A DNA stretch of 64,000 nucleotides from Halogeometricum limi (GTDB lineage: Archaea; Halobacteriota; Halobacteria; Halobacteriales; Haloferacaceae). The DNA lies in contig NZ_FOYS01000001.1 of NCBI RefSeq assembly GCF_900115785.1, positions 1 to 64,000 on the forward strand, in the 5' to 3' direction. Below the pieces are notes generated by a model, which was given only the letters and a program-made list of their open reading frames with translations, was not told where the DNA came from and searched no databases. A program made the position numbers and the translations under genes. Positions 1 through 64,000 of the stretch are shown piece after piece. Every line of letters begins with the position of its first letter. Within the stretch, counting starts at the first letter, position 1.

Positions 1-509
1 TGTCGCGGTCGCGGTGTGTCGTTCGCATTCAACCGAAATCGCCTCGACCACTTAAGGCCGTCGTATCGTCGGCGTCGTGAGAGTGCGAGGCACTCCCCGA
101 GCGACGTTTCGTCGGTGGGGTCGAGGGGCGTTCGGATGTTTGGCGCTCCGGGAGTGTCCCGGGGCGCCCCGCGTATTTCTACCAATGGCAGGGTAACATA
201 AAAGGCCGTCGAACCGGGACCGCTTCGTCATGCGATTTCATGCCTCGTGTGTCGCGGACGCGACCCATCCGACGTGGAGACCGGTCGGTCGAGCGACCCT
301 CACGGCGGCGTCGCTCACGGTGGTAGTGTCCGGAGATGTCGCGCGGTCGGAGGCCGGTCGGTCATCCCTCGCGTTCGGCGTCGGGTCGGACCGGGTGTTA
401 GCCGCGCGAGTGAGCGTCGTCGGGCGACGGTCAAAGCGGTGTCGGATGCCACTGGCGGTTGACGCACGCGTGTGCGCGAAGAAAAATCTGAAACGGCGTC
501 TCTCGGCGA
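1..509. other. Left-end stretch without a supported gene
   Basis: No convincing coding region is seen on either strand. The open frames here translate to Arg-rich or low-complexity products. A TATA-like run with ataaaagg near 198-205 precedes an ATG at 230, but the frame it would open runs across the end of the convergent MC1 gene and looks non-coding. This is most likely a spacer, possibly with the promoter of something unrecognised. Confidence 0.5.
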
Positions 510-839
510 TTACTCTTCGATGTGTTCGATACCCTGTTTCGAGACGTTCCCCTTCGTGATGTCGCCCTCCATCCAGTCCGGTTTGTCACCCGGGGCGTCG
601 TCCACCCACGCCCACGCGTGGAAGATGTGTACCTTGTCGGTTCCTTTCTCACGGAGACGAATCTCTGTGGCGTGTTCTTTCGCTTCGTCTTCGGACCCGC
701 GCGGTTCGAGACGTCGAGCGGCTTTCAGGGCGGCCTGTCGCGGCATACTCCCGGAGAAGACGCTCGACTCCGAGCCGTCCTCCTCCCGCAGCACGAAATT
801 CCGCTTGCCGTCCTCGCGTACCATGTTTTTGACCTCCAT
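510..839 (-). CDS. Non-histone chromosomal protein MC1 family
   Basis: Small basic/acidic DNA-bending protein of the archaeal MC1 family, which compacts and kinks chromosomal DNA. The 109-residue product has the family core: KRNFVLR near residues 12-18, a basic helix MPRQAALKAARR around 32-43, and the aromatic strand VHIFHAWAWVDD around 70-81 that contacts DNA in known MC1 proteins. The ATG at 839 is chosen because a strong TATA element lies 28 bases upstream, giving an essentially leaderless transcript. A longer frame reading through that TATA box is unlikely, and an internal ATG at 824 is possible. It is a single-gene unit with high-expression promoter features, as expected for a nucleoid protein. 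Confidence 0.9.
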   Translation of the reverse strand: MEVKNMVREDGKRNFVLREEDGSESSVFSGSMPRQAALKAARRLEPRGSEDEAKEHATEIRLREKGTDKVHIFHAWAWVDDAPGDKPDWMEGDITKGNVSKQGIEHIEE

Positions 840-862
840 GGCAACCGAACACATGATTGGGC

Positions 863-871
863 TTAAATATA
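863..871 (-). promoter_or_regulatory. TATA box of the MC1 gene
   Basis: TATATTTAA on the minus strand, centred 28 bases before the ATG at 839. This is the spacing of an archaeal leaderless promoter and it fixes the start codon. Confidence 0.75.
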
Positions 872-1013
872 TCGGCAAAAGTGGGGTGCGGCGGCGAGGT
901 GCTTATATACGATAGCACGGGTTGAACGTCGGGACCGGTCAGTTTCGAAGAGCGGATTCGAGCGACAGACGCCGCGTGGGCCGAGCAGACGAGAGACGAC
1001 GCGTAGACAACAC

Positions 1014-1023
1014 TTATGTATAT
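1014..1023 (+). promoter_or_regulatory. TATA box upstream of the 65-residue AbrB-like gene
   Basis: TTATGTATAT centred about 38 bases before the ATG at 1056, implying a short leader of roughly 10-13 nt. Confidence 0.5.
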
Positions 1024-1055
1024 CCTACGGCGAAGGGTCGAACAGAGAGACCCCG

Positions 1056-1253
1056 ATGGTCCGGAAAAAGAAGCTCAGCCCGAGTGGCGCCAAAGACGAG
1101 AACGGCGAGTACCACAACGTCCACGTGAACCTCCACGAGGACGAACTCGCCGTTGCCGGAATGGACATCGGCGACGAGGTGTTCGTCCGAGTCCGAGATG
1201 GCAAGATAATCATCCAGAAGGCTGACCCCGACGAAGTCGAACACGACTTCTGA
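1056..1253 (+). CDS. Small AbrB-like (swapped-hairpin) protein
   Basis: A 65-residue conserved-looking haloarchaeal protein. After a basic N-terminus (MVRKKKLSPSG) it reads as one swapped-hairpin AbrB/SpoVT-type unit: a beta strand near residues 21-25 (VHVNL), a short helix, an IGDEV turn near 38-42 and the strand VRVRDGKIIIQKA near 44-56. Such units dimerise and bind DNA or act as antitoxins, but no toxin partner is visible. pyrD follows on the same strand with 57 bases between, so the two may be co-transcribed. The family assignment rests on pattern only; the function is unknown. Confidence 0.7.
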   Translation: MVRKKKLSPSGAKDENGEYHNVHVNLHEDELAVAGMDIGDEVFVRVRDGKIIIQKADPDEVEHDF

Positions 1254-1310
1254 ATGCGTTCGACGAGAGATGTCTCGAACGGCAGACACACCGCACGGCG
1301 GTACTCCTCG

Positions 1311-2369
1311 ATGAATTCCCTCTATCGAACGCTCAAACCCGTACTGTTCTCACTCCCACCGGAGACGGCGCATCACCTCGTCCACCGGGGGCTTCGAACC
1401 GTCCAGCACACGCCCGTCTCCGACGCACTCGCGACGCGGTACCGCGTCGACGACGACAGACTGCGAACGGAGGCGTTCGGGTGTTCGTTCGACAACCCCG
1501 TCGGCGTCGCCGCCGGGTTCGACAAGAACGCCGAGGTTCCCGACGTGTTGGGCGCACTGGGCTTCGGTCACGTCGAAGTCGGCGGGGTGACCGCTGAACC
1601 GCAGGACGGCAACCCTCGCCCGCGGATGTTCCGTCTCCCGGAGGACCGCGCGATAATCAACCGGATGGGGCTGAACAACGAGGGTGCCGACGCGGTGGGC
1701 GCGCGCCTCGCGTCCGGACCCGACCCGAGCGTCCCCGTCGGCGTCAACCTCGCCCTCTCGGAGTCGACGGACGCGTCCGACGCGCCGGCCGACTACCGCT
1801 ACACGTACGAACGGGTGGGCGACCACGCGGACTACGTCGCCGTCAACGTCTCCTGTCCCAACAGCGAGGGCTTTCGCGACCTCCAGAACCGCGACTCGCT
1901 CGAAGCGATTCTGGGCGGACTCGTCGACGCCGGTGCGTCACCGCTGTTGGTGAAACTCTCGCCGGACCTCCCCGAACCGGCCATCGAGGACGCCCTCGAC
2001 GTCGTCCGCGAGTACGGCTTAGACGGCGTCGTCGCGACGAACACGACGACGGAACGGCCCGAGGGCCTGACGAGTCCGAACCGCGCGGAACGCGGCGGCC
2101 TCTCGGGTGCGCCCATCGAGGACCACGCCACCGAGATGGTCCGCTTCGTCGCCGAACGGACCGACGTGCCCGTCGTCGGCGTCGGCGGCGTCTCCTCCGC
2201 CGAGGGCGCGTACGCGAAGATTCGCGCCGGGGCGAGCCTCGTCCAACTGTACACCGGCCTCGTCTTCGAGGGACCGACCCTCGCGCGCGACATCAACGAC
2301 GGCCTCCTCGACTTGCTCGAACGTGACGGCTTCGACTCGGTCGAAGACGCCGTCGGCGCGGACCTGTAG
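1311..2369 (+). CDS. pyrD: Dihydroorotate dehydrogenase, class 2 (quinone)
   Basis: Catalyses the fourth step of de novo pyrimidine synthesis, dihydroorotate to orotate, passing electrons to membrane quinone. The 352-residue product has the class 2 N-terminal helical extension (residues 1-50) for membrane/quinone contact. FMN-barrel motifs follow: AAGFDKNAE near 67-75, INRMGLNN near 116-123, VNVSCPNS (active-site loop), KLSPD, ATNTT, GVGGVSS, and the closing phosphate-binding LVQLYTG. The ATG at 1311 (MNSLYRTLKP) matches the usual family start. An in-frame ATG at 1254, directly after the previous stop, would add 19 residues of no family character. Confidence 0.95.
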   Translation: MNSLYRTLKPVLFSLPPETAHHLVHRGLRTVQHTPVSDALATRYRVDDDRLRTEAFGCSFDNPVGVAAGFDKNAEVPDVLGALGFGHVEVGGVTAEPQDGNPRPRMFRLPEDRAIINRMGLNNEGADAVGARLASGPDPSVPVGVNLALSESTDASDAPADYRYTYERVGDHADYVAVNVSCPNSEGFRDLQNRDSLEAILGGLVDAGASPLLVKLSPDLPEPAIEDALDVVREYGLDGVVATNTTTERPEGLTSPNRAERGGLSGAPIEDHATEMVRFVAERTDVPVVGVGGVSSAEGAYAKIRAGASLVQLYTGLVFEGPTLARDINDGLLDLLERDGFDSVEDAVGADL

Positions 2370-2397
2370 TCTGTCATCCGACGAACTGCCAGCAGGG

Positions 2398-2405
2398 CTA
2401 TTTAT
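2398..2405 (+). promoter_or_regulatory. TATA box of the small membrane protein gene at 2427
   Basis: CTATTTAT centred 26 bases before the GTG at 2427. The spacing supports leaderless initiation at that GTG. Confidence 0.65.
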
Positions 2406-2426
2406 CCCCGCCGAGTCGTCCGGAGC

Positions 2427-2633
2427 GTGCCAGACATCGGAAGCCCCGCCGGCTTCGACCTCGCGACCGTACTGACCGGGTCCGGTCTCACCCTCCTCCT
2501 CTCGGCCGGTATCGCCAGATACGGCGACCAGTTCCAGTACACCCCCGCCGAGTTGTACGGCATCAGCGGTGCCGCCCTCGTCGTCGTCGGCGTGCTGTTC
2601 GGACTACTCCTCGTGGCGACCGGAAACCGCTAG
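2427..2633 (+). CDS. Small haloarchaeal membrane protein, 68 residues
   Basis: A short protein with two predicted membrane helices, around residues 13-27 (GSGLTLLLSAGIA) and 47-64 (GAALVVVGVLFGLLLVA). They are joined by a polar loop YGDQFQYTPAELYG. It starts with GTG, supported by the TATA box 26 bases upstream. It lies between pyrD (same strand) and the convergent valS. No enzymatic motif is present and I do not recognise a function. The hydropathy and codon pattern argue that it is real. Confidence 0.6.
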   Translation: MPDIGSPAGFDLATVLTGSGLTLLLSAGIARYGDQFQYTPAELYGISGAALVVVGVLFGLLLVATGNR

Positions 2634-2669
2634 CGGGAACCAGAAGAGACGGGAGAGCGAGCGACTGGT

Positions 2670-5279
2670 TCAGTCGCCGTGCTGGACGATGACGACGGCG
2701 TCGCCCGCTTCGAGCATCTCGCCCTCGCCGACGTACTTTCGCTCCTCTTCGATGGTGAACATCTCGGGGGCGAGTTCGACGCCCGCGGCGTGGAGTTCGC
2801 CGTCGACGACGTCGTACGCCTCGTCTTCGAGTGCCGCCTCGATGTCCGGCACCTGCGCGCCGAACTCGGGGCCGACGAGCGAGTAGTCGAGGTCGACGCC
2901 GGTGACGACGGACTCTATCTGCGGTTCCTCGTCGAGCGTCTCCAACTCCTCGACGTGCATCACGCCGGAGATGTCGTCCTCGAAGCCCTGGACGGAGCCC
3001 CAGACCTGCACGCGGTCCAGTTCGGCGTTCATCGACAGTTGGTTGTCGCTCTTGTACTTGCGGAGTGCGCCGACGACGGCCATCGCCGTCTCGCCGGCCG
3101 CGAAGTCGGCCTCCAGTCCGAGCGGTTCGGGCCACGCGGCGCGGTGGACGCTCCCCTCGTCGTACATCTCGCGCCAGAGTTCCTCGGTGACGTGCGCGAG
3201 GACCGGCGCGAACAGTTTGACGAAGCGACGGTGCGCCGTCTGGAGCGTGTACTTCGCGGAGGCGTCGCCGTCGCGGGCGCGGCCCTTCGCTATCTCCAGG
3301 TAGTCGTCGCAGAACGTGTGCCAGAAGAAACTCCGGAGGCCGTCGCGGGCCTTCGAGAACTCGCGGTTCTCCAGTTTCGCCGTGACCGTCTCTATCTGGT
3401 CGTCCAACTCGGCGAGCAACCAGCGGTCGATGGCGCGGAGGTCGGCGTGGTCGAACTCCTCGGGTGCGTCATCGGTGAGACCCTCGACGAGTTTCGAGGC
3501 GTTCCACAGTTTACGGATGAGTTTCTCGCCGGCGCGGAGTCCCTTCTCCGAGTACGGCAGGTCGTCGCCGACGGCCGACCCCGCGGCCCAGTAGCGCGCG
3601 GCGTCGACGGGGTACTTCGAGACGACTTCGTCCGGCGAGACGACGTTACCCTTCGACTTCGACATCTTCTCGCGGTTCTCGTCCAACACCATCCCGTTTA
3701 TCATCACGCTGTCGAACGGCACCTCGCCGGTGTGCTCGTAGCACTTGACGACGGTGTGGAACAACCAGAACGAGATGATGTCGTGACCCTGCGGGCGCAG
3801 GTCGAACTGGTAGAGTTCGGGTCGGTCGAGGACCGTCTCTTCTGTCTCCGAGTCCCAGTCCCATCCGGCGTTGATGAGGGGCGTGAGAGACGAGGTGGCC
3901 CACGTGTCGAACACGTCGTCCTCGGGGACGAACTCGTCGTGACCGCACTCCGGACAGGCGTCGACCGGCGGGTCGTCGCTCAGGGGGTCGACCGGGAGCG
4001 ACTCGCGTTCGGCGACGACGACGTGTTCGCACTCGCCGCAGTACCAGACGGGGAACGGGATGCCGGAGGAGCGCTGTCGGGAGATGGACCAGTCCCACTG
4101 GAGCCCCTCGATCCAATTTTTGTACCGCGTGAACATCTTCTCGGGGTACCAGTCCATCTGGCGGCCCGCTTCGAGGTACTCGTCGGTCTTGTCGAGCAGT
4201 TCGACGTACCACTGGTCCTTGACGAGGAACTCGACGCTCGTCCCGCAGCGTTCGTGGACGTTGACCGTGTGCGTGATGGCGCGCTTGTCGAGGAGGGCGC
4301 CCGCGTCGTCTAAGTCGGAGACGATGCGTTCGCGTGCGTCCTCCGAGGAGAGACCCGAGTACTCGCCCGCCACGTCCGTGAGCGTCCCGGACTCGTCGAT
4401 GGCGATGCGGAGGTCCAGGTCGTGCGCCTGGTACCACTCGATGTCGGTCTGGTCGCCGAACGTACAGCACATGACGATACCGGACCCGGTTTCGAGGTCG
4501 ACGCGTTCGTCCTCGATGATGGGCACCTCCTGACCGAACAGCGGAATCCGCGCCTCTTCGCCGACCAAGTGCTGGTTGTCGTCGTCGTCGGGGTGGACGA
4601 AGACGGCGACGCAGGCGGGGAGCAGTTCGGGTCGCGTCGTGGAGATGACGAACGACTCCTCCCCCTCGACCACGTCGAACTCGATATCGTGGAAGTGACT
4701 CGCCTGTTCGTCGTCTTCGGTCTCGACCTGCGAGATGGCCGTCTCGCACTCGGGACACCAGATGGCGGGGGCGCGCTGGCGGTACTCGCGGCCCTCGTCG
4801 TACAGTTCGACGAACGAGAGCTGAGAGGTGCGCTGGACTTCGGGAGAGATGGTCTGGTACGTCTGCTCCCAGTCGATGGAGATGCCGAGTTGCTGCATCT
4901 TCTCCGTGAACTCGGCCTCGTACTGTTCGCAGACCTCCCGGCACATCTGCTGGAACTCGCGCCGGTCATACTCTTGGTGGCGAACGTCCAGTTCCTCCTC
5001 GGTCAATCGCTCGGAGGCGATGCCGTTGTCGTCGAAGCCGAACGGGAAGAAGACGTTCTCGCCTCGCATCCGTTCGAACCGAGCGACGAAGTCCTGCAGG
5101 GTGAAGCCGTAGGCGTGGCCCCAGTGGAGACTCCCCGAAACCGTCGGCGGCGGCGAGTCGATGGAGAAGGCGGTGTCGGGGTCTACGCCGCCCTCGGCGT
5201 ACGCGTACGTGTCCTCGTCGACCCACCTATCCTGCCACTTCGATTCGACCGTCTCGGGGTCGTATTCTCCGCTCGGCAT
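2670..5279 (-). CDS. valS: Valyl-tRNA synthetase
   Basis: Charges tRNA-Val in the cytoplasm. This is an 869-residue class I synthetase. It has the HIGH-type motif as HWGH (residues 52-55) after the PPPTVSGSL loop, the KMSKS signature (KMSKSKGN, about 537-544), and a large editing (CP1) domain between them. Two Cys-rich sites, CPECE near 174 and the CGEC/CPEC pair near 413-445, look like zinc-binding insertions as in archaeal/eukaryal-type class Ia enzymes. The ATG at 5279 has a TATA box about 34 bases upstream. It is transcribed alone and converges on the small gene ending at 2633. Full length, no missing catalytic motif. Confidence 0.97.
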   Translation of the reverse strand: MPSGEYDPETVESKWQDRWVDEDTYAYAEGGVDPDTAFSIDSPPPTVSGSLHWGHAYGFTLQDFVARFERMRGENVFFPFGFDDNGIASERLTEEELDVRHQEYDRREFQQMCREVCEQYEAEFTEKMQQLGISIDWEQTYQTISPEVQRTSQLSFVELYDEGREYRQRAPAIWCPECETAISQVETEDDEQASHFHDIEFDVVEGEESFVISTTRPELLPACVAVFVHPDDDDNQHLVGEEARIPLFGQEVPIIEDERVDLETGSGIVMCCTFGDQTDIEWYQAHDLDLRIAIDESGTLTDVAGEYSGLSSEDARERIVSDLDDAGALLDKRAITHTVNVHERCGTSVEFLVKDQWYVELLDKTDEYLEAGRQMDWYPEKMFTRYKNWIEGLQWDWSISRQRSSGIPFPVWYCGECEHVVVAERESLPVDPLSDDPPVDACPECGHDEFVPEDDVFDTWATSSLTPLINAGWDWDSETEETVLDRPELYQFDLRPQGHDIISFWLFHTVVKCYEHTGEVPFDSVMINGMVLDENREKMSKSKGNVVSPDEVVSKYPVDAARYWAAGSAVGDDLPYSEKGLRAGEKLIRKLWNASKLVEGLTDDAPEEFDHADLRAIDRWLLAELDDQIETVTAKLENREFSKARDGLRSFFWHTFCDDYLEIAKGRARDGDASAKYTLQTAHRRFVKLFAPVLAHVTEELWREMYDEGSVHRAAWPEPLGLEADFAAGETAMAVVGALRKYKSDNQLSMNAELDRVQVWGSVQGFEDDISGVMHVEELETLDEEPQIESVVTGVDLDYSLVGPEFGAQVPDIEAALEDEAYDVVDGELHAAGVELAPEMFTIEEERKYVGEGEMLEAGDAVVIVQHGD

Positions 5280-5309
5280 TCTTGTCCAGAGGTACCACCG
5301 GAAGCCGTG

Positions 5310-5317
5310 TTAAGTTA
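5310..5317 (-). promoter_or_regulatory. TATA box of valS
   Basis: TAACTTAA on the minus strand, centred about 34 bases before the ATG at 5279, which predicts a leader of under 12 nt. Confidence 0.5.
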
Positions 5318-5422
5318 CTCGGTTACGGGTGCGAGACTGCCCCACGAGGACGATTCACCGCGATACACGAGTCGAGAGCCACTCGCGCGGAGACGGTCGA
5401 GAGCCGACGCTCCGAGACGGAT

Positions 5423-6628
5423 TCAGATGGCGTCCAGACCCCTCGCCAGGTCCGAGAGCAGGTCGTCCTCGTGCTCGACGCCGACGGAGATTCGCAAGAG
5501 ACCGTCGGTGATGCCGAGGAAGTCGCGGTCCGCCTGCGTGAGCGGAGAGTGGGTCATCGTCGCCGGATGCTCGACGAGCGACTCCACGCCGCCGAGACTC
5601 ACCGCCAGCGGGAAGTGGTCGAGGGCGGCGACGAACCGCGCGACGCCGTCGAGGTCGGTGTCGAGTTCGACCGAGAGGACGCCGCCGTAGCCCGACATCT
5701 GCCGCGTCGCGAGTTCGTGTTGCGGGTGCGACTCCAACCCGGGGTAGTGGACGGCGCTGACCCGCGAGTCCGCTTCTAAGAACTCGGCGACGGCCTGCGC
5801 GTTCGAGGCGTGTTTGTCCATCCGGAGGGGGAGCGTCTTCAGGCCGCGGAGGGTGAGGTAGGCGTCGAACGGTGCGAGCATGTTGCCCATGCCGACGCGT
5901 TGGAGGAACGTGACCTCCTCGGCGTACACGTCGTCGTTCGTCGCGAGTGCGCCGCCGATGGAGTCGGAGTGGCCGTTGAGGTACTTCGTCGTGGAGTGGA
6001 CGACGACGTCCGCGCCGAGTTCGAGCGGTCGCTGGAAGTACGGACCGACGAACGTGTTGTCGACGCCGAACGTCGCGTCGTACTCGTCGGCGATGGCGGC
6101 GATGGCCTCCATATCACAGAGGCGGAGGAGCGGGTTCGTCGGTGACTCCATCCAGACGAGCGCCGTCTCCTCGCGCATCGCCGCGGCCACCTCGTCGGTG
6201 TCGCGCGCGTCCACGAACGAGGTGGTGACGCCGAGGCGTTCCTCGAAGAAGCGCGTGAGCATCGATTTCGTCCCGCCGTAGAGGTCCTCGAAGGCGACGA
6301 CGTGGTCGCCGGGTTCGACGGCGGCCGAGATGGCGGTGACGATGGCCGCGGTGCCCGACGCGAACGCGAGGGCGTGGTCGCCTCCGCAGAGCGCGGCGAG
6401 GCGGTGTTCCAGCGCGTTGCGCGTCGGGTTCGAGAGTCGAGAGTAGAAGAACTCGCCCGCGTCGGGGTCGAGCGTCTCCAGCGACGCGTCGGGGTCGATA
6501 TCGGGCACCGCGTACGTCGACGCGAGGTGGACGGGGACGGCCACGTCCTCGACGCCCTCGGCGGGTCGCTGTCCGCGCTCACCGTACGTCACCGCGAGCG
6601 TCTCGAAGTGACCGACACTATCGTTCAT
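5423..6628 (-). CDS. Cystathionine gamma-synthase / lyase family PLP enzyme
   Basis: PLP enzyme of the trans-sulfuration (Cys/Met metabolism) family, 401 residues. Visible motifs are the tetramer-contact YSRLSNPTR (62-70), the cofactor-phosphate turn SGTAAI (91-96), ESPTNP (161-166), the PLP-ring Asp in GVDNTF (D190), and the Schiff-base Lys in HSTTKYLNGHSD (K215). These establish the fold class but do not separate cystathionine gamma-synthase from gamma-lyase or O-acetylhomoserine sulfhydrylase. No other sulfur amino-acid gene is adjacent. A TATA box 25-26 bases upstream of the ATG at 6628 indicates its own leaderless promoter, back to back with the acetyltransferase gene. Confidence 0.9.
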   Translation of the reverse strand: MNDSVGHFETLAVTYGERGQRPAEGVEDVAVPVHLASTYAVPDIDPDASLETLDPDAGEFFYSRLSNPTRNALEHRLAALCGGDHALAFASGTAAIVTAISAAVEPGDHVVAFEDLYGGTKSMLTRFFEERLGVTTSFVDARDTDEVAAAMREETALVWMESPTNPLLRLCDMEAIAAIADEYDATFGVDNTFVGPYFQRPLELGADVVVHSTTKYLNGHSDSIGGALATNDDVYAEEVTFLQRVGMGNMLAPFDAYLTLRGLKTLPLRMDKHASNAQAVAEFLEADSRVSAVHYPGLESHPQHELATRQMSGYGGVLSVELDTDLDGVARFVAALDHFPLAVSLGGVESLVEHPATMTHSPLTQADRDFLGITDGLLRISVGVEHEDDLLSDLARGLDAI

Positions 6629-6649
6629 GTGTGATAGCGAGGCGTCGGG

Positions 6650-6657
6650 ATACTAAA
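6650..6657 (-). promoter_or_regulatory. TATA box of the trans-sulfuration enzyme gene
   Basis: TTTAGTAT on the minus strand, centred 25-26 bases from the ATG at 6628. It lies only about 40 bases from the oppositely oriented promoter at 6693. Confidence 0.65.
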
Positions 6658-6692
6658 CGTTTCTATGGATTGCGAAGAGATAATTAGAGATA

Positions 6693-6700
6693 ATTTTATA
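6693..6700 (+). promoter_or_regulatory. TATA box of the acetyltransferase gene
   Basis: ATTTTATA in an AT-rich island, centred 26-27 bases before the ATG at 6723; leaderless spacing. Confidence 0.7.
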
Positions 6701-6722
6701 GAGAGGGAGATACGCTCAGGTT

Positions 6723-7502
6723 ATGTCGAACGAGCCGGGAGAGCGCGTGTCGGCCGTGGTCGTCGTCCATGGTTATTTGACGGTCGACGCGGAACACCGG
6801 CCGATGAGCCTTCACGCGCTCGCGTCTCGGCTACTGGCGCAGACGGGGTATCCCGACCCGGTCCGGCGTCTTCTCGACTTCTCGCCCGTCGAGACGCACA
6901 TCGAGACCGAGGGACCGTACGACATCGCTCCCGGAACCGAAGTGTTGGGGAGCCTCCACCTCGGCGCGAACGTGGACATTCCCAGAGGATGCTTCCTCGA
7001 CGGCGACATCCACATCGGCCGCGGAAGCAGTCTCGGGGTCCAAAACCGCGTCGTCGGCGACGTTCGCATCGGACGGTACGTCGCCGTCGCTCCGAGCGTC
7101 GTCTTTCAAGAACCGAACCACGAGCAGGCAAAGATGGCGATACAGGGGAAGTTCTACCGTCGCGTTCTCGACGAACCGTTGGCCGTCGATACCGACGGAC
7201 CGATACGAATCGGTCACGACGTCTGGATCGGCGACGGCGCGAAGATTCTCTCCGGCGTCGAGGTCGGTCACGGTGCGGTGGTCGCTGCGGGGGCGATAGT
7301 TACGAAAGACGTCGAACCGTACGCCGTCGTCGCGGGCGTCCCCGCCCGACGAATCGAGTACCGGTTCGACGAGGCAGTCAGAGAGCGACTGTTGGAACTG
7401 GCGTGGTGGGAGCGAGAGGAGGACGAACTTCGACGGCGACGCGAGTGGTTCGAAGGGGAAATTCGGAGCGTCGAGGACCTACCGGACCCCGACGAGCGGT
7501 GA
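6723..7502 (+). CDS. Left-handed beta-helix O-acetyltransferase (XAT/CatB-like)
   Basis: Cytosolic acyl-CoA-dependent acetyltransferase of the hexapeptide-repeat superfamily, 259 residues. An N-terminal helical region (1-65) precedes hexad repeats from about 70 to 215: [61 protein letters not shown] and the closing [14 protein letters not shown] at the helix break carries a likely catalytic His. The tail [18 protein letters not shown]-type signature resembles xenobiotic (CatB/Vat) acetyltransferases more than serine or UDP-GlcNAc enzymes. The substrate is unknown; sugars or antibiotics are both possible. It converges on pheT with 25 bases between stops. Confidence 0.8.
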
Positions 7503-7527
7503 CCGGGCAGGCGGAGATACGACCTCG

Positions 7528-9267
7528 CTACCGCAACGCGTCCAGGTTGAATTCGAACGCCGCGACGGGGAGTTCCAAGTCGTGTTCGACGAGCACGCGC
7601 GGGTGGAGTTCGCCGACGACGCCGACGTCGTCGCCGTCGATTCGGACGCCCGCGACCCGTCCGTCGATGAACGACGGGTGCGTCGTCGCCGGCGTCTCCA
7701 GTTCGACGCCGAAGTCGCGGCAGAGCGCCTGCAGGCGTCCCTTCGCGTCCTCGAAGGTGGCGTCGTGACGGGCGAGGACGGCCGCGACGTGCCGCCGTTC
7801 TCGCACCCGCGTGTTCACCGAGTCGTCGCGTTCGGCGACCAACCCTATCTCGGCGAGGTCCTGCGGGTACGCTCGGTGCGTATTGTTCTCTAAGACCATC
7901 GCCAGCGAGGGGAGCGCCCACGTGCGCAGGATGGTGTAGTCCTCGCTGTACGGGCCGGTGATGCGTGCGGGGTCGCCACCGCCGAGGTAGTCCGACCCGG
8001 CCTCGACGTTCATCCGGTCGTGGACCTCCGCCTCGCTCGTCATGTGGAAGTTCAGCATGTCCTCGAAGCCGAGGCCGACGAGGGAGGCGCGGGCGGCGTC
8101 CTCCAGTCGAGAGCGTTCGTGTCTGCCGCCGACGGTACCGACGTTCGGGTAGCGCGGTTCGAGTTCGTTGAACCCGTACGCGCGGCCGACGTCGTCCACC
8201 AAGTCGAGGGGGTGAAGGATGTCCACGCGGTACGGCGGAATCGACACTTCGTAGACGGTGTCGCTCTGGTCGGCGGCGTCGTCGCGAGCGTCGTCGACGT
8301 TCACGTCGGCGTCGAGTCCCGACCGCTCGAACAGGTCGACGACTTCGCGGGCCTCGAAGTCGACGCCGAGCATCGTCTCGATTCGCTCGTGCGGGACGGA
8401 CTTCGTGTCCACCTCGAAGTCCGGGCGGACGGCCGTCCGGTCGGGGTACTCGACTTCGACTTCCTCGATGGTCGCGCCGCGGGCGTCCAGGGCGTAGCAG
8501 ACGATGTTGCACATCCGGTCGATGGTCCACTGGTCGGTGCCGGTGAGTTCGACGAGGAGTTCGCGCGACTCCGTCGACACCTCGGTCCGGCGACCGTTGA
8601 TGACCGGCGGGAACGAGAACAGACCGAGTTCGTCGTAGATGGCCGGGTAGCGGTCGTACTCGCCGACCAGGTCGGCGTACTTCTGCCCGGTCTGGTGTTC
8701 GTCGAGCACCTCGGCGGGCGTCATCTCCCGGTCGCCGTCCAAGGGGACGAACGTGTCGCCCTGGGGGTCGACGCCGGTGTAGGTGATGGAGTTCCCGCTG
8801 GTGTCCTCCCGCAGGACTTCGCCCTTTATCATCGTCAGGTCGTGGATACCGATTGCGCCCTTCGCGCGCTTTCTGCCCATCGTCGCGTGCAGTTTCTCCT
8901 GCAGTTGGATGAGCGAGTCGAGGGCGTCCTCGTCCAAGTCGACGCCGCGAATCACCGCGCCGGTGACGTACGGGCGTTCCTCGGGCACGTCCTCGTCGAC
9001 GACGAACGTGAAGTCGGGGTCGTTCGTCTTCGGGACGTAGACGCCGCGCGCGTCGCCGTACTGATAGCGAAGCGACCGGGCGACACCCTCGACGGAGAGT
9101 CGGTCGAGTCTGTCCGGACCGAACTCCAACTGGAACGCGCCGTCTTCGGTCTCGCCTTCGAACTCCAAGCCGAGGGCGAACAGGTCGTCTTTGAACTCCT
9201 GGTCGGACTTGTCGTCGTGGCCCGTCAGTTGCCGCAGTTCGTCGGGGTGGACGTCGACGACGGGCAT
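7528..9267 (-). CDS. pheT: Phenylalanyl-tRNA synthetase beta subunit
   Basis: Non-catalytic and editing subunit of the alpha2-beta2 PheRS. This is the 579-residue archaeal/eukaryal form without the bacterial C-terminal anticodon-binding domain. The ATG at 9267 (MPVVDVHPDEL) shares its A with the TAA stop of pheS (TAATG), so translation is coupled. The B3/B4 editing region and the B5 domain (VDILHPLDLVDDVGRAYGF near 360) are recognisable. The longer in-frame extension overlaps pheS and is rejected. Co-expression with pheS fits the 1:1 stoichiometry of the complex. Confidence 0.96.
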   Translation of the reverse strand: MPVVDVHPDELRQLTGHDDKSDQEFKDDLFALGLEFEGETEDGAFQLEFGPDRLDRLSVEGVARSLRYQYGDARGVYVPKTNDPDFTFVVDEDVPEERPYVTGAVIRGVDLDEDALDSLIQLQEKLHATMGRKRAKGAIGIHDLTMIKGEVLREDTSGNSITYTGVDPQGDTFVPLDGDREMTPAEVLDEHQTGQKYADLVGEYDRYPAIYDELGLFSFPPVINGRRTEVSTESRELLVELTGTDQWTIDRMCNIVCYALDARGATIEEVEVEYPDRTAVRPDFEVDTKSVPHERIETMLGVDFEAREVVDLFERSGLDADVNVDDARDDAADQSDTVYEVSIPPYRVDILHPLDLVDDVGRAYGFNELEPRYPNVGTVGGRHERSRLEDAARASLVGLGFEDMLNFHMTSEAEVHDRMNVEAGSDYLGGGDPARITGPYSEDYTILRTWALPSLAMVLENNTHRAYPQDLAEIGLVAERDDSVNTRVRERRHVAAVLARHDATFEDAKGRLQALCRDFGVELETPATTHPSFIDGRVAGVRIDGDDVGVVGELHPRVLVEHDLELPVAAFEFNLDALR

Positions 9268-10772
9268 TATCGGAGCACCTCCGTCTCGCGGAGCAGTTCG
9301 ATGTCGGACATCGTCCCGTGCACGTCGCGGATGTCGTCGAAGCCGTACATGAGCATCAGTAGTCTCTCCAAGGCGAGGCCCCACGCCATCACGTCGCACT
9401 CGACGCCCAGCGGTTCGAGCACCTCGTCGCGGAACATTCCCGAGTTGCCTATCTCTATCAGTTCGCCCGTCTCGGGGTGGCGTCCGAACAGCTCGAACGA
9501 CGGTTCCGTGTAGGGGTTGTAATGCGGTTTGAACTGGATGTCCGTGATGCCGAACTGCGCGTAGAACTCCTCGAACGTACCCATCAGGTCGCGCACGGAG
9601 AGGTCCTCGGCCATCACCCAGCCCTCTATCTGGTAGAACTCGAGCAGGTGCGTCGGGTCCAAGGTGTCGTTGCGGTACACCTTCTCGACGGAGAAGTACC
9701 GCTGGGGCGGTTCGAGGTCACCGACCTCGTGTCCGGAGAGATAGCGCATCGACAGCGAGGTGGTGTGCCCGCGGAGCGCGATTGCCCGCGCGAAGTCCTC
9801 GGACCACGGCGAGTGGTAGCCGTCGCCGTCGTCGCCGACGCCGTTTCGGTGGGCGTCCTCGACTCGGTCGACGAGGTCCTCGGGCACGTCCTCGATGGGC
9901 GGCACGTCGAGGGCGAAGCGGTCCCAGTGGGTTCTGGCGGGGTGGTCCTGCGGCATGAACAGGCAGTCGTTGATCCAGAAGTCGGCGTCCGCGTGCGGGC
10001 CCTCCATCTCCTGAAAGCCCATGCCGACGAGCACGTCTTTCACCCGGTCTGCGGTCTGTCGGAGGATGTGCGTCTTGCCGCCGTTGACCTCGGGCGCGTC
10101 GGCTTCGACGTTGTACTCGGTGAACTCCACGTCCTCCCACTCGCCGGAGGTGAGCATCTCGGGCGTCAGGCGGTCGACCGTCTCCGCGGCTTCGACGCCT
10201 TCCATGAGGAGCGTGACGCCCGCCTCGGTGAGCGTGACGGAGCGAACGGTCTGTTCGTGACGTTCGACGAGGTTGCGGGAGACGAGTTGCTCTAACACGC
10301 CCTCGTCGACGACCGCTTCGCCCGCTTCGAGGGCCGTCAGGACGACGGACTCGGGGTCGTCTTCGGCGTCCGCGTCGGCGTCCGCCGAGAGTTGGCCGCT
10401 CTCTATCTGTCCGTATCCCTTCCGGCCGAAGTTCGCCAGCGCGATGTCCACCTCGGGGCCGCCGAGGCCGGACGCGCCGATGACCTGTCCCATGCCGACG
10501 GCGTCTTCGGTCGCACCGGCCTCGACGGCGGCCCGGTAGAGTCGGACCTCCGGGAGGCCGTCCTCGACGTACTCGCGGCCCTCGTCGGTGAGGTCGTACT
10601 CGACGCGCTCCTCCTCCGAGACGGCGACGTAGCCCTCGTCGCGGAGTTCGAAAGCGGCCTGCGTCACCGTCTCCGGTTTCAGTCCGGTCTCGTCGGCGAG
10701 ACTGTCGATGGTCTGTTCGTCTGTCGCACTCGCGGCGTTCAACACCGCGACCTGTGATTCGGGTAGTCTCAT
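9267..10772 (-). CDS. pheS: Phenylalanyl-tRNA synthetase alpha subunit
   Basis: Catalytic class II subunit that forms Phe-adenylate and transfers Phe to tRNA. The 501-residue protein begins with archaeal-type winged-helix repeats (MRLPESQVAVLNAA, about residues 1-190). The class II core follows: PARTHWDRF near 283 (motif 2 region), GHTTSLSMRYLSG, FYQIEGWVMAEDLSVRDL, the Phe-pocket NPYTEPSFE, and motif 3 as MAWGLALERLLML near the C-terminus. It is the first gene of the pheST operon. A weak AT-rich element (GTATAACTA) lies about 60 bases upstream of the ATG at 10772. Confidence 0.96.
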   Translation of the reverse strand: MRLPESQVAVLNAASATDEQTIDSLADETGLKPETVTQAAFELRDEGYVAVSEEERVEYDLTDEGREYVEDGLPEVRLYRAAVEAGATEDAVGMGQVIGASGLGGPEVDIALANFGRKGYGQIESGQLSADADADAEDDPESVVLTALEAGEAVVDEGVLEQLVSRNLVERHEQTVRSVTLTEAGVTLLMEGVEAAETVDRLTPEMLTSGEWEDVEFTEYNVEADAPEVNGGKTHILRQTADRVKDVLVGMGFQEMEGPHADADFWINDCLFMPQDHPARTHWDRFALDVPPIEDVPEDLVDRVEDAHRNGVGDDGDGYHSPWSEDFARAIALRGHTTSLSMRYLSGHEVGDLEPPQRYFSVEKVYRNDTLDPTHLLEFYQIEGWVMAEDLSVRDLMGTFEEFYAQFGITDIQFKPHYNPYTEPSFELFGRHPETGELIEIGNSGMFRDEVLEPLGVECDVMAWGLALERLLMLMYGFDDIRDVHGTMSDIELLRETEVLR

Positions 10773-11299
10773 TAGTTCGTCTTCGTGTTCGGGGTCGTCT
10801 CGGTCGTTGTCGCGTCTACCGACCGCGTGTTAGTTATACCGTCGGTTTCCGAGAGCGCGGACGCCGCGTCCGCACCGGGCCGGTTCGGCCGGTTTCGGCA
10901 CCGAGGACCGCAGGACGGGCGTGAACCCACCGCGACGGCCCTCGGAGCGTCCACCGCCCTCACAGGACCCGAAAGAAGAAGCCGAACCCGTCGGTGACTG
11001 TCGAATCGCGCGCGACGCCTCCGCCGTCTCGGGGTCCGGTCGACATACTCCGAGGATACCCTGCCGCCGACAAAACGGTTCCGACTGTCCGGTTCTCGCC
11101 GCCGCTCACCCGTGCCGTCGGCGCCGACGACGCCCGGCGGTTCCGCTCGGCGAGTCGAACCGCCACGTCTCCGTCGGCCCGCAGACTCATGCCGACGCCG
11201 CGTCTCCGCTCTCGGTGCATGCGCGAAGCCGACCTGTCACGTTCGAGACGACGTATCGCCGACGAACCGTTCGGAACGCCCACCCGGAGGGGCCGATAG
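10773..11299. other. 527-base spacer between pheS and the 11300 gene
   Basis: Divergent spacer. It holds the weak pheS promoter region at about 10829-10840 and, at its right end, GGAGGGG (11286-11292) as a ribosome binding site for the gene at 11300. Several long open frames on both strands are Arg/Ser/Pro-rich with no domain signal and are treated as non-coding. Nothing else is recognised. Confidence 0.5.
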
Positions 11300-11698
11300 A
11301 TGCTCGACCCACTACTCCTGCAAGCGGGGCGTGGCGGGTCCGTCGCGGGCGCGGTCATCGTCTTCGTCGTCAACCTGCTCATCGGAGCCGTCGGCATCCA
11401 CACCGGCGCGCGCCTCATCGTCGACAGGGACGTCGGCTACGGGCGAGCGGTGTTCACGGCCCTCGTCGGCGCACTCGTCTGGGCCGTCGTCGCGTTCTTC
11501 CTCGGGTGGATTCCGCTCCTCGGCCCCATCCTCGCACTCGTCGCGTGGGTCGGCGTCATCAACTGGCAGTACCCCGGCGGGTGGGGGTCGGCCGTCGCCA
11601 TCGGCTTCGTCGCGTGGCTGGTCGCCGCACTCGTCCTCTACGCCCTCGCCGTAATCGGCCTGTTCGAGTTCTCGGCGTTCGGCATCCCCGGCGCCTGA
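11300..11698 (+). CDS. Haloarchaeal integral membrane protein, 132 residues
   Basis: Hydrophobic protein with four likely membrane helices, around residues 15-33 (VAGAVIVFVVNLLIGAVG), 50-72, 73-92 (PILALVAWVGVINW) and 100-124 (IGFVAWLVAALVLYALAVIGLF). The loops contain little charge. The start ATG is preceded by GGAGGGG seven bases upstream, a good Shine-Dalgarno match, and no TATA box is at leaderless distance. It resembles small uncharacterised haloarchaeal membrane proteins and no catalytic or transport signature is visible. The following amphi-Trp gene has its own promoter. Confidence 0.75.
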   Translation: MLDPLLLQAGRGGSVAGAVIVFVVNLLIGAVGIHTGARLIVDRDVGYGRAVFTALVGALVWAVVAFFLGWIPLLGPILALVAWVGVINWQYPGGWGSAVAIGFVAWLVAALVLYALAVIGLFEFSAFGIPGA

Positions 11699-11748
11699 CG
11701 GGAGTACCGGACTCCGTCTCGGCTCGAACCGGAGCGGTTCGGCCGTGT

Positions 11749-11756
11749 TTTTTATT
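11749..11756 (+). promoter_or_regulatory. TATA box of the amphi-Trp gene
   Basis: TTTTTATT-type element centred 27-28 bases before the ATG at 11780. It excludes the upstream in-frame GTG at 11774 as the main start. Confidence 0.65.
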
Positions 11757-11779
11757 CGCACGCTGTCCCACCGGTGCGT

Positions 11780-12028
11780 ATGGCCAGCAAGACGCTGAAC
11801 GCCGAGAAACTCTCGCGAGAGGAGACCGCAGAGCGACTGCGAACGCTCGCCGACGCCATCGAGGGAGACGGCCCCGCGGCCGTCGACGTCGGCAACAAAG
11901 AGATACGGCTCAGTCCGCGTTCGTCGCTCGCCTACGAAATCGGCGTCCGCGAGCGGTCGTCCATCCTCCGGGGGAGCAGAGAGGGAATCACCGTCAAGAT
12001 GGACTGGAAAGCGCGGCGGAGCGACTGA
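11780..12028 (+). CDS. amphi-Trp domain protein
   Basis: An 82-residue protein matching the amphi-Trp family of small haloarchaeal proteins: an N-terminal helix with LSREETAERLRTLADAIE, a beta strand, and the closing GITVKMDWKARR whose Trp gives the family its name. The molecular function of this family is unknown. A TATA box 27-28 bases before the ATG indicates a monocistronic leaderless mRNA. It converges on the FAD oxidoreductase gene, with a six-base gap between the ends. Confidence 0.8.
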   Translation: MASKTLNAEKLSREETAERLRTLADAIEGDGPAAVDVGNKEIRLSPRSSLAYEIGVRERSSILRGSREGITVKMDWKARRSD

Positions 12029-12034
12029 GCGACC

Positions 12035-13186
12035 TCACGCGACGTTCCGTTCGACCGCGGTCTCGCCGTCTTCGAACCGCGTCAGCGACAGCGCCGAGAT
12101 GTCGACGTGCGTCGCCTCGCCGTCCAGACACAACTCCGCGACGCACCGACCCGTCGCGGGGGCGTGTTGGAAGCCGTGGCCGGAGAACCCGGCGGCGACG
12201 ACGAACCCCGGTCGGACCTCGTCGACGATAGCGTGGTGGTCGGGCGTGACGGCGTACAGTCCGGCCCACCCGTTTCTGACGCGCGTCTCGGGGCCGAAGT
12301 AGCCCGCCACGTCGGCCGCGCGTTCGACGGCCTCGGCCGTCCAGTCGAGGTCCGGCGACTCCGAGAAGTCGTCGGGGTCCACGTCCGGGTCGGCGTCCGC
12401 GAAGTGCCCGCCGACGAGCGCCGTTTCCTCCCGTTCGGGGCGAAAGTACGACCCACGGTCTAAGTCGATGGTCAGCGGATGCGACTCGGCCAGCGGTCGT
12501 TCTGGTTCGACGACGGCCGCCTGCCGACGACGCGGGGCGATGGGTAACTCCGCGCCCGCGAGGCGGCCGACGCGGCGCGCCCACGCGCCGGCGGCGTTCA
12601 CGACGTAGTCCGCCGGGAGCGTCTCGCCCGGCGTCTCCACGTGCCACGTCTCCGTCGCCCCCTCTCGGGCGAGTCCGGTCACCGGCGTCTTCGTCCGCAC
12701 GTCGACGCCCGCGTCGGCGAGTGCCGCGGCGTAGCCCTGTACCGCCGAGTGCGGGTCGGCGACGCCGTCGCCGGGGCAGTACGTCGCCGCGACGAACGAC
12801 TCGGCGTGAAGTTCTGGACAGTGCTCCCGCGCCTCGTCGGGCGTGAGCGTCCGACTGTCGACGCCGCGGGCCGTCTGCATCTCGACGTTTCGCTCGAAGT
12901 CGGCCGCGGTGGCCGCCTCGCGGGCGAGGAAGAGATACCCCGTGCGCCGGTAGTCGATGTCGACGCCGAATCGCTCCTCGAACGACTCCCAGACGGGGAC
13001 GCTGGCGACGGAGAGGTCCACGTTCACGGGCGTGGAGAACTGCAGGCGAATCCCGCCGGCCGCGCGACCGGTGCTCCCGCCGCCGAGCGTTCCGGACTCG
13101 CAGACGGTCACGTCCGCGCCGCGTTCGGCGAGGGCGTGCGCACACGAGAGGCCGACGACGCCTCCGCCGACGATGACGACGTGCAT
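12035..13186 (-). CDS. FAD-dependent amine/amino-acid oxidase (DAO family)
   Basis: Flavoprotein of the D-amino-acid oxidase / glycine-sarcosine oxidase / DadA superfamily, 383 residues. The N-terminal Rossmann motif MHVVIVGGGVVGLS (GxGxxG at 7-12) and AGGIRLQFS bind FAD. VVNAAGAWA in the middle and AGFSGHGFQHAPATG near the C-terminus are the conserved second FAD/substrate signatures of this superfamily. The ATG at 13186 places the nucleotide-binding motif at the very N-terminus, so the longer frame is rejected. The substrate cannot be read from sequence. It is divergent from an ornithine cyclodeaminase-family gene (85-base spacer), which suggests a shared role in imino or amino acid breakdown. 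Confidence 0.87.
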   Translation of the reverse strand: MHVVIVGGGVVGLSCAHALAERGADVTVCESGTLGGGSTGRAAGGIRLQFSTPVNVDLSVASVPVWESFEERFGVDIDYRRTGYLFLAREAATAADFERNVEMQTARGVDSRTLTPDEAREHCPELHAESFVAATYCPGDGVADPHSAVQGYAAALADAGVDVRTKTPVTGLAREGATETWHVETPGETLPADYVVNAAGAWARRVGRLAGAELPIAPRRRQAAVVEPERPLAESHPLTIDLDRGSYFRPEREETALVGGHFADADPDVDPDDFSESPDLDWTAEAVERAADVAGYFGPETRVRNGWAGLYAVTPDHHAIVDEVRPGFVVAAGFSGHGFQHAPATGRCVAELCLDGEATHVDISALSLTRFEDGETAVERNVA

Positions 13187-13270
13187 GTCCGCGCTTCGAC
13201 GGCGGTGCGTATGAACCCCACCCACGCTCAGAGCGGAAGAACGATTCCTCGGGGGCGAGAACGGAGGGGC

Positions 13271-14239
13271 ATGACCGACGTCCGAGTGCTCTCCGAGGAC
13301 CACGTCGCTTCGTTACTGTCGCTGTCCGACCTCCTGCCCGAGATAGAACGCGCCTTCGTGAAGCAGGGCTGCGGCGAGGTGGAACGGCCGCCCCGTCCGC
13401 ACTACCCGGTGGGGACGAAGACGCCCGGAACCGCGCTGACGATGCCCGCGTACGTCCACGGCGACGCGACGTACGCGACGAAACTCGCCGCCGTCCACGA
13501 GGCGAACGCGGAGCGAAATCTGCCGACGGTGAACGCGCAAGTCGCGGTGACGGACGCCGAGACGGGCCTCCCGCTCGCGTACCTCGCCGGGACGCGCGTC
13601 ACGAACGCCCGAACGGGCTGTATCGGCGGCCTCGCGGCGCGCGAACTCGCCACCGGCCCGGTCCGACTCGGCGTGTTCGGCGCGGGGGCGCAGGCGCGGT
13701 GGCAGACGCGGGCCATCGCGGCGGCGACTGACCTCGAACGGGTCCGAATCTACTCGCCCTCCGACTCGCGCGAGTCGTGCGCGGCGGACCTGAGAGAGCG
13801 ATTCCCGGACGTGGACGTCGCGGCCGTCGACTCGCCGGACGAAGTCGTCTCCGACGCGAACGTCGTCGTCACCGCGACGACGAGCACGGAACCGGTGTTC
13901 GACGGCGCGCGACTGACCCCCGGAACGCTCGTCGTCGCCGTCGGCGCGTTCACCTCCGAGATGCGCGAGTTGGACGAGGAGACGGTCCGCCGGGCGAGTC
14001 GGCTGTTCGCCGACGTGCCCGAAGAGGCCGTCGAGACGGGCGACTTCGCCGACTCCGACGTGGGCGTGACCGACCTCACACCGCTCTCGGACGTGTTCGA
14101 AGGAGCAGTCGGCCGCGAGGACGACGGCGAGATTCTCGTCGTCGGGAGCGTCGGCTCTGCGGTGCTGGACGCCGTCACCGCGGAACTGCTGTACGAGAAG
14201 GCGAGAGAAGCGGACGTCGGGTCGGTCGTCGACCTCTGA
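13271..14239 (+). CDS. Ornithine cyclodeaminase / alanine dehydrogenase family protein
   Basis: NAD(P)-dependent enzyme of the OCD/mu-crystallin family, 322 residues. N-terminal substrate domain motifs are YATKLAAVHEANAERNLPT (catalytic Lys region) and the RVTNARTGCIGGLAAREL segment. The Rossmann motif LGVFGAGAQARWQTRAI is near residue 137, and DANVVVTATTSTEPVFDG follows. Members include ornithine cyclodeaminase, archaeal alanine dehydrogenase and ketimine reductase, and motif evidence does not choose between them. The ATG at 13271 sits just after the divergent spacer. With the adjacent amine oxidase, a pathway through a cyclic imine intermediate is plausible but inferred. Confidence 0.87.
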   Translation: MTDVRVLSEDHVASLLSLSDLLPEIERAFVKQGCGEVERPPRPHYPVGTKTPGTALTMPAYVHGDATYATKLAAVHEANAERNLPTVNAQVAVTDAETGLPLAYLAGTRVTNARTGCIGGLAARELATGPVRLGVFGAGAQARWQTRAIAAATDLERVRIYSPSDSRESCAADLRERFPDVDVAAVDSPDEVVSDANVVVTATTSTEPVFDGARLTPGTLVVAVGAFTSEMRELDEETVRRASRLFADVPEEAVETGDFADSDVGVTDLTPLSDVFEGAVGREDDGEILVVGSVGSAVLDAVTAELLYEKAREADVGSVVDL

Positions 14240-14260
14240 GCGACCCGGACGGGGTCGGCG

Positions 14261-15877
14261 TCAGTCGTCGCCGGGGGCGACGCCGCGCCGCGCGGACTCG
14301 GTGGAGATGTCGAGCGAGTCGAGAAGTTCCTCGGCCTCCTCGCGTTTCTCCTGGTGGTCTTCGAGGAACTCGCGCATGAGTTCGGCGGCCTGTTCTTTGC
14401 ATCCGCCGCAGAGGCGTTCGCCGCCGACGCACTCGTCGTACACCTCTTTGGCGAACTCGTCGTCGTCGCCCGACAGCAGGTAGGCGTACAGTTCGTACAC
14501 CGGACATTTGTCCGCCTCGCCGCCCTTCTCTCGTTGCTCTTCGGCGGTGGAACGGCCGCCCGTCGTCGCGGACTTCACCTTGTCGTAGCCGTCCTCGGGG
14601 TCGTCGAGGAGCGAGATGTGACTCGCGGGGACCGACGAGGACATCTTCCCGCCGGTCAGACCGGTCATGAACCGGTGGTAGATGGACGACGGCGCGCGGA
14701 AGCCGTAGCCGCCGTGGTCGACCTCTATCTCGCGGGCGAGTTCGTCGGCATCGGCGAACGAGAGGTCGAACGCGTCGACGTGTTCGTCGTACCGGCGTTT
14801 CTCGCCGTCGATGGCCTCGATGAGCGCTTCGAACGCCGCCTCGGTGGCGTTGGCGTCGAGGAACCGCGTTCGGGGACGGAGCGGTTCCATGCCCGCGTTC
14901 GCCAGTTTCTCGACGGTGGACTCGCGGACCGACTCCGCGACGACGACGCCGAGCGAATCGAGGTCGGCCTCGGAGAGCCACTCGCCCGCCTCGCCGCATC
15001 GGGGCATCTCCGCGTCTTCGGCGTACTCCTCGCGGGCGTCGTAGACGGCGGCGACGAGCGGTCGTTCGGCGTCTCGAAGTTCGAAGCTCGCGTACGCCTC
15101 CGTCACCTTGAAAAAGCGCATCCGGTCTGCGAGGTCACGCGCGAGGCGAACGTGCGGGTCCTGGTCCGGGCCGACGGGGATGACCGTCGGTTTCGGCTCG
15201 TCCAACTGCGGGTAGAGGATGTCGGCCATCTGCGTGACGACCGACTGCACGTGCGAGACGTTCGTACTGCCGTCGAAGCCGTAGATGGCCTCGAACTCCG
15301 AGTAGTTCGCCTTCGAGCCGAGTTCGAAAGCGAGGTCCTGTAGCTCTCGGTTGTCCGACTGCCGGTAGAGTTCTCCCTCCTCGGGGTCGAACCCGAGCGC
15401 CAGAAGCGACAGCAGGTAGTCGCGGGCGTGTTCGTCTATCTCCTCCCACGTCATCCCGCGCGCGGAGTGCGCCTCCAAGTCGGCGATGAGGCCGTACGCG
15501 TCGCCGCCCTGCCGTTGGTGCCAGATTATCTCGTCGAAGACGAGTTTGTGGCCGATGTGGGGGTCGCCCGTCGGCATGAATCCAGAGAGGACGGCGAAGT
15601 CGTCGCCCTCGCGCATCGCTCTCGCGACGGGGTCGTAGTCGCGGTGGCCGAAGATGACGCCGCGACGCATCAGGTAGTGCGGGTTCGGCACGTCGGGGAG
15701 AACGTCGTCGAACTCCTCGATGCCGAACTCCTCGAACAGTTTGCGGTAGTCCGAGATGGTCGAGGAACCCCACGGGTCGAGAGCCACGTCGTCGGCGCCC
15801 TCGGCGGACGTGCCGCCGTCTGTGCGGGCGTGTTCGCGTACCGACTCGTCGGTCTCGGTGTCGTCGTCTCGTATCAT
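14261..15877 (-). CDS. trpS: Tryptophanyl-tRNA synthetase
   Basis: Class I synthetase charging tRNA-Trp, 538 residues. The archaeal/eukaryal-type core is visible: SGFMPTGDPHIGHK with HIGH near residues 107-110, GPDQDPHVRLARDLA, and KMSSS near 409. A Gly/Ala-rich inserted segment (about 275-345) and an acidic N-terminal extension (1-35) make it longer than most archaeal TrpRS, as is usual in haloarchaea. CVGGERLCGGCKEQ near 490 could bind metal. Its ATG overlaps the TGA of endA (ATGA), so the two are translationally coupled. It converges on the cyclodeaminase-family gene. Confidence 0.96.
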   Translation of the reverse strand: MIRDDDTETDESVREHARTDGGTSAEGADDVALDPWGSSTISDYRKLFEEFGIEEFDDVLPDVPNPHYLMRRGVIFGHRDYDPVARAMREGDDFAVLSGFMPTGDPHIGHKLVFDEIIWHQRQGGDAYGLIADLEAHSARGMTWEEIDEHARDYLLSLLALGFDPEEGELYRQSDNRELQDLAFELGSKANYSEFEAIYGFDGSTNVSHVQSVVTQMADILYPQLDEPKPTVIPVGPDQDPHVRLARDLADRMRFFKVTEAYASFELRDAERPLVAAVYDAREEYAEDAEMPRCGEAGEWLSEADLDSLGVVVAESVRESTVEKLANAGMEPLRPRTRFLDANATEAAFEALIEAIDGEKRRYDEHVDAFDLSFADADELAREIEVDHGGYGFRAPSSIYHRFMTGLTGGKMSSSVPASHISLLDDPEDGYDKVKSATTGGRSTAEEQREKGGEADKCPVYELYAYLLSGDDDEFAKEVYDECVGGERLCGGCKEQAAELMREFLEDHQEKREEAEELLDSLDISTESARRGVAPGDD

Positions 15878-16908
15878 GGAGTCAGGCGGGCTACCGAAAG
15901 CCAGTCTATGCCTTCCGTGGCGTCGGTGAGCGCAAAAACCATTCGTTTCCGCACCCCGCCGGCGAGGCGAACGTCCAAGGAGAGGTCGCGCGGCGCGAAC
16001 GTGTGGTCGGGCGTGACGACGCGGACCAGGTCGGCGGAGTGACTCAGGTCCGAGACGGAGTCGAAGTCGGTGTAGACGCGGAAGTCCGCGCCGAACTTGA
16101 ACCCGCTCTTGGGGACAGAACCGGCGTCTCGGAGGGCGGCGTACGCGCGGAGTCTGCGGTCGAACCGGTCGCCCTCGACGTCGCGGGCGAGTCCCACGAC
16201 GGCGTCGGCGTCCACGTCGAGGACGCCGCGTTGGGCGAGGTACGCGCCCTCCACGAGCGACAGTTGAAGGGGGCCGTCGTCGGCGTTGCGCCCGAACAGT
16301 CGCTGGCCGTAGAAGCCGCGTTCGTACACCTCGTCGGGCGACTCGTAGCAGACCACCCGGTCGGCGAGCAAGTCGGCGTCCAGTCCGGTCGGCGGGTCGT
16401 ACGACTCCGTCCCGCCGACGTCCGGGGCCGAGTCGGTGTCGAAGTACGTCAGGTCGCCGTCCTCGTCGACGACGGCGAGGACGACGTCGCCGAGCGAACC
16501 GGCCGCGACGCGTTCGCGTTCGCCGGTCACCCGCATCCGATGTTCGACGACGCCGTCGGTGGGTCCCTTCCCGCGCGGGTAGACGACGAAGTCGACGCCG
16601 TCGTCGTCAGCCACGTCGTCGTCGACGCCCGGCCACGCCGCGCGGGCGGGCGAGAGGTAGAAGCCCCGGTCCCGCAGGTCCTTGTAGACGACGAACGACA
16701 GCACCGCGCCCGTCTCCGCGAGGAACTCCCGGAAGTCCATCCCGTCGACGGCGTCGATGTCGCCTCGTGAGAGCAGGTGCGCCGCCTCGACCGGCGCGAG
16801 TTCGATGCGGTTCCCGTCGAGCGGTCGGCCGTAGCCTCTCGCGTCGTAGAACCGTTGACGCGCGTCGTCTCCCACCCGGACGACGCCCTCGTGTAGTGTC
16901 GCGTCCAT
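15874..16908 (-). CDS. endA: tRNA-splicing endonuclease
   Basis: Cuts the bulge-helix-bulge motif of intron-containing pre-tRNAs. The 344-residue product is the tandem-repeat (two-unit) archaeal form that works as a homodimer. An N-terminal degenerate repeat (1-165) is followed by the catalytic repeat. The catalytic triad is readable as Tyr279 (FRVYTDF), His290 (LSHSADLV) and Lys321 (GGVRKRM), with spacing of 11 and 31 residues, close to known EndA enzymes. The start ATG at 16908 gives MDATLHEGVV, the usual family start. It is the upstream gene of a pair with trpS; see findings for why that pairing is meaningful. Confidence 0.94.
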   Translation of the reverse strand: MDATLHEGVVRVGDDARQRFYDARGYGRPLDGNRIELAPVEAAHLLSRGDIDAVDGMDFREFLAETGAVLSFVVYKDLRDRGFYLSPARAAWPGVDDDVADDDGVDFVVYPRGKGPTDGVVEHRMRVTGERERVAAGSLGDVVLAVVDEDGDLTYFDTDSAPDVGGTESYDPPTGLDADLLADRVVCYESPDEVYERGFYGQRLFGRNADDGPLQLSLVEGAYLAQRGVLDVDADAVVGLARDVEGDRFDRRLRAYAALRDAGSVPKSGFKFGADFRVYTDFDSVSDLSHSADLVRVVTPDHTFAPRDLSLDVRLAGGVRKRMVFALTDATEGIDWLSVARLTP

Positions 16909-17006
16909 GCACGGGAACGCGCCCGGCGACGACATAGGGCCTGCGATGCGGGCGTGTCGTTCGCGGCGGCCTCGGCACGAGGGCTTCGACGCGACGACTC
17001 AGCGTC

Positions 17007-17753
17007 TCACTCGCCTCCGACGAACGCCTCGCACGTCCCGTCGAGACACCGCCGTCCGCGGGCCGTCTCGAACACGGGGAGACCGCAGTCGCACTCACCG
17101 ACGACGACGCCCGCGGGTATCGAGAACGCCGTCTCGCAGTCCGGATACGCCGAACACCCCGCGAGCAGTCGCCCGCCCCGGCGGATGATTCGCAGGTCGG
17201 ACCCGCAGTCCGGACAGGTCCACTCGCCGTCGAACCGGTCGCGCACGGCGTCGTCGAGCGACTCGCAGGCACGGTCCACACAGAGTTCGAAGACGGCCCC
17301 GCACTCGGCGCGTATCGTCGGCAGGCCGCAGTCCTCGCAGGCGTCGTCCAGCACCGTCGCGCCCGCGGGGAGTCGGTACTCCGCGTCGGAGTCGAGGCCG
17401 ACGACGGCCCCGCCGGTTCGGACGAGGGGTTCGCCCGTCCGCGGGTGCGACCCGACCGGAACGCCCGCCTCGGTGGCGGGGTACTCGACCCATCCGCTCG
17501 ACTCGTGGCTCCGCACGCGGAGCACTTGTTCGTCCGTTCTGGCGACGAGACCGAAGCCCGAACTGTCCGTCTCGACGGTCAGCGAGTCCGGGCGGGTGAG
17601 CCACGACACCGGTTGATAGCCGTCGGCGTCGTGGACGAGGACGGTTCTATCGGGTTTCACCACGACGACGACGCGGCCGCGTTGGGTGCGGGCGCGAGAC
17701 CCCTCGAACGTCGTCGTACAGTCGCCGGCGAACACGCGAATCGTCTCTGGCAT
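17007..17753 (-). CDS. NucS N-terminal-like domain fused to topoisomerase-type zinc ribbons
   Basis: A 248-residue protein with two parts. Residues 1-60 (CTTTFEGSRARTQ, RGRVVVVVKPDRTVLVH, YQPVSW) resemble the N-terminal DNA-binding domain of the mismatch/branched-DNA endonuclease NucS. The RecB-like nuclease domain of NucS is absent. Residues 139-242 carry at least three Cys clusters: CEDC/C151/C158/C163, CPDC(180-183)/C200/C206, and CDC(221-223)/C236/C241. The second has the pattern of topoisomerase I C-terminal zinc fingers. A single-strand DNA binding role is inferred. The ATG at 17753 is chosen because upstream sequence belongs to the divergent HAD gene spacer. Confidence 0.75.
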   Translation of the reverse strand: MPETIRVFAGDCTTTFEGSRARTQRGRVVVVVKPDRTVLVHDADGYQPVSWLTRPDSLTVETDSSGFGLVARTDEQVLRVRSHESSGWVEYPATEAGVPVGSHPRTGEPLVRTGGAVVGLDSDAEYRLPAGATVLDDACEDCGLPTIRAECGAVFELCVDRACESLDDAVRDRFDGEWTCPDCGSDLRIIRRGGRLLAGCSAYPDCETAFSIPAGVVVGECDCGLPVFETARGRRCLDGTCEAFVGGE

Positions 17754-17826
17754 GGGGTCGCTGGCCGCCCGTTGCAACATGAACCTCCGCACGAAGACCT
17801 TTGAGTCAGAGGGACGGTGTGGGCGT

Positions 17827-18477
17827 ATGAACGTCCCCGACGACGCGGTGCTGTTCGACATGGACGGCGTGTTGGTCGACTCCGAGACGTACTGGCACCG
17901 GTTCGAGAACGACTGGGTGTACGCCGACGCCATCTCTCAGGGGTCGCCCGACCACGAGGAGATAACGGGCATGAACTACCGCGAGATATACGACTACCTC
18001 TCCGCGGAGTACGGCACGACGCTGTCGAAAGAGGAGTTCGTCGGCGCGTACGACGACCACGCCGAGTCCGTGTACGGCGAGAACGTCGTCCTCATGAACG
18101 GCGCGAACGAGCTGTTCGACGACATCCGCGACGCCGGGCGAAAGCTGGCTATCGTCTCCTCCGCGCCGCAGGCCTGGATTGCCATCGTCCGCGACCGGTT
18201 CGGACTCGACCCCTTAGACCTCGTGTTGAGCGCCGACGACATCGACGACCCCGGGAAACCCGAACCGCACATCTACGAACACGCGGCCGCGGAGTTGGGT
18301 CTGGAACCCGAGGACTGCGTCGTCGTCGAGGACTCCGTCCACGGCATCGCCGCCGCCGCGGCGTCCGGCGCGTTCACCGTCGCCTACCGGTCGACGCACA
18401 ACGCCGAGTTGGACCTCTCCGCGGCCGACGTCGTGGTGGATGGACCGGACGAACTGCGCGACGTGCTGTTGGACTGA
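17827..18477 (+). CDS. HAD-superfamily phosphatase (beta-phosphoglucomutase/phosphoglycolate phosphatase-like)
   Basis: Cytosolic HAD hydrolase, 216 residues. Motif I is LFDMDGVLVDS (nucleophile Asp11, acid Asp13), with an alpha-helical cap domain at about 18-85. Motif II is AIVSSAP, motif III is the Lys in GKPEPHIY, and motif IV is VVVEDSVHGIAAA. The cap and motif IV resemble the beta-phosphoglucomutase/phosphoglycolate phosphatase subgroup, but the substrate cannot be assigned. It is divergent from the NucS-like gene by 73 bases and convergent with the helicase gene. Confidence 0.85.
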   Translation: MNVPDDAVLFDMDGVLVDSETYWHRFENDWVYADAISQGSPDHEEITGMNYREIYDYLSAEYGTTLSKEEFVGAYDDHAESVYGENVVLMNGANELFDDIRDAGRKLAIVSSAPQAWIAIVRDRFGLDPLDLVLSADDIDDPGKPEPHIYEHAAAELGLEPEDCVVVEDSVHGIAAAAASGAFTVAYRSTHNAELDLSAADVVVDGPDELRDVLLD

Positions 18478-18495
18478 ACGACTGTGAGAAGCGGT

Positions 18496-20850
18496 TCACT
18501 CCACCCGAACCGTCCGCGTCTCCGTGATGGGGTGTAACGGCGCGTCGGGGAACGTCACCTCGACGCGGTAGGTCACCTCGTCGGCGGGCGCGCCGAAGAC
18601 GCCGACGTGGACGTCCGTCTCGTCGGTGAGGTAGGTTGTCTTGGCCGTCATCTCGACTTCGTTCCCCTCGTCGGCGACGGCGGTGACGCGGATACCGACG
18701 GCGGCACCGCCGCCTCGGTTGCGAACGCGGACGGCGCACATCTGGTTCTCGCCCGTCGCGATGGAGTCGGGGAAGTCGCCCCACTCGACGTCGACGTCGG
18801 GGAAGTTCCGCGCGTTCTTCACCACCTGTTTCGCCACGCCCTCCGAGAGGCCCGCCTGCCGGAGTTCGCTCTCGCCGGCGTCGACGACGTCTCGCGGAGA
18901 GCGCAGGCCGCCGGTGGCGAGTTTGCTCGCGCGGTTCGGGCCGATGCCGTCGACGGCGGTGAGGGCGACGGCGTCGCGAGAGACGCCGTGTTCGACGCGC
19001 GCTTCGACGCGGCGCGCGAGGTTCGCGGCGCGCGGCCCGGCGAAGTCAGAGAGGAACTCCCTGAGCGCCGAGAGCAGTCTGAGACCGTTCTGGCGGATGA
19101 CCCACGCGTCCGACCGGAGGTCCGCGGGCGTGCTGTTCGCCATCCCGGCGTGGAGGATGGCGAGCACCTTCCGCGGGCCGTCTTCGAGCGTCGTGTCGAC
19201 GCCCGTGAGGACGGAGTTCACGGCGTCCATCTCCGACTGGCGGGCGGAGACGTCGTGGAACTCGGCCGCGCCGGCGACGGCCTCCAGAATCGAGTCGTCG
19301 GTGATGGTGTCGCGTTCGCAGAGCGTCGCGAACCGGCGGGCGGTGTCGAGGCGGAGGTAGTACTTCGAGGCGAGGCGGCCGAGCGTCGTCGCCTCGATGG
19401 AGAGGTCCGAACCCATCTCGACGAACCCGCGGGAGACGAGCGATTCGAGCGTCTCGCGCACCCGGTCTCGGAGTCCCTCGAAGTCGTAGTCGTCTGGTTT
19501 CGAGCGGGCGCGCTGGTAGTAGAACGTCGTCCGGAGCCACGACATCACGTCCTCTAAGTCGCCGATGGTGCCCATCGCTATCTCGGCGTTGAGATGCGAG
19601 TCCAGGTCTTCGGCCAGTCGGGACTCTATCTCCTTGCCCTCGCGGAGGAGCCTGCGGTACTTGTCGGCGTCCGAGCGGTCGCAGACGACCCAGCCGTACC
19701 CGACGTCGTCGTAGCCGGGGCGGCCCGCGCGACCGAGCATCTGGAGGATGTCGAGCGGCGAGATGTCCACCTCGCCTTCGAGGGGGTCGTGGTACTTCGT
19801 GTCGCGGATGACGACGCAGCGAGCGGGGAGGTTGACGCCCCACGCGAGCGTCGAGGTGGAGAACAACAGCTGAATCTTGCCCTCCTTGAACCACTGTTCG
19901 ACCTTGTCGCGGTCGTCTTTCGCGAGTCCGGCGTGGTGGAAGCCGACGCCGTCGGGGGCGGCCTTGCGCAACGCGTCGTTGCTCAACTCCTTGGCCTCGT
20001 TGTGGAAGTCGTAGTCGCCGCGCGCGCCGATGGGGATGTCGCGTTTCCCGAGTTCGTCGCGGGCCTTCCCGGCGGCGCGGACGGTGTCCTGCCGCGAGGA
20101 GACGAACACGAGGGCCTGCCCGCCGTCGCGGATGTGCTGTTCCGAGAGGTCGATGGCGCGGTAGAGCCGTCGGTACTTGTCGGCGAAGGCGTTGTCGCCG
20201 TGCGAGTACGTCTTCACGCCCGCGTGGAGGTCCACGGGTCGGTAGTCGTCGCCGAACTCGAACGTCGTCTCCGGCGGCGCGTCGAGCCAGTTCGCCACGT
20301 CCTCGATGTTCGGCATCGTCGCGGAGAGCGCGACGACGCGCGGGTCGCAGATGCGTCGGAGTCGCGAGACGGTGACTTCGAGGACGCCGCCGCGCGTGTC
20401 GGAGTCCAAGAGGTGTACCTCGTCGATGACGCAGCAGTCGACGTCGGTGATGAACGAGTAGCGCGCCGAGTCGTGTTTCCTCGTCGCCGAGTCCGTCTTC
20501 TCGGGCGTCATCACGAGGATGTCCGCGCGTTCGGCGCGGCGCGGGTTCAGGTCCCGTTCGCCGGTGACGACGTAGACGGAGTAGCCGAGTTCCTCGAAGC
20601 GCGCCCACTCGGCCTCCTTCTCGTTCGTGAGGGCGCGAAGCGGGGCGATGAAGAGGGCTGTGCCGCCGTTTCGGAGGGCGCGACAGATGGCCAACTCCGC
20701 GAGCGCCGTCTTTCCGCTGGCCGTCGGCGCGGCGGCGACGACGTTCTCCTCGCGCTCTAAGATGGCCGGGGCGGCCTCGCGTTGCATCCGATTGAACTCG
20801 TCGAAGCCGAACGCGTCGGCGAACTCGGGGACGACCGATTCGACCTTCAC
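18496..20850 (-). CDS. Ski2-family (Hel308-like) superfamily 2 DNA helicase
   Basis: ATP-dependent 3'-5' helicase of the Ski2/Hel308 group, 784 residues, likely acting at stalled forks or in recombination. Visible motifs are Walker A APTASGKT (41-48), DEVH near 143-146, SAT (motif III), FHHAGLA and STLAWGVNLPA, and motif VI QMLGRAGRPGYD near 372-383. A winged-helix/ratchet region follows, then a helix-hairpin-helix VDGIGPNRASKLA near 633. The last 100 residues form a predicted beta-sandwich (CARDB/C2-like), which standard Hel308 lacks. The start is GTG at 20850, supported by GGAGGT seven bases upstream. Confidence 0.88.
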   Translation of the reverse strand: MKVESVVPEFADAFGFDEFNRMQREAAPAILEREENVVAAAPTASGKTALAELAICRALRNGGTALFIAPLRALTNEKEAEWARFEELGYSVYVVTGERDLNPRRAERADILVMTPEKTDSATRKHDSARYSFITDVDCCVIDEVHLLDSDTRGGVLEVTVSRLRRICDPRVVALSATMPNIEDVANWLDAPPETTFEFGDDYRPVDLHAGVKTYSHGDNAFADKYRRLYRAIDLSEQHIRDGGQALVFVSSRQDTVRAAGKARDELGKRDIPIGARGDYDFHNEAKELSNDALRKAAPDGVGFHHAGLAKDDRDKVEQWFKEGKIQLLFSTSTLAWGVNLPARCVVIRDTKYHDPLEGEVDISPLDILQMLGRAGRPGYDDVGYGWVVCDRSDADKYRRLLREGKEIESRLAEDLDSHLNAEIAMGTIGDLEDVMSWLRTTFYYQRARSKPDDYDFEGLRDRVRETLESLVSRGFVEMGSDLSIEATTLGRLASKYYLRLDTARRFATLCERDTITDDSILEAVAGAAEFHDVSARQSEMDAVNSVLTGVDTTLEDGPRKVLAILHAGMANSTPADLRSDAWVIRQNGLRLLSALREFLSDFAGPRAANLARRVEARVEHGVSRDAVALTAVDGIGPNRASKLATGGLRSPRDVVDAGESELRQAGLSEGVAKQVVKNARNFPDVDVEWGDFPDSIATGENQMCAVRVRNRGGGAAVGIRVTAVADEGNEVEMTAKTTYLTDETDVHVGVFGAPADEVTYRVEVTFPDAPLHPITETRTVRVE

Positions 20851-20857
20851 GTGACCG

Positions 20858-20863
20858 ACCTCC
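20858..20863 (-). promoter_or_regulatory. Shine-Dalgarno site deciding the helicase GTG start
   Basis: GGAGGT on the minus strand, seven bases before the GTG at 20850. It is a full match to the haloarchaeal anti-SD core and supports a leadered mRNA. Confidence 0.7.
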
Positions 20864-21294
20864 GAGGACGGAACGCGAGCGAGAGAGTCATACGCGACAC
20901 CGGGTACTACGGACTAAAAGGCGTTTCTCCACGTGGCGAGCGCGATACCTCTCAAAAGTACGTCGCACGTCGACTGCACCAAAGAAATCGGGAGGGGCGC
21001 TACGCTGCACCGACGGCCGCGGCGATGAACGACCACTTGGTCCCGGTTTTCGTCTCTTCTTTCTTCGATTCTGCCTTGGTTCTGTCGCGGCGGTGTTTCC
21101 AGTGCACGGGGTCCTTAGAATTCACTCGGATATGAGTTTTTCGGAAATATGATATATGTCACGGTCGTCGATGGTCGATGCGGAACAGTCGTGAACGACC
21201 GCCGGAGACGGCCCGCGGTCACCGGTGTCGGGGAGACGCGAAAAACGAGCGGCGGAGAAACGAGCGACGGAGCGGTGTGACGGCCGGGCGAAGA
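20864..21294. other. Spacer between the helicase and the HTH-10 regulator
   Basis: Roughly 430 bases of lower GC with no credible gene. It holds the helicase promoter region and, near 21239-21246, a T-tract (minus strand CGTTTTTCG) about 50 bases past the regulator stop that may end its transcript. The only ATG-started frame here is AT-skewed and lacks haloarchaeal codon use. Confidence 0.4.
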
Positions 21295-21981
21295 CTACTC
21301 TAACTGCTTCTTCGTCGGTTCGCCGAACGACGACTCGCCGACCTCCAGGGTGCTCTCGAGCAGGTTCTTGTGGCCGCGGCGGAGTCGTTCGGAGACCGCC
21401 TGCTGGGAGATGTCGAGCGTCTCCGCGAGGTCGCCCATCGTGACGCTTCGGGGGACGTCGAAGTATCCCTGTTCGATGGCCGTCGTGAGTACCTCGTACT
21501 GGTCGCGCGAGAGACCGTACTGGCCGCGTCCGACCGACCCGTCGAGTTCGTAGATGTGCTTGATGACGAACGTGATTCCCTCCTCCTCGCAGAACTGCGC
21601 CGTCTGCGTGAGCGAATCTCGGTCCGGGAGGAGGATGCGGAGTCGCCAGCAGTCTTGATGCCCGTGCATCTCCAGCACCGCCCCCTCCTCCTCTAACAGG
21701 AGGTGGACGACCACGAGGATGTCTTTGACCCACTCCATCCGGTAGAGTCGTTCCTCGCCGAGGTCGTCGACGAGACGCCACGACTGGACCGTCGTGTCCT
21801 CGTCCAGTGCGTCGTGGAAGGCGTCGAAGTCGTCCGCGCTCACTCGGACGTACGGGACGACGGTCTGTTCGTCCGTCGCGGCGACCCTGATGACCTCTAC
21901 TTCACCGTTCGTGAGCGAGGGCAACGACTGACCGAGGGCGAACTCGTCCGCGTTCAGTTCGATTGCCGCGATAGTGCTCAT
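21295..21981 (-). CDS. HTH-10 (bacterio-opsin activator-like) transcriptional regulator
   Basis: Haloarchaeal transcription factor of the Bat/HTH_10 family, 228 residues. The N-terminal 150 residues form a sensory/dimerisation domain typical of the family (RMEWVKDILVVVHLLLEE, ALEMHG-like segment, ITFVIKHIYELD). The C-terminal HTH_10 spans about 155-212: LSRDQYEVLTTAIEQGYFDV followed by VTMGDLAETLDISQQAVSE. The ATG at 21981 gives the usual short N-terminus; the longer frame reads through AT-rich promoter DNA and is rejected. It is divergent from the unknown gene and otsAB, so it may regulate them; that is inference from position only. Confidence 0.85.
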   Translation of the reverse strand: MSTIAAIELNADEFALGQSLPSLTNGEVEVIRVAATDEQTVVPYVRVSADDFDAFHDALDEDTTVQSWRLVDDLGEERLYRMEWVKDILVVVHLLLEEEGAVLEMHGHQDCWRLRILLPDRDSLTQTAQFCEEEGITFVIKHIYELDGSVGRGQYGLSRDQYEVLTTAIEQGYFDVPRSVTMGDLAETLDISQQAVSERLRRGHKNLLESTLEVGESSFGEPTKKQLE

Positions 21982-22194
21982 CACCAGAAAAGCCAACCCC
22001 GAACGCGTATCAAGCCGTCGGCCACCAGACGGCAGAGCGTACAGTAGTACTCGAAAGAGTGTAATTTCCCCCCGAGTGTACAGAATCGAAGAAACTTCCA
22101 ACGTACCGGATAATTTCGACAGAATAGCGTATAAACTGCACGGATATACAACCACAAACAAGTACGGCAATCCCGGTGTTGTTTATTTCAGAGG
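21982..22194. promoter_or_regulatory. AT-rich divergent promoter region
   Basis: Distinctly AT-rich spacer between the HTH-10 regulator and the gene at 22195. Candidate TATA elements for the plus strand are GTATAAAC (22129-22136) and GTTTATTT (22181-22188). For the minus strand AAATTAC-like sequence lies near 22060-22068. GTACAGTAGTAC near 22040-22051 is an imperfect dyad. Which elements are used cannot be decided by eye. Confidence 0.45.
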
Positions 22195-22656
22195 ATGGAC
22201 CCCTACAATCGGCTGGACAGGGGGCGGATGCCCTGTCACTGGTACGTGGTATCTTCACGGGATTGCATCGCCTTCCGGCACCGTGAGCGAGATATCACGG
22301 TCGAAGCGGTGGAGGCCGACGGCCCACATCGCGAACTCGCGGGTCGCTGGCAGTTGCAGTACCGCCACCACCGAAACGACGCCGAATCGCGCCGCGTCGT
22401 CGGGCACGTGACGAGCGAGTCCGAGGCGCTCGGCGCGCTGTTCGAGTGGATGGAGCGTATCAACCGCGCCGTGCAGTCGAACGACGTGACACCCGACGTG
22501 GTCGGTCTCGGCCGGGCGGTCACGGCCGACACCGCGCCGCAGTCGAGTGCGGGTTGGCTCCCGAACGACGACGGGTCGGCCGACGAGTCGCCGGACACTC
22601 ACTCGGGCCCCGTACGCCCCGGCGAGAACGGGTCACGCGAACGCGTGCGGAGATAG
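22195..22656 (+). CDS. Unknown haloarchaeal protein upstream of otsA
   Basis: A 153-residue candidate with no recognised domain. The central part (HWYVVSSRDCIAFRHRERD, GRWQLQYRHH, EALGALFEWMERINRAV) looks like a folded alpha/beta domain. The last 50 residues are disordered and acidic/Ser-rich. The start is uncertain: ATG 22195 has GAGG immediately before it, and ATG 22228 (MPCHWYV) lies at a better distance from GTTTATTT. The stop is only eight bases before the otsA ATG, so the gene is probably in the otsAB transcript. GGAGAT at 22649-22654 within its end can serve otsA. Function unknown. Confidence 0.55.
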   Translation: MDPYNRLDRGRMPCHWYVVSSRDCIAFRHRERDITVEAVEADGPHRELAGRWQLQYRHHRNDAESRRVVGHVTSESEALGALFEWMERINRAVQSNDVTPDVVGLGRAVTADTAPQSSAGWLPNDDGSADESPDTHSGPVRPGENGSRERVRR

Positions 22657-22664
22657 ATTTTCAG

Positions 22665-24218
22665 ATGTCAGAGACACCTTCAGTGGAACTCACGGACGAC
22701 ATTCGTCCGAACGTAGACGACAGGATAGCTGCGGAAGCAGAGACGACCCTCGAAGACGAGGAGACGGAACGCGACCTCGTCGTCGTCTCGAACCGCGAAC
22801 CGTATCAACACGAGTACGACTCCGACGGAAGCGTCGTCGTCGAAGAACCGGTCGGTGGGCTGACCGCCGGACTCGACCCCGTGGTCCAGAAGACGCAGGG
22901 CGACTGGGTCGCGTGGGGAGACGGCGACGCCGACGCCGTCGTCACCGACGACGACGACTGCGTGGCCGTCCCGCCGGACGACGAGCGATACACGCTACGC
23001 CGCGTGTGGTTGGAAGACGAGGAAGTGGAGGGTTACTACTACGGCTACAGCAACCGCGTGCTGTGGCCGTTGTGTCACGACTTGGTCGACCGAGTCGAGA
23101 TGGAACCCGACTACTGGGACACCTACCGGTCGGTCAACGAGTCGTTCGGCGAGGCGGCCGTCGAACGGGCGACGGAGAACTCCACCGTCTGGATTCAGGA
23201 CTACCACTTCTGTCTCGCCCCGAAGACGATTCGGGAGTCGCTTCCCGACGGGGCGTCGATGGTGCAGTTCTGGCACATCCCGTGGCCCGCGTGGGACACG
23301 TTCCGCGTCGTCCCGCACGCCGAGGAACTCGTCGAGGGTCTCCTCTCGAACGACGTCGTCGGCTTCCACATCGACCGCTACCGAGACAACTTCCTCGAAT
23401 GCGCCGCGCAGTTAGACGACACGCGCGTGGACCGAGACGCGGGCGTCGTCCACGTCGACGGCCGAACGGTCGAGGTGGGCGCGTTCGAGATGGGCGTCGA
23501 CGCCGACCGTATCGCCGAGACGGCCGAGACGTTCGACCACCACGCGTGGGCGCATCTCGCCGGGAAGTACGACATCGACCCCAACATCAACGTCGCCGTC
23601 GGCGTCGACCGCATCGACTACACGAAGGGGATTCCGAAGCGAATCGACGCCTTAGAGCAGTTCTGGGAGGAACACCCCGAGTGGCGCGGCGAGTTGACGT
23701 TCGTGCAGAAGTCGAGCCACAGTCGTTCGCAGATTCCGGCCTACCAGCGCGCCGCGAACGAAGTCGAGGAGGCCATCGAACGCGTGAACGACCGGTTCGG
23801 GACCGAGGACTGGCAGCCCATCGTCCACGTCGACGACCACCTCTCACAGCGCGAACTGTTCGGCCTCTACCGCCACGCCGACATCGCCCTCGTGAGTCCC
23901 CTGCGCGACGGCCTGAACCTCGTCGCGAAGGAGTACGTCGCCGCGCAAGTCGAAGACGACGGCGTCCTCTTGTTGAGCGAGTTCGCGGGCGCGCACCAGA
24001 CGCTCGACGAGGCGGTGACCATCAACCCCTACTCACCCGAGGGGTTCGCCGAGGCGATTCACCAGTCGCTGTCGATGACGGCCGTCGAACGGGGTCGCCG
24101 GATGCGGTCGCTTCGAAGCGTCGTCACCGAACACGACTTGGACGACTGGGTGGCCGAACTCCTGACCGCCACGGTACCCGACGGCGAGGAGTTCACCGTG
24201 GAGGGAACGGATGTCTGA
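22665..24218 (+). CDS. otsA: Trehalose-6-phosphate synthase (GT20)
   Basis: Transfers glucose from a nucleotide-sugar to glucose-6-phosphate, making trehalose-6-phosphate; trehalose is an osmoprotectant. The 517-residue protein has GT20 motifs: VVVSNREPY, the [12 protein letters not shown] loop, [27 protein letters not shown]-like [22 protein letters not shown] and the nucleotide-sugar site [17 protein letters not shown], then LLSEFAGA. The first 37 residues are an acidic extension. Donor specificity (UDP- or ADP-glucose) cannot be read. The last eight bases overlap otsB, indicating an operon. Confidence 0.93.
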
Positions 24219-25089
24219 CCCGCGAAGCGACGCGTTCGAGTCCACCGTCGAGACGCTGTCGTCGCGACTGGCCGACCACGAGGAACTCCTCCTCTGTACG
24301 GACTTCGACGGGACGCTCTCGCCCATCGTGGACGACCCCGACGCGGCGGAGATACTCCCCGAGAGTCGCGCCGCGTTGGAGGAACTGCACAGTCATCCGA
24401 GCGTCACCGTCGCCGTCGTCAGCGGTCGGAAACTCGCAGACGTGCGGGCGCGAGTCGACCTCCCCAGCGTGACGTACGCCGGGAACCACGGCCTCGAACT
24501 GCGGACCGAGGGCGTGACGCAGGTCCACCCCGTCGCCAAGGAGTACCAGTCGGACGTATCGGAGCTGTACGATGCTCTCGGAGACGCCTTCGAGCGAGAG
24601 CGAGGCGTCGTCGTGGAGAACAAGGGCCAGACGCTGACGGTGCACCACCGGAACGCTCCGCCGGCCCACGCCGAACGGGTGAGAGAACGGACCGCGCGAC
24701 TGGTCGGACAGGTGGGCGGCGAGACGCTGACCGTCCGCGGCGACAGACAGGTCGTCGAGGTGCGACCGGCCGTCGACTGGGACAAAGGCAGCGTCGTCTC
24801 GACGCTCGAACGCGAGAGCGCCTCCTGTCTCCCGGTCTTCCTCGGCGACGCGAGAACGGACGAATCCGGGTTCCGTGCAGTCGAACGCGACGGCGTCGGA
24901 ATCCGCGTCGGCGAACCGGACGAGCGAGCGACGGCGGCGACGGAGTTCCTCCGAAGTCCGGCGGAGACGGCGGCGCTCTTGGAGTGGTTTCGACGCACGG
25001 GCGTGGACAGACTCGCCGGGCGCGTCGAGACGGCGGCACCGGCCCGGACGCCGAACTCCGGCGACGACCGACGACCGCAGTCGGGCTAA
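24211..25089 (+). CDS. otsB: Trehalose-6-phosphate phosphatase
   Basis: HAD-family phosphatase that removes phosphate from trehalose-6-phosphate to give trehalose. The 292-residue product has motif I CTDFDGTLSPIV (nucleophile Asp near residue 30), the GNHGLEL signature of trehalose phosphatases near 90, VEVRPAVDWDKGS (Lys of motif III) and FLGDARTDESGF (motif IV). The last 30 residues are a disordered tail. It starts inside the end of otsA, so the pair is translationally coupled. The two enzymes form the complete OtsAB route. Confidence 0.92.
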   Translation: MSDPRSDAFESTVETLSSRLADHEELLLCTDFDGTLSPIVDDPDAAEILPESRAALEELHSHPSVTVAVVSGRKLADVRARVDLPSVTYAGNHGLELRTEGVTQVHPVAKEYQSDVSELYDALGDAFERERGVVVENKGQTLTVHHRNAPPAHAERVRERTARLVGQVGGETLTVRGDRQVVEVRPAVDWDKGSVVSTLERESASCLPVFLGDARTDESGFRAVERDGVGIRVGEPDERATAATEFLRSPAETAALLEWFRRTGVDRLAGRVETAAPARTPNSGDDRRPQSG

Positions 25090-25096
25090 TCCTCAC

Positions 25097-25104
25097 GTTT
25101 TTCA
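25097..25104 (+). promoter_or_regulatory. TATA box of lipA
   Basis: GTTTTTCA centred 26-27 bases before the ATG at 25127. It is weak in sequence but at leaderless spacing, so lipA probably has its own promoter after otsB. Confidence 0.45.
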
Positions 25105-25126
25105 CGTCTCCCGCGAACACTCGACT

Positions 25127-26062
25127 ATGAGCGGCAGGCGGAAGCCCGATTGGTTGAAGATGCGTCCGCCGTCGGGGCGACGCTTCACCGACATCAAGCA
25201 GACGCTCCGTGACCGTGACCTCCACACCGTCTGCGAGGAGGCGAACTGCCCGAACATGGGCGACTGCTGGAGCGGACGCGACGGCCCGGGGACGGCGACG
25301 TTCATGCTGATGGGCGACCGCTGTTCGCGCGGGTGTAACTTCTGTGACGTCCAGACCGGCGGGATGGAGCCGTTGGACCCCGACGAACCCGAGAACGTCG
25401 CGGCCGCGGTGGCCGAAATCGGCCTCGACTACGTCGTCCTCACCTCCGTGGACCGAGACGACTTACCCGACCAGGGCGCGTCGCACTTCGCCGAGACCAT
25501 CCGCGAGATAAAGCGGCGCGACGCCTCGATTCTGGTCGAAGTCCTCATCCCCGACTTCCAGGGCGACGAGGACGCCGTCCGGAAGATAATCGACGCCGGA
25601 CCCGACGTCATCGCGCACAACATCGAGACGGTCGAACGCCTCCAGTGGCCGATTCGGGACCGACGAGCGAACTACGAGCAGTCGCTGTCGGTGCTCGAAC
25701 AGGTGAAACGCGAGTCCGACATCTACACGAAGACGAGCATCATGCTCGGCCTCGGCGAGTACGACCACGAGGTGTACCAGACGCTGTCTGACCTCCGCGA
25801 GGCGGACGTCGACGTGGTGACGCTCGGACAGTATCTCCAGCCCTCGCGGACGCATCTCGACGTGTTCGAGTACGTCCACCCCGACGCGTTCGAGACGTGG
25901 CGACGGGCCGCCGAAGAGGAACTGGACTTCCTCTACTGCGCCTCCGGCCCGATGGTCAGGTCGTCGTACAAGGCGGGCGAGTTGTTCGTGGACGCCGTCG
26001 TCCGCGACGGGAAGAGCGTCGAACAAGCGCGGCGCGAGGCGCGAACGGCGGCCGGCGACTGA
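25127..26062 (+). CDS. lipA: Lipoyl synthase (radical SAM)
   Basis: Inserts two sulfurs into a protein-bound octanoyl group to make the lipoyl cofactor of 2-oxoacid dehydrogenase E2 and glycine cleavage H proteins. The 311-residue enzyme has both iron-sulfur sites: the auxiliary CX4CX5C (Cys36, Cys41, Cys47) and the radical SAM CX3CX2C (Cys66, Cys70, Cys73, in RCSRGCNFC). The conserved C-terminal RSSY (GPMVRSSYKAGE) is also present. The ATG at 25127 (MSGRRKPDWL) gives the normal length. Its position just ahead of the dehydrogenase operon suits a role in maturing that E2. No lipB or lplA is in the window. Confidence 0.96.
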   Translation: MSGRRKPDWLKMRPPSGRRFTDIKQTLRDRDLHTVCEEANCPNMGDCWSGRDGPGTATFMLMGDRCSRGCNFCDVQTGGMEPLDPDEPENVAAAVAEIGLDYVVLTSVDRDDLPDQGASHFAETIREIKRRDASILVEVLIPDFQGDEDAVRKIIDAGPDVIAHNIETVERLQWPIRDRRANYEQSLSVLEQVKRESDIYTKTSIMLGLGEYDHEVYQTLSDLREADVDVVTLGQYLQPSRTHLDVFEYVHPDAFETWRRAAEEELDFLYCASGPMVRSSYKAGELFVDAVVRDGKSVEQARREARTAAGD

Positions 26063-26209
26063 CACCGTATCGCACGACCACGCCACGGTGCGTGCCCACA
26101 TTTCCCACGACCGTCACACGGTTCTACACATTCGTCCATTACTTTACCCGAGAGCGAACTATCGGAGGAGGAATCGTCGCCGTGCCGGGGCATAAATTGT
26201 AAGATTCGA

Positions 26210-26215
26210 TTTTTT
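26210..26215 (+). terminator. T-tract terminator candidate after lipA
   Basis: Six consecutive T in the spacer 148 bases past the lipA stop and before the pdhA promoter. Archaeal termination typically needs only such a T-run; no strong hairpin is seen. Confidence 0.4.
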
Positions 26216-26284
26216 ACCCCCAAGGATGGACGGTTTTCGCGTGGGCGGCAGTATTTCTTCCCATAGTAAACTATTTACGAAAAC

Positions 26285-26292
26285 ACTATACG
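26285..26292 (+). promoter_or_regulatory. TATA box of the dehydrogenase operon
   Basis: ACTATACG centred about 27 bases before the ATG at 26315, the first codon of a 7-codon leader frame. CTATTTACG at about 26268-26276 is a second AT-rich element. Transcription is predicted to begin at or next to 26315. Confidence 0.55.
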
Positions 26293-26314
26293 CGGTCCGG
26301 GAGACGTGCGCAAC

Positions 26315-26338
26315 ATGAACAGGTGGGTACACCCATGA
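26315..26338 (+). CDS. Putative 7-codon leader peptide overlapping the pdhA start
   Basis: Reading from ATG 26315 gives MNRWVHP and a TGA that overlaps the pdhA ATG as ATGA (26335-26338). The ATG lies about 27 bases after the TATA box, so it would be the first codon of a leaderless mRNA. AGGTG (26321-26325), inside the mini-frame, matches the anti-Shine-Dalgarno sequence 9 bases before the pdhA ATG. Either a coupled leader ORF or chance; no conservation data are available. Confidence 0.3.
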   Translation: MNRWVHP

Positions 26339-27438
26339 GCGTACTACAGCGAGACCCGCAGGACATGCTTCGCGTCCTCGACGAGGACGGCGAACCGGTC
26401 GGCGAGGTCCCGGACCTGAGCGACGACGAGTTGGTGACCATGTACCGCGAGATGTATCTCGCCCGCCACTTCGACACCCGCGCCGTGAGCCTCCAGCGGC
26501 AGGGTCGGATGGGGACGTATCCCCCGCTCTCGGGCCAAGAGGGAGCGCAGATAGGCAGTGCGTTCGCACTCGACGAAGAGGACTGGATGTTCCCGAGTTA
26601 CCGCGAACACGGGGCGGCCCTCCACCGCGGTCTGCCGCTGAAGCGCACCCTCCTCTACTGGATGGGCCACGAGAAGGGTAATCAGATTCCCGACCACGTG
26701 AACATGTTCCCCGTAGCCGTCCCCATCGCCACGCAGATTCTCCACGCCACGGGCGCGGCGTGGGCGAAGAAACTGCAGGACAAGAACGAGGCCGTCATCT
26801 GCTACTTCGGCGACGGCGGCACCTCCGAGGGCGACTTCCACGAGGGGCTGAACTTCGCCGGCGTGTTCGACACGCCGAACGTGTTCTTCTGCAACAACAA
26901 CCAGTGGGCCATCTCGGTCCCGCGCGAACGCCAGACGGCCTCGGCGACCATCGCACAGAAGGCCGTCGCCTACGGCTTCGAAGGCGTCCAAGTGGACGGC
27001 ATGGACCCTCTCGCCGTCTACGCGGCGACGCGCGCGGCCGTCGAGAAGGCGAAGAACCCCGGCGAGGGAGAACGTCGTCCGACGCTCATCGAGGCGGTGC
27101 AGTACCGCTTCGGCGCGCACACGACGGCGGACGACCCCACCGTCTACCGCGACTCCGACGAAGTGGAGCAGTGGAAGAAGAAGGACCCCATCCCGCGTCT
27201 GGAGCGATTCCTCCGCGACACCGGACGCTTAGACGACGAGAAGGTCGACGCCATCCACGCGGAGGTCGAAGACCAAGTCGCGACGGCCATCAAGGAGGCG
27301 GAGGCCGAACCGCGCCCCGAACCCGAAGAGATGTTCAACAACGTGTTCGCCGAGATGACGCCCGAAATTCGGGCGCAGGCGGACGAGTTCGCGGAACTGT
27401 ACGAGAAGCACGGCGACGAAGGATTCCTCAGAGAATAA
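26335..27438 (+). CDS. pdhA: 2-oxoacid dehydrogenase E1 component, alpha subunit
   Basis: Thiamine-diphosphate subunit that decarboxylates a 2-oxoacid (pyruvate or branched-chain) and passes the acyl group to E2. The 367-residue product has FRSYREHG-like PSYREHGAAL, the ThDP motif GDGGTSEGDFHEGLNFAG near 160 ending in NNNQWAIS, and phosphorylation-loop-like RFGAHTTADDPTVYR. The ATG 26335 (MSVLQRDPQD) matches the typical haloarchaeal start; an in-frame GTG at 26323 is possible. Its TAA overlaps the pdhB ATG (TAATG). Substrate specificity is not certain, because several haloarchaeal paralogues exist and pyruvate is usually oxidised by a ferredoxin enzyme. Confidence 0.93.
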   Translation: MSVLQRDPQDMLRVLDEDGEPVGEVPDLSDDELVTMYREMYLARHFDTRAVSLQRQGRMGTYPPLSGQEGAQIGSAFALDEEDWMFPSYREHGAALHRGLPLKRTLLYWMGHEKGNQIPDHVNMFPVAVPIATQILHATGAAWAKKLQDKNEAVICYFGDGGTSEGDFHEGLNFAGVFDTPNVFFCNNNQWAISVPRERQTASATIAQKAVAYGFEGVQVDGMDPLAVYAATRAAVEKAKNPGEGERRPTLIEAVQYRFGAHTTADDPTVYRDSDEVEQWKKKDPIPRLERFLRDTGRLDDEKVDAIHAEVEDQVATAIKEAEAEPRPEPEEMFNNVFAEMTPEIRAQADEFAELYEKHGDEGFLRE

Positions 27439-28433
27439 TGAGTCAGAGTCAGCAGACACAGAACCTCACGTTGGTACAGGCGGTACGAGACGGTCTCTAC
27501 ACCGAGATGCAGGCCGACGACCGAGTGGTCGTCATGGGCGAGGACGTCGGGAAGAACGGCGGCGTCTTCCGCGCGACGGAAGGCCTCTGGGACGAGTTCG
27601 GCGACGACCGGGTCATCGACACGCCACTCGCGGAGTCCGGCATCGCCGGGACGGCCATCGGCATGGCGACGATGGGGATGCGTCCCGTCGCGGAGATGCA
27701 GTTCTCCGGCTTCATGTACCCCGCGTTCGACCAGATAGTGAGTCACGCGGCGCGCCTCCGAAACCGGAGTCGCGGTCGGTTCACCTGTCCCCTCGTCGTC
27801 CGCGCCCCCTACGGCGGCGGCATCCGCGCGCCCGAACACCACTCCGAGTCGAAGGAGGCGTTCTACACCCACGAGTCCGGCCTGAAGGTGGTCATCCCCT
27901 CCACGCCGTACGACACGAAGGGACTGCTCATCTCCGCGATTCGCGACCCCGACCCGGTCATCTTCCTCGAACCGAAACTCATCTACCGCGCCTTCCGCGG
28001 CGACGTGCCCGAGGGCGACTACGAAATCCCCATCGGCGAGGCGTCCGTTCGCCGCGAGGGCACCGACATCTCCGTCTACACCTACGGCGCGATGACGCGG
28101 CCGACGCTCGACGCGGCCGAGAACCTCGACGAGGAGGGAATCAGCGTCGAAGTCGTCGACCTCCGGACCGTCTCGCCGATGGACAAAGAGACGGTGGTCG
28201 AGTCGTTCAAGAAGACGGGCCGCGCCGCCGTCGTCCACGAGGCACCGAAGACGGCCGGCCTCGGCGCGGAGATTACGGCGACGATTCAGGAGGAAGCGCT
28301 GCTCTACCAGGAGGCACCGGTCGAGCGTATCGCCGGCTACGACGTTCCGTACCCCCTGTACGCGCTCGAAGACTACTACCTCCCGTCGGTCGCACGGGTC
28401 GAAGAAGGTATCCGCGACGCGGTGGAGTTCTGA
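27438..28433 (+). CDS. pdhB: 2-oxoacid dehydrogenase E1 component, beta subunit
   Basis: Partner of E1 alpha in the alpha2-beta2 decarboxylase; it carries part of the ThDP site and the E2-binding surface. The 331-residue protein shows VVVMGEDVGKNGGVFRAT, DTPLAESGIAGTAIGMA (catalytic Glu region), HHSESKEAFYTH, PYGGGIRAPEHHSE-type active-site loop, LEPKLIYR and the C-terminal transketolase fold with DLRTVSPMD and RIAGYDVPYP. It starts with the A of the previous stop codon. pdhC follows after three bases, so all genes are one operon. Confidence 0.95.
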   Translation: MSQSQQTQNLTLVQAVRDGLYTEMQADDRVVVMGEDVGKNGGVFRATEGLWDEFGDDRVIDTPLAESGIAGTAIGMATMGMRPVAEMQFSGFMYPAFDQIVSHAARLRNRSRGRFTCPLVVRAPYGGGIRAPEHHSESKEAFYTHESGLKVVIPSTPYDTKGLLISAIRDPDPVIFLEPKLIYRAFRGDVPEGDYEIPIGEASVRREGTDISVYTYGAMTRPTLDAAENLDEEGISVEVVDLRTVSPMDKETVVESFKKTGRAAVVHEAPKTAGLGAEITATIQEEALLYQEAPVERIAGYDVPYPLYALEDYYLPSVARVEEGIRDAVEF

Positions 28434-28436
28434 ACG

Positions 28437-30017
28437 ATGGCTATCAAGGAATTCAAACTGCCGGACGTGGGCGAGGGCGTCGCCGAGGGCGAACTCGTCA
28501 CGTGGCACGTCTCGCCCGGCGACACGGTCACGGAAGACCAAGTCGTCGCCGAGGTGGAGACGGACAAGGCACTGGTGGACGTCCCCTCCCCGTACGACGG
28601 GACCGTGAGCGAACTCCGCGCCGAAGAGGGCGAGATGGTCCCCGTCGGCAACGTCATCATCACCTTCGAAGTCGAGGGTGAGGAGGACGAGGCGGGCGCG
28701 TCCGAGGCCGAACCGGACGTCGAGAGCGAGGCGGCCGAGACGACAGCCGAGAGCGAGACGGCGGCCGAGACGACAGCCGAGAGCGAGGCGGCCGAGACGA
28801 CAGCCGAGAGCGAGACGGAGACGCCGTCGGGCCGCGTCTTCGCGTCGCCGAGCGTCCGCCGGCTCGCTCGTGAACTCGGCGTCGACATCGCGTCCGTCTC
28901 GGGAAGCGGCCCGAGCGGTCGGGTCACCGAGTCGGACGTGCGCGCCGCGGACTCCGGCGGCGACGACGCGGACGCCGACGACGACGGCCCCCGGAACGTC
29001 TCGTTCTCGGGCAACTCTGCCGTCTCGAAGTCCGGCGACGCCGGCAACGGCAAGACCGCCGGGGCGGCGTCTGCAGAGGCCGCCGGGCGCGCCAGGACGC
29101 TGGCCGCGCCGGCGACGCGCCGCCTCGCCGACGAGGAGGGCGTGAACATCGACGACGTACCCGCGACCGAACAGCGTGACGGCGAGGCGTTCGTCACCGC
29201 CGCCGCGGTCCAGCAGTACGCCGAACAGCAGCGGCAGGCGCAGGAGGCCGACGCGCAGGCGCTCTCCGAGGAAGCGGGTGCCGGCGAGGCCGAAACGTCG
29301 GCCGACGACGGCGCACCGATGGCGGGCGAACGCGTCCCCTACCGGGGCGTCCGCCGGGCCATCGGCGAGCAGATGCAGCGCTCGAAGTACACCGCGCCGC
29401 ACGTCACCCACCACGACGAGGTGGACGTGACCGAACTCGTCGAACTGCGAGAGGAGCTGAAACCGCTCGCAGAAGAGCAGGGCGTGAAGCTCACCTACAT
29501 GCCGTTCGTGATGAAGGCCGTCGTCGCGGCCCTGAAGGAGTTCCCGTTCATGAACTCCCAACTCGACGAGGAGAACGAGGAGATAGTCCTCCGCGACGAG
29601 TACAACGTCGGCGTCGCCACCGCGACGGACGTGGGCCTCATGGTCCCCGTCGTCCACGGTGCGGACGGGATGGGACTGCTCGACCTCTCGCGCGACATGA
29701 ACGAGAAGGTGGAGAAGGCCAGAGACCGCAAGATATCCCGCGAGGAGATGCAGGGCGGCACCTTCACCATCACCAACATCGGCGGCATCGGCGGCGAGTA
29801 CGCGACGCCCATCATCAACTACCCCGAGGTGGGCATCCTCGCGCTGGGGTCGATAAAGGAGAAACCGCAGGTGGTCGACGGCGACATCGTCCCGCGGAAG
29901 ATGCTCACGCTGTCGCTGTCGTTCGACCACCGCATCGTCGACGGTGCCGTCGGCGCTCGCTTCACGAACAAGGTCGAGGAGTACCTCTCGAACCCCAAAC
30001 TCCTGATGCTCGAATAA
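28437..30017 (+). CDS. pdhC: Dihydrolipoyl acyltransferase (E2)
   Basis: Core of the complex: a swinging lipoyl arm carries acyl groups from E1 to CoA and is reoxidised by E3. The 526 residues comprise a lipoyl domain (1-78, modified Lys44 in VETDKALVDV), an Ala/Glu linker encoded by a DNA triplication, a peripheral subunit-binding domain at about 136-170 (ASPSVRRLARELGVDI), and a second similar segment at about 222-262 (AAPATRRLADEEGVNI). The catalytic domain runs from about 300, with the HxxxDG active site in FDHRIVDGAVG near 497-503. The TAATG junction couples it to lpdA. Confidence 0.95.
   Translation: MAIKEFKLPDVGEGVAEGELVTWHVSPGDTVTEDQVVAEVETDKALVDVPSPYDGTVSELRAEEGEMVPVGNVIITFEVEGEEDEAGASEAEPDVESEAAETTAESETAAETTAESEAAETTAESETETPSGRVFASPSVRRLARELGVDIASVSGSGPSGRVTESDVRAADSGGDDADADDDGPRNVSFSGNSAVSKSGDAGNGKTAGAASAEAAGRARTLAAPATRRLADEEGVNIDDVPATEQRDGEAFVTAAAVQQYAEQQRQAQEADAQALSEEAGAGEAETSADDGAPMAGERVPYRGVRRAIGEQMQRSKYTAPHVTHHDEVDVTELVELREELKPLAEEQGVKLTYMPFVMKAVVAALKEFPFMNSQLDEENEEIVLRDEYNVGVATATDVGLMVPVVHGADGMGLLDLSRDMNEKVEKARDRKISREEMQGGTFTITNIGGIGGEYATPIINYPEVGILALGSIKEKPQVVDGDIVPRKMLTLSLSFDHRIVDGAVGARFTNKVEEYLSNPKLLMLE
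28731..28814 (+). repeat. Three 27-base direct repeats in the E2 linker
   Basis: Exact copies at 28731-28757, 28761-28787 and 28788-28814, the first two separated by one codon. The unit encodes AAETTAESE. It lengthens the flexible arm between the lipoyl domain and the first subunit-binding domain and is in frame, so copy number can change without breaking the gene. Confidence 0.85.
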
Positions 30018-31444
30018 TGGTCGTTGGAGATATCTCGACGGGGACGGAAGTACTGATAATCGGCGCGGGTCCGGGCGGCTACGTCGCCGCCATCCGCGCG
30101 GCGCAACACGGACTGGACACGACGCTGGTCGAAAAAGACGCCTACGGCGGGACGTGTCTGAACCACGGCTGTATCCCCTCGAAGGCGTTCATCACGGCGT
30201 CGTCGCTGGCGCACGAGGCGGGCCACGCCGAAGAGATGGGTATCCACGCCAGTCCGGCGGTGGACATGTCCCAACTGCGCAACTGGAAAGACGGCGTGGT
30301 CGACCAACTGACCGGCGGCGTCGAGAAACTGTGCAAGGCGAACGGCGTCAACCTCATCGAGGGGACGGCGCGGTTCAAAGACGACGGCGCGGTGCGCATC
30401 GAACACGGCGGCGAGGGACAGGGCTCCGAGACGGTGGAGTTCGAACACTGCATCGTCGCCACCGGCTCTCGGCCCATCCAGATTCCGGGGTTCGAGTTCG
30501 CCGACGACCCGGTCTGGTCGTCGCGCGACGCCCTCGCCACCGAGTCGGTCCCCGACCGACTCGTCGTCGTCGGCGCGGGCTACATCGGCATGGAACTGTC
30601 GACGACGTTCGCCAAACTCGGCGCGGACGTCACCGTCGTGGAGATGCTCGACGACGTTCTCCCCGGTTACGAGGACGACGTGGCGCGCGTCGTGCGTAAG
30701 CGCGCCGAGAGTCTCGGTATCGACTTCCACTTCGGCGAAGGCGCGAGCGGATGGTCGCCCGACGGCGACGACGTGGTCGTCGAGACGGAGACCGAAGACG
30801 GCGAGACGTCGACGTACCGCGCGGACAAGGTGCTCGTCGCCGTCGGCCGGTCACCGGTGACCGACACGCTCGACATCGAGAACGCCGGCCTCGAAGCCAC
30901 GGAGAACGGCTTCTTGGAGACGGACGACCGGATGCGTACCTCGGTCGAACACATCTACGCCGTCGGCGACGTCGTCGCGGACTCGCCGATGCTCGCGCAC
31001 GTCGGGTCGAAAGAGGGCATCGTCGCCGCCGAACACGTCGCGGGCGAACCCGTCGCCTACGACGCCCAAGCCGTCCCCGCCGCGGTGTTCACCGACCCCG
31101 AGATAGGCACCGTGGGGATGACCGAGGCGGAGGCCGAAGAGGCGGGCTTTACCCCCGTCGTCGGCACGATGCCGTTCAACGCCTCCGGCCGCGCGATGAC
31201 GACGGGTCACACCGACGGCTTCGCCCGAATCGTCGCCGACGAGGAGAGCGGATTCGTCCTCGGCGGCCAGATAGTCGGTCCGGAAGCCTCGGAACTCGTC
31301 GCCGAACTCGCGTTCGCCGTCGAGATGGGCGCGACGCTCGAAGACGTCGCGGGCACCATCCACACCCACCCGACGCTGGCCGAAGCCGTCATGGAAGCCG
31401 CCGAGAACGCGCAAGGGCAGGCGATTCACACGCTGAATCGGTAG
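30017..31444 (+). CDS. lpdA: Dihydrolipoamide dehydrogenase (E3)
   Basis: FAD disulfide oxidoreductase that reoxidises E2 dihydrolipoamide with NAD+. The 475-residue enzyme has an FAD motif VLIIGAGPGGYVAAIRAA, the redox disulfide GGTCLNHGCIPSK, an NAD motif VVVGAGYIGMELS, the second FAD motif IYAVGDVV and the C-terminal catalytic dyad HTHPTLAE (His-x4-Glu). It completes an E1alpha-E1beta-E2-E3 operon with TAATG, 3-base and TAATG junctions. A T-tract follows the stop. Confidence 0.96.
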   Translation: MVVGDISTGTEVLIIGAGPGGYVAAIRAAQHGLDTTLVEKDAYGGTCLNHGCIPSKAFITASSLAHEAGHAEEMGIHASPAVDMSQLRNWKDGVVDQLTGGVEKLCKANGVNLIEGTARFKDDGAVRIEHGGEGQGSETVEFEHCIVATGSRPIQIPGFEFADDPVWSSRDALATESVPDRLVVVGAGYIGMELSTTFAKLGADVTVVEMLDDVLPGYEDDVARVVRKRAESLGIDFHFGEGASGWSPDGDDVVVETETEDGETSTYRADKVLVAVGRSPVTDTLDIENAGLEATENGFLETDDRMRTSVEHIYAVGDVVADSPMLAHVGSKEGIVAAEHVAGEPVAYDAQAVPAAVFTDPEIGTVGMTEAEAEEAGFTPVVGTMPFNASGRAMTTGHTDGFARIVADEESGFVLGGQIVGPEASELVAELAFAVEMGATLEDVAGTIHTHPTLAEAVMEAAENAQGQAIHTLNR

Positions 31445-31468
31445 TCGGCCGAATCGACCGGTGCGGGA

Positions 31469-31473
31469 TTTTT
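31469..31473 (+). terminator. T-tract after the dehydrogenase operon
   Basis: Five T about 25 bases past the lpdA stop, in the spacer with the convergent serB gene. Archaeal-type terminator candidate without a clear hairpin. Confidence 0.4.
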
Positions 31474-31500
31474 CAGCCGTCGAACTCGTCTCGAAGAGCG

Positions 31501-32148
31501 TCAGTCGCGGCGCTTGACGACGTTGTAGCCCTCCAAGACCTTCCCGAGGCGGTACATCGAAGCGACCACCACGTCGCAGGACGAGCGAACGGCGGGTTTC
31601 GGGACGAACCCGACGGAGAGGCCCGCGACTTCCAGCATCGGGAGGTCGTTCGCGCCGTCGCCGACGGCGATGGTTCGAGAGAGTTTCACGCCGAGTTCGT
31701 CGGCTAACTCCTCCAGTGCCGTGTCTTTCGTCCCCTCGATGAGCGGTCCGTCCACCTCGCCCGTGAGGCGTCCCCCCTCGACGGGGAGGCGGTTGGCGAC
31801 GATGGAGTCCACCTCGACGCCTTCCTTCTCTAAGGCGCGTTCGACGCCGCGTTCGAAGCCGCCGGTGAGGATGGCGACGTGGTGTCCGGCGGCCCGGAGG
31901 CGAGCGATGAGTTCGGCGGCACCCGGTCGGAGCGTCACCTCGCCGTACGCCTCCTCGGCGTCTTCCTCTTCGAGACCGTCGAGGAGTTTCGCGCGGCGGC
32001 GGAGACTGTCGGCGTAGGACATCTCGTCGTTCATCGCACGTTCGGTGATGTCGGCCATCTCGTCGGCCACGTCCATCCGGCGGCCGAGGAGGACAGTCAT
32101 CTCCGAGTCAGAGAGCGTTCCGTCGAAGTCGAAGGCCACGAGTCGCAT
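31501..32148 (-). CDS. serB: Phosphoserine phosphatase
   Basis: Last step of serine synthesis, phosphoserine to serine. HAD fold, 215 residues: VAFDFDGTLSDSE (Asp7, Asp9), the small cap domain at about 20-75, AILTGGFERGVE (motif II), LIEGTKDTALEELA (Lys motif) and AVGDGANDLPML (motif IV). These match SerB rather than generic HAD phosphatases. serA lies 1.3 kb away on the other strand, so two of the three phosphorylated-pathway enzymes are here and the aminotransferase is not. Confidence 0.93.
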   Translation of the reverse strand: MRLVAFDFDGTLSDSEMTVLLGRRMDVADEMADITERAMNDEMSYADSLRRRAKLLDGLEEEDAEEAYGEVTLRPGAAELIARLRAAGHHVAILTGGFERGVERALEKEGVEVDSIVANRLPVEGGRLTGEVDGPLIEGTKDTALEELADELGVKLSRTIAVGDGANDLPMLEVAGLSVGFVPKPAVRSSCDVVVASMYRLGKVLEGYNVVKRRD

Positions 32149-32218
32149 ACCGGGTACTCGCTTGCGGGCGGTTTGAAACCACCCATCTCGTCAGTATTCA
32201 AGCCCACAGACTCGACAA

Positions 32219-32228
32219 TTAATTATTT
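32219..32228 (+). promoter_or_regulatory. TATA box of the 32254 gene
   Basis: TTAATTATTT, a strong AT-rich element, centred about 30 bases before the ATG at 32254; leaderless or nearly so. Confidence 0.65.
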
Positions 32229-32253
32229 GTTCTTCCAGCAAAGACAGTCTGTA

Positions 32254-32703
32254 ATGGCTAGCCTTCCGGACGCCGACGGTGAAGAAGACCTCCCCGACGT
32301 GGAGCAAGAACTCCGCGAGGATATCGAGGCGAAGGGAGCACGCCCCGGTGACGCACTCGACGCGTTCGTCCGACAACTCCGTGCGACCAACGACGAGGCG
32401 GTGCGCGGAATCGGGTGGTACGACGCCGGGAGTTGCGATATTCTCTACCTCCGAGAAGAGATACAGCGCCAGTTTACCGAGGCGGAGAACCGCGAGCGCA
32501 TCAAGTCGTTCGCGATGAAGGGGCTGTCGGACCCCCGTTCGGACGACACGCTCGAAGATTTCGGCGAACTGGACGCGACGGTCCGGTGGTACGAGAACGC
32601 CATCGTCGCCATCTACCCGCTGTCGGAGTGGTCCGGCGTCGTCGCGACGTTCGACCGTCGCGCGTCGCCGTTGGTCGACGCGGCGATGGAACACCTCTAC
32701 TGA
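32254..32703 (+). CDS. Conserved-looking haloarchaeal protein, 149 residues
   Basis: Soluble acidic protein without a domain I can name with certainty. An acidic N-terminus (1-30) is followed by a compact region: AFVRQLRATNDEAVRGIGWYD, DILYLREEIQRQFTE, a central helix, then DATVRWYENAIVAIYPLSEWSGVVATFDR, ending in DAAMEHLY. The overall look is of an alpha/beta sensor-like domain found as stand-alone proteins in haloarchaea. It is transcribed from its own TATA box. It converges on the KaiC-like gene with a nine-base gap, and the pair is discussed in findings. Confidence 0.7.
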   Translation: MASLPDADGEEDLPDVEQELREDIEAKGARPGDALDAFVRQLRATNDEAVRGIGWYDAGSCDILYLREEIQRQFTEAENRERIKSFAMKGLSDPRSDDTLEDFGELDATVRWYENAIVAIYPLSEWSGVVATFDRRASPLVDAAMEHLY

Positions 32704-32712
32704 CCGCTCCGC

Positions 32713-33396
32713 TCAGTCGTCGATACTGACGGGCGTCCACGCGCGCGGCCCGTAGTCGGCACCGCGGACGCGGACTTCCAGCGTCTCTCGCTGTCGCACC
32801 TCCACGACGGCGTCGAACGCCTGCAAGAGGATACTCTCGTCGCGTTCCGAGACCACTTTTTCGTCGAGAACGAAGACGCCCGTGAACTCGAGCGCCGCGA
32901 TACGCCCGGTGACGACGTGGAGGAACTGGAAGACGCGTTTGAGGTCCGAGTACATCAGCATCGTCGACAGCGAGTGCAAGCCGATGCGGGCAGCGATTCC
33001 CTCGTCGTGGTACCGGCGCATGAACTCCGTGAGTGCGATACCGATACCGGTCAGGTCGCCCGGACTGGAGACGAACCGTCGCATCGGGCCGCCTTCGTCG
33101 TCGCCGAACCCGCCGTGGCTGAGACAGTCGACGACGGTGAGTCGTTCGGACGACACGTCGGCGAACGAACGAAACTCGCGTTCGACGACGTGGGCCGGTT
33201 TCCGCGTCGTGACGACGGTGGTTCCGCGGGACGCCGCGTCGCCCGCCGCCAAGAGCGCGTACATGAGACGCCGTTTGCTGGTCATGACCGGGCCGGTCAC
33301 GAGGACGCTCGTTCCCGCCGGTATCGAGAGGATATCCGAGAGTCCGTCCGGCACCGTCGGCTGCGACACTGTCGAGTGATAACCACCGATACCCAT
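32713..33396 (-). CDS. RecA/KaiC-like domain protein with degenerate P-loop
   Basis: A 227-residue protein with the order of a RecA/KaiC ATPase core. IPAGTSVLVTGPVMTSKR (about 26-42) stands at the Walker A position, followed by MYALLAAGDAASRGTTVVTTR. VDCLSHGG, the HSLSTMLMYSDLKRVFQFLH segment and EFTGVFVLDEKVVSE come after. Walker A lacks the GKT/S triad (GPVMTSKR instead), so ATP hydrolysis is doubtful. Similar stand-alone inactive KaiC/Rad55-like proteins occur in haloarchaea, where a regulatory role is suspected but unproven. Divergent from serA. Confidence 0.75.
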   Translation of the reverse strand: MGIGGYHSTVSQPTVPDGLSDILSIPAGTSVLVTGPVMTSKRRLMYALLAAGDAASRGTTVVTTRKPAHVVEREFRSFADVSSERLTVVDCLSHGGFGDDEGGPMRRFVSSPGDLTGIGIALTEFMRRYHDEGIAARIGLHSLSTMLMYSDLKRVFQFLHVVTGRIAALEFTGVFVLDEKVVSERDESILLQAFDAVVEVRQRETLEVRVRGADYGPRAWTPVSIDD

Positions 33397-33474
33397 TATT
33401 GGTTTCGAGTGCCTCCCGACGTCGATATGACGGACGAGAGCACTTCACACAGCTAATACCGCCGTCGAAGAAAC

Positions 33475-33482
33475 CCTTAACC
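33475..33482 (+). promoter_or_regulatory. TATA box of serA
   Basis: CCCTTAAC element centred 27-28 bases before the ATG at 33506, which favours that ATG over the in-frame GTG at 33494. Confidence 0.5.
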
Positions 33483-33505
33483 CCCAACCTACGGTGAGTA
33501 CGCGC

Positions 33506-35098
33506 ATGAAGGTACTCGTCACAGACCCCATCGACGACGCGGGTCTGGAACGCCTTCGTGAAGCGGGTCACGAAGTCGAGACCGCCTACGACGTAACGGG
33601 TGACGCACTGCTAGACGCCGTCTCGGACGCGAACGGACTCGTCGTTCGCTCCGGGACGCAGGTGACCGACGCGGTGTTCGAGGCCGCCCCGGACCTCGTC
33701 ATCGTCGGCCGCGCGGGCATCGGCGTCGACAACATCGACATCGACGCCGCCACCGAACACGGAGTCATCGTCGCCAACGCGCCGGAGGGGAACGTCCGCG
33801 CCGCCGCCGAACACACCGTCGCGATGGCGTTCGCCGCCGCCCGGTCGATTCCGCAGGCGCACGCCCGACTCAAGGCGGGCGAGTGGGCCAAGTCCGACTA
33901 CCTCGGAACCGAACTGAACGCGAAGACGCTCGGTATCGTGGGTCTCGGCCGCGTCGGCCAGGAGGTGGCGAAACGCCTCGACGGCCTCGGGATGGACCTC
34001 GTCGCCTACGACCCCTACATCAGCGAGGACCGCGCCGAACGACTCGGGGCCGAACTCGTGGAGTTCGAGGCGTGTCTCGAACGCGCGGACTTCCTGACGG
34101 TCCACACGCCGTTGACGCCCGAGACGAAGGACCTCATCTCGACCGACGAGTTGGAACTGATGGGCGGCGGCTACCTCGTCAACTGCGCTCGCGGCGGCGT
34201 CGTCGACGAGGCGGCACTCGCCGTCGCCGTCGAGAACGGGACGCTGGACGGCGCCGCAATCGACGTGTTCGCCGAGGAACCCGTCTCCGAGGACAACCCC
34301 CTCCTCGACGTGGAGAACGTCGTCGTCACGCCGCACCTCGGCGCGTCCACGGAGGCGGCCCAGGAGAACGTCGCGACGTCCATCGCCGACCAGATAGACG
34401 CCGCGTTCAACGGCGAACCCGTGATAAACGCCCTCAACGCGCCGTCGGTGGACCAGAGCGCCTTCCCGCGCATCCGTCCGTACATCGACCTCGCGGAGAC
34501 GGCGGGCAAGATAGCGGCCCAACTGTTCGACGGTCGCATCTCCTCGGTCGAAGTGTCGTACGCGGGCGACGTCGCCGAAGAGGACGTCGAACTCGTCACC
34601 GCCTCGGCGCTGAAAGGCGTCTTCGAACCGCTGGAGTGGCAGGTCAACGCCGTCAACGCGCCGCGAATCGCCGAAGAGCGCGGTATCGAGGTGACGGAGT
34701 CGAAGACCCGGCAGGCGGAGGACTTCCAGAGTCTCGTCACCGTCGCCGTCGGCGACGACGAGGAGTCGCTCAGCGTCTGCGGGACCCTGTTCGCGGGCGA
34801 CGACCCGCGCATCGTCCGCATCGACGGCTTCCGCGTCGACGCCATCCCGCACGGACAGATGCTCGTCGCGCGCAACTACGACAAACCGGGCGTCATCGGC
34901 TTCATCGGAACCGTCCTCGGCGAGAACGACGTCAACATCGCGGGGATGTTCAACGCCCGTCGCTCCGTCGAGGGCGGCGAAGCGATAACCGTCTACAACC
35001 TCGACGACCCCGTCCCGGACGCGGTCAGAGAGAAACTGCTCGCGGACGACCGGATAACCGACGTCAAGTATCTCACGCTGAACGGCGCGGACGAGTGA
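33506..35098 (+). CDS. serA: D-3-phosphoglycerate dehydrogenase
   Basis: First step of serine synthesis, oxidising 3-phosphoglycerate with NAD+. The 530-residue long form has a D-2-hydroxyacid dehydrogenase core (1-315; VGRAGIGVDNIDI, Rossmann LGIVGLGRVGQEVA near 143, VNCARGGVVDE, TPHLGASTEAAQENV with the catalytic His). It continues with an allosteric substrate-binding domain (about 320-450) and a C-terminal ACT domain (about 455-530; MLVARNYDKPGVIGFIGTVLG), where serine feedback is expected. ATG 33506 is supported by promoter spacing. Confidence 0.95.
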   Translation: MKVLVTDPIDDAGLERLREAGHEVETAYDVTGDALLDAVSDANGLVVRSGTQVTDAVFEAAPDLVIVGRAGIGVDNIDIDAATEHGVIVANAPEGNVRAAAEHTVAMAFAAARSIPQAHARLKAGEWAKSDYLGTELNAKTLGIVGLGRVGQEVAKRLDGLGMDLVAYDPYISEDRAERLGAELVEFEACLERADFLTVHTPLTPETKDLISTDELELMGGGYLVNCARGGVVDEAALAVAVENGTLDGAAIDVFAEEPVSEDNPLLDVENVVVTPHLGASTEAAQENVATSIADQIDAAFNGEPVINALNAPSVDQSAFPRIRPYIDLAETAGKIAAQLFDGRISSVEVSYAGDVAEEDVELVTASALKGVFEPLEWQVNAVNAPRIAEERGIEVTESKTRQAEDFQSLVTVAVGDDEESLSVCGTLFAGDDPRIVRIDGFRVDAIPHGQMLVARNYDKPGVIGFIGTVLGENDVNIAGMFNARRSVEGGEAITVYNLDDPVPDAVREKLLADDRITDVKYLTLNGADE

Positions 35099-35132
35099 AG
35101 CGCTCGGAGGCGAGACGTCCGCGGCGCGACAG

Positions 35133-35609
35133 TCACCGGCGTCGGTAGCGGCGTTCGAGTCGCCGCCGCGTCGTCTCGAACCCGGCTTCGAGGCGCTGCC
35201 ACAGTTCTTCGAACTCGGCTCCGAGGCGGTCCGTGAGCGACTGCGTCGGCGTCGGCGGTGCCGTCGCGAGGTCCATCGGGTCCGGCGGCGCGTTCGTCGC
35301 GTCCGCGGCTTTCGGGGAGACGCCGGCCGAGTCGTCGAGAAGTCGTTCGTATCGGTCGATGACGTCCTGTCGCTGTTTTCGCGTCTGCTGAAGGGCGCGA
35401 CGGAGTTCGGCGTTCTCTCGGCGGAGTCGTTCCAGTTCCGTCGAGGGCGACTCGGGTCGTCTCCGCGTCGTCGGCGCTTCGGTTTCGGTTTCGGCCTCGG
35501 GTGGGGAGTCGCGGACGCGTTCGACGGCGCGCCCGTCGCGTGGAGGGAACGTCCGCCCCCCGAGCGACTCACCGCTCACCGTCCCGGTCGGAAACGTTGG
35601 CGAGGGCAT
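35133..35609 (-). CDS. Coiled-coil protein of unknown function, 158 residues
   Basis: Low-complexity N-terminus (1-55, Pro/Glu/Thr-rich), then a strong coiled coil (about 57-90, LERLRRENAELRRALQQTRK), a Pro/Ala linker and an Arg-rich C-terminal helix (ETTRRRLERRYRRR). No enzymatic motif. The start is not certain: ATG 35609 is preferred, and an in-frame ATG at 35636 would add nine hydrophobic-aromatic residues. It converges on serA. Codon use is compatible with a real gene, and heptad regularity argues against a shadow frame. Confidence 0.55.
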   Translation of the reverse strand: MPSPTFPTGTVSGESLGGRTFPPRDGRAVERVRDSPPEAETETEAPTTRRRPESPSTELERLRRENAELRRALQQTRKQRQDVIDRYERLLDDSAGVSPKAADATNAPPDPMDLATAPPTPTQSLTDRLGAEFEELWQRLEAGFETTRRRLERRYRRR

Positions 35610-35693
35610 GACTGTCACGAAGTACCACGACGGCAAGAAGCTACGTCAGACTCGCGTCATTCACCAGTTAGAAGGTTTGAGAGTCTCGTTTTC

Positions 35694-36959
35694 TTACTCC
35701 GCACCGATGTGTTCGAGGACCTTCTCGGTCGAGTTGGCGACGGGTTCGGGTTCGCCGCCGGCCTCGAACGCCGCGTCGGGGTCTTTGAGGAGGTGGCCGG
35801 TGGTGAGACAGACCACGTCTTCGTCGGCGGAGACGACGCCCTCGTGGCGAAGTTTACGCAGGCCGGCGACGGACGCCGCGGAGGCGGGTTCGACCCCGAT
35901 ACCCTCTCTGGCCAAGTCGCGCTGTGCGGTCGTGATCTCCTCGTCGGAGACGGCGACGGCGGTGCCGCCCGTGCCGCGAATGCCGGGGAGTGCCTTCGGC
36001 GCGTTGACGGGGTTGCCGATGCGGATGGCCGTCGCGCGCGTCTCCACCTCGTCCCAGCGCTTCGTGTCCTCCCACCCGTTCTCGACGGCTTCGACCATCG
36101 GGGCCGCGCCCTCGGCCTGGACGCCGGTGAGTTTCGGCACCTCCTCGGGGTCGAGTGCGCCCGACTGGACGAGTTCGCGGAACGCCTTGTACAGTGCGGC
36201 GGTGTTGCCCGCGTTGCCGACGGGGAGGACGATTCGGTCCGGGAACCGGCCGTAGTCGGTCTGGAACGCCTCTAAAATCTCCAATCCGATGGTCTTCTGG
36301 CCCTCCAGTCGGAAGGGGTTCAGCGAGTTCAGGAGGTAGACTTCGCCGCGTTGCGCGAGGTCCTGAACGATGTCGAGGCAGGCGTCGAAGTTACCGTCGA
36401 CTTCGAGGATGCGCGCGTCGTGGAGGGCGGCCTGCGCTATCTTCCCGGCGGCGACCTTTCCGGACGGGAGGAGCACCAGCGTCTCCATCCCGCCGCGGGC
36501 CCCGTAGGCGGCGAGTGCCGCGGAGGTGTTGCCGGTGGAGGCACACGCGAGGCGGTTCACGCCGAGTTCCTTCGCGACGCGCACGCCGACGGTCATCCCG
36601 CGGTCTTTGAAACTGCCCGTCGGGTTCATCCCCTCGTGCTTGATTCGGAGGTTCCGAACGCCGATGGCGTCCTCCAGTCGCGGGGCCTCGTGAAGCGGCG
36701 TGTCGCCCTCGGGGAGGCTGACGCCCTCCTCGAACGGGAGCGCCGAGCGGTATCGCCAGACGCCGCGGCCTTCCCCCTCGAAGTCTTCGAACGTCGGCGG
36801 GTCCGCGTAGCGCACTTCGAGGAGGTGGCCGCCGTCGCTGGTATACCGAATCTCGTCGAAGGGGGCGTACGTCTCGCCCGTCTCGATACACTCCAGCCAG
36901 ACGCCGTCGTCTGCCACGTCCGGCACCTCCGGCGCGGGAGCGGTGAGTTCGAGGCTCAT
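35694..36959 (-). CDS. thrC: Threonine synthase
   Basis: PLP enzyme converting O-phosphohomoserine to threonine, 421 residues. Visible features are the substrate-entry PEGDTPLHEAPRL, the Schiff-base Lys118 in NPTGSFKDRGMT, the Ser/Asn loop ASTGNTSAALAAYGARGG, the cofactor-phosphate GNAGNTAALYKAF and late VCLTTGHLLKDP. The N-terminal 50 residues form the usual small domain but keep only one Cys of the zinc knuckle seen in some archaeal ThrC. ATG 36959 has a weak TATA-like element about 27 bases upstream. An HTH regulator lies just upstream on the same strand. Confidence 0.93.
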   Translation of the reverse strand: MSLELTAPAPEVPDVADDGVWLECIETGETYAPFDEIRYTSDGGHLLEVRYADPPTFEDFEGEGRGVWRYRSALPFEEGVSLPEGDTPLHEAPRLEDAIGVRNLRIKHEGMNPTGSFKDRGMTVGVRVAKELGVNRLACASTGNTSAALAAYGARGGMETLVLLPSGKVAAGKIAQAALHDARILEVDGNFDACLDIVQDLAQRGEVYLLNSLNPFRLEGQKTIGLEILEAFQTDYGRFPDRIVLPVGNAGNTAALYKAFRELVQSGALDPEEVPKLTGVQAEGAAPMVEAVENGWEDTKRWDEVETRATAIRIGNPVNAPKALPGIRGTGGTAVAVSDEEITTAQRDLAREGIGVEPASAASVAGLRKLRHEGVVSADEDVVCLTTGHLLKDPDAAFEAGGEPEPVANSTEKVLEHIGAE

Positions 36960-37073
36960 TGTCGGAGCGTGACGTTCGGCGGGCAAAAGCGAGACGGTTC
37001 GGGCGCGTACTGCCAGCGAGGCGAACCCGACGTGTCGGTGCGAGGCGACCCGCGAGGAAGCGGGGCCGGACGA

Positions 37074-37448
37074 CTACTCCTCGCGACCGTACTGGTCGAT
37101 GCTCTCGTGGACCTGTTCGGCCCACTCGTCTAAGGCGGCGTGGAGCATCTCCTTGGCCTCCGGAAGCGGCGTTCCGGTGTACTGGTAGACGTAGCCGCCG
37201 GGGTCCAACAGACGGCGCTCTCTGTCGGCGAGGTTCTTGTCCATCAGCGTCGTCAACGAGCGGTTGACGTTGCTCCGGTCTCTGTCGAGGAGTTCCGCGA
37301 GTTCGGCGACGGTGCTCCCGGGGTTGTCGAGGAGGGTGATGTACGTCCGACTCTCGTGCTGTTGGATACCGAACACGCACGCGAGGACGTGCTGGAAACT
37401 GGGGTCGTCCGTCTCGATGAGTTCCCCCATGTCTGGCGCATCGCTCAT
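37074..37448 (-). CDS. Winged-helix transcriptional regulator, 124 residues
   Basis: TrmB/MarR-like winged helix: the helix pair SRTYITLLDNPGSTVAELAELL (about 33-54) and the recognition helix RDRSNVNRSLTTLMDKNLADR (55-76), then the wing YVYQYTGTPLPEAKE and a C-terminal dimerisation helix. No ligand domain is visible. A 14-base perfect palindrome lies between its TATA box and its start codon, so autorepression is likely. It is 114 bases upstream of thrC on the same strand and could also influence it. The target set is unknown. Confidence 0.82.
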   Translation of the reverse strand: MSDAPDMGELIETDDPSFQHVLACVFGIQQHESRTYITLLDNPGSTVAELAELLDRDRSNVNRSLTTLMDKNLADRERRLLDPGGYVYQYTGTPLPEAKEMLHAALDEWAEQVHESIDQYGREE

Positions 37449-37449
37449 A

Positions 37450-37463
37450 CGGAGTATACTCCG
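37450..37463 (-). promoter_or_regulatory. Palindromic operator candidate
   Basis: CGGAGTATACTCCG is a perfect 14-base palindrome that begins two bases upstream of the ATG at 37448. It covers the expected transcription start, 9 bases downstream of the TATA box. A dimer bound here would block initiation. Confidence 0.6.
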
Positions 37464-37471
37464 CCCGTCCG

Positions 37472-37479
37472 ATTAAAAG
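37472..37479 (-). promoter_or_regulatory. TATA box of the winged-helix regulator
   Basis: CTTTTAAT on the minus strand, centred 27-28 bases before the ATG at 37448. Confidence 0.7.
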
Positions 37480-37504
37480 GACCTGCCATCGGAAACGAGC
37501 GCGG

Positions 37505-37747
37505 TCACTCCTCGTCGCGGGCGTAACCCATCTTCAGGATGCAGTTGCGCATCCCCTCTTCGTCCTCGTGTTTGTGCAGCGTCGTCGGCGTGTCGCAGTA
37601 GAACGTCGTCCCGTCGTGTCGCAACGAGACTTCGTGGACACTGCCCATCATCTCCGCCTCGACGAGGACGCGACGTCCCTCGCGAACCGCCGCCAGAATC
37701 TCGTCGACGGTCAACTCGCCGGACTTCGCACGAAGTGGCTCGGGCAT
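37505..37747 (-). CDS. Small haloarchaeal protein, 80 residues
   Basis: A compact protein with an N-terminal helix (LTVDEILAAVREGRRVLVEAEM), two strands (HEVSLRHDGTTFYCDTP) and a C-terminal segment KHEDEEGMRNCILKMGYARDEE. The two Cys (Cys51, Cys69) and His residues could bind metal, but no CxxC pair exists. I do not recognise a named function. It ends 24 bases before the winged-helix promoter region. Codon use and the folded pattern support a genuine gene. Confidence 0.65.
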   Translation of the reverse strand: MPEPLRAKSGELTVDEILAAVREGRRVLVEAEMMGSVHEVSLRHDGTTFYCDTPTTLHKHEDEEGMRNCILKMGYARDEE

Positions 37748-37814
37748 CGACTCGTACGACGGTCCTGAGAAGTATGAGAGTACCGTCTGCGCCGTCGCCT
37801 CCGCCGACGGTTAC

Positions 37815-38501
37815 TCAGTTCGTCGTCGACTTCGACTGCGGTTCGGACTCGGGTGCTTCGACGCCTTCTGCCGCCTCCGCCGTCGTCGTCTCCTTCTCGA
37901 CGTCGACGTGCCAGCGGTCCACCTCGTCGTCGTACTCGCCGAGTCGGCGACTGACGTGCGACTTCAACTCGTCGTCGTTGATGTTCACCTCGAAGATGAA
38001 CGTCACCTCGTCGTCGCCGCGCGCGGACTTCTGGATGTTCGCGCTGACGAGTTCGTTGTCGAAGTAGTACGGCGCGAGTTGCGTCATCACCTTCCGGTAG
38101 ACGGTGTCTTCGACCTTTCTGAGCGCCTTCCGACCGGCGGAGTCGGCGGCGCGAGCGACGTAGCCGATGGACTCGCTCCAGCGTTCGACCGCACCGTCGC
38201 TGTCGCCCTCGTCGACCTTCTGGTACGACTCCGAGAGCTTCTCACCCGCCGTCTGAAGGTCTTCGTTCGGGTCTTTTCCGGCCTTCTCCCCCTGCCCCTC
38301 GCCGACGCTCGCCTGTGCCGCCGTCTTCTCGTTTACGTCCTCGTTCAGTCGTTCGTGGGCTTTCGGCCGCCACTCGTCCCACTCCTCGAACGCCGCACTC
38401 TCGACCCCGGCGTCGCGGAGTGCGAGTGTGATCCGTTCGCCGTGTTCGACGGCGTCTCCCCACGACCCCCGCATTTTGAAGCCGGAAACGCTCTCTTCCA
38501 T
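37815..38501 (-). CDS. Haloarchaeal DUF5828-like protein
   Basis: Soluble acidic 228-residue protein, similar in my recollection to the DUF5828 family. The N-terminus MEESVSGFKMRGSWGDAVEHGERI is characteristic. A polar helical region (50-105) follows, then a folded part with VYRKVMTQLAPYYFDNELVSANIQKS (about 134-160) and FIFEVNINDDELKSHVSRRL, and a disordered tail. Function unknown. A TATA box about 32 bases upstream predicts a very short leader. Confidence 0.7.
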   Translation of the reverse strand: MEESVSGFKMRGSWGDAVEHGERITLALRDAGVESAAFEEWDEWRPKAHERLNEDVNEKTAAQASVGEGQGEKAGKDPNEDLQTAGEKLSESYQKVDEGDSDGAVERWSESIGYVARAADSAGRKALRKVEDTVYRKVMTQLAPYYFDNELVSANIQKSARGDDEVTFIFEVNINDDELKSHVSRRLGEYDDEVDRWHVDVEKETTTAEAAEGVEAPESEPQSKSTTN

Positions 38502-38529
38502 CTCGTTGACGGGTGGTAAGTTCGCAGTC

Positions 38530-38537
38530 GTATAAAA
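38530..38537 (-). promoter_or_regulatory. TATA box of the DUF5828-like gene
   Basis: TTTTATAC on the minus strand, centred about 32 bases before the ATG at 38501. Confidence 0.6.
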
Positions 38538-38597
38538 CTCTATTTGCAGGTTGTATCTGCGCGCGTGGCGAGACAGGGCATCGTTCCCGCCGGCGGG

Positions 38598-38813
38598 TCA
38601 GCGAGACCCGTAGACGAGGCGCGAGGCGGCGTCGTCCAGTCGAGAGACGACGCCGGATAGCCACGCGCCGGGCGACGTGGCCCGAAGTTCGCGGTCCGAG
38701 AGTTCGATTCGGTCGCCGTCGAACGGGTTCGCCGTCTCTGACCCCTCGCTCGCCGTGTCGACGACGGTGGACATCGCACACCGACCACAGCTCTCCGTCT
38801 TCTTTCCGGACAT
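38598..38813 (-). CDS. Small protein with one CxxC, 71 residues
   Basis: Short acidic protein starting MSGKKTESCGRCAMSTVV: a CxxC pair (Cys9, Cys12) close to the N-terminus, followed by polar sequence and a C-terminal helix SPGAWLSGVVSRLDDAASRLVYG. One CxxC alone could bind metal as a dimer or act as a redox site. A TATA-like ATTTATTC lies about 37 bases upstream. It is divergent from the cupin gene. I do not know a family; moderate confidence that it is expressed. Confidence 0.5.
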   Translation of the reverse strand: MSGKKTESCGRCAMSTVVDTASEGSETANPFDGDRIELSDRELRATSPGAWLSGVVSRLDDAASRLVYGSR

Positions 38814-38881
38814 GGGTACTGTTCACGTGGAGTACGGAACGCTCACGAATAAATGGTGGGGAGCGCGCGAGAGCCGAGCCG

Positions 38882-38889
38882 TTTTTACA
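38882..38889 (+). promoter_or_regulatory. TATA box of the cupin gene
   Basis: TTTTTACA centred 25-26 bases before the ATG at 38911, favouring it over the in-frame GTG at 38905. Confidence 0.6.
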
Positions 38890-38910
38890 CGCGACTAGAC
38901 GACAGTGGGT

Positions 38911-39291
38911 ATGGGATACCGTGTCGTGGACTGCGACGAGGTGGAGACGACCGACGACAGAGACTGCGAACTGCGTCGGGTGAGCGACGCCGCCGGACTC
39001 GAAAACGTCGCCATCAACCGGTTTCGCGCGGAACCGGGCCAGCAGATTCCGCTCGCCTACCACTACCACGAAGAGCAGGAAGAGGCGTTCTACGTCCTCT
39101 CGGGGACGCTCTCGGTCGAGACGCCCGAACAGACGTACGAAGTCGAAGCGGGCTGTCTGTTCAGCGTCGAACCGAACTCGCCACAGCGAGCGTACAACGC
39201 CGAGGCGGCGACCGAAGCCGTCGAACTCCTCGCTATCGGTGCGCCCGCGGTGACGGGCGACGCGAAGCCGTACGAGGGCTCCGAGGAATGA
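38911..39291 (+). CDS. Single-domain cupin
   Basis: A 126-residue beta-barrel protein. Cupin motif 1 is intact: HYHEEQEEAFYVLSG with His51, His53 and Glu57 or Glu58 as metal ligands. Motif 2 (GCLFSVEPNSPQRAYN) has no His where the fourth ligand normally sits, so metal binding would be three-coordinate or altered. The role is unknown; such proteins range from isomerases to sugar or auxin binders. The stop overlaps the next ATG (ATGA), so translation is coupled to the 39288 gene. Confidence 0.78.
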   Translation: MGYRVVDCDEVETTDDRDCELRRVSDAAGLENVAINRFRAEPGQQIPLAYHYHEEQEEAFYVLSGTLSVETPEQTYEVEAGCLFSVEPNSPQRAYNAEAATEAVELLAIGAPAVTGDAKPYEGSEE

Positions 39292-39932
39292 GCGGGGCGG
39301 CCGACGCCGACGACTCGTTCGACCCGAAGGCGGCCGCCGAGGAGGCGGGCATCGACCTCTCGGGCGTCCCCGACTGGGAGGACGACTACCTCGACAGGGT
39401 GTCGGACCGCCTCATGTTCAACTACGACCTGGAGCGAGACCGGTCCGTCTCGGGCGAGCGGTTCTCGCTGTTCGGCGAGATGCGCATCGAGTCGGAGAAG
39501 CACTTCTTCCACCCGGCGCTGAACTACGCGAACCACGAGAGCCACGAGTACCTGTTCGCCTGTCGCGTCGCCCGTCCGACCGTCGCGGAGTTGGAACGAC
39601 TGGTCGGACTCGGCCACGAACTCGCCGACAGCGGCGCGTGGTTCGACGCCGACGAAGAACACTTCGGGACGGACTTCACGTTCGTCCTCGTCGCCGAGGA
39701 GATACCCGAGGACGTGCGAGCGTTCGTCTCCGAGTTCGCCGACCGGACGCTCATCAAACTCGGCTACTACGGCCACTACGAACTGAACCTCGCCGTCGTC
39801 GCGCCGGCGGACGAAGACGTCGTCGCGAGTAGCGGTGCCGACGTGGCGCAGGCGTTCACGCTCTGGACCGACGTGTCGCCGACGGCGCGGCGCGGCATCG
39901 TCTCGCGCGTGCTGGACCGTCTCCGACGCTGA
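39288..39932 (+). CDS. Haloarchaeal protein coupled to the cupin, 214 residues
   Basis: Soluble protein without a recognised domain. A disordered acidic N-terminus (1-35) precedes an alpha/beta region with DRLMFNYDLERD, LFGEMRIESEKHFFHPALNYANHESHEYLFACRV, DFTFVLVAEEIPEDVRAFV and TLIKLGYYGHYELNLAVVAP. The pattern (conserved His, Tyr and acidic residues, secreted signal absent) suggests a cytosolic enzyme or binding protein. Its ATGA overlap with the cupin gene suggests a joint function. No function is claimed. Confidence 0.7.
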   Translation: MSGAADADDSFDPKAAAEEAGIDLSGVPDWEDDYLDRVSDRLMFNYDLERDRSVSGERFSLFGEMRIESEKHFFHPALNYANHESHEYLFACRVARPTVAELERLVGLGHELADSGAWFDADEEHFGTDFTFVLVAEEIPEDVRAFVSEFADRTLIKLGYYGHYELNLAVVAPADEDVVASSGADVAQAFTLWTDVSPTARRGIVSRVLDRLRR

Positions 39933-40028
39933 GTCGGAACCGTACTGACGAACGGTGTGTCGTCACGAACGGTGTTGCTCTGTCGTCTGGAACGTTCCTC
40001 GCTGTTCTCGCGACTCCGGGCCGGCGCT

Positions 40029-41396
40029 TCAGTCGTTCGTCTCCTCTCTGGCGTGAATCTTGGCCTGTTCGCGAGCGCTGGGGTTGACCGACTCCTTGAA
40101 CGGAACCTTCGCGACCGTCGCGTACACGGGTTCGCCGGCCTCCTCGGCGTACTCGTCCGGGAGGTGAACTTCGAACTCCGCGTCGACGTCCGCGTCGTAT
40201 ATCGAGTCGTCGAGCGGAACGTCCGTCTCGTCCTGCAGCGTCTCCGCCGGCACGAAGCCGAGGCCGATGTTGGTCCCGAGTTCCGGGTTCCACCACGCCG
40301 ACGTCAGATAGCCGCACTCCTCGCCGGTCTCCGGGTCCGAAACGAGCCAGAAGTCGGGGGCGTAGTCTCGAATCGGTTCGCCGGCCATCTTCAGGCCGAC
40401 CAGTTTGTGCGTGAACGGGAACTCGCCGTTCTCGATGGCCTCCTTCTGGCGTTCCAGTTCGGCTTTGCCGACGTAGTCCGCGTCCTTGTCGTCGGGGACC
40501 TGATAGCCGAGGTTAACCTGGAACGGCGACGTCTCGTCGTCCATGTCCTGCCCCAGCGACATGATTCCGGCAGCGATACGTCGTTGATGGGATATCGCTG
40601 TCGCCGCGCCGCCGTGGGCTTCGACCGTTTCGAGCACCGGGTTCCACACTGCCTCGGCGTTCTTCGTCGCCTCGCGGACGTATATCTCGAATCCGGCCTC
40701 TCCGGAGAATCCGGTCTGACTCACCAGCACCGGGACGTCGTTGACCGTGGCTTCCATCAGTCCGTAGTAGGGGATGTCTTCGACAACGTCGCCGATGAGC
40801 GACTCTATCACGGCGGGCGATTTCGGGCCCTGAACCTGCATCGGCGAGACGTCGATTTCGTCGATGTCGACGTCGAACTCGGAGTTGACCGTGACCCCTT
40901 GCAGCCACTGTTTCAGGTCGGCGTCTGCGATGGAGAACCAGAACTCGTCCTCGGCGAGTCGTAAGAGGACGAAGTCGTTGAGGATACCGCCGTCCTGGTT
41001 ACAGCAGATGGCGTACTTCCCGCGCATCGGCTCGATATCGGTCGCGTCGCGCGTGATGACGTAGTTGACGAACGCCTCGGCGTCGGGCCCCTGGACGCGA
41101 ATCTGACGCTCGACTGCGACGTCCATCAGCGTCACCTCGTTGACCAGCATGTCGTACTCGGCGTCCAATCCGCCCTCGTCGGGGTCGATGTACCCTCGCG
41201 GGTGGTACATGTGATTGTAGACCGTCGCCTGCCGACACCCCGCCTCGACGGAGAGATGCCAGAACGGCGACTGCCGAACGCGGGTCGTAATCAGGAGGTC
41301 GACGTCCGCGTCGCCCGTCTGACGGAGGTTTCTCGGGATGGTGCGGTCCGACTGGTCGACGTCGGGATGGTTCGGATGGTGGTTGTTGCTCGTCAT
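40029..41396 (-). CDS. GcvT/DmdA-family aminomethyltransferase-like protein
   Basis: Folate-dependent one-carbon transferase fold, 455 residues, longer than the glycine cleavage T-protein. N-terminal RQSPFWHLSVEAGCRQATVYNHMYHPRGY is followed by the GcvT core: DVAVERQIRVQGPDAEAFV, NQDGGILNDFVLLRL, ADADLKQWLQ, QGPKSPAVI, GFSGEAGFEIYV, and the C-terminal barrel domain (about 330-430). The N-terminus and length recall dimethylsulfoniopropionate demethylase DmdA and related demethylases. No gcvP or gcvH is nearby, which argues against a glycine-cleavage role. The true substrate is unknown. A 48-codon ORF lies seven bases upstream. Confidence 0.8.
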   Translation of the reverse strand: MTSNNHHPNHPDVDQSDRTIPRNLRQTGDADVDLLITTRVRQSPFWHLSVEAGCRQATVYNHMYHPRGYIDPDEGGLDAEYDMLVNEVTLMDVAVERQIRVQGPDAEAFVNYVITRDATDIEPMRGKYAICCNQDGGILNDFVLLRLAEDEFWFSIADADLKQWLQGVTVNSEFDVDIDEIDVSPMQVQGPKSPAVIESLIGDVVEDIPYYGLMEATVNDVPVLVSQTGFSGEAGFEIYVREATKNAEAVWNPVLETVEAHGGAATAISHQRRIAAGIMSLGQDMDDETSPFQVNLGYQVPDDKDADYVGKAELERQKEAIENGEFPFTHKLVGLKMAGEPIRDYAPDFWLVSDPETGEECGYLTSAWWNPELGTNIGLGFVPAETLQDETDVPLDDSIYDADVDAEFEVHLPDEYAEEAGEPVYATVAKVPFKESVNPSAREQAKIHAREETND

Positions 41397-41403
41397 CGTC
41401 TAT

Positions 41404-41550
41404 CTATTTCGGTCGTCCTGTGGCCTGTCCGAGGAGCGCCGTCCGGAGACGCCTGAGTCGGCTGACGGTGAACGCCGTGACCCCGACGAGGAGGGAGAAC
41501 GGTGGTTCAGTCGCTCTGGCTCGGCCGGCGGCATTGTGATTCTGTGCCAT
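41404..41550 (-). CDS. Possible 48-residue protein upstream of the DmdA-like gene
   Basis: ATG at 41550, TAG at 41404-41406, seven bases before the next start. The product begins MAQNHNAAGRARATEPPF, has a short hydrophobic stretch SLLVGVTAFTV (19-29) and a basic C-terminus RLRRLRTALLGQ. Spacing to the downstream gene suggests an operon. TATA-like TTATACGAATAA lies about 45 bases upstream (about 41590-41601). It is too short for coding statistics by eye and may be spurious. Confidence 0.35.
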   Translation of the reverse strand: MAQNHNAAGRARATEPPFSLLVGVTAFTVSRLRRLRTALLGQATGRPK

Positions 41551-41749
41551 ATCAGTAGATAGCATGGCCGTGGCCGTATCGTTCTGTAGCTTATTCGTAT
41601 AACCCGTTTATATGGGGGCAGGAGTTTCGCCGGCGTCGCCGAGTCGAGTACTCTCGAACGCGAACGCGCTGTCGCGGTCGCTGAGACGTCGAGTCGACGG
41701 AGAGAAGAGGCGGGGACGGCGGTACGGCGTCGAACGCGGACGCGACGAT

Positions 41750-43561
41750 TCAGTCGTCGCTCGGCGAGAACCCGCCTTCGCCGGGGTTCTCGCGGACGCG
41801 CTGGATGTTACGGTAACCCATCACGACGAGCGACAGCGCGAGGTAGATGAGGACGAACGCGATGAGTATCTGCACCACCGCAGACAGCATCGCGAACGTC
41901 GTCGCCTCGGCCATCCACGCCGAATCGAGGAACTTCGCGTAGACGTTGTCGTGCAGCGCCAACCAGAGCAGGCCGACGACCGTAATGCCGGTCATGACCG
42001 CCATCGGACCGCCCGTGCTGATAAGCTGTTTCGACTCGCTCCAGTTCGCCAGCCACACCGTCGCGGTGAGGAGTGCGAGCGCGGCGAGCAGTTGGTTCGC
42101 GCCGCCGAACAGTTGCCAGAGCGTCAGCCACGAACCGCTGGTGATGAGGACGTACGCCGGGAGCGCCTGGACGACGGCGTTGCCGTAGCGGTTCGACGCG
42201 AACGACTCGACGGAGGACTCGGGCGTGCCGATTATCTCCTCCATCATGTACCGACCGAGACGGACGGCGGTGTCCGTCGACGTGAGAAGGAAGCTCACGA
42301 GGACGAGCGCCATGAACGGCCCGCCGAAGGAGGCGGGGATGCCGAAACTCGTGAGCAGGATTCCGCCGCCCGTCGCGAACGTCGGCAGCGCGAGGCCGAT
42401 ACCGCCGCCGACTTCGGGGGCGACGAGCGCGACGGTGATGAGCGCCACCGTGGCGAGGAGGCCCTCGCCGAGCATCCCGCCGTAGCCGATGACGCGCGCG
42501 TCGGACTCGCGGTTCAGTTGCTTCGAGGTGGTGCCCGAAGAGACCAGCGAGTGGAACCCGCTGATGGTCCCGCAGGCGATGGTGATGAAGAGTAGCGGGA
42601 ACAACGGCGCGCCGCCGCGGCCGATGAAGCCGTAGTACGGTTCGAGGTTCGTGACGAGCGGTTGGCTCGCCGTCCCGAACACGGTGCCGACGATGACGGC
42701 GAGGAGTGCCCCACCGACGCCGGTGTACAGGAGGAACGACGAGAGGTAGTCACGTGGTTGGAGAAGTACCCAGACCGGGAGCGCGCTGGCGAGTGCACCG
42801 TACACGAGGATGACGGGCACCCACGCGGCGGTGTTGGCACCGAGTGCGCTCGCACCCGGCAGCCACGAGGCGGTGCCGGAGAAGAGCACGAGCGTCTCCG
42901 CCGGGGCGCGCGAGGCGGGTTCGAAGAGCGCGAGGGGGTACTGCGTCCCGACGAAGACGCCGACGAACATCGCGGCGACGAACGCCACGGTGCCGGGAAC
43001 GAACGGGAGGTTCAGTTGGTAGAGGTACGCGCCGAACAGCACGGCGAGACCGATGTATATCAGACTCGCCGTCGCCGCCTCGGGGTAGGCGTTGAAGACG
43101 ATGGCGACGACGAGGGCGAACACCGCCACGACGAGGATGATGGTCAAGAACGCGAACCACAGCAGCATGTTCTTGCCGCGTTCGCCGACGTACTCGCCGA
43201 TGATGTAGCCGATGGACTTCCCCTCGTGTCGGAGACTCGCCGACAGCGAGACGAAGTCGTGGACGCTCCCCATCAGGGGGTTCCCGATGGCTATCCACGC
43301 GAGGGCGGGGACCCATCCCCAGACGACCCCCGCCGTGATGGGACCGACGATGGGCGCGCCGCCCGCGATACTCGAATAGTGATGCCCCAGTAGGACCGGC
43401 TTCTTCGCCGGGACGTACTCCTGTCCGTCTTCGTACTTGTGGGCCGGCGTCTCGCGACTGTCGTCGAGTTCGACGAACTGTGCGAGGTATCTCGAATAGC
43501 CGAGATACCCCGCCGTGAACAGTGCGAGCACCGCCGCCACCAGCCAGATTACTTGTACCAT
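41750..43561 (-). CDS. cstA: Carbon starvation protein A (CstA) family transporter
   Basis: Multi-pass membrane protein, 603 residues, with about 16 hydrophobic segments. CstA hallmarks are HHYSSIAGGAPIVGPI near 65-80, GNPLMGSVHDFVSLSASLRHEG, the GAPLFPLLFITIACGTISGFHSLVSSGTTSKQL segment, and WQLFGGANQLLAALALL. Bacterial members import peptides or pyruvate in carbon starvation; the archaeal substrate is unknown. ATG 43561 (MVQVIWLVAAV) starts the first helix directly; an in-frame upstream ATG adds five residues. The promoter region contains two dyads. Confidence 0.93.
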   Translation of the reverse strand: MVQVIWLVAAVLALFTAGYLGYSRYLAQFVELDDSRETPAHKYEDGQEYVPAKKPVLLGHHYSSIAGGAPIVGPITAGVVWGWVPALAWIAIGNPLMGSVHDFVSLSASLRHEGKSIGYIIGEYVGERGKNMLLWFAFLTIILVVAVFALVVAIVFNAYPEAATASLIYIGLAVLFGAYLYQLNLPFVPGTVAFVAAMFVGVFVGTQYPLALFEPASRAPAETLVLFSGTASWLPGASALGANTAAWVPVILVYGALASALPVWVLLQPRDYLSSFLLYTGVGGALLAVIVGTVFGTASQPLVTNLEPYYGFIGRGGAPLFPLLFITIACGTISGFHSLVSSGTTSKQLNRESDARVIGYGGMLGEGLLATVALITVALVAPEVGGGIGLALPTFATGGGILLTSFGIPASFGGPFMALVLVSFLLTSTDTAVRLGRYMMEEIIGTPESSVESFASNRYGNAVVQALPAYVLITSGSWLTLWQLFGGANQLLAALALLTATVWLANWSESKQLISTGGPMAVMTGITVVGLLWLALHDNVYAKFLDSAWMAEATTFAMLSAVVQILIAFVLIYLALSLVVMGYRNIQRVRENPGEGGFSPSDD

Positions 43562-43948
43562 GGTGTCGTGCCTCACTCAGTTTCATGGAAAACCGTGACT
43601 TAATGATAACGATTGTTACCGTCCGATATCGGCCGAAATGTTGTCTGTACCGACAGAATTCGGCGGTATTTGCTCTCTCTCGACGCGAAGAATTGTGTCC
43701 GTGTGCACACTCGGATGATAAAAAACTGTGTATATGTCAAGGTCAGTCGGGGAGAGTAGTCGTTTCGCCGGAGACGTGCGAAACAGATGTTCGAATAGTA
43801 AGTATATGCGAACGTCACTGCGATTCGGGGTCGCTTCGGCGGCCGGAACGAGAGAACGTCGTCTCGTCGTCGCCCGCGAACCGGGCCGCGGCGGCGTCGA
43901 CGGGGTACGTCGCGAACGCGTCTCCAGCGACGCCGCGAGCGTATCGGA
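43562..43948. other. AT-rich spacer between arsA and cstA
   Basis: 387 bases. For cstA (minus) it holds CATTAAGTC (about 43598-43606), roughly 41 bases before the ATG, as a TATA candidate and the dyads at 43605-43632. Minus-strand T-runs near 43722-43728 (GTTTTTTATC) may end the arsA transcript or form another TATA box. Frames seen here have AT-rich codon use and are judged non-coding. Confidence 0.45.
43605..43632. promoter_or_regulatory. Dyad symmetry elements upstream of cstA
   Basis: GATAACGATTGTTACC (43605-43620) is an inverted repeat with one mismatch per arm. CCGATATCGG (43623-43632) is a perfect 10-base palindrome. Both lie on the upstream side of the cstA TATA candidate, a position more typical of activator than repressor sites. 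Unproven. Confidence 0.4.
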
Positions 43949-44914
43949 CTACGCGGGTGCTGCGGTCACGTCGATGTCGAGTTCGTCGGCCACCTCCTCG
44001 AGGAAGTTCCCTTTCACCTCGGCGACGCGCGTGGCGATTTCGGCGACGACGGGATAGTCGAACTCCTCGTGGAGTTCGCGGAGTCGTTCGCGTTCGGTCT
44101 CGACTCTATCGCGGAGGAAGCGCGCGCCGCGGCCTTCTTCGTGGTCCTCGGGTTCGGGCGTGAGACGGTTGACGGCGAGGCCGCGGACGAGGAGGCCGTA
44201 CTCGGTTAGTTCGTCGGCGGCCCGACGCGTCTCGCGAATCGAGAGTTCGTCGGGGTTGACCACGAGGAAGAACGCGGCGTCCTCGCGGAGCGTCTCTCCG
44301 GCGAACTCGAAGCGCCGTTTTCTGGTCCGCAGACGGTCGAGGATGGGGTCACCCTCCATCACGCGCCGCGGTTCGTTGTTCCCTATCGCCGCCTTCTCGT
44401 AGAGGTCGATGGACTTCTCGCGCTTGTAAACGAGGCGGTCTATCCAGCCTTCGAGCAGGTCCGGTAACGAGAGGAGTCTGAGCGTCCCGCCCGTGGGCGA
44501 CGTGTCGAAGACGACGCGGTCGAACTCCTCCGAAGAGCGCATCACCTCGATGAAGCGGTCCATCAGCGCGGCTTCGTACGCGCCGGGCGTCTGGTGGGCC
44601 ATCTCTATCTGCCGGTCTATCTCGTTGACCATCGCGGCACTCACCTGGTCGCCCATCGCTCGTTTCGTCTCCATCAGGTGATTCTCCACCTCGGTGTCCG
44701 GGTCCACCTCCATCGCGAAGAGGTTCTCCTCGCCGGAGACGGCCTGCGGGTCGTCGCCGAACTGTTGGTCGAACACGTCCGAGGTGCTGTGCGCCGGGTC
44801 GGTGGAGACGATGAGCGTTCGCAGACCCGCGCGGGCGCATTTGAGCGCGTACGCAGACGACATCGTGGTCTTGCCGACGCCGCCCTTCCCGCCGAAGAAG
44901 ACGAACTTGCGCAT
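43949..44914 (-). CDS. ArsA/Get3-family ATPase
   Basis: Homodimeric or internal-dimer P-loop ATPase of the ArsA/Get3 class, 321 residues. It has the deviant Walker A FGGKGGVGKTTMSSA (8-21), STDPAHSTSDVFDQ (switch I), the switch II-like DTSPTGGTLRLLSLPD, and the late VVNPDELSIRETRR and VNRL adenine loop. The Get3 CxxC zinc site is absent and no arsenite-binding Cys triad is visible. No arsB or metalloregulator is nearby, so arsenic resistance is not supported; a tail-anchored-protein or other chaperone role is possible. Its ATG overlaps the stop of the 98-residue gene (ATGA). Confidence 0.85.
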   Translation of the reverse strand: MRKFVFFGGKGGVGKTTMSSAYALKCARAGLRTLIVSTDPAHSTSDVFDQQFGDDPQAVSGEENLFAMEVDPDTEVENHLMETKRAMGDQVSAAMVNEIDRQIEMAHQTPGAYEAALMDRFIEVMRSSEEFDRVVFDTSPTGGTLRLLSLPDLLEGWIDRLVYKREKSIDLYEKAAIGNNEPRRVMEGDPILDRLRTRKRRFEFAGETLREDAAFFLVVNPDELSIRETRRAADELTEYGLLVRGLAVNRLTPEPEDHEEGRGARFLRDRVETERERLRELHEEFDYPVVAEIATRVAEVKGNFLEEVADELDIDVTAAPA

Positions 44915-45210
44915 CAGAAGTGGTACTGCTGGCCCTTTCGTTCGAGGAGCGACCCGCGGTCCCACATCCGCCGCTCCCACGCCTCGAACTCGTCTTCGAG
45001 GTACGGCAGGAGTTCGGCGGTGTAGTAGGAGACGGGACTCGGGATGCCGAACGCCTCGGGGAAACACGCCAGCATGAACGCGTCCTCTTGGTCTTCGGCT
45101 TCCTTCTCTATCTTCTCGTACGCCGGGTGCGAGAACAGTCCGTGCGAGAGGCCGCGGAGCCACTCTTCGACGACGTCGCGGTACTCCGCGATTCGCTCCG
45201 CAAGTGTCAT
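44914..45210 (-). CDS. 98-residue partner upstream of the ArsA-type ATPase
   Basis: Soluble alpha-helical protein: MTLAERIAEYRDVVEEWLRG, then HPAYEKIEKEAEDQEDAFMLACFPEAFGIPSPVSYYTAELLPYLEDEFEAWE, and a C-terminal RRMWDRGSLLERKGQQYHF. No named domain. The ATGA overlap with the ATPase implies tight coupling and probable physical association. The hydrophobic central segment (AFGIPSPVSYYTAELLPYL) could present a substrate or dock on the ATPase. It is divergent from the lipoprotein gene at 45380. Confidence 0.7.
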   Translation of the reverse strand: MTLAERIAEYRDVVEEWLRGLSHGLFSHPAYEKIEKEAEDQEDAFMLACFPEAFGIPSPVSYYTAELLPYLEDEFEAWERRMWDRGSLLERKGQQYHF

Positions 45211-45379
45211 TAGTTCACGTACCCCGTCGGCTCCGGAAAAGGGTATCGTTCACGGACGAACACGCGGGTTCCGTCGGTGCGCACCCACAGATAGCCACGC
45301 GGAAGAGATAGTGCCCGGAAGAGACAGGTCAGCTCCGGCGGAATCCACGCTTTTGTGACTCGGAGATTATGTGAACAGC

Positions 45380-46924
45380 ATGAACTTTTCTCGGGGTGCG
45401 ATAGCCGTCGCACTCGCCCTCCTCGTCGTCGTGGCGGGATGCGCGGGGACGCCGAACGCGACGGCGGACGGAGAACGGGGCGGGACGCAGACGACGGGAG
45501 AGTCGGCGTTCCAGTTCGAGACGCCGTCGAACGCGACGAACGCCACCGCGGCCGGTCCGAACGGGACGCTCGAAGTCCACTACATAAACGTCGGACAGTC
45601 CTCGAGCACGCTGCTCGTCGCGCCGAACAACGAGACGCTGCTGATAGACACGGGCGACTGGCGCGACGACGGACGAGACGTCCTCCGGTACCTCAGAGCG
45701 CAGAACGTCACCCGCATCGACCACCTCGTCACCTCGCACGCCGACGCCGACCACATCGGCGGGCACGCCGCCGTCATCGACTACTACGAGACCGAAGCCG
45801 AGGGCGTCGGCGCGGTGTACGACCCCGGTATCGCCTCGTCGTCGCAGACGTACGGTCGATACCTCGACGCGGTCGAACGACACGACGTGACGCTCTATCG
45901 CGCGGGCGCGAACGACTCGATTCCGTTCGGGAACGTCTCGACGCGGGTGCTCGCGCCGCCGGACGAACCCCTCGCGGGCGGCCAGCGAAACGAGAACAGT
46001 CTCGTCCTCGCCGTCGAACACGGCGGCCACGAGTTCCTCTTCCCCGGCGACGGCGAGACGGAGGCGGAGAGCTACCTCGTGGAACGGTACGGGTCGGCGC
46101 TCTCCGCGACGGCGCTCTCCGCGGGCCACCACGGGAGTCGGTCGAGCACGAGCGACGCCTTCCTGAACGCGACGGCCCCCCGCGTCGTCGTCGTCTCCAG
46201 CGCCTACGACTCGCAGTACGGCCACCCGCACGAGGAGACGTTACGCCGACTGGCGAACCGGTCGATTCCGACCTACTGGACCGCAACGCACGGCGACGTG
46301 GTACTGACGAGCGACGGGCGGAACCTGACCGTCTCGACGCAACGGGCGGCCCCGACGAACGCCTCGCGACTCCGGTCCGTCCCGGCCATCGGTCCCGACG
46401 CGAACGAGACGGTGACGGTCCGCGAGACGTTCGTCGTCACGAACGACTCGGAAGCGAACGAGTCGGCGGTGAACGAGTCGACGCCGAACGGGACGCAGAC
46501 GCCCGAGCGACGGACGGTGGCTCCGACGCCCACCGCGACTGCAACGCCTACCGCGACGGCGACGCCGACGCCGTCGCCGCCTCCCGCCGAGGGAACGCTC
46601 TCGCTCGTCCGCGTCCACGCGGACGCGTCGGGCGACGAGTGGGACAACCTCGACGACGAGTATCTCGTCTTCGAGAACACGGGCGACGCGGCACTCGACC
46701 TCTCGGGGTGGACCGTCAGCGACGAGGCGGGCCACACCTACCGCTTCGCCGACGGGTTCACGCTCGACGTCGGCGCGTCCGTGACGCTCCGCACGGGGAC
46801 TGGGGCGGACACCGCGACGGACCGCTACTGGGGGTCCGAGGCACCCGTCTGGAACAACGGCGGCGACACCGTCACCGTGACGACGGCCGAGGGCGAAGTC
46901 GTCGTGGAGGAGACCTACTCGTGA
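45380..46924 (+). CDS. Lipoprotein metallo-beta-lactamase (ComEC-type) with lamin-tail domain
   Basis: Exported 514-residue protein. The signal is a hydrophobic stretch ending in lipobox VAGC (18-21, lipid Cys21). A Thr/Asn-rich spacer follows, then an MBL hydrolase domain (about 65-330) with VGQSSSTLL, LLIDTGDW, TSHADADHIGGH and SAGHHGSRSSTSDAFL, as in the COG2333 domain of ComEC. A long Thr/Pro linker (TPTATATPTATATPTPSPP) joins a C-terminal lamin-tail (LTD) domain with DEYLVFENTGDAALDLSGW. This suggests a surface nuclease or phosphodiesterase. It overlaps the DUF3006 gene (GTGA). A weak TATA-like element is 26-27 bases upstream. Confidence 0.87.
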   Translation: MNFSRGAIAVALALLVVVAGCAGTPNATADGERGGTQTTGESAFQFETPSNATNATAAGPNGTLEVHYINVGQSSSTLLVAPNNETLLIDTGDWRDDGRDVLRYLRAQNVTRIDHLVTSHADADHIGGHAAVIDYYETEAEGVGAVYDPGIASSSQTYGRYLDAVERHDVTLYRAGANDSIPFGNVSTRVLAPPDEPLAGGQRNENSLVLAVEHGGHEFLFPGDGETEAESYLVERYGSALSATALSAGHHGSRSSTSDAFLNATAPRVVVVSSAYDSQYGHPHEETLRRLANRSIPTYWTATHGDVVLTSDGRNLTVSTQRAAPTNASRLRSVPAIGPDANETVTVRETFVVTNDSEANESAVNESTPNGTQTPERRTVAPTPTATATPTATATPTPSPPPAEGTLSLVRVHADASGDEWDNLDDEYLVFENTGDAALDLSGWTVSDEAGHTYRFADGFTLDVGASVTLRTGTGADTATDRYWGSEAPVWNNGGDTVTVTTAEGEVVVEETYS

Positions 46925-47211
46925 GTACACACACCTACACCGCGGTGGTAGACCGCTTCGAGGAGGAAGACGCCGTGCTACTCCTCGAAGCGGACGGCGA
47001 GACGGTCGACGAACTCGTCGTTCCGAGGCCGGTTCTCCCCGCCGACGGCCGCCACCGAGACGCGGTGTTCGCCGTCACCCTCGACGCCGACAGAACCGAA
47101 CTGGTCTACCGCCCCGACGAGACCGACCGCCGACGCGACGCGGCGCAGCGTCGCTTCGACAGACTGGCGAGACCGCTCGGCCGCAAAGACCGAGACGAAG
47201 ACGGCGAGTGA
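46921..47211 (+). CDS. DUF3006 domain protein
   Basis: Small 96-residue protein beginning with GTG in the GTGA overlap with the preceding stop. The core TYTAVVDRFEEEDAVLLLEADGE and DELVVPRPVLPADGRHRDAVFAVTL matches the DUF3006 pattern, a small beta-barrel protein often encoded next to ComEC-type MBL hydrolases. The C-terminal part is basic/acidic and helical. No export signal, so it would act inside the cell, opposite its lipoprotein partner. Function unknown. Confidence 0.8.
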   Translation: MSTHTYTAVVDRFEEEDAVLLLEADGETVDELVVPRPVLPADGRHRDAVFAVTLDADRTELVYRPDETDRRRDAAQRRFDRLARPLGRKDRDEDGE

Positions 47212-47244
47212 GCGTCTCGGCGCGACGTCTCCGAGTCCGTGCGT

Positions 47245-47252
47245 TGATATAC
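47245..47252 (+). promoter_or_regulatory. TATA box of the COG0523 gene
   Basis: TGATATAC centred 26-27 bases before the ATG at 47275; it excludes the in-frame GTG at 47254. Confidence 0.65.
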
Positions 47253-47274
47253 CGTGACGCACCAACCGCGAGGT

Positions 47275-48579
47275 ATGAGTCTGGGCACGGCGGGTACGAT
47301 ACCGGTGACTATCCTGAGCGGGAGCCTCGGCGCGGGGAAGACGACGCTTCTGAACCACGTCCTCCGGAACGCGGCCGACCGGAAGATAGCCGTCCTCGTC
47401 AACGACATGGGCGAGTTGAACGTCGACGCCGAACTCGTGAGCGAGGAGTCCGAACTCTCCGTCGCCGACGGCACCGTCGCGGAACTGTCGAACGGATGTA
47501 TCTGCTGTGAGTTACAGGACGACTTGGAGACGGCCGTCGTCCGTCTCGCCCGCGAACGCGACTTCGACCACCTCGTCGTCGAACCCTCCGGAATCAGCGA
47601 ACCCGCGCCGGTCGCTCGCCTGTTCACCGGCGGGTCGCCCGCGGCCGCGCGGTACGACGTGGACGCCGTCGTCGCCGTCGTGGACGCCCGCCTGTTCGCG
47701 GACACGTTCGAGAGCGACGGGACGCCCGAACAGACCGTCGCAGAGGGCGGCGAGGACGAGCGTCGGCCGCTCTCGGACCTCCTCGTCGAACAGGTGGAGT
47801 TCGCGAACGTCGTCGTCCTGAACAAGCGCGACCTCGTGACCGACGAGGAACTGGCGCGCGTGGAGTCGGTCGTCCGCGCCCTGCGACCCGACGCGGAAAT
47901 CGTCACCGCGGAGCACTCCACGGTGCCGATAGCGAGCGTCCTCGGAACCGGCTCGTTCGACCCGCAGACGGCCGCCGAACGCGCCGGATGGCGGCAGGTA
48001 CTCGGCGAGGGAGAGGCGGAGAGCGATGGGAACGACGAGCACGGCCACGGCGACGGGCACGACCACGGCCACGACGAGAACGACGGGCACGCGCACGACC
48101 ACACCCATCCCGAGGAGGCGTACGGCATCGACTCGTTCGTCTACGAGCGACGGCGGCCGTTCCACCCCGAGCGAGTCGCCTCGGTCCTCGGAGACCTGCC
48201 CGACTCGGTCGTCCGCGCGAAGGGGTCGATGTGGGTCGCCGGGCGCGAAGCGGCGCACCTTACCTACAGTCAGGCCGGGCCGTCGGCGTACGTCGAGGCG
48301 ACCGGTCGGTGGATAGCGAGCCTCCCCGAGTTCGAACAGAAAGCCTACCGGGACAACCGGTCGGACCTCGGGTTCGAGTGGGACGAGACGTGGGGCGACC
48401 GCCGGACGGGACTCGTGTTCATCGGCCGCGACGTGGACGAGGAGTCGCTCTCGGCCGCACTGGACGACTGTCTGCTCACCGACGAAGAGATGGACGCGGC
48501 GTGGGACGAGTTCGAGAACCCCTTCCCGGCAGAACCCGGCGAACGGACGACGCTCGCCGAACCGAGCGTCGAAGAGTAG
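47275..48579 (+). CDS. COG0523 (CobW/ZNG1-like) GTPase metallochaperone
   Basis: G3E-family GTPase that delivers metal, usually zinc, to client enzymes. The 434-residue protein has Walker A SGSLGAGKTT (15-24), the family CxCC metal site GCICCEL (Cys75, Cys77, Cys78), EPSGISEP, and the guanine motif NKRD near 181. A His/Asp-rich insertion lies at about 252-280 (GHGDGHDHGHDEND), followed by the C-terminal CobW_C domain (FVYERRRPFHPER, GFEWDETWGDRRTGLVFIG). No cobalamin genes are nearby, so zinc handling is more likely than cobalt. Confidence 0.9.
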   Translation: MSLGTAGTIPVTILSGSLGAGKTTLLNHVLRNAADRKIAVLVNDMGELNVDAELVSEESELSVADGTVAELSNGCICCELQDDLETAVVRLARERDFDHLVVEPSGISEPAPVARLFTGGSPAAARYDVDAVVAVVDARLFADTFESDGTPEQTVAEGGEDERRPLSDLLVEQVEFANVVVLNKRDLVTDEELARVESVVRALRPDAEIVTAEHSTVPIASVLGTGSFDPQTAAERAGWRQVLGEGEAESDGNDEHGHGDGHDHGHDENDGHAHDHTHPEEAYGIDSFVYERRRPFHPERVASVLGDLPDSVVRAKGSMWVAGREAAHLTYSQAGPSAYVEATGRWIASLPEFEQKAYRDNRSDLGFEWDETWGDRRTGLVFIGRDVDEESLSAALDDCLLTDEEMDAAWDEFENPFPAEPGERTTLAEPSVEE

Positions 48580-48610
48580 AGCATCTGGGCCGCGAGGAGA
48601 GCGGGGCGGG

Positions 48611-48832
48611 TCAGCAGGCGCACCCGGTCGACCCGGGCGAGCGTTCGAGGTCCATCTCGTCGCCGCAGTCGGGGCACGACGGCGCGTCGTCTCCCTTCAC
48701 GTCGCGCGCCGGAATCCGCTCTGCGCAGTCGTGACACCAGTACGACCCGAGCGTCTCGTCGGTTCCGGTGCCGCGGTCAGATGACTGCGTCGACGCTTCG
48801 AACGCGTCCTTCAGCGTGCCGAGTATTCCCAT
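48611..48832 (-). CDS. Small zinc-ribbon protein, 73 residues
   Basis: MGILGTLKDAFEAS amphipathic helix, then two CxxC knuckles (Cys33/Cys36 and Cys53/Cys56) forming a zinc ribbon, and a final CAC (Cys71, Cys73). The C-terminal Cys-Ala-Cys tail is unusual and could be a second metal or redox site. It converges on the COG0523 gene; proximity of a metallochaperone and a zinc protein may be coincidental. A TATA box sits 27-28 bases upstream of the ATG. Confidence 0.75.
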   Translation of the reverse strand: MGILGTLKDAFEASTQSSDRGTGTDETLGSYWCHDCAERIPARDVKGDDAPSCPDCGDEMDLERSPGSTGCAC

Positions 48833-48855
48833 GGTCGTTCGTGCGAAACCGTGGG

Positions 48856-48863
48856 CAATAAAC
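48856..48863 (-). promoter_or_regulatory. TATA box of the 73-residue zinc-ribbon gene
   Basis: GTTTATTG on the minus strand, 27-28 bases before the ATG at 48832. Confidence 0.6.
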
Positions 48864-48930
48864 CGCGGGCCGGTCGTCCGCGAGAGACGCACGACCGTTC
48901 GGTCGTCCCCTCCGGTCAACCGGCCGACAC

Positions 48931-49338
48931 TCAGGCGTCGGCCGCGAGGGCGTCGAGCGCGCGTTCGAGCTCTCCGCGGCGCTTCCACGCGGCGAGTCGG
49001 TCGGACAGCGACGGGAGGGGGAGACCCAGAGACACCGTCGAGTGAGCGGTGACGGTGACGCCCCCGTCCGCGGGTTCGACGGTCACCGTCGTCGTCATCG
49101 CCTCGAACGGCCCCGCCTCGCCGGCCTGCTCGTAGAAGAGGCCGTTCTCACGCGGCGCGAAGCGGAGCGAGAACTCGACGCCGCGAGCGCCGACGGCGAC
49201 GGTAGTCGCCTCGGCCGTCTCGCGGACGTCGCGAACGTCGAAGCTCCCTTCGTACCGCACCATCGTCTCCGGCGTGAGTCGTCCGAGCACCGTCGGTTTC
49301 GAGCGCGGAACGAACCGCGACACCGTCACCTCGCGCAT
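48931..49338 (-). CDS. SRPBCC-family (polyketide cyclase-like) protein
   Basis: A 135-residue START/SRPBCC-type protein. The N-terminus MREVTVSRFV begins the first strand. GRLTPETMVRYEGSFDVRDV precedes VEFSLRFAPRENGLFYEQ and the long strand TTTVTVEPADGGVTVTAHSTVSLGLPLPSLSDRLAAWKRRGELERALDALA, which ends in the C-terminal helix that closes the ligand cavity. The ligand is unknown. It lies 34 bases downstream of the 104-residue membrane protein gene on the same strand, probably in one transcript. Confidence 0.75.
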   Translation of the reverse strand: MREVTVSRFVPRSKPTVLGRLTPETMVRYEGSFDVRDVRETAEATTVAVGARGVEFSLRFAPRENGLFYEQAGEAGPFEAMTTTVTVEPADGGVTVTAHSTVSLGLPLPSLSDRLAAWKRRGELERALDALAADA

Positions 49339-49372
49339 CCGTGACCTCTCATACGCGGTGGGTCGGTGCGGG

Positions 49373-49687
49373 TCACAAAAGTGGTATCGAGAGGAGGGCG
49401 AACACGAGCGCGAGGACGAGGCCGCCGTACAGCAGTCGGCGGAACCGCGCGTCGACGGGCACCTCGCCGCGGAGTTCGGGGTCGGTCGTCCAGACGTAGC
49501 GATGATAAGAGACGACGGCGACACCGGCGGCGACGGCGAGCGAGAGGGGGACACCGACGGAGAAGTCGAGGCCGAACGCCGCGCAGTAGAGCGGGCCGAA
49601 CGAGACGCAGAGGAGGAGTGCGACGCCGGAGACGACGAGGAAGGGCACGGGGTCGACCGGTTCGCCGTGGCGGTTCCGGGGTCGCAT
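49373..49687 (-). CDS. Small membrane protein, 104 residues
   Basis: Three predicted membrane helices: about 13-33 (PVPFLVVSGVALLLCVSFGPL), 41-62 (DFSVGVPLSLAVAAGVAVV) and 86-104 (LLYGGLVLALVFALLSIPLL). The short loop WTTDPELRGEVPVDARFRR lies between the last two. No functional motif. It heads the pair with the SRPBCC gene and is divergent from the 62-residue membrane protein gene, only about 60 bases apart. Confidence 0.7.
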   Translation of the reverse strand: MRPRNRHGEPVDPVPFLVVSGVALLLCVSFGPLYCAAFGLDFSVGVPLSLAVAAGVAVVSYHRYVWTTDPELRGEVPVDARFRRLLYGGLVLALVFALLSIPLL

Positions 49688-49745
49688 ACGCGTCTCTTCG
49701 TCCGAGTCGCAAAGAAGCTAAGTGCCGGAACGCGGACGCTCTCGT

Positions 49746-49934
49746 ATGGGAACAAACACCGCGTCGCGCGGCGACCCGCGCGTATTGTTCGCGATGAACC
49801 TCGTGCTCTCGTCGGTGTTCGCGTCCGTCGTCGTGTGGGGGTTGGACCTCGTGGGGTTGTTGGAACTCACGTTCGTGAACGTCGCCTCGTTGGCGCTCGT
49901 CCTCATGGCGGTCACGTATCTCGTGACGAGGTGA
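49746..49934 (+). CDS. Very small membrane protein, 62 residues
   Basis: Two hydrophobic segments, about 13-36 ([23 protein letters not shown]) and 40-61 ([22 protein letters not shown]), with a short polar N-terminus [12 protein letters not shown]. An ATG at 49746 is preferred. An upstream in-frame start at 49722 overlaps the divergent spacer. Function unknown; hydropathy regularity supports a genuine gene. Confidence 0.6.
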
Positions 49935-50033
49935 GAGGGCGGCGGACCAGCGGCGACGCTCGAACAGTGACAGCCGACGACCAGTTGTGTCGCGTGAACC
50001 TCCCGCACGAGTGTTCTTCCGGGCGATTCAGCG

Positions 50034-50041
50034 GAATTTAT
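50034..50041 (+). promoter_or_regulatory. TATA box of upp
   Basis: GAATTTAT centred about 33 bases before the ATG at 50071, implying a leader of a few bases. Confidence 0.5.
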
Positions 50042-50070
50042 GTCGGTGGGGAGTCCGCGTTTCGAACAAC

Positions 50071-50751
50071 ATGCCCATCGAAGACCGAGACGACGCGTAC
50101 CTCATCACCCACGCGCTCGCGAAGGACACCCTCCTCAGACTCCGCGACGTGGAGACAGAACAGGTCGCGTTCCGCAAAGGCCTCGTGAAACTCGGCCGTA
50201 TCTGCGGCTACGAGATAATCGACGGCGCGATGGAGACGGAGTACGTCACCGTCCAGACGCCGCTGACCGAGACGACGGGCGAGCGCGTGAAAGGGCTGGA
50301 CGACGTGGTCATCATCAACGTCCTCCGCGCGGCGACGCCGTTCGTCGAGGGTCTGTTGAAGGCGTTCCCCCGGGCGAAGCAGGGCGTCATCAGCGCCGGC
50401 CGCGACGAGGAAGCCGGGATGAACGACGACGGCGAGTTCCCCATCACCATCGACTACGTGAAGCTCCCCGAAATCACGGAGAAAGACACCGTCATCGTGG
50501 CCGACCCGATGCTCGCGACGGGCAGTACGATGTGCGCCGTCCTCGACCACGTCTTGGAGAACGCCGGTGCCGACCCGACGGACCTGTTCGTTCTCTCGGC
50601 CGTCTCCGCGCCCGACGGCCTCCTCCGCGTCGGCGAGCAGTTCCCCGACGCCGACCTCCTCACCGTCTCTATCGACGACTACCTCGACGACGACGGCTAC
50701 ATCATCCCCGGCCTCGGCGACGCCGGTGACCGCGCGTTCCGCACGAAGTAG
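50071..50751 (+). CDS. upp: Uracil phosphoribosyltransferase
   Basis: Salvage enzyme making UMP from uracil and PRPP. The 226-residue product shows the family N-terminus with [20 protein letters not shown], the uracil-site-proximal [19 protein letters not shown], the PRPP motif [14 protein letters not shown] (about 140-153), and [14 protein letters not shown] at the C-terminus, which closes over uracil. Archaeal UPRTs are often GTP-activated and CTP-inhibited. ATG 50071 is supported by family start and promoter. It complements the de novo enzyme PyrD elsewhere in the window. Confidence 0.95.
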
Positions 50752-50792
50752 CGGACTCTCTTTCTGTCTCTGCTCCCGCACGACGGTAAACG

Positions 50793-50800
50793 ACTATACC
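50793..50800 (+). promoter_or_regulatory. TATA box of the 67-residue zinc protein gene
   Basis: ACTATACC centred 27-28 bases before the ATG at 50824. Confidence 0.6.
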
Positions 50801-50823
50801 GCCGGCCGAGAGAGGTGGGAGCG

Positions 50824-51027
50824 ATGAGCGACGCCGACCCCTGCGACGGGTGTGGAAGTCACGTGTCGGGCGCACTCGCGCGCACCGTCAGAATCACCGT
50901 CGACGGCTCCGAAGTCGACAGCCAACGGCTCTGCCCCAACTGCTTCGCCGGGTGGATAGAGCGCTACCGGACCGAGATGACGTCGGGACGCTCCGGCGAC
51001 GACGAGTCGGGCATCATCGTCGACTGA
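50824..51027 (+). CDS. Small zinc-finger protein, 67 residues
   Basis: One treble-clef or ribbon-like zinc site: Cys7/Cys10 (CDGC) and Cys37/Cys40 (CPNC), with a beta hairpin RTVRITVDGSEVDSQ between and a helix AGWIERYRTEM after. The C-terminus is acidic. It resembles a DUF7569-like haloarchaeal small zinc family, from memory and with low certainty. A leaderless promoter with TATA 27-28 bases upstream gives support to the ATG. Partner unknown. Confidence 0.75.
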   Translation: MSDADPCDGCGSHVSGALARTVRITVDGSEVDSQRLCPNCFAGWIERYRTEMTSGRSGDDESGIIVD

Positions 51028-51296
51028 CACCCGTACGGTCGTCCGGCGACGCCGTCCGCGCGCCGAACCCCCTCGCTTCGAGTCGAACGTCGTCGGAGTC
51101 CGGCGGTTACACTTCGAATGGAAGGAGTCGAAACGGACCACCGGTCGCGTTCCGTGTGAAACACAGTCGTACCGAGCGGAGCGAAGAGAATAGTCATATC
51201 ACCGTCACGAACCCCTTCGCTTCGCCTCGAAACCACCCGACAGTGCGGTGATGGCCGCTCGTGTCGTGGACCTGAAACGAACCCCTCACGGCTGGG
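51028..51296. other. Spacer between convergent small zinc protein and S9 peptidase
   Basis: No gene seen. It contains three CGAACCCC-type runs (about 51063, 51208, 51279) and the pentamer GAGCG repeated in a Gly/Ala-like tract around 51175-51185. These look like spacer composition, not a mobile element. Confidence 0.4.
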
Positions 51297-51314
51297 GAGC
51301 ACTCCGGAGTGCTC
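51297..51314. terminator. 18-base perfect palindrome at the end of the S9 peptidase gene
   Basis: GAGCACTCCGGAGTGCTC is its own reverse complement and begins two bases past the peptidase stop (TAA at 51316-51318 on the minus strand). As RNA it would form a nine-pair stem with almost no loop, and no T-run follows, so it is equally a transcript end or a dimer binding site. Confidence 0.4.
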
Positions 51315-51315
51315 G

Positions 51316-53397
51316 TTACTCGTCGCGGCCCTCGTCGTCGGCGTCTTCGTCTGCGCTCTCTGCCGCAGAGAGGCCGTCGTCGCCGCGTTCGAGCGCCGTC
51401 GGCACGTCGTGGTGGTCGGAGTAGCCGTCGAACCAGCGGACGGTCCGTTCGAGTCTGTCGACCACGTGGGCGGGTTCGCCGGAGCGCGAGAGTTCGTGGC
51501 CCTCGCGGGGGTACCGAACGAGGCGCGTCTCGACGCCGTTCTTCTTCAAGAACAGGTAGAACATCTCGCCGTTGTTGACGGGGACGCGGAAGTCGTCGTC
51601 CGCGTGCATCACGAGCGTCGGCGTCGTCACCTCGTCGGCGTAGGCGACGGGTGACTGCTCCCAGAGGAACTCCGGTTCGTCCCACGGCGTCGTGCCGAAG
51701 TCGCCCTCGATGAGTTTGAACGCGTCCGTCGACCCGTAGAACGACGAGAGGTCGTAGACGCCGCGTTGGGCGACGCCGCCGGCGAAGAAGTCGGTGTGGC
51801 CGACGATCCATCCGGTCATGAACCCGCCGAACGAACCGCCGGTGACGAAGGCGTTCTCCTCGTCGACGTAGTCGCGTTCGCAGACGAGTTCGACGCCGTT
51901 CATCACGTCGGTCATCGTCACGTCGCCCCAGTCGGACTCGATGGCGGTGGCGAACTCCTCGCCGTACCCCGTCGACCCGCGCGGGTTCGACCAGAAGACG
52001 ACGTAGCCGCGGGCGGCCAAGAGTTGGTACTCGTGCCACATCGTCCCCGACTCGGACCACATCGCGTGCGGGCCGCCGTGAATCTCGACGGCGAGGGGGT
52101 ACGTCTCGTCTTCGTCGAACTCCGGCGGCGTCAGCACCCACCCCTGCACCCGCACGCCGTCCGAGTCGAACCAGAGTTCCTCGGGTTCCTGCACGTCCAC
52201 CTCGGCGAGGTAGTCGGCGTTCACCTCGGTCAGGCGCGTCTCCTCGCCGTCGGCGAAGGCGAACACGTCGCCGCGGTGGTCCCACTCGCTCTTGGCGTAG
52301 GCGACGACGGGCGCGTCCGCGTCGCCGCCGACGGAGAGCGTCGTCGCGTGGCCGTCGCCGACGAGGAGTTCCGGGTCCTCCGAGGCGTCTCCGGGCACGC
52401 GCCGCGAGACGTAGTGCCCCTCGTCGGGCGTGAGGAAGTAGACGAACTCCTCGTCCGGACCCCACGTGAACCCGCCCGCGAGGTCCACCGTCCGGTCGAG
52501 ATTCGCGGTCGGGACGGTCGTCTCGTCGGTCTCGGGGTCGTACACCTCGATGTCGGAACTCCGCATCGACAGGCGTTCTTCTGGCGTCTTCGCGTACGCG
52601 ACGCGGCCGTCGGTGGCCACGTCCATCACGAGACCCCAGCACGTCGTCCGCGTCACGTCCGTCACGTCGCCCGAGTCGAGGTCGAGCGACTGGATGTCGA
52701 TGACGACGCTGTCGTCGGGTTCGGTCTCACCCTGTGGATACTTCACGCCGAAGTAGACGGTGTCGTCGTCGCGCCACGCGGGAGCGACGTGGTCGAGGTC
52801 ACCGTCGGTGAGGCGTTCGACCTCGCTCTCGCCGTCTGCGCCGTCCCCGTCGAGATGCGCGAGGTAGGCGTGCGTGACGGTGTCGTCGCGGTACCGTTGG
52901 TGCTGACGGTAGACGAGACGGTCGACGACGCGCGGGTCGGGCGTCTCGCGTTCGTACTCCTCGCCGTCGAGGCCGACGTCGAGGCCGTCTTCGCGTTCCG
53001 CCTCGGTCGTCGCTTGCTGAAACAGGAGACGACTCCCGTCGGGACTCCACTCGACGCCGGAGACGCCGCCGGGCACGTCCGTCACCTGTTCTGCCTCGCC
53101 GCCGTCGACCGGGAGGACCCACAGTTGCGGTCGGTCGTCGTCGGCGCCGCGCGTCGAGACGAACGCGAGTCGGTCGCCGGACGGACTCCACCGCGGGTGC
53201 GAGTCGACGCCCTCGGCGATGGTGAGTCGTCGCGGGTCGGACTCGCCGTCGGTCGAGACGGTGTAGATAGTCTGTTCGTAGGAGTCGTCGCCGCTCGGGA
53301 CCTTCCGAACGAACGCGACGCGCGTCCCGTTCGGTGACACCCGCGTGTCCTCAACCTGTACGATGTCGCAGTAATCAGTCGCGGAGACCGGAGACAT
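51316..53397 (-). CDS. S9 family prolyl oligopeptidase / acylaminoacyl peptidase
   Basis: Cytosolic serine peptidase, 693 residues, without a signal peptide. The N-terminal beta-propeller (about 1-400) has repeated WSPDG/WSPSG blades. The C-terminal alpha/beta hydrolase shows HGGPHAMW (oxyanion region), catalytic Ser in TGGSFGGFMT (about 520), Asp in HADDDFRVP (about 600) and His in PREGHELSRSG (about 635). The acidic tail GLSAAESADEDADDEGRDE is unique. It likely trims short peptides. Divergent from the TAXI-TRAP operon by 160 bases. Confidence 0.92.
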   Translation of the reverse strand: MSPVSATDYCDIVQVEDTRVSPNGTRVAFVRKVPSGDDSYEQTIYTVSTDGESDPRRLTIAEGVDSHPRWSPSGDRLAFVSTRGADDDRPQLWVLPVDGGEAEQVTDVPGGVSGVEWSPDGSRLLFQQATTEAEREDGLDVGLDGEEYERETPDPRVVDRLVYRQHQRYRDDTVTHAYLAHLDGDGADGESEVERLTDGDLDHVAPAWRDDDTVYFGVKYPQGETEPDDSVVIDIQSLDLDSGDVTDVTRTTCWGLVMDVATDGRVAYAKTPEERLSMRSSDIEVYDPETDETTVPTANLDRTVDLAGGFTWGPDEEFVYFLTPDEGHYVSRRVPGDASEDPELLVGDGHATTLSVGGDADAPVVAYAKSEWDHRGDVFAFADGEETRLTEVNADYLAEVDVQEPEELWFDSDGVRVQGWVLTPPEFDEDETYPLAVEIHGGPHAMWSESGTMWHEYQLLAARGYVVFWSNPRGSTGYGEEFATAIESDWGDVTMTDVMNGVELVCERDYVDEENAFVTGGSFGGFMTGWIVGHTDFFAGGVAQRGVYDLSSFYGSTDAFKLIEGDFGTTPWDEPEFLWEQSPVAYADEVTTPTLVMHADDDFRVPVNNGEMFYLFLKKNGVETRLVRYPREGHELSRSGEPAHVVDRLERTVRWFDGYSDHHDVPTALERGDDGLSAAESADEDADDEGRDE

Positions 53398-53525
53398 ACC
53401 GCCGCGTTCGGCATCGTTCGTGAAAGGTGTACGCCCATCGGCGGAGACGGCCGCAGATTTTCACATATCAGAACCGAAATGTAACTTTCCATACATCGAG
53501 ACACTCTCGTATCAGATGAAAATCC

Positions 53526-53533
53526 GTATATAT
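53526..53533 (+). promoter_or_regulatory. TATA box of the TAXI-TRAP operon
   Basis: GTATATAT centred 27-28 bases before the ATG at 53557; an in-frame ATG at 53551 is too close for leaderless initiation. Confidence 0.7.
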
Positions 53534-53556
53534 CTCCCGTCGGATACTAGATGGAT

Positions 53557-54588
53557 ATGGCTCGAAAGTTCAATCGTCGTGAGTTCATCGCAGCGACCGG
53601 TGCGGCCGGAATCGCCGGATTAGCGGGCTGTTCGTCGAACGGCGGCGACGGCGGAGAGACGGAGACGGAGGAGAACGGTGGCGGCTCCACCGACGCGGAG
53701 ACGGAGACCGAGACGTCCGGAAACGGCGGCGGAAGCGGGAGCACGCGCCTCTCGTGGCACGCCGGCGGGACGGGCGGGACGTACTTCCCGCTCTCGAACG
53801 AGTTCAAGACGGTCGTCGAGGACAACACCGACTACACGCTGCAGGTGCAGTCGACCGGTGCCTCCGTCGAGAACGTCGGCAGTCTCTCCCGCGGCGAGGC
53901 CGACTTCGCGCTCATCCAGAACGACATCGCCTACTTCGCGTTCAACGGCGAAGGCATCGACGCGTTCAAAGGGAACGCCGTCGAGAGCCTCCGCGGCGTC
54001 GCGACGCTGTACCCGGAGACCATTCACATCGTCACGCTCGCCGACACGGGCATCGAGCAACCGTCGGACCTCTCGGGCGCGACCATCAACACCGGTGACC
54101 TCGGGTCCGGGACGCAGGTCAACGCCGTCCAGATTCTCGACGCGCTCGGAATCTCCGACTACGACGAGCAGAACACCGGGTTCTCCACGGCGTCCGACCA
54201 GTTGAAGAACGGCGACATCGACGCGGCGTTCGTCGTCGGCGGGTGGCCCGTCGGCGCGCTCGAAGAACTCGCGGCGACCGAAGACGTCGTCGTCGTCCCC
54301 GTCGAGGGTGAGAACCGACAGGCCGTCAAGGACGCCGCACCGTTCTACGCGGACGACGAGGTTCCGTCCGGAACGTACGGCCTCGACTCGGCGGTGCCGA
54401 CCGTCTCCGTGCAGGCGATGATCGCGACGACGACGCAGGTCGACGACGCCGTCGTCGAGGACGTGACGGCGGCCATCTTCGACAACACCGACCAGTTGAC
54501 CATCAAGACGGACTTCATCACGAAAGAGTCCGCGCAGGACGGGATGTCCATCGACCTGCACCCCGGCGCACAGGCGTACTTCGGCTGA
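53557..54588 (+). CDS. TAXI-type TRAP transporter substrate-binding lipoprotein
   Basis: Extracytoplasmic binding protein, 343 residues. The Tat signal has the twin-Arg NRREFI (Arg7-Arg8), a hydrophobic segment and lipobox LAGC (22-25), so it is exported folded and lipid-anchored. A Gly/Glu/Thr-rich spacer (26-65) precedes the TAXI fold: WHAGGTGGTYFPL, STGASVENV, GRGEADFALIQNDIAYFA-like, LYPETIHIV, NTGDLGSGTQVNAVQIL, AAFVVGGWPVGAL. TAXI members bind small carboxylates or glutamate-like ligands. The three-gene transport operon with fused permease follows after 12 bases. Confidence 0.93.
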   Translation: MARKFNRREFIAATGAAGIAGLAGCSSNGGDGGETETEENGGGSTDAETETETSGNGGGSGSTRLSWHAGGTGGTYFPLSNEFKTVVEDNTDYTLQVQSTGASVENVGSLSRGEADFALIQNDIAYFAFNGEGIDAFKGNAVESLRGVATLYPETIHIVTLADTGIEQPSDLSGATINTGDLGSGTQVNAVQILDALGISDYDEQNTGFSTASDQLKNGDIDAAFVVGGWPVGALEELAATEDVVVVPVEGENRQAVKDAAPFYADDEVPSGTYGLDSAVPTVSVQAMIATTTQVDDAVVEDVTAAIFDNTDQLTIKTDFITKESAQDGMSIDLHPGAQAYFG

Positions 54589-54600
54589 ACACGACCGACG

Positions 54601-55107
54601 ATGTCGGGGAGTCTCGCACGTCGTCTGGCGGTCGTCGTCGTCCTCGTTCTCGTCCTCGCGGGTGCGGGGGCGGCAACGACGACCGACGGGCGAACGCTCG
54701 TCGTCGAAGACGCAGAGACCGGCGAGACGCTTCTGTCGACACCCGTCTCCGAAGGGACGCTGGTGGCGCTGGAGTACACCCACAGCGTCGAGAAGACTCG
54801 CGTGTTGGACGCCTACGCCGTCGACGGGACGAATCTGACGATGACGCGCATGGAGTTCGAATCCTACGGCGCTGGACTCCCGGCGCGAGCGAACGTGACC
54901 GTCGAGAACGGGACGTTCGTCTTCGACCCCGACGGCACCTACGAAGAACTGTACGTCAAACCGGGGCGCATCGCGGGGCACGAACTCCACGTCGGATCGG
55001 AGACGTACGACCTCGTCGCCCTCTCTGACGCCCGGTCGGTGCGGCTGACCGTCGAGCGACGGTCGGCCCTCGCTCGCGCCCTCTCGTTCGGAGCAACCAG
55101 ACTATGA
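54601..55107 (+). CDS. DUF1850 exported protein of the TRAP operon
   Basis: A 168-residue protein with an N-terminal signal/anchor helix (RRLAVVVVLVLVLAGAGAA, 7-25) and an extracytoplasmic beta-rich domain: LEYTHSVEKTRVLDAYAVDG, TRMEFESYGAGLPA and TYEELYVKPG, which match the DUF1850 pattern. DUF1850 genes commonly lie between TAXI binding-protein and fused-permease genes, so it is likely a transporter accessory, not a second binder. Its ATG is 12 bases after the binding-protein stop, and its TGA overlaps the permease ATG (ATGA). Confidence 0.85.
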   Translation: MSGSLARRLAVVVVLVLVLAGAGAATTTDGRTLVVEDAETGETLLSTPVSEGTLVALEYTHSVEKTRVLDAYAVDGTNLTMTRMEFESYGAGLPARANVTVENGTFVFDPDGTYEELYVKPGRIAGHELHVGSETYDLVALSDARSVRLTVERRSALARALSFGATRL

Positions 55108-57941
55108 CAACAGAGAACCACGACGACCGAACAGACCGAGAAGCGGGGGCCGACCCCGAGACGCACGCGCCGCTCGCCGCCGACGGCGGCCGAAACGACG
55201 CGAACGACAGTCCCGAAGACCCCGAAGACGACAGTCTGAGCGACGAAGAAGCCGAAGAGATTCTGCAAGAGATCGAACGGAAGCGCTCGCTCTCGCGGTA
55301 CACGGCCGTCTTCGTCTCCGCCGTCGGCATCCTGTTCTCTCTGTATCAGATATGGCTCGCCGCGCGCGGGTTCGACTTCAGTCTCTCGCTCCCGTTTCTC
55401 GGCGAGGTCGGCGTCGGCCAACTCCAACTGCTGCAGGTGAACGCCGTCCACGTCGCGTTCGCCCTCGTCCTCGCGTTCGTGCTCTTCCCCCCGACCAGCG
55501 GAACCGGGGCCATCTCCCGTCGCTTCGGCCGAATCGTTCCGTCCGCACGGGCGCGGTTCGGTGAACGGAGTCCGCTCACCCGCGGTGCGGCGGGTCTGCG
55601 GCGCGGCGCCCGTTGGGTCGCCGTCGACGCCGAGAGGGACCGCGTGACCGCGATAGACGTGGTTCTCGTCCTCCTCACCGTCGCCACGGCGGAGTACATG
55701 GTGACCGAGTGGGAGGAGATTCAGCGACTCCGCGTGTTCGGTCTCGAAGCCGGACGCTCCGTCGCGGAGTATCTCGGCGGCCCGTTCGTCGCACTGGGGG
55801 ACGCACTCGGTCCGCTCGGATTCCTCGCCGACGCCGTGGTGACGCTCATCGGACTGCTCCCGTTCAGCGACGTCTCCTACCCGTTCTTCCTCGGTGCCGT
55901 CGGCGTCCTCCTCGTCCTGGAGGCGACGCGTCGGGCACTCGGCGTCTACTTGATGCTCATCGTCGCGATGTTCATCGTCTACGCGCGGTACGGCTACTTC
56001 ATCGCGCCCGACACGCCCATCATCGGCGTCCTCTCTATCACCGAGGGGTCGTGGGCGAACATCATCCAGAACCTCTGGTACAACACCGAGAACGGCGTGT
56101 TCGGCGTCCCCGTCACCGTCTCCGTGCAGTTCATCTACATATTCATCCTGTTCGGCGCGTTCTTGGAGATGTCCGGGGCGGGTCAGTGGTTCATCGACCT
56201 GGCGTACGCCGCCACCGGGACGCGACGCGGCGGTCCCGCGAAGGCGTCCGTCCTCGCCTCGGGATTCATGGGGATGATATCCGGGTCCTCCATCGCCAAC
56301 ACGGTGACGACCGGTGCGTTCACCATTCCGTTGATGAAGCGGTCCGGTTACCGACCCGAGTTCGCGGGGGCCGTCGAGTCGTCGGCCTCCTCCGGCGGAC
56401 AGATTCTCCCGCCCGTGATGGGCGCGGCGGCGTTCCTGATGATAGAGTTCATCGGCGTCCCCTTCTCCGACATCATCGTCGCGGCCACCATCCCCGCCAT
56501 CGTGTTCTTCTTCGGCGTCTGGGTGATGGTCCACCTCGAAGCCGTCCGCGTCGACATCGGCGGCTTAGACGAGAGCGAGGTCGTCAACCTGCGGACGCAC
56601 ATGCGCGCCGGGTGGTTCTACCTCGTCCCCCTGTTGCTCCTGTTGTTCTACCTCCTCGTCGAACGACTGACCGTCGCGCGGTCGGCGTGGTTCACCCTCG
56701 TCGCCATCATGGCGCTCATCGCCGCCGTCGCGGCGTACAACGAACGCACGCGGATTCCGCTCGTCGGGAGTATCGCGCTCGTGACGCTGGCGCAGTTCGC
56801 CTCCTACCTCACCACGGGTGCGGGAATCGTCGACGCGGTCACGGGGCAGACCGAAGAGGCACTGGCCGTCAGCGAGGCGGCGTTCGCCGCGGGCGGTGAC
56901 CTCGGAACCATCGTCATCCTCGTCAGCGCCGCGTTCCTCCTCGCGCGGCCCAAGATTCGGTCGCCGTACCTCAACCTCGACGACGCGGTGGACGAGACGA
57001 GCGACCGACTCGCGGTCACCGTCGGGCGCCCCTCGCTCGGAAAGCTGAACGTGTTCCGCTACGGCACGTTCGTCGGCAAGTCGATGGACTCCGGCGCGCG
57101 AACGGCGACGGAAGTCGTCGTCGCCGTCGCCGCCGCGGGAATCATCCCCGGCGTCGTGAGTGCGACGGGCCTCGGCCCGAACCTCACGGCCCTCATCCGG
57201 AACGTCGCGGGCGGTTCTATCGTCCTCCTCCTCGTGTTCACGGCCATCGCGTCCATCATCCTCGGGATGGGGATGCCGACGACGGTGACGTACATCATCC
57301 TCGTCTCGCTCTTGGGGCCGGCCATCGCGCAGTCCTCGGACATCCCGCTTCTGGCGGCTCACCTGTTCATCCTCTACTTCGGCGTCATCGCCGACATCAC
57401 GCCGCCCGTCGCCGTCGCCGCCTACGCGGCGTCCGGAATCGCGAAATCAGACCCGTTCAGGACGGGGGTGCAAGCGTTCTCGCTGTCGCTCAACAAGGCC
57501 ATCGTGCCGTTCGCGTTCGCCCTCACGCCGGGCATCCTGCTCCTGCGCGGGAGCGGTGAGAGCGCGCGAATCCTCACGTTCGCCGACGTGGCCGACGTGG
57601 GCTACTTCGTTCCCGAAGTCCTGATTCCCGTCGCCGGCGTGTTCGTCGGCGTCGTCGGCCTCGGCGTGACGGTCATCGGCTACCTCTACGGACCCGCCAC
57701 GCGGACCGACCGTGCGTTGTTCGCCCTCGCGGCGTTCCTGCTCATGGCACCGATGCTCCTCCTGAACGCCGTCACGGACCTCCTGGGCTTCTTCGGCGTC
57801 CTCGCGAACGTCGGCGAACCCCTCCTCGTCGACGTCGGGATGCGGGCGGCCGGCGGCGTCCTGTTCGCCGTCCTCGCGCTCCGAAACCGGCGCAACACCG
57901 GCGACGAGTCGAAACCGACGGCCGCGGCGACGACGGACTGA
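55104..57941 (+). CDS. TRAP transporter fused permease (4TM/12TM)
   Basis: Sodium-driven TRAP permease with small (DctQ-like) and large (DctM-like) domains in one 945-residue chain. A cytosolic acidic N-terminus (1-60, EDDSLSDEEAEEILQEIE) is followed by about 18 membrane segments. Hallmarks of the large domain are GRGGPAKASVLASGFMGMISGSS-type GGPAKASVLASGFMGMISGSSIANT, SASSGGQILPPVMGAAAFLM, and MGMPTTVTYIILVSLL with HLFILYFGVIADITPPVAVAAYAASG late. The permease transports the ligand delivered by the TAXI lipoprotein. Length is at the upper end for the family because of the acidic head and inserted segments. Confidence 0.93.
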   Translation: MTTENHDDRTDREAGADPETHAPLAADGGRNDANDSPEDPEDDSLSDEEAEEILQEIERKRSLSRYTAVFVSAVGILFSLYQIWLAARGFDFSLSLPFLGEVGVGQLQLLQVNAVHVAFALVLAFVLFPPTSGTGAISRRFGRIVPSARARFGERSPLTRGAAGLRRGARWVAVDAERDRVTAIDVVLVLLTVATAEYMVTEWEEIQRLRVFGLEAGRSVAEYLGGPFVALGDALGPLGFLADAVVTLIGLLPFSDVSYPFFLGAVGVLLVLEATRRALGVYLMLIVAMFIVYARYGYFIAPDTPIIGVLSITEGSWANIIQNLWYNTENGVFGVPVTVSVQFIYIFILFGAFLEMSGAGQWFIDLAYAATGTRRGGPAKASVLASGFMGMISGSSIANTVTTGAFTIPLMKRSGYRPEFAGAVESSASSGGQILPPVMGAAAFLMIEFIGVPFSDIIVAATIPAIVFFFGVWVMVHLEAVRVDIGGLDESEVVNLRTHMRAGWFYLVPLLLLLFYLLVERLTVARSAWFTLVAIMALIAAVAAYNERTRIPLVGSIALVTLAQFASYLTTGAGIVDAVTGQTEEALAVSEAAFAAGGDLGTIVILVSAAFLLARPKIRSPYLNLDDAVDETSDRLAVTVGRPSLGKLNVFRYGTFVGKSMDSGARTATEVVVAVAAAGIIPGVVSATGLGPNLTALIRNVAGGSIVLLLVFTAIASIILGMGMPTTVTYIILVSLLGPAIAQSSDIPLLAAHLFILYFGVIADITPPVAVAAYAASGIAKSDPFRTGVQAFSLSLNKAIVPFAFALTPGILLLRGSGESARILTFADVADVGYFVPEVLIPVAGVFVGVVGLGVTVIGYLYGPATRTDRALFALAAFLLMAPMLLLNAVTDLLGFFGVLANVGEPLLVDVGMRAAGGVLFAVLALRNRRNTGDESKPTAAATTD

Positions 57942-58002
57942 ATTCCGCGCGTCGGTAGTCGGCCGTACGGCGTCGCCCCATCTTCGCTGGCTCTCTCTTC
58001 GC

Positions 58003-58623
58003 TTACTCTATCTTCGCGCGTCCGCTCGTCGCACTCCTGAGTCTGTCTCTGAGCGCCGCCCCGTCTTCGACGGGGACGCGAACCTCGAACGAGACGTCCG
58101 CCTCGTAGGCGGCGTCGAACTCCGCGTCCGCGCTCTCTAACAGGCCGCGGACCGACCCGGAGTCGTCGTACTCGACGGTGACCGAGAACGTCTCGTGCGG
58201 CACCTCCTCGACGACGCCGGCGGCGTCGACGGCGTCTTTCACCCCGCGAGAGTACGCGCGGGCGAGGCCGCCGACGCCGAGGTTGGTGCCGCCGTAGTAG
58301 CGCGCGACGACGGCGACGACGTTTCTGAGGTCCTGCTGGACGAGGACGTTCAGCGCGGGCTTTCCCGACGACCCGGTGGGTTCGCCGTCGTCCGAGGAGT
58401 ACTCGCGGAGCATCGTCCCGGCACCGGCGGACTCGCCGCCGGCGGGGACGCGATACGCGGGGACGTTGTGCGTCGCGTCCGCGTGCCGGTCCCGTACCGA
58501 GGCGACGAACGCCTCCGCCTCCTCGACGGTGTTCGCCCGGTCCACGTAGCCGATGAACTCCGACCCGCGAACCTCGAAACTGGCCTCTCCCGGGCCGGCG
58601 ACGGTGCGGTAGGCGTCGGTCAT
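58003..58623 (-). CDS. YigZ/IMPACT family protein
   Basis: A 206-residue two-domain protein. The IMPACT/UPF0029 domain shows SEFIGYVDRANTVEEAEAFV, the conserved DDGEPTGSSGKPALNVL and VVAVVARYYGGTNLGVGGLARAYS. The C-terminal DUF1949-like domain follows (VEYDDSGSVRGLLESADAEF). Bacterial and yeast relatives bind ribosomes/tRNA or control GCN2-type stress translation; the archaeal role is not established. ATG 58623 is chosen because a TATA-like GTCAAAAG complement is 26-27 bases upstream; the longer frame would begin with TTG. Confidence 0.9.
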   Translation of the reverse strand: MTDAYRTVAGPGEASFEVRGSEFIGYVDRANTVEEAEAFVASVRDRHADATHNVPAYRVPAGGESAGAGTMLREYSSDDGEPTGSSGKPALNVLVQQDLRNVVAVVARYYGGTNLGVGGLARAYSRGVKDAVDAAGVVEEVPHETFSVTVEYDDSGSVRGLLESADAEFDAAYEADVSFEVRVPVEDGAALRDRLRSATSGRAKIE

Positions 58624-58686
58624 GGACGGAGTTGGCGCGGTATCGGTCAAAAGGGTTCGGTCGAGAGCGTCGACGAGCGAGGGCGG

Positions 58687-59190
58687 TCAGGCGATGCTGA
58701 TGCGGCGGACGAACGAGAGGTCCGAGAGTTCGTTCAACAGGTCGCCCGGCACGGGTTCGTCGGTGACGAGGTAGAGTTTCGGGTCGTCGGTGAACTCGGG
58801 GTCCTCGCTTATCGTCTGCCGGATGGAGATACCCGCCTCGGCCAGTCGCGAGGTTATCTCGGCGACGATGCCCGGCGCGTCGGCGTCCGCGACTTCGACG
58901 GTGAGCACCGAGAGGTCGAGGACCGGAGCCAGGTCCATCAGACTCGGGATAGAGGAGATGTTCTGAAAGATGCGACGCAGTTGCTCGTCCGCGAGGATGG
59001 TGCTCGTCGTGGAGTCGACGACGCGGCGGTCCACGCCGATTTCGCGGGCGATACCCGTGTTCGGAATCTCGATACCACCGGAGACGACGCGCCCCTCGTC
59101 GTTGACCGAGAACCCGCGTTCGAGGAGGAGTCGGATGACCGCCTGTTGGCTCGGACTACCCTCGAACTTCCGCATTATCTCGTCGAACAT
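58687..59190 (-). CDS. HTH-ACT regulator-like protein
   Basis: A 167-residue protein with an N-terminal winged-helix-like region (MFDEIMRKFEG, SPSQQAVIRLLLERGF, IPNTGIAREIGVDRRVVDSTTSTI) and a C-terminal ACT domain (about 90-165, LSVLTVEVADADAPGIVAEITSRLAEAGISIRQT). ACT domains bind amino acids and this combination is known as an archaeal amino-acid-responsive regulator type. The ATG at 59190 is preferred over the in-frame GTG at 59214 because the TATA element at 59218-59229 lies about 33 bases before it. The target genes are unknown. Confidence 0.82.
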   Translation of the reverse strand: MFDEIMRKFEGSPSQQAVIRLLLERGFSVNDEGRVVSGGIEIPNTGIAREIGVDRRVVDSTTSTILADEQLRRIFQNISSIPSLMDLAPVLDLSVLTVEVADADAPGIVAEITSRLAEAGISIRQTISEDPEFTDDPKLYLVTDEPVPGDLLNELSDLSFVRRISIA

Positions 59191-59217
59191 CGGTTTGCCG
59201 AAGATACGTACCACCGT

Positions 59218-59229
59218 TCATTAATGCAC
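59218..59229 (-). promoter_or_regulatory. TATA box of the HTH-ACT gene
   Basis: TGCATTAATGAA on the minus strand, centred about 33 bases before the ATG at 59190; a leader of about six bases is implied. Confidence 0.55.
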
Positions 59230-59286
59230 GTGTTCGGCCCCCGTCGCTCGCGGTTCCGTGCGGCCCATCGCCGGACTGGCGAGTGG

Positions 59287-59294
59287 CTTTAACC
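59287..59294 (+). promoter_or_regulatory. TATA box of the zinc-ribbon/winged-helix gene
   Basis: CTTTAACC centred 27-28 bases before the ATG at 59318, in the divergent spacer with the HTH-ACT gene. Confidence 0.6.
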
Positions 59295-59317
59295 TCCCGC
59301 GGCGACGACGAATCGGT

Positions 59318-60157
59318 ATGCCCATGCGCCAACTGCGCACGTGTGATTTCTGCGGTGACGACGCCGTCGGAATCTACGAAGTCCTCCCCGCCGAACTGTC
59401 GCCGACCGAGACCGAACAGCGCCGCGTCGTCCTCTGTGCGGACTGCTCTGAGACGCTCGAAGGCGTTCTCGACCCGCTTCTCGCCCGTCTCGGCGTCGAA
59501 CAGGAGTCCACGGTCGGTGCGAACGAGGCGGAACGAGACGCCTCGCCGGAACCCGTCCCCGCGGCGTCGGGTCGCGAGGAACGCGCGGACGACGTCGCCG
59601 AACGGCGGGACGACGCCGCGAATCGTCGCGTCGACGCGCCGAGTACGTACGAGACGGAGGCGGGCGACGTGACGCCGATGACGGAGCGACCCGCCGACGG
59701 ACCGGGCGAAGACGAACGCGACGACGGTGCGGGCGAAGACGATGCAGGAGACGACGAGTCCGGCGGCGACGATTCGAGAGGCACCGAGACGGGAGACGGC
59801 GAGGTGACCGAGGAGGCGGTGGCCGAACCCGCCGCGGACTACGAAGCCGACGACGCGGACAGGAAGCAGACGGCGGCGGACCCGAGCGAGGATTACGACG
59901 TCGTTGGCGACGCCGGAGCGCCGGAGGCGGCCGACGACGACTCTGCGAACGAGGAGTCCGTCGGCGCGGAACCGCCGCAGTTCCGCAAGGTGATGCGCCT
60001 CCTGAACAACCGCGAGTTCCCCGTCGACAGAGCCGAGATTACGGACTTAGCGAGCGGTGCGTACGGACTCGAACGTTCGGAGGCCGCGGAGATACTCGAC
60101 TACGCCATCCAGCGAGACGTCCTGCGAGAAGACGACGGGCAGTTGCGGAAGGCCTGA
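59318..60157 (+). CDS. Zinc-ribbon protein with acidic linker and C-terminal winged-helix-like region
   Basis: A 279-residue protein. The N-terminal zinc ribbon has Cys9/Cys12 (CDFC) and a second CADC pair in VVLCADCSETLEG. A 150-residue strongly acidic Asp/Glu/Gly/Ala-rich region (about 70-215) follows. The C-terminal 65 residues (FRKVMRLLNNREFPVDRAEITDLASGAYGLERSEAAEILDYAIQRDVLRED) look like a winged-helix unit. A zinc ribbon tethered to a winged helix by a flexible acidic arm suggests DNA or protein scaffolding. No known family is certain. Leaderless start at 59318. Confidence 0.75.
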   Translation: MPMRQLRTCDFCGDDAVGIYEVLPAELSPTETEQRRVVLCADCSETLEGVLDPLLARLGVEQESTVGANEAERDASPEPVPAASGREERADDVAERRDDAANRRVDAPSTYETEAGDVTPMTERPADGPGEDERDDGAGEDDAGDDESGGDDSRGTETGDGEVTEEAVAEPAADYEADDADRKQTAADPSEDYDVVGDAGAPEAADDDSANEESVGAEPPQFRKVMRLLNNREFPVDRAEITDLASGAYGLERSEAAEILDYAIQRDVLREDDGQLRKA

Positions 60158-60176
60158 CGGCGACGCGCGGACCGCC

Positions 60177-60794
60177 TCAGAGTTCGCCTTTCGTGCTCGG
60201 CGTGTCGCTCCGTCGTGGGTCCACGCGCGTCGCGTCGTCCAGCGACCGCGCGAGCGCTTTGAACAGCGCTTCGGCCTCGTGGTGCGCGTTCTCGCCGCGA
60301 ATCTCGGCGTGGAGCGTCAGGCCGGCGTGCATCGAGAGCGAGTACGCGAAGTGTCGCGCCATGTCGCTCGTGAAGTCGCCGATGGTGTCCTGCGAGAACT
60401 CGCCGTCGAACGCGAAGTACGGCCGCCCGCTGACGTCGACGACGACGCCCGCGACGGCTTCGTCAAGCGGCACCTGTCTGTCGGCGTAGCGGACGATACC
60501 GCGCTTGTCGCCGAGCGCCTCGGTGAAGGCGTCGCCGAGGACGATGGCCACGTCCTCGACGGTGTGGTGGTCGTCGATGTGCAAGTCGCCGTCGCACTGC
60601 ACGGTCAGGTCGAACAGGCCGTGCTTGGCGAACGCTTCGAGCATGTGGTCGAAGAAGCCGACACCGGTGTCGACGGCGGCGTCTCCGTCGCCGTCTATCG
60701 TCAGCGTCACCTCGATAGTCGTCTCGGCCGTCTCCCGCGAGACGGCGGCCGTTCGCGACGTGGCGTCTGCCTCCGCGTCGGCGTCGTCGGTCAT
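60177..60794 (-). CDS. hisB: Imidazoleglycerol-phosphate dehydratase
   Basis: Sixth step of histidine biosynthesis. The 205-residue monofunctional enzyme shows [67 protein letters not shown] and [18 protein letters not shown], the paired His clusters that bind two manganese ions. An N-terminal acidic extension (1-20) is the only oddity. ATG 60794 has a weak TATA-like element about 26-27 bases upstream. hisA is 650 bases away on the same strand, with two tiny membrane protein genes on the other strand between them. Confidence 0.95.
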
Positions 60795-60955
60795 ACTCGG
60801 GTGTCGTCGCCGGTCGGTATCACGATTGCGCTCTCCGGACGAGACGCGCGACCCCACCCCTTCGTGTCCACTGGAGAAACACTCACGAATTCAGAGATGT
60901 ATGACGCCCGTCTGCCGGTGATTGATGCATCTCTGCCGCCAACGAGGCAGGTGCC

Positions 60956-61141
60956 ATGCGCTTGAAGGGAGCGGTAGTGGCGTTGTACACGCTCGCGCTC
61001 GGGTGTCTCCTGCTCTTCGCGCCGTCCGGAACGGGAATCGCACTCGGAGTGGCACTCATCACGCTGGTCTCGGTGGCGGCCATCGCGAAATTCACCGCGA
61101 AACGACCCGCCCGCACCTGGCGGCGTCGCGACGTGGAGTGA
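60956..61141 (+). CDS. Tiny membrane protein between hisB and hisA (61 residues)
   Basis: Two adjacent hydrophobic segments: about 5-24 (GAVVALYTLALGCLLLFAPSG) and 25-46 (GIALGVALITLVSVAAIAKF), then a basic tail TAKRPARTWRRRD that would be cytosolic. No motif. Similar in size and layout to the neighbour at 61255 and possibly a distant paralogue. Starts ATG 60956. Function unknown. Confidence 0.6.
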   Translation: MRLKGAVVALYTLALGCLLLFAPSGTGIALGVALITLVSVAAIAKFTAKRPARTWRRRDVE

Positions 61142-61254
61142 CACGCGGCGCGAAACCGACCTCCGGCCGCCGAAGGCCCCGACAGTGAGGACGCCGGACC
61201 GTGCACGACGCGCGTCTGACGTAGGTTCATACCACGTGGCTCCCGAGAACGTGT

Positions 61255-61422
61255 ATGGGAAAGCGGGCGATACTGACGCTCTTGACGTGTCTCGTCAGCG
61301 TGCCGTTCGTCACCGCACCGACGGCTGAAACCGTCGGCGTCGGTCTGTTCCTCGCGGCTATCGGCGTCTACGCCACCGCCGAGTCGGTGGGGAGACGGGT
61401 GGCGACCCGCGTCGCTTTTTGA
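61255..61422 (+). CDS. Tiny membrane protein, 55 residues
   Basis: Starts ATG 61255 (MGKRAILTLLTCLVSVPFVT) and ends at TGA 61420-61422. Two hydrophobic segments, about 4-20 and 27-42 (VGVGLFLAAIGVYATA), then a basic end SVGRRVATRV. The layout (basic N-terminus, AP-containing turn, Gly-rich second helix, basic tail) parallels the 60956 gene. A TATA-like TTCATACC lies about 26 bases upstream. It is shorter than common gene-calling limits and would be missed. Confidence 0.5.
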   Translation: MGKRAILTLLTCLVSVPFVTAPTAETVGVGLFLAAIGVYATAESVGRRVATRVAF

Positions 61423-61441
61423 CGTCCATTGGACGGTCGAA

Positions 61442-62179
61442 TCAGTGCTCGTCCACGGTATGCTGCGCCTCGCGGAGCGTGAACGTCCCCTCGTACAACG
61501 CGGTGCCGACGACGACGGCCGCCGCGCCCGCCTCCTTCAACGCCCGAACGTCCGAGAGCGAGGCGACGCCGCCGGAGGCGACGACGGGAATATCCACCGC
61601 GTCGACGACGCGCCGCGTCACCGCCGTCTGGACCCCTTCCATTCGTCCTTCCACGTCCACGTCGGTGAACAGAACCGCGCCCGCGCCGAGTTCCTCGTAG
61701 CGGGCGGCGGCCTCGGCGGGGTCGAGACCGGTCCCCTCGGTCCACCCCGAGACGAGGACTTCGCCGTCCTTCGCGTCGAGACTCACCATCACCGACCCCG
61801 GATGCGTCTCGCTCAGGTCCGAGACGATGTCGGGGTTCTCCACGGCGGCGGTGCCGAGGATGACGCGTTCGACGCCGCGTTCGAGGAGGGCGCGCGCGTC
61901 GTCGGCCGTGCGGATGCCGCCGCCGACCTGGACGGGCACGTCCACCGCGTCGACGATGGCCTCGACGGCGTCGGCGTTCTTCCGGTCGCCCTCGAAGGCG
62001 CCGTCCAAGTCGACGAGGTGGAGCGTCGTCGCCCCCTCGTCGACCCACCGACGGGCGGCCTCGACGGGCTCGCCGTAGCGTTTCTCGGTGCCGCGTTCGC
62101 CCTGTACCAACTGGACCACTTCTCCGTCCTGCATGTCCACCGCGGGAACCACCTCGAACGTCGGAAACGCCTCAGACAT
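61442..62179 (-). CDS. hisA: ProFAR isomerase
   Basis: Fourth step of histidine biosynthesis, opening the ribose ring of ProFAR. The 245-residue TIM barrel has both catalytic Asp: Asp15 in VVPAVDMQDGE and Asp135 in MVSLDAKDGE. The two phosphate-binding repeats are QVGGGIRTADDARAL and VASGGVASLSDVRAL. Half-barrel pseudo-symmetry is evident. ATG 62179 is chosen because a TATA element lies 28 bases upstream; a much longer frame reads through glmM antisense. Confidence 0.96.
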   Translation of the reverse strand: MSEAFPTFEVVPAVDMQDGEVVQLVQGERGTEKRYGEPVEAARRWVDEGATTLHLVDLDGAFEGDRKNADAVEAIVDAVDVPVQVGGGIRTADDARALLERGVERVILGTAAVENPDIVSDLSETHPGSVMVSLDAKDGEVLVSGWTEGTGLDPAEAAARYEELGAGAVLFTDVDVEGRMEGVQTAVTRRVVDAVDIPVVASGGVASLSDVRALKEAGAAAVVVGTALYEGTFTLREAQHTVDEH

Positions 62180-62203
62180 GAGAGACGGTGGACGTGCGAC
62201 GCG

Positions 62204-62211
62204 CGTAAAGT
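62204..62211 (-). promoter_or_regulatory. TATA box of hisA
   Basis: ACTTTACG on the minus strand, centred about 28 bases before the ATG at 62179. Confidence 0.6.
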
Positions 62212-62344
62212 CACCGAAGGCGGCGGAACTGTGTCGAGACGGTCGGCGACCGAGCGAACCGTCGCGCGCTCCACTCTCGGGGCGGAATCCCTCGAAAGTT
62301 CCGAGTCGGAACCGCTTTGATGCCGGACGCATCAGACAGAGGTA

Positions 62345-63709
62345 ATGAAACTGTTCGGTTCGAGTGGGACCCGCGGCGTGGTCGGAGACGGCCTCACGCC
62401 CGAGTTCGTCCTGCGCATCGCGAAGGCGGCCGGGACGGTCTGGGAATCGGACCGCGTGGCCGTCGCGTGCGATACTCGAACGACGGGCGAGATGTTCTCG
62501 AACGCCGCCGTCAGCGGACTCGCGAGCGTCGGCGTCGACGTGGACGACCTGGGCGTCGTCCCGACACCGGGCGTCGTCCGCTACTGCGACCGAGAGAGCG
62601 TCCCGGCCGTCGTCATCACCGCCTCGCACAACCCGCCGGAGTACAACGGCATCAAACTCGTCGGCGACGACGGGGTCGAACTCTCGGTGGCCGACGTAGA
62701 ACGCGACGAAAACCACGTCCTCGCCGAAGACTTCGCCACCGCGGCGTGGGACGAGGTGGGCGAGGTGCGCGACGTCCAGTCGGCGAACCGCGACTACGTC
62801 GACGAGTTGGTCGCCTCCGTGAACCGCGAGGCCATCGCGGACGCGAACCTCACCGTCGCCCTCGACCCCGGCCACGGCGCAGGCTGTCTCACCAGCCCCG
62901 AGTTCTTCCGCGAACTCGGCTGTGACGTCGTCACCGTGAACGCCAACCCCGACGGCTACTTCTCCGGTCGGGAGTCCGAACCCGTCGGGAGCAAACTCGG
63001 CGACCTCTGCCGCCTCGTGAAAGCCAGCGACGCCGACGTCGGCGTCGCGCACGACGGCGACGCCGACCGGGCCGTCTTCGTGGACGAGAACGGCGAGTTC
63101 GTCGCCGGCGAAGCCTCGCTGGCCGCCCTCGCGGCCGCCTACTTGGACGAGGGCGACACCACCGTCGCCGCCGTCAACGTCTCACAGCGACTCGTCGACG
63201 TCTGCGAGGACGTGGGCGCGAACCTCGAACTGACACCCATCGGCGCGACGAACATCATCACGCGCATCCGCGACCTGTGGGCCGAGGGCGAGTCCGTTCC
63301 CGTCGCCGGCGAGGGCAACGGCGGCGTCTTCTTCCCGGACTACCGCCTCGTCCGCGACGGCGCGTACGTCGCCGCGAAGTTCCTCGAACTCGTCGCGGAC
63401 CGACCGGTCAGCGAGTTCGTCGCCCCCTACTCGAACTACGTGAACGTCCGCGTCAACCTCCAGTACGACAGCGAGGCCGAGTTGGAGGCGATGCTGGACG
63501 CCGCGCACGACTACGCCGAGTCCTCGGAGGCGACGCCGAACACCACCGACGGCTACCGCCTCGACTACGGCGACGCGTGGGTGCTCGTCCGCCCCTCCGG
63601 AACCGAACCGAAGGTGCGCGTCTACGCCGAGGCGCGGAACGAGGAACGCGCACAGGAACTGGCCGACAGCGCCGAAGCGGCGCTGAGAGACGCGCTCGAA
63701 TCGGTCTGA
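62345..63709 (+). CDS. glmM: Phosphoglucosamine mutase
   Basis: Alpha-D-phosphohexomutase converting glucosamine-6-phosphate to glucosamine-1-phosphate for UDP-GlcNAc and surface glycan synthesis. The 454-residue protein has LFGSSGTRGV at the N-terminus, the phosphoserine loop TASHNPPEYNG (Ser94), the metal loop HDGDADRAVF (about 234-243), the sugar loop GEGNGGVFF and the phosphate-binding RPSGTEPKVRVY near 418. Archaeal members can also act on mannose/glucose phosphates, so GlmM is favoured but PMM/PGM activity is not excluded. A TATA-like CTTTGATG is 26-27 bases upstream. Confidence 0.9.
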   Translation: MKLFGSSGTRGVVGDGLTPEFVLRIAKAAGTVWESDRVAVACDTRTTGEMFSNAAVSGLASVGVDVDDLGVVPTPGVVRYCDRESVPAVVITASHNPPEYNGIKLVGDDGVELSVADVERDENHVLAEDFATAAWDEVGEVRDVQSANRDYVDELVASVNREAIADANLTVALDPGHGAGCLTSPEFFRELGCDVVTVNANPDGYFSGRESEPVGSKLGDLCRLVKASDADVGVAHDGDADRAVFVDENGEFVAGEASLAALAAAYLDEGDTTVAAVNVSQRLVDVCEDVGANLELTPIGATNIITRIRDLWAEGESVPVAGEGNGGVFFPDYRLVRDGAYVAAKFLELVADRPVSEFVAPYSNYVNVRVNLQYDSEAELEAMLDAAHDYAESSEATPNTTDGYRLDYGDAWVLVRPSGTEPKVRVYAEARNEERAQELADSAEAALRDALESV

Positions 63710-63738
63710 AACCGGTCTGAATAGGTCTGAAACCGGTC
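63703..63738. repeat. Direct repeat at the end of glmM
   Basis: GGTCTGAAACCGGTC occurs twice exactly, at 63703-63717 and 63724-63738 (period 21 bases). The first copy contains the glmM stop. Each copy contains the palindrome ACCGGT. Function unknown. Confidence 0.6.
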
Positions 63739-63789
63739 CAGATCTGTCGGGTCGTTTCGTTTTTGTCGCTACGCGGAGAGTGAGAAGTG

Positions 63790-64000
63790 ATGTCCGTCAC
63801 CGTCCGTCCCGTCGCTTCGTTCGAGGAGTACCTCACGGCGATGCGGACGTGGCGTCTCGCGTGGCGCGCCGCCTTCGACCACGTCGTTCCGGCGGAACAC
63901 CTCCCGTCGGCCGAACTCACGGAGGCACGCCGCGACTCGCTCGAAGCGGTGTACGACGACGTGAGAGACCGCGACGCGGTGTTCGTCGCCGACGCGGGAG
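63790..64000 (+). CDS. GNAT-family N-acetyltransferase (5' part)
   Basis: The gene starts at ATG 63790 and runs off the window after 70 codons. The visible part MSVTVRPVASFEEYLTAMRTW, then AWRAAFDHVVPAEHLPS and LEAVYDDVRDRDAVFVADAG, has the N-terminal strand and helix pattern of GNAT proteins such as RimI-like and TTE-type acetyltransferases. The acetyl-CoA site is beyond the edge, so the call rests on the N-terminal half only. A T-rich element GTTTTTG is about 26-28 bases upstream. Confidence 0.6.
   Translation, partial: MSVTVRPVASFEEYLTAMRTWRLAWRAAFDHVVPAEHLPSAELTEARRDSLEAVYDDVRDRDAVFVADAG

Follow-up and report, generated by a model that had tools for sequence, protein, structure and literature searches.

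What does a DUF3006 protein do beside an exported enzyme that resembles the nuclease domain of ComEC? The question is raised by a gene pair in the window, a 64,000-nucleotide stretch of DNA from Halogeometricum limi, in which a lipoprotein gene with a metallo-β-lactamase (MBL) domain and a lamin tail domain (LTD) runs into a gene for DUF3006. To our knowledge, DUF3006 is a common domain without known function, and the literature that we searched contained no paper on it by name. Our answer is tentative as a whole and falls a little short of probable: the pair would form one unit, consisting of an exported, lipid-anchored nuclease of the ComEC-MBL type and DUF3006, a small barrel protein of the cytosol, which would bind the nuclease and most likely inhibit it.

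ORF analysis verified the 4-nt GTGA overlap between the two genes (Table 1). In Pfam searches, the first product matched Lactamase_B at residues 74-275 (E = 1.1e-15) and LTD at residues 404-515 (E = 2e-20). Its leader runs into a lipobox (...ALLVVVAGC, Cys24) and has no twin arginine, so that Sec-type export is likely. The second gene scored 49.1 bits against PF11213 (DUF3006), above the curated cut-off of 32.3. The ORFs, the Pfam matches and Cys24 thus bear out the layout given in the initial annotation, an MBL protein with lipobox and LTD that overlaps a DUF3006 gene via GTGA. The best-matching named records in sequence searches were plasmids of Haloprofundus, Halobaculum, Natrinema and Halobacterium.

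Table 1. Positions in the window of the two overlapping genes and their features.
Feature	Coordinates	Strand	Details and basis
MBL-LTD lipoprotein gene	GTG 45371 (ATG alternative 45380) to TGA 46922-46924	+	517/514 aa; ORF analysis, Pfam
Lipoprotein signal peptide up to lipobox Cys, MNFSRGAIAVALALLVVVAGC	45380..45442	+	Cys24; sequence
ComEC-type metallo-β-lactamase domain	45560..46345	+	Pfam, profile and PDB matches
Motif II HADADH, residues 123-128	45737..45754	+	Relatives' alignment; other predicted ligands N207, D227, H254, H285
Thr/Pro-rich spacer, MBL to LTD	46500..46575	+	Sequence
Lamin tail domain (LTD)	46580..46918	+	Pfam
GTGA overlap, MBL stop codon and DUF3006 start codon	46921..46924	+	ORFs
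DUF3006 gene, signal peptide absent	46921..47211 (GTG 46921 to TGA 47211)	+	96 aa; domain 46942-47166; ORFs, Pfam

The closest match to the MBL domain in the PDB was the MBL domain of ComEC (9ic4, E = 2.2e-27). Across 35 archaeal and Bacillota relatives, seven metal ligands (H56, D60, H61, N134, D154, H180 and H211) are invariant. The same ligands are found in the window protein as H123, D127 and H128 of HADADH, N207, D227, H254 and H285, and the ComEC metal-ligand set (HxDxDH, motif III Asn, Asp, His and His) is present. Two residues set ComEC apart from Pce, the motif II Asp and the motif III Asn (PMC8579336). Both are found in the window protein; the signature of Pce and CbpE, a canonical HxHxDH with a motif III His, is absent from it, HADADH and Asn207 standing in these places. 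By homology to ComEC MBL domains, whose DNase activity in vitro depends on Mn (PMC8579336, PMC12455585), the window protein may likewise be a Mn-dependent DNase. Together with the lipobox, the ComEC-type domain and its retained ligands fit the surface nuclease or phosphodiesterase proposed at the outset, and we are fairly confident that the MBL protein is a surface nuclease.

We surveyed the neighborhood of DUF3006 in 393 Halobacteriota and 348 Bacillota genomes and called a DUF3006 match linked if an MBL match lay no more than 3 kb away; loci were located partly with a consensus-like query, which served only for locus finding. DUF3006 was present in 106 of the Halobacteriota genomes and MBL in 112 (110 among the matches listed). 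Linkage was found for 120 of 140 DUF3006 matches in this phylum, 118 of them on the same strand with MBL first. A single relative frame recurs in 99 of 119 pairs because the second gene starts on the stop codon of the first (ATGA, GTGA or TGATG), and a stop/start overlap (−1 or +2) was seen in about 40 of the 56 archaeal pairs whose junction could be read. Among the 190 Bacillota genomes with DUF3006, at least 88 of 114 compared matches were linked, always with both genes in one direction (MBL first in 61 and DUF3006 first in 27 among the matches listed). Of the listed DUF3006 genes from Bacillota, roughly one in four is unlinked, and some of these lie within folate or other operons; three of eight inspected ‘unlinked’ Bacillota loci do adjoin an MBL gene or an MBL remnant. 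Thus, the coupling to DUF3006 that had been supposed for archaea and Firmicutes held up in the adjacency survey that had been suggested for it, with most DUF3006 genes linked in both samples.

The two families also occur in the same genomes. Counts for both, MBL only, DUF3006 only and neither were 101/9/5/278 in the 393 archaeal genomes and, at E 1e-73, 163/20/27/138 in the 348 Bacillota; since the sampled genomes are mutually related, we claim no exact probability for this co-occurrence. By our own arithmetic, the chance that a random gene lies no more than 3 kb from a given one is about 0.2% in a 3 Mb genome, and chance adjacency is excluded by the linkage in both phyla and the per-genome co-occurrence. 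Tree distances of MBL and DUF3006 were correlated (0.72 over 139 pairs, compared with at most 0.06 after shuffling), in part through shared descent; in a paralog-swap test of co-inheritance, the differences were too small to count. No relatives of MBL or DUF3006 were confirmed in viral contigs. Tightly linked proteins that work in one place are often fused. No open frame held both DUF3006 and MBL among the DUF3006 matches listed for Halobacteriota and Bacillota, and two long open frames considered as fusions (in G000 and G380) were out-of-frame artifacts of high GC. The absence of fusions fits partners on opposite sides of the membrane or in transient contact.

Linkage goes together with an intact active site. 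The core ligands were intact in all 142 distinct linked MBLs, including 73 of 73 from archaea, compared with 15 of 22 unlinked archaeal MBLs; the remaining seven have no intact core. The archaeal difference (p = 1.5e-5) ignores relatedness, and because linked genes are related by descent, p-values of this kind overstate independence; the unlinked MBLs are also more divergent. In this set, DUF3006 is retained only beside active enzymes, which suggests that it takes part in handling their activity. Some MBLs with intact sites occur without DUF3006 (e.g. L228 and L229), and these, along with the unlinked Bacillota DUF3006 genes, indicate that the tie between DUF3006 and the nuclease is not a strict one.

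Judged by its sequence, DUF3006 adjacent to MBL is cytosolic. No convincing export signal was found on any MBL-linked DUF3006 in the fetched loci, archaeal or Bacillota, and the MBL lipobox is present in most haloarchaeal and clostridial relatives. A hydrophobic N-terminal extension occurs in five of the 199 DUF3006 ORFs at these loci, one of which (L149) rests on a doubtful TTG start. The other four (L187 2909-3577, L188 3955-4272, L189 3685-4026 and L190 3637-3981) are unlinked haloarchaeal genes with an N-terminal hydrophobic segment or a Tat-like leader, and they are the only convincing exported-looking DUF3006 proteins that we found. The topology in the initial annotation, with MBL outside and DUF3006 inside the cell, therefore suits the linked pairs, with a lipobox on one product and no leader on the other, but not these four unlinked proteins.

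In some Bacillota and archaeal loci, DUF3006 lies in the frame of MBL with one or more stops in between. We folded one such chain with AlphaFold, the MBL-linker-DUF3006 read-through of Bacillota locus L176 with TAG read as Gln, using an alignment of this chain and 13 more read-through pairs together with unpaired rows. The artificial chain, modeled without PAE and without a negative control, had a mean pLDDT of 93.8 and a pTM of 0.89, and pLDDT fell below 50 in the linker only. From the TM formula, we calculate an expected pTM of about 0.75 for a 66-residue DUF3006 placed randomly against a 252-residue MBL, so the observed value suggests a defined contact between the two. Direct binding of DUF3006 to MBL is thus predicted, and we regard it as moderately probable.

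In the mechanism that we favor, DUF3006 would be made through coupled translation, bind the MBL domain and most likely inhibit the nuclease inside the cell until its export. The LTD would hold the exported enzyme to the surface and to its substrate. There, the enzyme would degrade extracellular DNA, either to supply nutrient (phosphorus) or to turn over the matrix. We infer the inhibition, the substrate and the physiology, and inhibition in particular we regard as possible and still uncertain. Barnase-barstar (PMC8625414), Anabaena NucA-NuiA and Bacillus NucA-Nin (PMC5758888) likewise combine an exported enzyme with a small leaderless partner encoded by an adjoining gene. This arrangement is also found in the MBL-DUF3006 pair, where export is predicted from the leader, but the window pair differs from all three in the enzyme fold (MBL) and in the partner family, and inhibition is proposed here by analogy with them. 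If export is of the Sec type, the enzyme would cross the membrane unfolded, and an inhibitor would be less needed.

Instead of inhibiting the activity of the MBL lipoprotein, DUF3006 could assist its export or folding as a chaperone (holdase). Adjacency, coupling, predicted binding and a DUF3006 without export signal would fit such a role equally well. It nonetheless appears unlikely to us: core-defective enzymes never occur in the linked set, which suits an activity partner better than a folding-only partner, and related SNase-LTD lipoproteins do without DUF3006, as in Haloferax volcanii, which has LTD and SNase matches and no DUF3006 match.

We turn from the partner to the substrate of the putative nuclease. 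In homologous MBLs, the position of the LTD is taken by HHH_3 (ComEA-like), Excalibur, Ada Zn-binding or Ig-like domains in Pfam searches. HHH_3 is the DNA-binding element in ComEA, and HHH_3, Excalibur or Ada tails in the place of the LTD support a DNA substrate. The HHH_3 tails also argue against a surface phosphodiesterase for something other than DNA (a teichoic-acid-like polymer, lipid, cyclic nucleotide or RNA), comparable to Pce/CbpE with phosphorylcholine. Pce is indeed the second structural neighbor of the MBL domain, with a weak sequence match as well, but ComEC is nearer both by sequence and by structure, and the motif III Asn is of the ComEC type, making a non-DNA substrate improbable.

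The ComEC MBL domain alone barely binds DNA and gains several-fold in activity once it is tethered to its OB fold, ComEA or Sac7d (Stedman et al., PMC12455585), the DNA-binding domain of ComEA raising the nuclease rate (PMC12455585). Loss of the LTD lowers the in vitro activity of ExeM, an extracellular nuclease (PMC6085458), and the SNase-LTD protein Hvo_1477 is required for growth of Haloferax on DNA (PMC3929857). The window LTD fits a tail that holds the substrate or the surface. Hvo_1477 shares lipobox, nuclease domain and LTD with the window protein, but its catalytic domain is SNase instead of MBL; the SNase domain PF00565 is absent from the MBL-LTD protein in Pfam searches and present elsewhere in the genome of H. 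limi. This genome encodes a separate SNase-LTD lipoprotein of the Hvo_1477 type (L062 886-1836, G000:C6) and, in a frame of 796 aa (L067 361-2748, G000:C8 near 617 kb), two SNase domains together with a lipobox.

Other tails and LTD proteins were seen in passing. Three archaeal MBLs (L183, L184 and L185) carry tails of other kinds, which in L184 and L185 end in a Cys-rich, Excalibur-like DxDxDGxxCE segment on which Pfam is silent. The H. limi genome also has LTD and Baseplate_J in a single long frame (L064 1-3252, G000:C7 near 307 kb), an unusual combination that resembles a contractile-injection or phage-tail gene.

The predicted fold of DUF3006 is a small five-strand barrel with a C-terminal helix (pLDDT 86.8). 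Searched against the PDB, it gave no significant match (best E = 0.1), with the eIF5A N-domain and IF1-like barrels at high probability and poor E, and a DUF3006 sequence profile found nothing convincing there. A small barrel predicted to dock on MBL could correspond to the ComEC OB domain in the form of a separate protein, reaching the outside with MBL or by its own leader and helping the enzyme to hold DNA. Tethered OB and MBL domains of ComEC do cooperate (PMC12455585), and the hydrophobic leaders of the four unlinked haloarchaeal proteins are consistent with an outside role. On the other hand, the linked DUF3006 proteins of both phyla are leaderless, the MBL leaders have no conserved twin arginine, so that carriage by Tat would not be general, and the match to OB proteins falls short of significance. 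We consider this role more improbable still than a non-DNA substrate.

An envelope DNA-uptake (competence) module, as the initial annotation also envisaged, is hardly credible, since the ComEC homology that would favor it is confined to the MBL domain (107.6 bits against TIGR00361, below the cut-off of 190), haloarchaeal ‘ComA’ proteins have no pore (PMC3929857), and the pore domain PF03772 is absent from the MBL-LTD protein and from the H. limi genome in a profile search that detects it in 10 of 14 control genomes, which, within the sensitivity of that search, excludes ComEC uptake in H. limi.

We compared the pair with what has been described. MBL-LTD lipoproteins tied to DNA metabolism are already known, as is an annotated DUF3006 neighbor. 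Hlac_1867 of Halorubrum lacusprofundi, which is more abundant in biofilms and for which a role in DNA metabolism was proposed (PMC5118699), and ComA of NRC-1 (PMC3929857) have a lipobox, a COG2333 MBL domain and an LTD, and the window protein has all three. On pNRC200 of NRC-1, the MBL-LTD gene VNG_RS11775 is followed by the DUF3006 gene VNG_RS11770, as in the window; DUF3006 goes unmentioned in the published accounts of Hlac_1867 and NRC-1 ComA that we found. ComEC itself, the nearest relative in sequence and structure, shares the metal ligands and the motif II HxDxDH, whereas the window protein has neither OB domain nor membrane pore and adds a lipid anchor, a C-terminal LTD and a DUF3006 partner. 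A polyphosphate enzyme of H. volcanii was considered as a lead and set aside, since its abstract names no gene (PMC13318637).

What appears to be new is that DUF3006 accompanies a ComEC-type MBL in two domains of life, with an intact active site, without a leader and with predicted binding. DUF3006 is thereby tied to one enzyme type, its active site and a compartment, and its function becomes directly testable. The pair would also indicate that archaea have, besides Hvo_1477, a second and widespread kind of surface DNase. This bears on phosphorus recycling and brine biofilms, and the pair bears on the function of ComEC-type nuclease domains that lack a DNA pore. More speculatively, DUF3006 might be a new family of intracellular binders or inhibitors for secreted ComEC-type nucleases, common to archaea and Gram-positive bacteria, a generalization that we hold to be rather doubtful; if true, the MBL-DUF3006 pair would be a widespread analog of barnase-barstar on a different fold.

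Finally, several loci hold only one of the two partners. Seven archaeal MBL relatives that are unlinked to DUF3006 (L233, L234, L241 and L244-L247) have decayed metal sites and are probably non-enzymes. At L194 (3754-3936), just the last residues of MBL remain upstream of an intact DUF3006, probably the trace of a decayed MBL gene. In Clostridia, solo DUF3006 genes occur in unrelated operons. Two lie between genes that, by eye, are dihydropteroate-synthase-like and folK-like (L201 3916-4113 and L204 4124-4336), and four from Clostridium (L075 3992-4213, L084 3953-4213, L088 3986-4216 and L125 3983-4213) lie directly 3′ of a gene whose product, also assigned by eye, is a YhaM-like (OB + HD) nuclease.
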